Assembly (NCBI GenBank): GCA_018398765.1
Contig: JAHBMJ010001176.1
Location: forward strand, 1-28,023
Direction of reading: 5' to 3'
Origin: Chromera velia
Taxonomy: Eukaryota; Sar; Chromeraceae
Length of the DNA stretch: 28,023 nt
In this document: piece after piece, positions 1 through 28,023 of the stretch
How the letters are laid out: each line of letters starts with the position of its first letter
How positions within the stretch are numbered: the stretch's first letter is position 1
Notes under the pieces: model-generated
Seen by the model: only the letters and a program-made list of their open reading frames with translations
Told to the model about the DNA's origin: nothing
The model's database searches: none
Program-made: the position numbers and the translations under genes

Positions 1-1224
1 AGTGTGATTAGCATCTCTTTCCTCGCATCTGCAGAGCATGAAATGCAGACGGCGAGTGTCGGTTTGAGTGCGTTGGGGAACAATGGAATTCCGGTAGTGG
101 GAGAGACGTGTGCAGAGTTTTCGCATGAGTCTGCACCCGAGAAAATTTTCAAGCACCCAGTACTGGTGACGGAGAATTCAGAGTACGATGTGGTTCTTGG
201 AATGGATTTTCTTTGATCCCGATCTGATGTTTCTTTTGAGCTTTTTGGGGGGGAAAAGCTGTATATGGGAGACCTTCCTCCCTTTGAGGTCTGGTATGAT
301 GATGGTCTGAAATCGACGAAGGTGTGTGCCGCAAAGAGGACGCGTGTGCCCCGATGGCACCGCTCCCTCCTTCAAGTGTCCGTCGATGCCCCAGATGGTT
401 CGGAAGTCCTTATCCGAAAGAACTTCCCCCGTAGCCATCCTGGTCTAGCTATTCCTGCTCAGCTGACTACCGTACAGGGAGGTATCGCAGTTATTGAGGT
501 CACAAACATTTCCCGTTCCAAAATCACAGTCGGTTCGAAGACAGCACTGTCCTTTGCAGAGCCGCCCTCTCATATTGCGGCGGTGACTGCTGTGACAGCA
601 GAAAAACGGCATGCAGGACCATGGAGCATAGAGACGACTCAGACGGCCGAGAGACTGGAGAGATGTGATCGCATGTCCTCGGGAAAACCACTGGAAGTGC
701 GGTCCGGGGAGCAGGCCCCGACACACTCTCGGTTAGTCGCTCCATCTACTTTTTTGAATGCACAGAGTGCAGATACGCATCCCTCGCTTCGCTCCCCTTT
801 CCCTTCTCACTTGCAGACTCCTCCAAAGGCAGACGTGCCTACGGAGTCTTCAAAGGACTTTCCTCCGATCGATTTGGAGAAGGTCATCTCAGATGTCCCA
901 CAGGAGATGAAGGGGGAGTATGTAAGGTTGTTGGGGGAATTTGGAGACCTGTGGTCATGGGAACGTTTTGATTTGGGAGAATTGAAGGTGGGGGGGAAGC
1001 CATATGAAGTGACTATCCCTATAGAGACGAGCGTTCCCATCAGATGGCAGCAGGACCGAATCCCTTATCACCAGCGAGAGGATGTGAAGAAAGAATTAGA
1101 TGCAATGCAGAGTGCAGGGATCATTCAATCCTCGCATTCTCCATGGGCAGCTCCGGTCGTTCTTGTCAAGAAACCTGACGGCTCGACCCGATTCTGCCTC
1201 GACTTTCGACGACTCAACGCATAA
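1..1224 (+). pseudogene. Ty3/gypsy retrotransposon pol fragment (protease end, linker, start of RT)
   Basis: One reading frame runs from the window edge to 1224, broken by a single in-frame TGA at 214-216. The first part ends in the motif VVLGMDFL, typical of the C-terminal side of retroelement aspartic proteases; the catalytic Asp would lie before the window. A linker of about 230 residues follows. The end matches the N-terminal part of a Ty3/gypsy reverse transcriptase: an RIPYHQRE block, then WAAPVVLVKKPDGSTRFC and DFRRLNA. The frame then stops at a TAA (1222-1224); the next bases resemble a shifted continuation for about 20 codons. No RT catalytic YxDD, RNase H or integrase follows, so the element is truncated. 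It is a host-genome retrotransposon relic. Family assignment is by motif recognition. Confidence 0.85.
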
Positions 1225-1331
1225 TCACTGCCATGCCGTCTGACTGACCGATCATATCTGTTCTGAGTAGCCAACTTGAAATCTCTCTAGAAGGAGTTGA
1301 AAGATGAACGACCAGACAAACAGACCTTTGC

Positions 1332-1528
1332 GTAGATATACGTAAGCAGAAGTCGTAGTCCTATACGCTAGCCCAACGTATGTTCAACAAACTGGTTAGC
1401 AGAGCATTTTCTTTCTGACGGCCTCATTGGTGTCTGCTTACAGCCATTTCGGGTACCACTCGCTCTGGCTGTAGATACACGTAAGCAGAAGTCGTAGTCC
1501 TATACGCTAGCCCAACGTATGCTCAACA
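1332..1528. repeat. 58-bp direct repeat pair (1332-1389 and 1471-1528)
   Basis: Two 58-base copies start with GTAGATA and end with CAACGTATG(T/C)TCAACA, spaced 139 bases start to start, with two mismatches. They lie just downstream of the gypsy fragment. A shorter shared word, TTTCGGGTAC, also appears near both copies (about 1447 and 1538). They could be pieces of the element's non-coding end or an unrelated local duplication. Only two copies are present, so this is not an array. Confidence 0.85.
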
Positions 1529-1559
1529 GTACACTTTTCGGGTACACTTTTATAGGGTA

Positions 1560-2350
1560 CTCAACTTATTAGCAATTTAAAGCCCTGGAATGATTATACT
1601 CAAATAATATAGGCTATACACAATGATATAGTACTTATACTTCAGTCGTAAAATGATGAACATTAAGTTTTATTACTTATAATGAACTTTTAATGAATGC
1701 CAAAAATATGATTTTTACTAGTCTAAAATTGGTTTTGTAGGTTAAGTTTAACTCAAAATATCGCCAAATCTGCCTGTGTTTAGCTACTACCACTATCATT
1801 GGAACACTACTACCGTAACTATAAAATTGGTAACCGGGCGGCCTAGCGGCTGCCTAGTAACCATCCTATTTTCATTGCTCCTAACCGTACTATGTAGTAG
1901 GATACCAGTGATAAAGTTTTTAGCCCCCCCTAATGGATATACCAAGTTTGGGTTACCAATTTTATGGTAACCAAAATTCTTCTAAAAAACGCTAGTAGTT
2001 ACTTCTAATGGCATAGCTTAGAGCGCTAGGCTCCTAGCCTAAAGTCCTGGGCGGCACATGCATGCATGCATGGTTGAGTGGTTTTTGCTAGAATAAACAG
2101 ACACTCATTCATTTCTCAGCACCGCGAGGCAGACATGATCCGTTACCATACGTTTTAGGACTTTACCACCTTATAAAAGTTAAGATAGCGATTACTGGAA
2201 GCTTTAGGAGTCTTTAGGACTAGCTTCAGGACCTTAACCCTAACTTATAGCTATAGTAACCGTATATTACCATAAATTGGTAACCCGGCCGGCCGGTAAC
2301 CGAACTAAAAAAGTGATTCTTAACCTAGTTCTTAACACCTCACCCTAAAC
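1560..2350. other. AT-rich intergenic island with short inverted repeats
   Basis: The stretch is AT-rich, has no convincing coding frame, and holds several copies of the word TTGGTAACC or its complement (about 1827, 1951, 2277). It also has GC palindromes (CCGGCCGGCCGG near 2286), a (CATG)n run at about 2057-2073 and ATTC repeats at its right edge. Islands of similar style occur at 10541-11060, 14796-15250 and 21960-22980. Confidence 0.7.
1821..1965. repeat. Possible MITE-like element with 15-bp inverted ends
   Basis: The left end ATAAAATTGGTAACC (1821-1835) is matched exactly by its reverse complement at 1951-1965, enclosing about 115 bases. A third, imperfect copy of the same end word is at 2272-2285. 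No coding capacity is inside and no clear target-site duplication is visible. A short non-autonomous DNA element is one explanation; a chance palindrome in AT-rich DNA is the alternative. Confidence 0.5.
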
Positions 2351-3949
2351 CGCCCCAATTCATTCATTCAGAGGGGAACGGAATCGAAACAATTTAAGAG
2401 GTTCCAGACTAGGATCCATGCAGTCTTTCGAGTTCGCAAGCGATCGGTGTTCCCTTCAGACATCAGCAGAAGTCCTTCAGGGCCGCACGAACGCTTTTGT
2501 TTGAATTCTTCTTTCTCCCGTGCCTCTGATTGGGGGATTCGGGAGAAGAAACACGATGAATCTAGCGATGAATTCAAGAGACATGGCGAGAGAAGAGACA
2601 GAAAAAAATAGCGGCTTGTTTTCGCACATCGCTCGGGGATCGGAGGGTGCAAGGAGTGAAAGAGTGAAAGAGGGAAGAAGCGAGATTCGATCGAATCCAT
2701 GAACGAAGAGTCCCTGAAATGCTGTGTCCAAATAAACAGAGATGGCCAACAACCCTCAAACCGCACTCCAAGAACCGAGGAGCGAATTAAGAGGAGCGCC
2801 ACATCCCCAACAGCTCAACCACTTTCCTAATCTCCCCTTCTTTCCGTTTCCCTCTCTGTCTTTCTCCGTCTCCTTAATTTCCCTCTGAAAGTCCATCAAT
2901 TCTCTCACTCCATCCATCCATCCACCGGTTGGAGGAAAGAGAAAGTAAGCCAGTGGATTGCAAAACAACCCGGTTATCAGTAAGAATCACTTTGCGCACA
3001 TTGCAGTGCGCAGAAATTTCAGGAGGGAAAAAGACACAAAAAGAAGAAAAGGCCCCTCCTTTCATTCCCTTCCCGTCCTGCATGATGCGAGCTCCCCTCG
3101 AGGTCACCCTTGCCCGCCCTCTATTTCAATTAGAGAATTCGTCCGCTCCAGAGAGTCTCCCCCCTTTCCGCTTTACTTAATTAGACGCATCAAACTAACA
3201 CCCATACATCCACGCACCACATCTTTCGGCTTTTCAATTCGGCGTCCTTGTCCCACTCGCCCTCTTTCCAGCCACCCCTCTAGCTCCCCTTCCAGCCGGA
3301 TTGCACGCCACCCCATGCACCCCGATCACATCTCTTCTGTCTGTTTGTTTGTCTGTCTGTCTGTACCCATGCACCATCAGGCTGTCTTCCTTCCATGTCC
3401 AGGAGATCTGCAAGCAAAGAGGAGGGCGGCAAAGGATTCTTTCGACAGATAATTTAATTATCCGCAGCTAGACACACAGATGGACGGACCGATGGAGAGA
3501 CTGGACGATGCATTGCTGAGGAGACAGGCACCAAAAAGGCATTCTTTTGCAGAGCAGGCTGAGTCGCAAGAACGCCGACTGACATGCTTTCTGGGAAGGT
3601 TTTCTTCGTCACATGCAGATGTAACAGGAGACCCCTACAAAAAAGAGAATACACAAAGGAGCACAGCGGCCGTCAGTGTGAAAGAAAAAAATGGAGAACA
3701 CTTTCTTTCTTTCTTTGCAGTCTCCTCTACATGCACGGACAGGCCACTCCTTCAAATCTTCGGTTGACGAGAAGATCAGCAACACAAAAGACAAAAAAGA
3801 AAAAGAATGAAAAATTCGTTCTTCTTCACGCCTCTCGGGCCTCCCTTTTCTTGCCATCGACAAAAAAACAAAAAAACAATGGAAGAAGAGGAGCGTTATG
3901 ATGACACGCACGTCCCTTCTTTCTTTCTTTCTTTCTGTCTTTCTTTCTT

Positions 3950-3987
<38 letters not shown>

Positions 3988-4026
3988 CACACCCATATTC
4001 TAGAAGACTTACAGCAAGTCAGCAGA
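2351..4026. other. No recognisable gene; low-complexity intergenic DNA
   Basis: Frames here are short or biased in composition and none shows a domain or a paired splice structure that I could support. Simple sequence includes CTGT/TTGT tracts near 3340-3365 and a long pyrimidine tract at 3917-3986. Part of this stretch may be the 3' untranslated region of the minus-strand gene ending at 4027. Confidence 0.6.
3917..3986. repeat. TTTC/CT microsatellite
   Basis: A TTTC-rich tract passes into an uninterrupted CT run of about 30 bases. On the minus strand it is a GA tract about 40 bases beyond the stop codon of the minus-strand gene. Confidence 0.95.
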
Positions 4027-4582
4027 TCACCCTCCTGTCCAGCACCGCTCTTCCCACACAGCCAGCTCTGCCCTCTTCCGAAACGCGGTCTCCCTCAAGA
4101 ACTCGAGAGAGTCCATACCCGGATCGGCACGTTCGAGCGGGGGTGCCTCGAGTTCGGATTGGTAGGCGCCTCTGTCATTCGGGAATGTCTCTCGGAGAAA
4201 TGCCCCGATTCCTCTTGCGTAGGTCGGTTTGTTCATGATCCGTAGGGGGGGTCCCTCTCTGGCAGGAACGAAAATTTCGCGTTTGAGGGCTTCGAGCTGC
4301 TCTGGAGTCGGTTGTCTGTACGTGACCCCCTCCCACGTCCACTCTTCGACCGGTGGGACGAATTGATCCTGAGGCGTCTCCTCCATAGGATTCCCTTCGT
4401 ACATCTGGTAGTAGTCAGCAGAAGGATCGCCCCGGGGGCAGTCGTAGGGTCCGGGGGTGCCAGCGGCAAGGGAGTCTTCGGGGGGTAGGTAGAAGGGGGA
4501 GGGGGGGGGCATTGGCCTGGATCGGTTGATAGAGGTTGTCCCTTTGGGGATCTGGTTGTCCTTTTTCACCTTCCTGCCTCCC
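4027..4582 (-). CDS. Terminal exon encoding an unrecognised C-terminal region
   Basis: An open frame of 184 codons ends in TGA (4029-4027). It is Pro-rich at first (MPPPSPFYLPPED), then becomes Trp/Glu/Arg-rich (VEEWTWEGVTYRQP; later FRKRAELAVWEERCW). Composition is balanced and unlike the low-complexity shadow frames nearby, which argues that it is truly coding. The acceptor chosen is GCTAG before 4582. It joins in phase to a small exon at 5237-5171. No known family is recognised. If the upstream joins are wrong this is the last exon of another gene. Confidence 0.6.
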
Positions 4583-6994
4583 CTAGCGGAGGTAGCAGAC
4601 ACCTTGAGTAACAGTCACTGCCGCAGCCGCTGTTTGATCGCGCTTGAAGGCCCTCGGTCCTCCCTCTGCTTCCCCTGCCCCTTCCATAAAAGGGGGCAAC
4701 GGAAGGGCTGCAAGGTCCTTTCGGCGGTTTCTGCTGCAACACCGTCATTGAGGCCAACAGAAGAGAGGGGAAACGAATTCCTTTTTCTTTTGTTTGTTTT
4801 GAAGGAAAATTGCAAAACGAGGCATGCATGCATGTATTGGCAGAACGTGAAAGGAAATTTCAGGGACAGCAAAGGCACGTACGAACGCGTAAACGCATGT
4901 CGGAAAGAGAGGATTTGACTTCAAAAAAATTCATGCAGAAACCGCACAATAAGAGAAAGAGCACTGCCTAACTGGACGCCTGCAACCAACCGTGCATGCA
5001 TCGACCAGACTCAGCTAGAGCTAGCTGTCAGTTGTTTTCTTTCAGGCATTCAAACACCCACAGCCGCGCAAATGACCCTTCCCCGACACGAAGCCGTGGG
5101 GTGCCTGTCGGATGCCTCCCTATCGCTTTTCACGATTTTTCGCTAGCTTTGTCTCACAGTGTCAACTGACCGTCGAGCTTCATACCTCTGCTGAAATAAT
5201 TTGTTCAATTTCGCGCTACCCACGCTCCTCGGAGGAGCTGCACGAAAGCGGTTTGGAGGTTTCAAACCGATTAATCAAATCGCAAAACAAGAGCTGACAA
5301 AAGCGTAGTGTCACGGAACGCGCGGTACATGATTCGGAAAGGTGAATTTGCATAACGGCAGTGCTTTTCGTTTTATTGCTTGTCAAAATGGAAAGACCGC
5401 AACACTCTTTGACCGGAACACTTTTGAAACATTCTGCTGTGTTGAAAAAGCAGGAAGTTGCCAGACAAGTACAAGCTCAAGTAAGATATGGTTGTGTGAA
5501 TGCGCCCACTTTTTATCACTGCTCCCCTAAGGCTTCAAAAGCTTGTCCGGTCTTATCTGCGTTGTGTGAAACCTCTCAAAACTGTGTGCATGGCAGATCT
5601 GCCTTCTTGCTGAATAGAGAGAATAGAGAAGGCCGTCAGACAGAGTACGGGTGCCCGTCTGCCTGCCAGATGTTTGAGATCGAGGAAATGCGATCAAGAA
5701 GGGTGCAGAGAATCAGAAAGACAGGCGGACACTGACCTTGTTCCTCTTTTCGGCGCCTGGGGGGGGTCCCCGTGTCCGACGGCTGCAGCGCAAGGAGGAG
5801 CGAAAAGAGCACGAAACGGGTGAAGCCTCCCTCCCTTCCTCCGTTTGCATAATCACAAAACCGACCGCCAGAAGGAATTGAGATTGTGCTTTGTTATGCA
5901 GAGAAAGTTGACACGCAACAGAGGAGAACTCTAGACACGAGTACACGCGATACACAACCGGCCTTTAAACGCAGAATCGAAGCTAGGGAGTCCGGTCAAT
6001 ACGAATGAAAGAAGAAAGGCAGGGAAAATGTCTGTGAGTGTCACTGAAAAGAAACTGCGTAGTCGAGAAAGATCGAAGAAGGCAACTTATGCACAGGGGG
6101 GGGGGAGAGAAACAGGATGAAAACGAAGGGAATTGCAAAGCAGCGATCAGAGGATAATGGTTGTGCAGGAGTCAGCACGTCTCCCGGAGGGATCGACCAA
6201 TACCTCCTGCGTGGTTCTGGTTACACATCCATCTAGCTGTCGACGGAGGCCTGCCCCGTGCGCACTCTTTGCTTCCTTCCTTCTTTCCTTCCTTCTTTGA
6301 TCAGTGGACTCACTCACTCACTCACTCACTCACTCACATCGATGAGCTCCGGTGCTTCCTCCTCGTCTTCTTCATCGCCGTCCTCCTCGCCCTTGCCAGA
6401 CCTTCAGGACAATAAGCAAAAAAGGGGAGACGCAAACAAGAAAAAAGAGACAGACGAGAAGAGGCCGGCCCACGATCAAAAGCACAGCAAAAAGATCTCG
6501 GCAACAGGCACAGTCTCATGAATACAGACCAACAAGCCGAGAGATAGGGGCACGGCCAAGGGGGGCAAGTCAGATGGGTGCGCTAATAGTTCTTTTCCAT
6601 TGCATCACCATCAGAGCCTTCGATCTACCTCCGTGTGTGGGGTAACAAGCGTCAGCTTGTCTTTCGGAAGATAGAAAAAAAAGAGTGACGCACAGCTTCT
6701 CGAGGGATCAAAAGAGAAGAAACAAACCAAGACTCACGGAAGGATTTGTCCGACGATGCACACTTCTGCTCCGTCGTCTCCTGAGACCTCCAGGGTGATC
6801 TCGTCGTCGATGTGGGCAGAGCACGTCACGGTGGGCTTTTTGTCGGTCAGGACAAGCAATGTATGAGAGAACCCATTCACGACCGCGCGCTTCCCCTCGA
6901 GGAGCACGGCATTTCTCAACTCGATGCCGTCCTCCTCGTCAGTGGGGAACCACTCAGCCTTCCCGCCTGTTTTAATCTGTGCGCCCCACAACAT
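4027..6994 (-). CDS. Nucleoplasmin-like domain protein, five-exon model (329 aa)
   Basis: Minus-strand exons: 6994-6738, 6401-6338, 5782-5737, 5237-5171, 4582-4027; together 990 nt, an exact multiple of three. Donors are GTGAGT, GTGAGT, GTCAGT, GTCAGT; acceptors CTGAAG, CTGCAG, GTGCAG, GCTAG. Residues 1-85 look like the N-terminal nucleoplasmin-like fold of FKBP39/46 and HD2 proteins: it opens MLWGAQIKTGG and closes VCIVGQIL. Residues 86-107 are strongly acidic (EEDGDEEDEEE), and a basic patch with PRRRKEE follows. Known relatives form pentamers that bind histones in the nucleus, so a histone-chaperone role is likely. The C-terminal 184 residues, Pro-rich then Trp/Glu/Arg-rich, match nothing I recognise; there is no FKBP domain. 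Exons 1-2 are well supported. Exons 3-5 rest on splice signals and phase, so the last exon could belong to a separate gene. Confidence 0.55.
6311..6337. repeat. CACT microsatellite covering a 5' splice site
   Basis: Nearly seven CACT units; on the coding (minus) strand this reads GTGAGTGAG..., beginning exactly at the donor of exon 2 of the nucleoplasmin-like gene. Several successive GTGAGT donors, each 4 nt apart, are therefore available. Confidence 0.95.
6738..6994 (-). CDS. Exon 1: nucleoplasmin-like (NPL) domain
   Basis: The ATG at 6994-6992 begins MLWGAQIKTGGKAEWF, close to the MFWG...VKPGK opening of NPL domains in insect FKBP39/46 and plant HD2 proteins. A middle segment LRNAVLLEG occupies the place of the usual helix-like SQAAL motif, and the end AEVCIVGQIL corresponds to the last strand. 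The exon stops at a perfect GTGAGT donor (6737-6732) with two leftover bases that join cleanly to exon 2. An upstream in-frame stretch lacks an ATG with a better fit, so this start is preferred. Confidence 0.72.
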
Positions 6995-7284
6995 TTGAAA
7001 TGTCCGGTTGTGTTTTAAGACGGTATCTTTCACTGTGTCATCGATCTCTCACTGTGACAGATTTTTCAACACCCAGGAAGAATCCACTGCTCGATATTGC
7101 TCGATACTGCTCGTCCTCTAATCGCACCAACCGTTTCCCGTCGACCACTGTAGATCTTCGTCGATCAAATTTCCAGACATCTTTATCCTAAATTTAGATC
7201 ATATGGCACAGCTAGGGACTTTTGTGGTGCGCAGGCAAGACAGAACTGGAAATTAACATGCATGCAGAGTGTTGGCCGCGTCGC

Positions 7285-7380
7285 CTAAGTGCCCCGGCCG
7301 CCGCCCCGCGGCCGCAAGTGCCCCGCCGCGCGAGGCCCCGGCATATACCCGAGGCCCATGCAGGACCCCGGCATATCATG
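7285..7380. repeat. GC-rich block with internal direct repeats
   Basis: An abruptly GC-rich stretch lies between AT-rich flanks. It repeats AAGTGCCCCG twice (within 7289-7326) and a CCCCGGCATAT plus CATGCAGG pair twice, and includes a CCGCGG-centred palindrome. Coding is unlikely. It resembles the GC hairpin at 18157-18207 in composition. Confidence 0.65.
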
Positions 7381-8357
7381 CAGGAAAGGATACAGTGAAG
7401 ATTATAGTGAATTAAGGTCATTGAATGAAGGTCACGTATATACATCATATATGTATTATTACACACCCTGTCGCCAGCATTTCAGGAGAAACGAAACGAA
7501 CGGGTGCACCCTTGTTTTGACAAAACTTCTTTGGGGTCTTGTGGTTTGCCCTTTATGTATCGATATACTCGTAACATCTCGTGTGTATACATTGTGAAGC
7601 CATGCAACACATGAAAAGGCCGGCACAGCAGGAGCCCCCGCCTCTCCGAAACTGCAGACACAGGACCCGCTTCATTTGTTTTCACGAGATCGGAACGACG
7701 AGAGATGGTGTCTCGGAAAGAAAACGCACAAGGACTTCAAACTTTAGTCGGAACATTACTATCACGCAAGGTCTGCTGTTGCTTGCGTCCCATGCACCCG
7801 TGCTTCATGTTTGCTTTCTCAAAACGGCCAAACGAGAAAATAAACAGCAAACTCTTTGCATTATCGCTTTCTCCATTTTTGTTTTCATCTCCATCTGTGT
7901 CTCTGTCTGTTGTGTGCGGGCAAAGGACGGCGGTTGACAAGAGCGTACTGATAGGGGAATGGACTTTCGCTCTCCCTAACCTGACTGCCCTTCACGTCCT
8001 CCTCGAGCACTGTGGTTGTCCGTGTGTCGGTTTGCGGTTCTTGTTCTTCCTCCTGTGTCGGCGATGTGTGGTACTGGTCTCTCCATCTTGCGAGTCAGCA
8101 TGCTCTTCTGTTTTCTCTCTCTCTCTATGTGTGTCTGTCTGTCTGTTGCAACACGGCAATAAACAGAAAAGAGAAGAAAAGAAAAGAAAAGAAAAGAAGA
8201 CATGTAGAGTTCAAAAGAAATGCATGGAAAGGGAAACATCCAGGAAGTCGGGAAAACTGATCTGAACCCCCAGTAGGGAGTCCACTCTTTCCTTCACAGG
8301 AGAATGGGGTCGGTCAATTTATACGTTCAGGGTCTTGATAGTCACTCCCCCCTGGCC

Positions 8358-8397
8358 GTCACGCCACGTCACGTCACGTCATGTCACGTGACTCACG
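8358..8397. repeat. CACGT-type pentanucleotide array
   Basis: About seven imperfect GTCAC/CACGT units, including one CACGTG palindrome. It could be a simple repeat or a cluster of E-box/G-box-like sites; nothing distinguishes these. Confidence 0.75.
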
Positions 8398-8537
8398 TCT
8401 GTCGTCTGATCGCTTGAGGCTGTCCTCCACTGCGCCCCTGAGCTTTGATGCTCAGATCGTTCGCGGCTTGACCATTCGCTCTGAGTCTCCTCGCTGGCTT
8501 TCTCTTTTGTTCGGGGTACCCAACATGGTGCTTCCAG

Positions 8538-8666
8538 TTTCAATGACTGGAGGAACCATGTGTTTGTCGAGAAGGGTGCTGAAGAGATTGCGAAGGGAGT
8601 GCGAATGGATGAGACCGTGCGTGGTCTGTCTTCACTGGTTTTGAGATGCGCTGGTTGCAGTCTCTT
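8538..8666 (+). CDS. Possible orphan exon with a leucine-rich-repeat-like segment
   Basis: After a CTTCCAG acceptor, the frame beginning FNDWRNHVFVEKGAEEIAKG and continuing VRGLSSLVLRCAGC fits the GA..IA..L ... L..L.L pattern of ribonuclease-inhibitor-type leucine-rich repeats. A GTGAGA donor follows at 8667. Only one repeat is visible, and I found no convincing partner exons up- or downstream. It may be an exon of an unrecovered gene, a relic, or chance. Confidence 0.25.
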
Positions 8667-9123
8667 GTGAGAGATGAAGCAGTGAACGGTGAAAGGCAGT
8701 TCTGTGCCTTCAGGTTCAGATTTTTTCCTGACTTTTCTGCATGGTTTCTTTCTTTCTCCGTTCGCGTCCACCTGATTTCTCCTTCCAGCTTCCGATAAGG
8801 ACCCACCCAACCCCAAGCTTGTTCTTTTTTCCTTGTTGCGAAAGAATCATTTCTAAAACAAAAGACTCAGAAAAGCATCTTTCATTCCTTTCGAGTGTTC
8901 TTCTATTCAACTACTTGTTCGTTGCTCCTCCAGAGACAAATCAGGCTGAAGACTCTGAGCTGCTGACTGTGGACAGAAGAGGTTGAGAGATCTGTTTGGT
9001 ATTAGGCTAAGCGCGCTGAGGATCTACACAGGGCTAAGAGCTGAGAGGAATGACCGATTCGTCTGCTAGTCTTCCATTCTTTCTAGTGTCCTGTTCTCCT
9101 TTCGAGTTCCTGCTGCAACCCTC

Positions 9124-9415
9124 CTTCCTCGTCTGTTGCGTCCAGGGAAAATAGAAACAGCGGCAACCTCCTGCTGCTTCTTGCTGTCTGCAGGAAGAGG
9201 GCCATGACCGACAACGGCATCCGGGACGGAGTCGATTGACGCTCGACGCTCTTTCTCGCCTCCTCTGGTCCTTGCTCGTCTGTTGCGTGCAGGGAAAATA
9301 GAAACAGCGGCAACCTCCTGCTGCTTCTCGCTGTCTGCAGGAAGAGGCCATGACCGACAACGGCATCCGGGACGGAGTCGATTGACGCTCGACGCTCTTT
9401 CTCGCCTCCTCTGGT
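9124..9415. repeat. Tandem duplication, 147- and 146-bp units
   Basis: Two adjacent copies (about 9124-9270 and 9271-9415) are nearly identical; one differs by a single G (GAGGGCC versus GAGGCC) plus a few substitutions. Each unit has a pyrimidine run ending in CTGCAG that looks like a splice acceptor on the plus strand, and a fairly open minus-strand frame. Whether either strand codes is undecided. Confidence 0.9.
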
Positions 9416-9865
9416 TAATTGTCCGGCCGCCTTGTGATTCGCGATGCTTCTTCGGCCTCTGCCCTCCACGTCTGCTGGTCAGTTTGCACCTTTGTCCCTC
9501 ACTGCTGCATGCGCACAGAGCGCCTTTTGTCAAGTTTGCGCGGCCATAGTTACTGCGTTTTTGTTTTTTGTTTTGCGGGCGACTGCTGCCGGGGGAGAAG
9601 GGCAATGCGGCAAAGGACTGCGTGACTGACGCCAGAAAGATGCGTGTCTTCAGTTTCAGAGTTCAAGGGCTCTTTGACTGATTGGTTGCTTTGTTCTGCA
9701 TGAAAGCTTTGTCTTGTATTCATTGAAGTTTTGATGATTGCACGTATGTCGATTGGCGGGGGTGGCAAGTATATGTTCAGATAGGTGGTCTGTGCACCAA
9801 CGCACATGACATCGTTCTCGGTGACTCCTATTGATTTGTTTTTCAAACCTATGGTCAGTCTTCAG

Positions 9866-10095
9866 CTACTGGCTCAGCTAATCAGTCAGTCTGTCAGTTA
9901 CTCAGTCAGTCAGTCAGTCAATCAGTCAGCCTAGGTCACAGCCAATCAGCCGGTCAGGCAGTAGCCCGCCGGTCAGTCAGTCAGCGTCAGCCGGTCGGTC
10001 AATCAGCCCATCAGGCAGTTTTTCAGTCAATCGGTCAGTCAGTTATAGTCAGAAAATGAGCCCGTCAGTCTGTCTTTCAGTATGTCAGTCAGACA
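9866..10095. repeat. Degenerate CAGT (TCAG) tetranucleotide array
   Basis: About 230 bases are dominated by CAGT units with CAAT, CGGT and CAGC variants. It is long but decayed. The same unit, as GTCAGTCAGT, appears at a splice donor at 19356. Confidence 0.9.
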
Positions 10096-10540
10096 ATCAG
10101 ACAACGTACCTTGCATGACATAGTTCTGTGCAGAGAAGTGGACTGTGTTCGGTGTTCTTTCTCTTCTCTCTGTGTTGTGTCTGCACAAAAGTACATCAAG
10201 ACGTGGGCAGGGGTGTTTAGGAGGAAGTTGTGTCTTGTGGAGACAATGCCAGAAATTCAACTTGACGAAAGCGGATGTCCTGCATATTCCAGCCCACCTC
10301 ATGCAAAATATGTTGCGTTTGATCACCACTCAGATGTGTACGTTTGTTTGCAGAGAATATGATCGATGGTGTTGTGTTAATGCCAGACTTGATACGGAAC
10401 TGACGTCGAATTGCGCAGGAGCGAGCAGCTCGCACAAGCGTGCGGTCAAGGGCAGAAGAAGTGCGCGACCCGAAAGACCGCCGTTTTTGGGTCAACAATT
10501 ATGCGACTTGATTTGTGTGTATTAAGACTAATTCAAGCTG
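10096..10540. other. No recognisable gene
   Basis: Two overlapping plus-strand frames of about 80-125 codons are open here but show no domain, no stable composition and no supporting splice pair. I leave this unassigned. Confidence 0.5.
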
Positions 10541-11060
10541 AATCTTTCTCCCCAAAATGTCGGAAAACCCTTTCTCGATCGATGGAAGGTAAAGACTTAT
10601 AAAAATAGTTGGAATAGTTGTTATAGTAAACTATTTTTACTATATCTAGGTTAACAAACCAACATTGCCAGTGCATGTCATGCCCTGTTGTTGGCCGGAG
10701 CCTAAGTGGTGGCTCACCGGCTTTCAAAGTTAACCGCCAGGTTACTGCCTCAATTCAATTCATTCATTCAATTCATATTGATCGAGACTAAAATACTGGT
10801 CTAAGTCAGCAACTATAAATATAGTTGCACAGATATAGTAAAAAAAAGTCAGTTATTTAAACTATATATTTTTAGGTGCCACTTAGAAAAAAAAGTTTGA
10901 TGTATCAAGTATTCTCAATTTTTTTCTTTTTTTTATTCGATGTTACTAACGGTCATACTAACTTGTATAAGAAGACTCTTTAGCTTAATAGTCTTTATAG
11001 CCAAAGTAACGGACCCTTTGAATTACTAAAGGCCTTCAAAATTTATTATGCATGATCTGT
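10541..11060. other. AT-rich island with hairpins
   Basis: This non-coding AT-rich stretch contains a perfect 9-bp stem (TATAGTAAA at 10622-10630 with TTTACTATA at 10636-10644), a GC inverted pair GCCGGAGCC/GGCTCACCGGC near 10694-10721, and ATTC repeats near 10755. It borders the 5' side of the LINE and may include its untranslated leader or older insertions. Confidence 0.6.
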
Positions 11061-11097
11061 GATGTTCCGCTATGCGACCTTCGCATTATGGCAGGAG

Positions 11098-11444
11098 ACT
11101 TCAATTGCCACATAGGAAAGGAGGTCCCTAAAGGAATTTCATAGGAAAAGGAACAGATCGGGGGGGCGGGTAACTTACAAGAGATCTTGGGGGGCAAGGG
11201 GGAAGAAGCAATCAAGGGACTGTCTCGCCGCTCTGACTATCGTTCAATCGTAAACGAACCAGGAAGAGCTGCCATTCGCTTTTGTGAGAAAGCAAACCTC
11301 CTTCCCTTGAATGACCTGTCTTGGAAAGATGAAAAGAAAGGGATTAAAGTCGACTTCACAGAGGCTTGTACTTATTATGAAGGGGGTGCCCCAGCTATGG
11401 TCATTGATTTATTTTTGGTTGATCCTCCTCTTTTTGGTTTGTAG
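11098..11444 (+). pseudogene. LINE endonuclease (APE-type) remnant
   Basis: MAGDFNCHIGKE at 11098 matches the GDFN core of APE-type LINE endonucleases. After a frame change, the segment 11187-11444 has the later part of the domain: FCEKANLLPLND, then MVIDLFLVDP, where families normally show the ...IDYIL strand. The catalytic domain nicks target DNA in active elements; here it is truncated and frameshifted. Confidence 0.7.
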
Positions 11445-11887
11445 AATTCTTTTGGGGTTGAGCTACAGCCTGACGCAGCCCCTGAACATGCGGCCGTTTC
11501 TCTATCTCTCAACCTCTCATCTCCGCCAAAACCGAATGATAACTCGCCGCCTCACCCTTCCCTTGTCCCATCCCCTTCTTTTATGAAGCCAGGAAAGCAA
11601 ACGCTGATCACCAATGATGAGATGATGCCTCTGGCAACTTCGGTAAAAGATTTAGTAGGGAAGCTTTGGCCTGGGTTGTGGGACGCTGGGATTCAGGAAT
11701 TGAAAAAAGAAGGCAAGCCTATTCCATCCATACCGTCGCCTCCTCCTCCTCCCCTCTTCTCCCCTCCCCTTGTGTCCGTCCCTTCTTTCTATCCCGATAC
11801 TCAGATAAAACTTTCTGCCTTTCCGTCTTCCACTTGTTCTAATATCTCTGTGCCACCAAGAAGCCAAATAGCCAAACTCACCCAACA

Positions 11888-13560
11888 GTGGGAGCACTCG
11901 TACAACCCAAGGAGAGAAAACGAAAGCCAACTCATCTGAGGAAAAGTGAAAAGAAGGAAAAGGCTGTCGCACCTTGGAGAGATCAAGAATGCAGGGAGGT
12001 TCAGAAGAGAATTAGATCCGCAAAAAGGGAATGGAAGGAAGAAAGGGAACTCTGGGCGGATGAAGACGAGCGGTGCATCATAGTAAAGAGAAAGATGAAC
12101 AGGTTAAATAGAGAGAGAGGGAAGTTGATAGCAAGAAAAAAGAGAAAGTATGCCATTCTTCAGGCAGAGAGACTCGCGGAAGAAGCTGTTAAAGACTCAG
12201 CAGCCCTATGGAAATGGAGGAGGGAGAGAAAAAAAGCAGAGAGTGGGAGTGAGGGAGAAAAGCCGTCCACCTTTTTGTTTTCAAATTTTTGGGCCGATGT
12301 GTTCAGTAGGGACGGACTGGAGCCTCAAAAGAAGGATGAAACACCAGCTCCCCCCCCGGTACCTTTCTTCTCTTTCGATAAATGTGAGAAGATACTGAAG
12401 GCAATCGAGTCGGACCTAAAGAAGGCAGCCGGCCTCAAAGGAATCTCCGCTGCACAGGTACATTTATGCTTTTCCTCTTCTCGTCTGTCTCGTTTTCTTC
12501 TTTTCATTTTCTTCAATCTTTTTTTCCTTTTTTCTTTCTGGCCAGAAAAGTGGAACTTCATTTGAATCGCTCCTGTTCCAAAAGGTCACGTCTCTCCTTC
12601 TTGTGACGAATGGAGGCCCATACACATCGTCTGCCTTCTGGCAAAGTTGTTCGCGTTGTTGATGGATGGCCGGTTAAGGGAGACAACGAATATAGATGAA
12701 CGACAGGTAGGTTTCAGGAAGGGGGTCGGTACAAGGGAAGCGATAGCTGCTCTTTATACTCTCACGGCTTCAGCAAAGAAGGGACACAAACCTTGCAGCG
12801 TTTGTTGACTTCAGCAAGGCATTTGACTGAGTACCCAGAAAGAAAATGATTGACAGACTTAGAGAGGAAGGAGTCAGCGAGAAGGACGTGTGCATGATTC
12901 ATTCCATGTATATGAATGTGTGGGGAAGGGTGGATGGGTCGGATTGGGTCTTTCCCGAAAGTGCAGGGGTAAAACAGGGAGATCCACTTTCTCCTCTTCT
13001 TTTTCTTTTGTTTATTAATAATATTCATTCTGCTCTGAGTATTGAAGGGAGGGAAGCTGTTAACGGCTTGGATGGGGAATCAGATACGGATGAAAGACAG
13101 AGGGGGGGAGAATGCGGAGAGAGGAGGGAGGAGAGTGAAACAACGGAGCAGCGACCCCGTATCCCTGAGGAGGTAAGATTGGCAGACTTACTGCTTGAGA
13201 GCATAGGTTACGCAGACGATCTTGTTATTTTTGTTCACTCTTCTTCTGACCTGCAGTGGCGTTTGGACCGTTTGGCCTCTTATTGTCAGGAACATGGGTT
13301 GAAAGTGAATTTAAAGAAAACAAAAGTTCTCGCACTCTCAGGCTCATGAAGGGAAATAGAAGGGGAAGTAACTTTTGAAGGGAAGACAGTTAAACATGTA
13401 GAGAGCTATAAATACCTTGGGTGTCGTGTATTTAAGGGAGGGGACCCACGAAAGTCAGTCAGGGACCGACTTGAAAGTGCTGAACGCTGTTTGGGGGCAG
13501 TGATGGACACTTGTTCATCCTTAGGTCCTTTGTCCCCCCGATGCAAAGTTTATTTACTGT
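11888..13560 (+). pseudogene. LINE reverse transcriptase region, interrupted
   Basis: A Lys/Arg/Glu-rich linker leads into RT. Visible blocks are APVPKGH and EWRPIHIVCLLAKLF, RQVGFRKG, DFSKAFD (motif A, followed at once by TGA 12828-12830), GVKQGDPLSPLLF (motif B), and GYADDLVIF (motif C, YADD at 13209-13220), then VNLKKTKVL and YKYLGCRVF of the thumb. Defects are TGA at 12563, a frameshift near 12795, TGA at 12828, TGA at 13347 and TAG near 13559. The segment between motifs B and C is unusually long and charged. Confidence 0.85.
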
Positions 13561-13574
13561 AGGCGCTCTGGGAG

Positions 13575-14549
13575 CCGGTGGCAACGTACTCGCTGGAAGC
13601 CTTGCCGGTAAGTCAGAGAGATATCGTTGTACTTGATGCATTGTAGCTTCGATTTGGGCGTTGGACATTCCGTTTGCCCTATAACTCTTTCAAGGTGCCA
13701 ACTTTAGTTTTGGTTGGGGTGCATCCCATGAGAGAGATCCTTTCTTGTCGGTTGGGAGGTTTCATAGAAAGCATAAAAAGAACAGAAAGGGAGGTTCCTC
13801 GGGCAGTCTGGGATGCATGGCACAGATCGCTGACCGTGGTGTAGGCCAATTTAGCCAGTAGCATGCTTCAAACAATCGTACCAGATCTTTTGAGAAAAGA
13901 AAGCCAGAGAGGGAGAAACAAAACGAATAAATGGACACTCAGGCAGAAAGCAAAGGAAAGGGAAGCCTCAGAATGGTTGTCGGAATGGTTGACTTCAAGA
14001 CCCGTCGGCGAGCATAGGCTCACCCGTTCATGTAGTATCTATCCACGCAACTCCCGACTGAGTAATTTTCAGATAGAAAACCGATCGCACCAGCATCTGG
14101 CCATGTTGCTTTTAGGGGGGAGAGTTAGAAGGAGGTAGGGTTACACAGTTCAATTGCGTACTCTGCCTCGCTCTCTTTTGTTTGGTGGTTCTCTTTTCAC
14201 TTCTCTCCTTCGAGCATGTGCTGGTGGGGGAAAGAGACACGGTGGATCTTGCGAAGAACACTGTATTCACTGTCCTGCAGTCGAAGGTAAAAAGATGATC
14301 GACGATACGGTGCATCGATTGTCTGCGTACGTACGAACAGAGCAGCTTAGATCCAAACTTCATTCGCTGGCAGGGAGAGTGAAAGAGAGAACAGGAATCG
14401 GTGAAAAGGTCTGTAAAGCAAGATGGACTGCTGCAGCTGGGGGAAGAGGTATTGGGAAAGAAGAGACATATGTAAGAGAGCTCGTTTCATTCATTGTGGA
14501 CCGGGAGCCGAAGAAGGCAAGTGCACTGATCGAAGCTTGTCTGAAATGA
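13575..14549 (+). pseudogene. LINE C-terminal region
   Basis: The same frame as the second RT half continues with TAG stops near 13647, 13842 and 14136. The last 131 codons (14154-14549) are open. They include a Cys/His cluster (SCEEHCIHCPA then DTVHRL) that resembles the C-terminal zinc-finger-like segment of many LINE proteins. The frame ends in TGA at 14547-14549. Confidence 0.6.
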
Positions 14550-14605
14550 GTGCACGCGCATCAAGTGCACTGATCAAAGCTTGTCTGAAATGAGTGCACG
14601 CGCGC
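14518..14605. repeat. 44-bp tandem duplication across the LINE stop codon
   Basis: Copies at 14518-14561 and 14562-14605 differ at very few positions. The duplicated unit includes the last nine or so codons and the TGA, so the second copy lies in the 3' untranslated part. Confidence 0.9.
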
Positions 14606-14795
14606 CGTCTTGTGTGGTTGTTCAGCCTTTAGCTTCAGCCTAGGCTGCGGAAGATCGTGGTTATTCATATTCATGTGGAAGCAGGCTAAGCTGCGGCGGT
14701 TTGCTCCTTTTGTTTATAACTGCATGCATGGGTTGCCATTTGTCTCTGGTTTCAGAGACTCTAAGCTTAACCACAATTAAGTAAGTAAGTAAGTA

Positions 14796-15250
14796 GTCTA
14801 GCTGGAACTTTAATTTTAGCCTAGATTCTAGCTTTAATTCCTCTCATTTTCCAATCTGTTAATATAGATTTTTTTATTGAATGAATAAATGAATGACTAA
14901 AGCCGTTGAAGCCGAGCTCTTGGTTATGTTTTTTAAGCTGAAAGAAAGTTTTAAAAACTACATCTTTAATTAGTAATTAAGTTAAAGCTTTTCAATGATT
15001 CTGCCAGCTTCTTAGCTAGCTTTTTAATGAAGATTTCAATCCTAAAGTTATAAACTCGATCAAAAAAGTTTAATGTTGAAAGTTTGGGGCTAGGTTTCAT
15101 TCATTCATGACGGACCTATAGTTAAACCTATAGGGTCGGACTTTATTATAAAAATACTAGTAAAAATACTAGCTAGTAAAAATAACTTTAAAGATCACAC
15201 CTTAGTAACACCTATAGGCAAATCACTACTGTCTTGAACGATAACTTGAA
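14796..15250. other. AT-rich island
   Basis: This non-coding AT-rich stretch has ATTC/ATGA repeats (about 14878-14896 and 15099), two CCTATAGG or near-CCTATAGG palindromes (about 15114-15141) and repeated ATACTAG words around 15155-15175. No gene is seen. Confidence 0.65.
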
Positions 15251-15922
15251 GTTGAATCACCCCGAGTGAGATAGGTTGCTTCATGCAATTTCATTGCTGC
15301 ACCCATTATTGGCTCATACGTGCACCAGTCACGCTGCAATTTCCAAGCTGTTTCATCCCTTTCATCCAGCCATTAGCTGCTTCAGTCAACCATTCGCAAT
15401 GCTGCCTGCATCTGTGCACACGTCGCCCCTGGGCCATGGACATGAGCAAGCGGCAGAGCCTGCCCACCGTGAATACACACTGCAGCCTTGTGCGAATTCC
15501 TCTTGTAGCTGCAAGGGTCGACTCCCATGCATGACTGAGTGCACATGCAAAGACAGGTCATGTCGTCACAAGGGCAGCAGTCACAGGTCGACACACTTGA
15601 GCACGGTCGCTACGAACAGACATAAGGATCGAAGGGCAGCGAGACGGAAGGCATCGATGAGCAGCTAGTTGAAAAGAGAAGCGCCTTTCTCGAACGGAGT
15701 TCATCGGTGAGTCTGTGGCAGAAGAAACAAACCATCTTGAAGGTACGCGCCATTCCAAAATTCCCCTTTCTCCCTGCACGTCATTTTCTTTTAACGACAG
15801 GTCAACCTCTTTCTCCTTCTCAAAAAGAGTCCGTCATCTCCACCTCCAGAAACCCCCCTGGCGCATTGATGCCAGTGGGAATTAAGGGGTCTATCCCGTC
15901 TGTCTGATCTCAGCTCATCTCA
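15251..15922. other. No recognisable gene
   Basis: A plus-strand frame of 130 codons (15276-15668) is His/Cys/Ser-rich but starts and ends without supporting signals, and an overlapping minus-strand frame is equally open. The right part probably contains the 3' untranslated region of the minus-strand four-helix gene ending at 15923. Confidence 0.5.
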
Positions 15923-17868
15923 TCAGTAGTACTCTACAGACTGTGCAGGGAGCTGGCCGCTTGTTGCTGCGGCGTCGCCCCCCCCATATGCGTTTGGGGG
16001 CTGGGGCCCATAGTCGATAGTCCCCCTCCCCCCTCCGTCTACTCCTCCACCTGCATACCTAGGAAAGGGCTCCTTCTCCCCCCTCCCGTCCGCCTCTTCC
16101 TCAAAGCTCTTGTATCCCGCCCCTGGAACAAACGAGTCTCCAGGGAATCGGAGAAGACTCGCTGGTTTGCTGTTGAGGAATTGATAGTATTTGAGGATGA
16201 TCAGAATGAAATACGCACTGAGCAGGAAATCCACAGTGAACGCGGTAACGTAGCAATACCGCGTCCACTGACAGAGACCCTGTGCGGATATGGTCTCGAG
16301 GGTGGGATTCCAGTTTTGTTCGGACTCTGAACTCTGCAGCCAGGTTTCGCACTTGGCCAGGGTGATCCTGCAGAGAGAGACAGACACAAATCGAAGGAAG
16401 AGCGGAAGGGGAGAGGACAGAATGCAGCAGGGAGTCAGTCGGCGAAACGAACCAGAAGACAGCGGGACAAAAGAAAAGAGGAAAATCAGGAGAGAGACCG
16501 CAAAATCAAAAGAGGAAACGGCCATGGCTCAGCAGAAACCAGGATGAGGTCCGTGTTGAAAGAGAAAAGAGAAGGTAGAGGGAAGGAAACAAAGGGAAAG
16601 CTGCAGTCTCTCTGTTACAGCAGACTGTCTGAATCAGTCATAGACCTGGATCAAAAAGAAGAGGGAACAGAGAAGAAGGAAGGGAAATGCAGGGAAGGAG
16701 GCAAGAAGACACGATAAGAGAAAAAGCAAGACAAGAAAAGACAAGACCAGGGGGAAGAAAAGAAGGGAAGGGACACAAGGAGAAGACGAGACAAGTGAAG
16801 ACAAAGGAAAGGAAGAAGAATAAAAAAAAGGGAGAAAACAGACGAAGAGGCAACAACCGAAGAGAAACGAACGCAAGAAACACGGAAAAGCCCAAACAAA
16901 AATTTGAAGAAAACAAAAAACACAAAGAAAACAACCTACAACAAAAAATTTCGTTGGGGGTGTAAACACACACACGAGGGCGGAGAACAGAAGGATCGAA
17001 AGATGCGTACCGGATGAAGCGTTTCAGAGCAAATGAAGAGGATGCATGACGCGAACAGCCCCCCTCAACAGGCTACCTCGTCACGCCCAATCCGATTCAA
17101 AAAGTTGAGCGTAAAGGCGGATAGCGGACACACACGATTGGGCAGTCAATTGACGCAAAACAACTCTTGAAATGCAACAACAAAAAATAAGAAAACTTGC
17201 GAGGTAAAATGGCGGGATCAGCATGTCGTCTCAGTGAAAAACTGCTTACGGATAAGCGGAAGAATGCATTTACATGCTAACAGAGAAAGCGAGAGCAACT
17301 GGGGAGAGCGGGGCGGATTGGTAGAATCGGAGACGGGAAAGAAATTTCAGAAAAAAGGAATGACGGCAGAAGAAAAGAATACCAGATGCACGAGGGCAAA
17401 AGTGAAACATCAGAACAACTTTTCGGAGCGAACGATGAGGATGAGACAGCTGGGGTTCGCGTTTTCTTCCTCACGGCATTCTCGACAGAGACTGCATGAC
17501 TGTCCGTCCATCCGAACAACACAGAAACAAGATACATGCAGAGAAAAGGAGACTGACATGTCAGCTGTGAAGACCGCCACATTGGTCGCTGTCCGCAGTC
17601 CATAGTACGCCAGGAAGGCGAGGATATACCTTGCTGAGTTGTCGTGTGCTCCCAGACAGCCGAGGAATCCGAAGATCATCCCAAGAGATCCCACGATCCC
17701 CGAGACGATCATCGTGGCATGGGAGTATCCACCGCTTATGAACCGAACATCTTGGAGGAACAGACCAATGAGACAGACAAGACCTGACAGAAAGATGAAG
17801 ATGCCAAGCATAAACACCCCAAGCCGTGTTGGGACGCATATGCAGCAGCGTCCCAGGTTCTCCCCCAT
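15923..17868 (-). CDS. Four-transmembrane-helix protein, two exons (251 aa)
   Basis: Exons 17868-17558 and 16367-15923 (minus) total 756 nt, joined in phase at GTCAGT / CTGCAG. The ATG at 17868-17866 gives MGENLGRCCICVPTRLG; the nearby Cys residues 8, 9 and 11 are candidates for acylation. Hydrophobic helices lie at about 17-38, 51-73, 79-101 and 143-163. The loop between helices 3 and 4 has Cys 110, 136 and 142. A tail of about 85 residues is acidic, then Gly/Pro/Tyr-rich, and ends SVEYY. The topology resembles tetraspanin, MARVEL or LAPTM4-like proteins, and the CCxC...R.G opening is most like LAPTM4, but the tetraspanin CCG motif is missing and no family is firmly recognised. It lies head to head with the polytopic gene at 18562. 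The 1190-bp intron is long, and an extra small exon cannot be excluded. Confidence 0.72.
16640..16960. repeat. Polypurine tract in the intron of the four-helix gene
   Basis: About 320 bases are almost entirely A and G on the plus strand, so pyrimidine-rich on the coding strand. Open frames read through it are a by-product of composition. Confidence 0.85.
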
Positions 17869-18561
17869 CCTCACTTGCTCTATTTCAACCTGATCGTCTG
17901 CACCGTCTCACAGCATTTCGGCCCCAAGAGCCAGTGTGCAAAAGGAAAAAGCGATCAAAGCCTCAGACCTCGGCGCACATCTGTCGCCCACTCGAGCACT
18001 ATGTATTCCTACCCACTGCCGACAGCAAAGGGGGCCAAACGCGTTTATCAGAGAACGATCGTGGCAGACATTGTCAGACAAGTGTGCCACTGCGTGTGAG
18101 TGAGTGTCACTCTAGCTATATATGATGATTGCATGGTTCTGCAGCTATATAAGTTACCCGCGGCCTGCCCGGCCCGCCCGGAGCCGGGCCGGCCCGCCGG
18201 CCGCGGGTGCTTGCATGCTACATTCGCTTTCCCGGAACGCACGCACGCGCATGTTGAGCTGACATTGCGGGGCCGTGATGGCCAAATTCGATCGATCGAT
18301 GTATACACACTGCTACACAGAGCAGCACTGAAGACCGACTGTCATGGGCCTGTCACATTGCACCCGACTTTGACTTGGAGTGTATATTGTACATTGATCA
18401 CGGATGTGTGCATGAAGACCGACAGAGCGTGGTCAATGCATGGTTGGCAATTCTTCGCACGAATTCCATTCACCATTGTGTCAAAGACTGAGTTCTGTTG
18501 TGTTGCACAATTGAGTTGAAGCTTTTCAGCACTGGTGCCCCTTTCCAGAGGCTCAATAGAA
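17869..18561. promoter_or_regulatory. Divergent intergenic region between two membrane-protein genes
   Basis: The start codons of the minus-strand four-helix gene (17868) and the plus-strand polytopic gene (18562) face apart across 693 bases, so the region should contain both promoters. It holds the GC hairpin at 18157-18207, a TGCATGC word (18212) and a GATC run (about 18290-18299). No TATA box or initiator could be assigned; shared regulation is inference from the layout. Confidence 0.4.
18157..18207. repeat. GC-rich hairpin
   Basis: An almost pure G/C block has outer arms CCCGCGGCC (18157-18165) and GGCCGCGGG (18199-18207), with further imperfect pairing inside. It sits sharply between ordinary-composition flanks. 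It could form a stable stem in DNA or RNA, or be a repeat-family relic like the block at 7285. Confidence 0.75.
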
Positions 18562-21370
18562 ATGGACTTCCAACGTTGTATCACTAGTGCACGAGAAGTC
18601 TGCAAGGCGCTTTTCCACCAGCTCACATGGAGGCAGTGGCTCCGATGTGTTGCTTTGGGCGTTTTGGGAACGTTCGCTTTCATATCGCTAGTTCTGTTCG
18701 GTGTTGCATTGAACAGAAGGTTTGTTGCTGCCCCATTGGATCATTCTCAATTCGGCCCAAAGCTGACTGTGCGTGTATTGACACTTGCATGCGTGACTGA
18801 ATGATTCTGCAGCTACCCAAAACCACAATCGGCGCTGGTGTTTCTGCTCGCGACCGTTGCTGCTTCACTGGTCAGTCGCGTCCGATGCTTGCGCCGTCGT
18901 TTTTTCTGAAAAATCCCATCAGCTTTGCTAGTCATAAATTCCTTGTTCTTGCTGTGCAGCTTGCACGAAGCGGGTACCGTTACTTCTGTGTCGTTGAATG
19001 GACGGAGAAACACACGCAGACCGTCTATTGGCTGAACACAACAACAGTTGAAGACTTCCCCCAGTGGCGCAACACTGTCACCTGGACACTTCCACAGTGG
19101 GGGGACTCACAGAGCCCTCTTCTCAAGCCTGTTCTCTACTGTGTGGCAGTGTCTGTGACATTTCTGACCTGGTGCGCCCATCTGGTGTGGAACTTCACTC
19201 ATTTCGTTGTCCTATGGAGTTGGCATGGGTTGAGGGTGCTCCTGAGACTGTTCAAGGGAACACAGAGCGAGTTCCTCATTGAGAGTACTGTCACTGCAGT
19301 TGTGACGATTCTTTTCACCATGCTTCTCGCATACTTCGCTATCATGGGAAAGCTGGTCAGTCAGTCACTTCAGTCAGTCAGTCGACCCGTCAAGGTCCAC
19401 AATGAACTTTTTTTGTGTTTCGGTTGGCCCCCCCAGAACAGACTTTCCGAAAGGGACTATGAGATACCGCAGCGCTGTTCGAGCTCCAAGCAAGGACTCA
19501 TTTTCCTGAATGATCAACAATCGACGTGCCCGCCCATAGCAGTCTGCATAGATTCAGAGTTGAACGAACAGAGAAACAAAATAATGTCGGACGTGTTCTT
19601 TTCAGCACACTTCCCCCGTTGTCTCCCCTGCTTGATGCGTTCAATTCAAATTGTTCTTGCAGGACCGACAAGCAGTCGCTGAGAAAATGCTGAGTGGGGT
19701 CTTTCCCATGCCAGAGGACAGGGCAGACGCGGTCTGCATGTCTATCGGGTGTCCTGCTGAGGTGACGTGGAGCGTCTTTCTGTTTCTCTTCGGCCTCTCT
19801 GGCTGTGCGTTGCTGATATTTGCAGCGGTACGGGCAGGAAGGACCGTGGTTGTATTTGAATCCAGTCAAGCAAAGGTAGAGAAGGGAGGGAGGGGTAAGA
19901 CCAAAAAAGTAGACGAGGAGAAAGGAGAAATGCCCCCACATACGCGAGGAGAGAGAGAACGGGGTGTTTCCTCAGGAGGGGGCGTAGAGATAGAGCCGGA
20001 TGTGGGTGTCGTTGAGAATCCCCTTGAAAGACTTGAGGAGGGGAGGCCCCCCCCTGAAGAAGACGGGGCAAGCGGATGGGAGATCAATGATGAGATGGAC
20101 GACAGAAGCGAGGAAGATGAGGAGATTGAAGCAGAAGTTGCGAGGGGTGCTCTGTTCGAATGGAAACTCAGAGAGAGAACAGAAGCGGCTGAGAGAAGAA
20201 GGAAAGAGGCAGATGAGGAAGAAGAAGCGAAGAATTGGAGCTTCAAAGCATCCGATTTTGAGGAGGGGGATAGAGATAGAGACAGGGACAGTCTGTCTCT
20301 CTCCCCTCGCGAGTCTCCGAGACTTCCTTTTGAAAACGGCCTCACATTCTCATTCAGACCCCCTCCCCGCACACCCAATCAGAAACTTCAGCAGTCGAAC
20401 GCTGCCTCCCTCAAAACACCTCCTCGGAGGCAGATCTCCAAGACACACAGCAGTCCCCAGCAGATGATGACAACTTCCGAACGGATCCAGAGGGAGATGT
20501 GCAAGGTTAGCAGTCTGTCTGTTTTCTTTCGGAAGAAAACGGAAACACGATGGGAGAGGACATTCAGACTTTCTACCTTTCTCGTTTTTGGCAATGTTTT
20601 GCATGGGCATCATTGGCGTGTGGCACAATCCTAAACGCTCCACATATCTCCACCTTCTGCTTCCTTGTGTTTCCGTTTTGTGCCGTTCTATTCCTCCCTC
20701 TCCCAATCCCTCCCTGTCTGTTCCTCAGACGTTTTCTCTCTGGTTCTCCTCCTGGTTTGACCCTTTTTCTGACCTCCTGTCTGTCTCTCTGTACCTGCAG
20801 GCTCCTCCCCGTGTTCCCTCCTGTCCCCAGCACTTCATCATTGCACACAGATCCCCCGGGGAGTCTCCGGATGAGGACGCAGACCTCCACCTCCAGCAGC
20901 TCTACTACCTCGATGAAGAACAGCTCTCTCCCTCATTCCACAGCAAACCTCTAAACCTCAACATCGATAAACACGCAAGACAGAAAAACCAACAGCAGGA
21001 AGTGCCCAAACCCCTCCCCCAGCGTCACCCATATCAGCAAGCCAAGCAGATGCTCCCTCAGCAGGTGGGAGAGGAGGCCTGGAGGGCAGAGATGATGAAC
21101 ATGAACAACAAACAGCCCCCCGCCCGGGTGCCCCTCCCTGCTCGTGCAAGGAAGTCCCAGGCCCTGCCAGTGGGTGTCTTTGGGGTGGATGCACAAGGGC
21201 CCATGTCTCCCAGCAGCCCTCCCAATCCCCTGCACTACCCCACACAGCAGCCTCTGTCTGGCCCCTCTGTCGTGACACAGACGCACAATTTCTTCCCGTC
21301 TCCAGCATTCGATCAGCACACGCAGGGGAGGTACCAGCTGGAGTCGATGAGGGGAGTTGGGGCTCCCTAG
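18562..21370 (+). CDS. Polytopic membrane protein with acidic disordered tail, five exons (674 aa)
   Basis: Exons 18562-18719, 18813-18870, 18960-19355, 19663-20505 and 20801-21370 total 2025 nt in phase. Donors are GTTTGT, GTCAGT, GTCAGT, GTTAGC; all acceptors end TGCAG. The start is the ATG in AGAAATGG; the stop is TAG. Predicted helices lie at about 28-50, 59-74 (short), 126-150, 181-203 and 237-261, with another weakly hydrophobic segment near 153-168. A Trp-rich loop (about 80-125) with a possible N-glycosylation site (NTT, residue 98) lies between helices 2 and 3. From about residue 275 the protein is Glu/Arg/Lys-rich, with a likely coiled coil around ERTEAAERRRKEADEEEE; exon 5 is Pro/Gln-rich and probably disordered. 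I recognise no family. Short hydrophobic exon 2 was chosen because only that frame joins both neighbours. Confidence 0.7.
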
Positions 21371-21959
21371 AAAGATGCATGCATGGGGACTGCCCAACTG
21401 TCAAACCCTGCAGACACACGCAGAAAACGGCAGTCTCTTGTCCCTAATCGATGGAAGAGAGGAGAGAAAGCCGCATTGCGAGAGCCAGGGTGATGAACGG
21501 AGTTCGTTTTTGCTGTCAGTACTGAAGACTTTCTTCTGTGCTTCTTCGCGTGCGCCCGCGCCTTCAAAGAGAAGAGGGTGGGTGCGCGAGGCAGGGAACA
21601 GACGGAGTCTCACTTCACTTCCCCACACCGTCACACCGTCACCACGTACCTGTAGCAGTGCATGCATATACACGTAAAAAAAAAAAGAAAAACAGAGCGA
21701 CACAAATAGTGTCGCCCACTAATTGATACCCATAAAAGGCACAAATGCATGAACACGCCCACACATACAGAAGCCGAGGGGAACAAAAGATGGTCAAGCA
21801 GCTGGAGGAAATGTGTGAGCCGTAGCATCTGGCTGGCTGGCTGGCTGGCTGGCTGAGTGACTGATTGAAGTAAGTAGACTGAAGACTGTTCAATCCTCTG
21901 GACATATGGCAATCAACATAAATCAAGAATAGATGGAGAGACAAACGAGAATCCATCTA
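21371..21959. other. 3' flank of the polytopic gene, no further gene seen
   Basis: This probably contains the 3' untranslated region. It includes TGCATGCATG at 21376-21385, an A-run near 21677-21687 and a GGCT microsatellite. Short open frames on both strands lack domains. Confidence 0.5.
21829..21855. repeat. CTGG (GGCT) microsatellite
   Basis: Almost seven uninterrupted tetranucleotide units. Confidence 0.95.
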
Positions 21960-22223
21960 AGCAGACTTAATTATAGGTTTTCTTGTTTTGCAAAAATATG
22001 ATTTTTAGGCTTAATTGCTGCATAAATAGCTGCATAGGTGCCCAGATAAGTGCTAGGATAAGTGTTTGTGCAAATGACTCAGTTGGAAATAAAATAAATA
22101 CACACTTTGCGGCACAGGTCTTTTGGCCTAGCTTTTGGCCTGGGCGGGCCAGCCAGGAAGGTCTGACGCATGTGTACGCTTTTCTTGGATGCCGCATGTC
22201 GAACGCTCAGCATTGGGGCAGGA

Positions 22224-22375
22224 GGCCATCTAGGCGCTGCACATAAGTAAGTTTCAGAGTCAAAAGTGATTCTTTTCCTTTTGGACGCACTTGAAAAAAA
22301 AAAATAAAAAAAAAATTAGGCCTTCCCAACTTTTTTTTTTCTTTTTTTTTTTTTATGTGCGGCGCCTAGGAGGCC
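22224..22375. repeat. Foldback/MITE-like element with 23-bp inverted ends
   Basis: The left arm 22224-22246 and right arm 22353-22375 are reverse complements at 20 of 23 positions (core CTAGGCGC(T/C)GCACATAA). Inside are an A-rich tract (22294-22317) and a T-rich tract (22331-22354) that can also pair. No coding capacity is present and no clear target duplication is seen. This fits a small non-autonomous element. Confidence 0.7.
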
Positions 22376-22825
22376 ATTGGTAATCCTCCAGACATTAATC
22401 TTATCGTATCTTAAAGACTTAAATAATTGTAAATTGAAATTAAATCAGATTTTAAAAATATTGAAATTAATTAAATTATATATATTAAATTATACAGTGT
22501 TTATATATATGATACAGTATATCATGATGATCTCCAACTTTTTTCAACGCCGAATCAACCGTTATTATCAATGGTCTGTGTTGAATACTGTTAATGCTCG
22601 CATCGTTGAATCTACGCGGCGGCGATATAACTAACCCTCATGCAGTCATCCTAAATCAAATCTATAAAGTAAAAAACTGAGTTAAAAACGTTGGAATGAA
22701 ACTCAATAGCTAGTAAATTCGCTGAGTTCGCTCACAAAAAACTTGAAGCTCCCTTCAACAAGTTTGTTGAGAACTCTAGTGAGAACTGGTTTGACGGGGG
22801 GGGGGCATTGACTTAAAGTTTGTTT

Positions 22826-22906
22826 CTAGCGTCTAGCCTGTTCTTCTTCCGCCTTTTCCTTGACAGTTTTTGCGCCCGTGACACCATCTCTAGCAGCGTC
22901 CTTCAT
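22826..22906 (-). CDS. Small open frame, 26 aa, LEA-like composition
   Basis: ATG at 22906-22904 to TAG at 22828-22826 encodes MKDAARDGVTGAKTVKEKAE and six more residues. The Lys/Glu/Ala pattern resembles an amphipathic LEA-type helix. The frame is open further upstream without an ATG, toward the ABC transporter stop codon. It may be a terminal exon, a real small protein or chance; there is no independent support. Confidence 0.15.
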   Translation of the reverse strand: MKDAARDGVTGAKTVKEKAEEEQARR

Positions 22907-22999
22907 TTTTTTACTTGTTCTGAGCTTCCGATATCTCTTAATGCACCCTAGAATGCACCTAGCTAATGCACTGCATGCATGTCCCCACGAGCCCGGGAG

Positions 23000-23291
23000 C
23001 TAGCTTGGTGCCTCGGCAAAGTCCTGTTGGTGCTTGATGAAGGAGAGGTACTTGACTGCCCCTGCAGTCTCCTCCCGCTCCCCCCTCGCCACCAGCTCCC
23101 GGTGAGTGCCCCCCTCAACCACCACGCCCTCATCAAGGACCAAGATCAGGTCGGCACCCCGAATGGTCTGCAGACAGACAGGGAGGGGTTGGACAGACAC
23201 CGACAGCAGAAACAGGAAGACGGAAAAAAGGATGCAAGGAACCAAAAAAAGACGGAAAGGAAACGAAGACAGACGCGCGCGCGCGCACGCA

Positions 23292-23338
<47 letters not shown>

Positions 23339-23576
23339 AAGGAAGGAAGGAAGGAAGGGAAGGAAGGAAGGAAGTAAGGAAGAAGGAGAGGAGGGAGGGA
23401 GGGAGGGAAGGAAAAGAGGAAGGAAGGAAGGAAGAAAGGAAAAGAAACAAAGGAAAAGAATTCTTTACAAAGGAAAAGAAAGAAAGCAAAACAAGAAAGA
23501 AAGAAAGAAAGAAAGAAAGAAAAGAAGAACAGAAAGAAAGAAAGAAAGAAAGAAAGAAAAGAAAGAAAAGAAAGAA

Positions 23577-23608
<32 letters not shown>

Positions 23609-26600
23609 AAAAAAGAGAGAAAGAAAGAAAGGAAAGAAAGGAAGGAAGGAAAGAAGGAAGGAAGGAAGGAAGGAAGGAAGGAAGAAAAAAAGAAAGAACG
23701 AAAGACAGTCAGAAAGAAAGAGCAAAAGAGAGACAGAGGAAAGAAGAGAGAAAATGAAAGGAGCGGGAAGAGGCAAAAAAGAGCAAAGTAGAGAGACAGA
23801 GAGATGGAAAGAAACATCAAGAGGAAAGGAGATGAAAGAAAAGAAGAGAGGCATCGGACAGGGCAAAGGGATGTTGCAACACAAGCGACATTCAGGTATC
23901 TTTGGTTTCCACCCATAAATGCACTCACGCTCCAGCTGTACCTCTTGAGGGATTAGAGAGAGTCAGGGAGAGAGGGGGAGTCGCACAGCAAACAGAGAGA
24001 ACCGCAGACAACAGGTAAACATGCGAAAAAAGACAATGGAAGGAAGAACGAACAGAATGAACCATGAAAGAGTTCCAAGCGAACGATAAGGACCACCTTC
24101 ATGGACAACCGACCGACTGAATCACTCCCTCACCCCCCCACCGACCCACCGACCCACCCACTCACCGAGAGTCGATGTGCGATCACGATGGTCGTCCTTC
24201 CCTCTCGGAGTTCCTCCAGGGCCTTCTGCACTGCCGCCTCCGATTCTGAGTCCAACGATGAAGTGGCCTCGTCGAAGATGATGATGCGGGGCTGACCGAT
24301 AACCGCGCGTGCAATCGCCACTCTCTGCTTCTGCCCCCCCGACAGCTGAGTACCCCTGCCCCCGCACACGGAGTCGTAGCCCTGAGGGAGACGCTTGATG
24401 AACTCGTGTGCGTTCGCTATGCGTGCAGCGGCTTCAACTCGCCTCTTCACTTCTGCATGCAGACAGTCCAGCAAATTCACAGCAAGCACGATGAGAGAAT
24501 GAACGCTCAGGCATTGGGTGACAATGCTAACGACAAAAAATCAACGCAGAGACCTGCTTTCCCCACACTTTCCCCCTTCGCTTGCTGCACTGAGAACAAA
24601 AATGATCGACAGAGAAACAAAGAAACAAAGCTCTGACCGACCCTCAGCACCCAGACCCCCCCACAGAGAATCCGAGGACCCCCCCTCCCCCTTCATTCCA
24701 CCCCCCCCTCCTCCTGGATCGCCAAAGGAAGAGTTCCCCCCGACAGGCACAAGCAATTCCGTCTCATCGTCGGAATGTCGCAGCACTCGTGAAGGAAGGC
24801 CGTCAAGCTCCCTTCCTTCATCATGAAGAGACGGGGGCAGTGAAGGAAGACCGTAGGCAATATTCTCAAACACAGTGCGGTTGAACAATTGAGGCTCCTG
24901 TTCAACCACGCCGATCTGTTGACGCAACCAGTGAGGAGACAAATCCCGGATGTCGGTCCCGTCAAGCCGAATTGTCCCCTGTTGGGGTTCATACAGTCGT
25001 TGGATGAGCTTTGCAACCGTCGACTTGCCGCTTCCTGAGGGCCCCACCAGGGCAATCATCTGAGAGGGACGGGCCTTAAAGGAGATCCCCCGAAGAACGG
25101 CCGCACTCTCATCTAGACCCCCTCCTTCGTCTATCAATGGTCCCCCCTCCCGCCCACTTTCCCCTTTAGTCTTCTTCACCCCTCTGGAAGTACCCCTAAA
25201 CCAAGAGGACAGAGAGTACGAGGAGGAATTCAGGGATAATGATGGAGGTCTGTGACTTGATGCTTTCAACTCCTCACTCAGATGCACTGTCCCACTCAAC
25301 GTCGAGTTTCCCCCCTCCCCAACCGCAAGACTATGCGTGTGCCCCCCCCCTTGATGGTGCTGCTGTGATGATGCTGAATTCCAGGTTCGCGACGAAGAGG
25401 AAGAGGAAGACGACGATTCCCACAGTTGCCACAGAGCACCCTCGTCCCTCTGTTTCCTTTCCCTCTCCCTCTCTGTATTACTCTCAGACAGACACAACGA
25501 CATGCAGATCTCGTCCTCGAGATTGCACTCACAGACTCCGCCCAGCAATTTGCACTGATGGGGCTGTCGTGTTTCGCCTGCACACAGTCAGCAACTCGCT
25601 CATTGTGCCATCTGTGCATCCAGTCAGATCGCCGCTCTTTGGCCCTCCCGGGTACATGATCACTCCCTACATGAGTGGAGAGAATCGCGGCATACAGAAA
25701 CGCCTATTGGAGAAGAAATGAGGCAAAGAATCCAATAATGAGGACGGAGAGTAAAAACGCGATACTTATTATTTTGGTCCGGTTTCTGTTTGTTTCTTCT
25801 GCTCAAGACATCACGGCGTAAATGGATACACCCCAAAAAACAACTCAGACGAAGAAGTAAGTCTTATACCCTTTTTGGCAGAGGGATTCTGAGTCCGGAC
25901 CGACACGTCAAGTCAGCCGCTTGTTCTCTAACAAGACAAGAAAAAGTCATTTTCGCATTGCGCGAGTGAATAGCAGCAACCGGTTCCACCCACCGTCAAG
26001 GTCTTCATCATCTGTCGCCCCACAACGATGAGAAGAAGATGAAGGCAGAACCCCCGAGGCCCCCCCTTTTGCCGCCTCTCCAGCATGAGAGTGCGACCCC
26101 CCTCCCCCGAGGTCCCTGTGCGAAGAAGCAGACGCAACTGAGGAACCCCCCCCTTCCTCTCCTGAGACAGAAGAGGACCTACTAACCCCCTCCACTTTCC
26201 TCCCCCCTCCCCCCCCAGTGCCCGGATAGGAAAACCAGACGTCCTCGAATTCGATCACCCCCTCACAGGACGAGGGCGTCAGACCCCCAAACGGGCCAAT
26301 TTCAGGAATTCTGTCGACCAACTCAAAGTACCTCTGCACACACCAACAACACAGGCAGGCATGTACACAGGCACAATGCATCATCTGGGAGGGATATGCA
26401 GCTCATCACATCCCCAAATTGACCAGGGCAGTGATCTGAACGATGCATTCACATTCACATGCACCAAGAGCACTTCTCAACGGGGTGGGAGAACCGAAAA
26501 AAGAGAGATTCTTCTTTCGTCTGGAACCTCTCACCTAAGCGCCCCAGTCGGACCTGTCGCCCTCTCCCCGCCCAACACACAAAGCACTCACACATCCACG

Positions 26601-26844
26601 CACGCACCCATTTGAGAGAGAGCACAGCCTGCATGCCCTCCCACACCCCGCAGGCCGACCTTGCATGTTCTGACTGCAGTCTGCACGTCCACACCTGCCT
26701 GGAGGACCTTGTCAAGGCCCTCGTAGAACCTCCGCATATACGTCCTGAACGCGATGTACCTGAAAGAGGAATGGAAGGCCATCATCAAATGAATGGAGGA
26801 TTTCAGGAATGAATGACTGATGGAAAGGAAGGAAGGAAAGAGGA

Positions 26845-26886
<42 letters not shown>

Positions 26887-26963
26887 AAGGAAGGAAGGAA
26901 GGAAAGAAAGAAAGAAAGAAAGAAAGAAGACACACACACAAACGCACACACACTCAGAGAGAG

Positions 26964-26994
<31 letters not shown>

Positions 26995-27660
26995 GAAAGA
27001 AAGAAAAGAAAGAAACAGCTTGCGTGCACTGCGAACAAAACAAAAGAATGAAAGAGAATCGCCGCAGAGAGAGCAGAGTCTATCCACAAGTGACAAAGGG
27101 AAAGGAGAGAGCAGAGTCTATCCACAAGTGACAAAGGGAAAGGTAGTCTATCTCATTCAAATCCCTTTCTGTTAGCCTCTCTCTCTGTCCCTCACTCCCA
27201 CACACCTTCCAACAGTAAGAGTCCCTCTCAAAACCATGACCATTCCTGCAAAGCAAACAGACATAACAAGGTATCGGAAAGAACAAAATTTGCACTAGAA
27301 AGCAGAGAAGCAATGCTTCAAAGTATGCGGGTCAGCCTGCCTGGTTAATGTTCACGGGGGAACCAGACATGCATGAAAGGTTGGTCAGCAATCGAGCCGC
27401 CGGAGCCGGACGCTGAATTTTTTGGCGGGAGCCTGGAACAATCAATCACTTTCAGCGACACCCCTCTCTTGCCTGTGCAATCTTCGCCGCTTCCGTACTG
27501 GATCGAGGCTTCCGTACTGGATCGAGGCTTCCTCACTGGATCGAGGCTTCCTGACTGGATCGAGGCTTCCTTACTTCAGACCAGGCGGATGCCTGTTGCC
27601 GACTGACCGAATGCGAGCAGGAGGATATCCGTTCCTTGAAAGAGCAGCTGCCGGAGATAC
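23000..27660 (-). CDS. ABCB-type half-transporter, 3' part (partial, 7 exons, about 640 aa)
   Basis: Exons 27660-27608, 27245-27206, 26759-26660, 26333-25994, 25577-24642, 24452-24166 and 23167-23000 join in phase (1924 nt after one partial codon base) and end in TAG. The gene continues beyond the window. Exons 1-3 encode the end of the transmembrane domain ([10 protein letters not shown], then [12 protein letters not shown]). The nucleotide-binding domain has an A-loop Tyr (VWFSYPG, residue 100 of this part), Walker [10 protein letters not shown] (356-364), Q-loop EQEPQLF (Gln 404), signature LSGGQ (526-530), Walker B IIIFDE (Asp 550, Glu 551), D-loop SSLD and H-loop His 582. All ATPase residues are present, so it should hydrolyse ATP to move a substrate across a membrane as a dimer. 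The pattern is closest to TAP/ABCB-type exporters; substrate and membrane are unknown. Two long low-complexity inserts (about residues 104-334 and 421-489) are unusual. Confidence 0.85.
23276..23720. repeat. Compound CG-CA-GA microsatellite and long GGAA/GAAA polypurine tract
   Basis: A CG run passes into CA, then GA (to about 23336), followed by some 385 bases of GGAA, GGGA and GAAA units. Less regular purine-rich DNA continues to about 23875. All of it lies in the last intron of the ABC transporter gene (23168-24165), where the coding strand is pyrimidine-rich. Confidence 0.95.
26817..27010. repeat. GGAA/GA/CA compound microsatellite in an ABC-gene intron
   Basis: GGAA units, a GA run, more GGAA/GAAA, a short CA run, then GA and GAAA again. 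It lies in the intron 26760-27205, with pyrimidines on the coding strand just upstream of the acceptor at 26760. Confidence 0.95.
27067..27142. repeat. 38-bp tandem duplication
   Basis: Two adjacent 38-base copies (27067-27104 and 27105-27142), beginning GAGAGAGCAGAGTC, are identical or almost so. They are intronic in the ABC transporter gene and look recent. Confidence 0.9.
27491..27566. repeat. 19-bp minisatellite, four copies
   Basis: Four 19-base units of the form TTCC(G/T)(T/C/G)ACTGGATCGAGGC, with a fifth partial unit after 27566. It is intronic (27246-27607), ending about 40 bases from the donor of the first exon seen. No spacers, so not CRISPR-like. Confidence 0.9.
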
Positions 27661-28023
27661 CTGCATGGGTGGAAAGAAAAAGAAGAGGAAGGAGGAAAGG
27701 GAAGCATGGCAGGTAGGAAAAAAAAGGATAAAACGGTTGCATTAGAAGCATAGCAGTATTTCGGTGTGAAGTGATGACTGATTCCAAGAAAAAAACACAA
27801 AAAACGGACGGGCCAACAGTCAGGCGGGCTCGCGGCAGAAAGAGAGCACAAGCACCATATCATTTGGCGTCTTCTCGTTTCTCTCTGCTTGAAAAAAAGG
27901 TCGACACAAAACGCAAAAAAGTGTTTCAGACACACGAAGAGAGACATGTCACAGGCATTTCGTCTTTCCATTCCTCTCCCAAATCAGGACGGCCGTCAGG
28001 CCCCAGCCCTATCCCCCCCCCCC
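27661..28023. other. Probable further intron/upstream part of the ABC transporter gene
   Basis: The exon at 27660 needs two bases from an upstream exon, so transmembrane-domain exons should lie further right. I could not place one before the window end. The window finishes in a C run, typical of an assembly or homopolymer boundary. Confidence 0.4.

Follow-up and report, generated by a model that had tools for sequence, protein, structure and literature searches.

Two low-complexity inserts, probably translated, in the nucleotide-binding domain of a predicted ABCB-type exporter from Chromera velia

In human ABCB1, the A-loop and the Walker A motif are spaced about 26 residues apart. For a gene on a contig of Chromera velia, an earlier note made from the DNA letters alone had counted 256 residues from the A-loop Tyr to Walker A of an ABC nucleotide-binding domain (NBD), and had described a further insert of about 65 residues between the Q-loop and the signature. 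The question raised by this locus is whether such inserts are part of the mature protein, and, if so, whether they are tolerated additions or serve the transporter.

Gene model and class of the protein

The window, which is the whole contig of 28,023 nt, carries the 3′ part of the gene on its minus strand; the 5′ part is missing because the contig ends at 28023. Exons were inferred from the DNA sequence, splice-site scores and open frames (Table 1). Joining them at GT-AG junctions gives a partial protein of 640 residues, in which no stop precedes the final exon and the stop codon comes after this NBD. The last exon is 58% identical over 31 amino acids to each of two paralogues (loci L059 and L061). 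Upstream of the NBD lie exons that resemble TM5-TM6, by eye only, and the contig ends before the rest of the TMD. The TM6 exon has a coding score of +17.6 bits in frame (26762-26671), and 30 of its residues gave no Pfam match.

Table 1. Predicted exons, introns and inserts of the gene in the window
Feature	Position	Strand	Remarks
Inferred exon, TM5 region	27608..27660	-	CATGCAG acceptor, GTCAGTC donor; TM5 likeness by eye
Inferred short exon, TM5-TM6 loop	27206..27245	-	TTTGCAG acceptor, GTGTGTG donor; likeness by eye
Inferred exon, TM6 and following helix	26660..26759	-	TM6 likeness by eye
Exon B: VWFSYPG (A-loop Tyr), then insert 1a	25994..26333	-	Acceptor 10.2 bits, donor 8.1 bits
Insert 1a, Ser/Gly-rich	25994..26222	-	Within exon B
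Intron, 416 nt, phase 1	25578..25993	-	Coding score negative in all frames
Exon C: insert 1b, Walker A, Q-loop, ENIAYG, insert 2	24642..25577	-	Acceptor 12.6 bits, donor 10.8 bits
Insert 1b, Ser/Gly/Glu-rich	25111..25577	-	Part of exon C; centre 25196-25501 may be intron
NBD first half, Walker A and Q-loop EQEPQLF	24850..25116	-	Pfam PF00005, 3.1e-22
Insert 2, Gly/Leu/Ser/Glu-rich	24642..24849	-	End of exon C
Intron, 189 nt, phase 1	24453..24641	-	Splice scores; coding score negative in all frames
Exon D: LSGGQKQR signature, Walker B, H-loop IAHRLS	24166..24452	-	Acceptor 14.4 bits; Pfam PF00005, 1.1e-11
Last exon with stop codon	23000..23167	-	Inferred by joining GT-AG junctions

Both halves of the NBD matched PF00005 in Pfam. 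The A-loop Tyr, Walker A, Q-loop, LSGGQ signature, Walker B and H-loop are all intact and in order in the predicted protein, and the earlier description of the catalytic residues as intact was thus confirmed. ABCB4 and ABCB1 top the list of solved relatives of the first half (best 60 of 463), and pgp-1 and ABCB4 top that of the second half, exon D (best 60 of 532). In both lists, the closest solved relatives are ABCB proteins and not members of ABCC. The gene segment in the window encodes the C-terminal portion of a predicted P-glycoprotein-like (ABCB-type) exporter, most likely of Chromera velia.

Repeats and other elements were also seen in the window. The intron of about 1 kb ahead of the last exon (23168-24165) contains long AAAG/AAGG microsatellites, and a 19-bp unit is repeated 4.6 times with 94% matches at 27489-27575, in an inferred intron of the same gene. 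On the plus strand, a reverse transcriptase fragment (PF00078, 4.8e-14) marks a retroelement at 12831-13346, and the open frame at 217-1221 has an end that resembles a retrotransposon polymerase by eye, with no Pfam match at E 0.01. A weak tetraspanin-like match on the minus strand (17413-17907; PF00335, E 0.0093) lies under the curated cut-off.

Evidence for translation of the inserts

The spacing of 256 residues was reproduced when counted from the Tyr to the first Gly of Walker A in the two-exon model (26333-25994 joined to 25577-24642); the same distance, from A-loop aromatic residue to Walker A, is 26 in NBD1 of the paralogue C2035. Insert 1, put earlier at about 230 Ser/Gly/Glu-rich residues, comprises 232 residues in the full model, including 48 Ser, 40 Gly and 21 Glu. 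Its run of nine Ser lies at 25416-25390 (TCG TCG TCT TCC TCT TCC TCT TCG TCG). Insert 2 has 70 residues, 66 of them extra relative to human ABCB1, and the Q-loop Gln lies 122 residues from LSGGQ. The residues S/G/E/K/P/Q/R/D make up 66% of insert 1 and 70% of insert 2, compared with 52% of the remaining NBD part.

Splice sites were scored with matrices built from 26 donors and 23 acceptors, chosen by eye in two paralogous genes. Strong acceptors at 26333, 25577 and 24452 and strong donors at 25993 and 24641 (scores in Table 1) coincide with the boundaries drawn in the earlier note. Other fairly strong sites lie within the inferred introns (acceptor 24584, 12.0 bits; donor 25904, 7.9 bits). An extra exon at 25703-25530 was considered and rejected, its acceptor falling below the 2.5-bit listing threshold.

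Coding potential was scored with a 3-periodic model, for which 25 search loci supplied 13,632 nt of ABC exon and 7,349 nt of intron sequence as training data. The training left out the C4039 loci (suspected bacterial-like genes), L015 (stops), the window's own loci, loci repeating others or parts of C2035 and C1963, and one aligned C2035 stretch. Because it was trained on folded domains, the model is probably biased against low-complexity exons. Insert 2 scored +18.9 bits in the model frame and insert 1a (26219-25994) +20.1 bits, with +36.3 bits in another open frame. Within insert 1b, the model frame scored +0.6 bits at 25577-25531, -3.5 bits at 25530-25377 and +9.5 bits at 25376-25117. Both introns flanking exon C were negative in all frames.

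The open frames carry unequal weight. Over the 459 nt tested of insert 1b, stops are absent from the model frame but present in both others, and the model frame stayed open in only 8 of 2000 dinucleotide shuffles. Insert 1a was open in 538 of 2000 shuffles, with one other frame open too, and insert 2 in 382 of 2000; the openness of these two is, alone, weak evidence for coding.

A small gene finder was run in six settings with introns of at least 100 nt, and a second version allowed introns down to 40 nt. The 100-nt minimum was chosen after the 40-nt result was known, on the grounds that the 25 marked intron stretches start at 134 nt (approximate). With introns of at least 100 nt, all six settings made insert 1a exonic at 0.96 or more, insert 2 and 25195-25117 exonic at 0.99 or more, and 25577-25533 exonic as well. 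The centre of insert 1b varied with the setting, from 0.26 to 0.98 exonic at 25532-25377 and from 0.10 to 0.98 at 25376-25196. In a check on a paralogue stretch, three introns were recovered at hand-picked donors, that gene being in the training set. When introns down to 40 nt were allowed, the two settings with full coding weight left insert 1a exonic at about 0.7 and insert 2 at 0.99; the part with the Ser run fell to about 0.05 and 25376-25117 to about 0.36, and the top parse shifted frame inside insert 1. When coding scores were dropped in a third setting, the Walker A half itself was only 0.67 exonic.

This variation bears on the length of insert 1. A real but shorter insert 1, of about half the length, is possible, although we consider it unlikely; in that case 25501-25196 would form a further or alternatively retained intron. 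This stretch of 306 nt is in phase and includes the nine-Ser run, whose TCN codons could serve as a polypyrimidine tract. When the order-2 coding model was given full weight, this stretch became an intron in 81% of sampled parses; the negative coding score at 25530-25377 and the parses with 40-nt introns, which likewise make the Ser-run stretch intronic, point the same way. However, the acceptor would be weak (25195, 3.3 bits) and the donor moderate (25501, 4.8 bits), and a single uninterrupted exon was favoured in the remaining five of the six settings (72-95% of parses). Additionally, the Ser run changes at third codon positions alone and never at the first two, a post hoc observation consistent with selection on the protein. 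Depending on whether the centre of insert 1b is intron or exon, insert 1 would comprise about 130 or 232 residues.

Overall, the inserts are real and probably translated. The strong boundaries, the intact catalytic motifs and the positive coding scores of insert 1a, 25376-25117 and insert 2 agree with the earlier proposal that they are translated rather than decayed. With introns of at least 100 nt, that proposal was supported for insert 1a, for insert 2 and for the two ends of insert 1b, which are all exonic, but the support no longer extended to all of insert 1 once 40-nt introns were allowed; it was weaker for the nine-Ser stretch, which some models make intronic.

Tolerated expansion and its alternatives

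We consider it probable that the gene encodes a working ABCB exporter in which both inserts are translated as tolerated low-complexity loops. Insert 1 would leave the domain after the A-loop strand and before the next one, and insert 2 would sit after the Q-loop, ahead of the helix preceding the signature, both as long loops that are presumably disordered, as judged by composition. Since the inserts fall outside the conserved motifs, the predicted pump should bind and hydrolyse ATP and export its substrate normally, the inserts having at most a modest influence on function. Low-complexity expansion that the protein tolerates is the most likely origin of the inserts and the most likely reason for their persistence, with precedents in further proteins of the genome and in those of apicomplexan relatives.

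Searches covered 177.8 Mb of the genome in 4040 contigs. Among 11 readable ABCB-like NBDs (two each in C2035 and C1963, one each in C3757, C3921, C425, C3630, C2396 and C1867, and that of the window), nine are without an insert in the loop between A-loop and Walker A, including those of the closest paralogues C2035 and C1963; the count left out C3601, C2741 (which ends before the loop) and further ABC loci. The NBD in C1867 (L066, about 4343-5788), ABCB-type by its solved relatives, carries 23 extra residues in the same loop, in the stretch VPPSSSSSGGSKGEGKGGEKEKEKATRRE. This insert is likewise rich in Ser, Gly, Glu and Lys, and it needs no splicing because it sits in one 928-codon open frame. 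It differs from the NBD of the window in its spacing of 49 residues rather than 256 between A-loop and Walker A, in its single open frame and in being without a long insert after the Q-loop.

Comparable inserts occur in other domains. Another ABC NBD (L010, ABCG-like by eye) has a Ser/Gly-rich in-frame insert, as does a kinesin motor domain (L070, contig C125, minus strand), which includes six Ser in a row. Of the 134 kinesin matches listed, 114 are stop-free, and 8 of these 114 span at least 30 codons beyond the profile; 122 of 197 candidates were scored, and stop-free introns could explain some of the 8. Such Ser/Gly-rich in-frame inserts elsewhere in the genome favour tolerated low-complexity expansion. 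In the literature, the Chromera velia CCMP2878 assembly (193.66 Mb, 5953 scaffolds) is described as rich in low-complexity regions (PMC4501334).

Insert 1b was also considered as a repeat, and its only match in the genome was itself, in a search that passes over simple repeats. The pieces 25575-25105, 26330-25992 and 24849-24541 matched no family in Pfam. Among titles and abstract openings, we found no paper on this gene or on inserts in Chromera NBDs. A study on Chromera and mercury (PMC6920818) reportedly names ABC transporters.

Although we favour tolerated expansion, the inserts may instead be regulatory, with phosphorylation of a Ser-rich loop beside the A-loop modulating NBD dimerisation or ATP binding, as in CFTR; we regard such a role as rather improbable. 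Insert 1 occupies the same loop as the regulatory insertion of CFTR (residues 405-436, PMC3776845; phosphosite S422, PMC8240754), and 48 Ser in 232 residues would offer many potential phosphosites. Predicted phosphosites are abundant in those disordered regions of ABC transporters that lie outside the domains (PMC13257379). However, the lack of insert 1 in the closest paralogues and the similar Ser/Gly runs in the kinesin and in the other ABC domain of the same genome argue against this role. A more specific version, in which a phosphoregulated insert like that of CFTR, up to 232 residues long, evolved independently and alternative splicing of its Ser-rich centre possibly acts as a loop-length switch on ATP binding, is conceivable but very unlikely.

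Removal of both inserts by introns, which would restore normal spacing in the mature NBD, appears slightly less credible still. Simple repeats abound in two of the gene's introns, so low complexity alone is no proof of coding, and donors of moderate strength lie within the inserts (26186, 6.5 bits; 26182, 5.7 bits; 25493, 6.5 bits), the first two of which could serve such removal. However, the only acceptors of at least 2.5 bits from 25577 to Walker A are 25195 and 25074 (4.6 bits), and the latter would cut into the domain. Likewise, donors from ENIAYG to 24642 reach at most 3.9 bits, compared with 10.8 bits at 24641. On these splice-site scores and on the exonic posteriors obtained with introns of at least 100 nt, full removal was judged unlikely. 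A decaying pseudogene with loops freed from constraint is the least probable reading, for although the contig ends inside the gene and leaves its 5′ part unseen, the NBD motifs are intact, the predicted exons hold no premature stop, the splice sites are good and the core shows coding bias.

Comparison with known insertions in ABC transporters

The NBDs of ABCB1 and ABCB4 share the motifs of the window NBD in the same order but have no long insertion behind the A-loop. From the YG that follows the Q-loop to the ANAHEF-like helix, human ABCB1 (structure 6qex) has 66 residues fewer than the NBD of the window. At the same place, the structure 8jvh, which we take to be PfMDR1, has about 45 residues more than 6qex. 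With insert 2 and the start of exon D as the query, 56 sequences of solved structures matched at E 1e-10, none of them before query residue 67, which corresponds to the last few residues of insert 2 or beyond; PfMDR1 gave no match outside the exon D part.

NBD1 of PfMDR1 of Plasmodium falciparum has an insertion after the Q-loop, and the insert of its NBD2 follows the P-loop (PMC3164660). The NBD1 insertion resembles insert 2 in lying between ENIxYG and the helix preceding the signature. In contrast to the NBD of the window, no insert between A-loop and Walker A is named in the description drawn on here (PMC3164660). Apicomplexan ATM1 proteins also carry lineage-specific insertions of unclear role, namely 128 amino acids in PfATM1 and a predicted 48 amino acids between D- and H-loop in C. 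parvum ATM1; these lie at other positions, and none of the insertions described there falls in the loop of insert 1 (PMC11476691).

The closest parallel in position to insert 1 is found in CFTR. Presumably, the A-loop residue W401 and the position of Walker A place the regulatory insertion of CFTR between the A-loop strand and Walker A, as is insert 1 in the predicted protein, and the likeness is one of position only. The regulatory insertion of CFTR NBD1 (residues 405-436) is disordered, its removal stabilises the domain (PMC3776845), and it contains the phosphosite S422 (PMC8240754). It differs from insert 1 in its length (32 residues compared with about 130-232), in belonging to an ABCC rather than an ABCB protein, and in that its phosphorylation is established. 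By analogy with CFTR and PfMDR1, which carry insertions at matching places (PMC3776845, PMC3164660), the earlier suggestion that both inserts fall at surface loops is plausible.

This kind of insertion is already known; what is unusual is how long the insert beside the A-loop is. If insert 1 is translated, the stretch from the A-loop strand to Walker A of an ABCB NBD may accommodate well over 100 additional residues, and the motif spacing of animal proteins should be applied with caution when protist gene models are judged. The insert would then be several times as long as the regulatory insertion of CFTR, in a lineage unrelated to CFTR.
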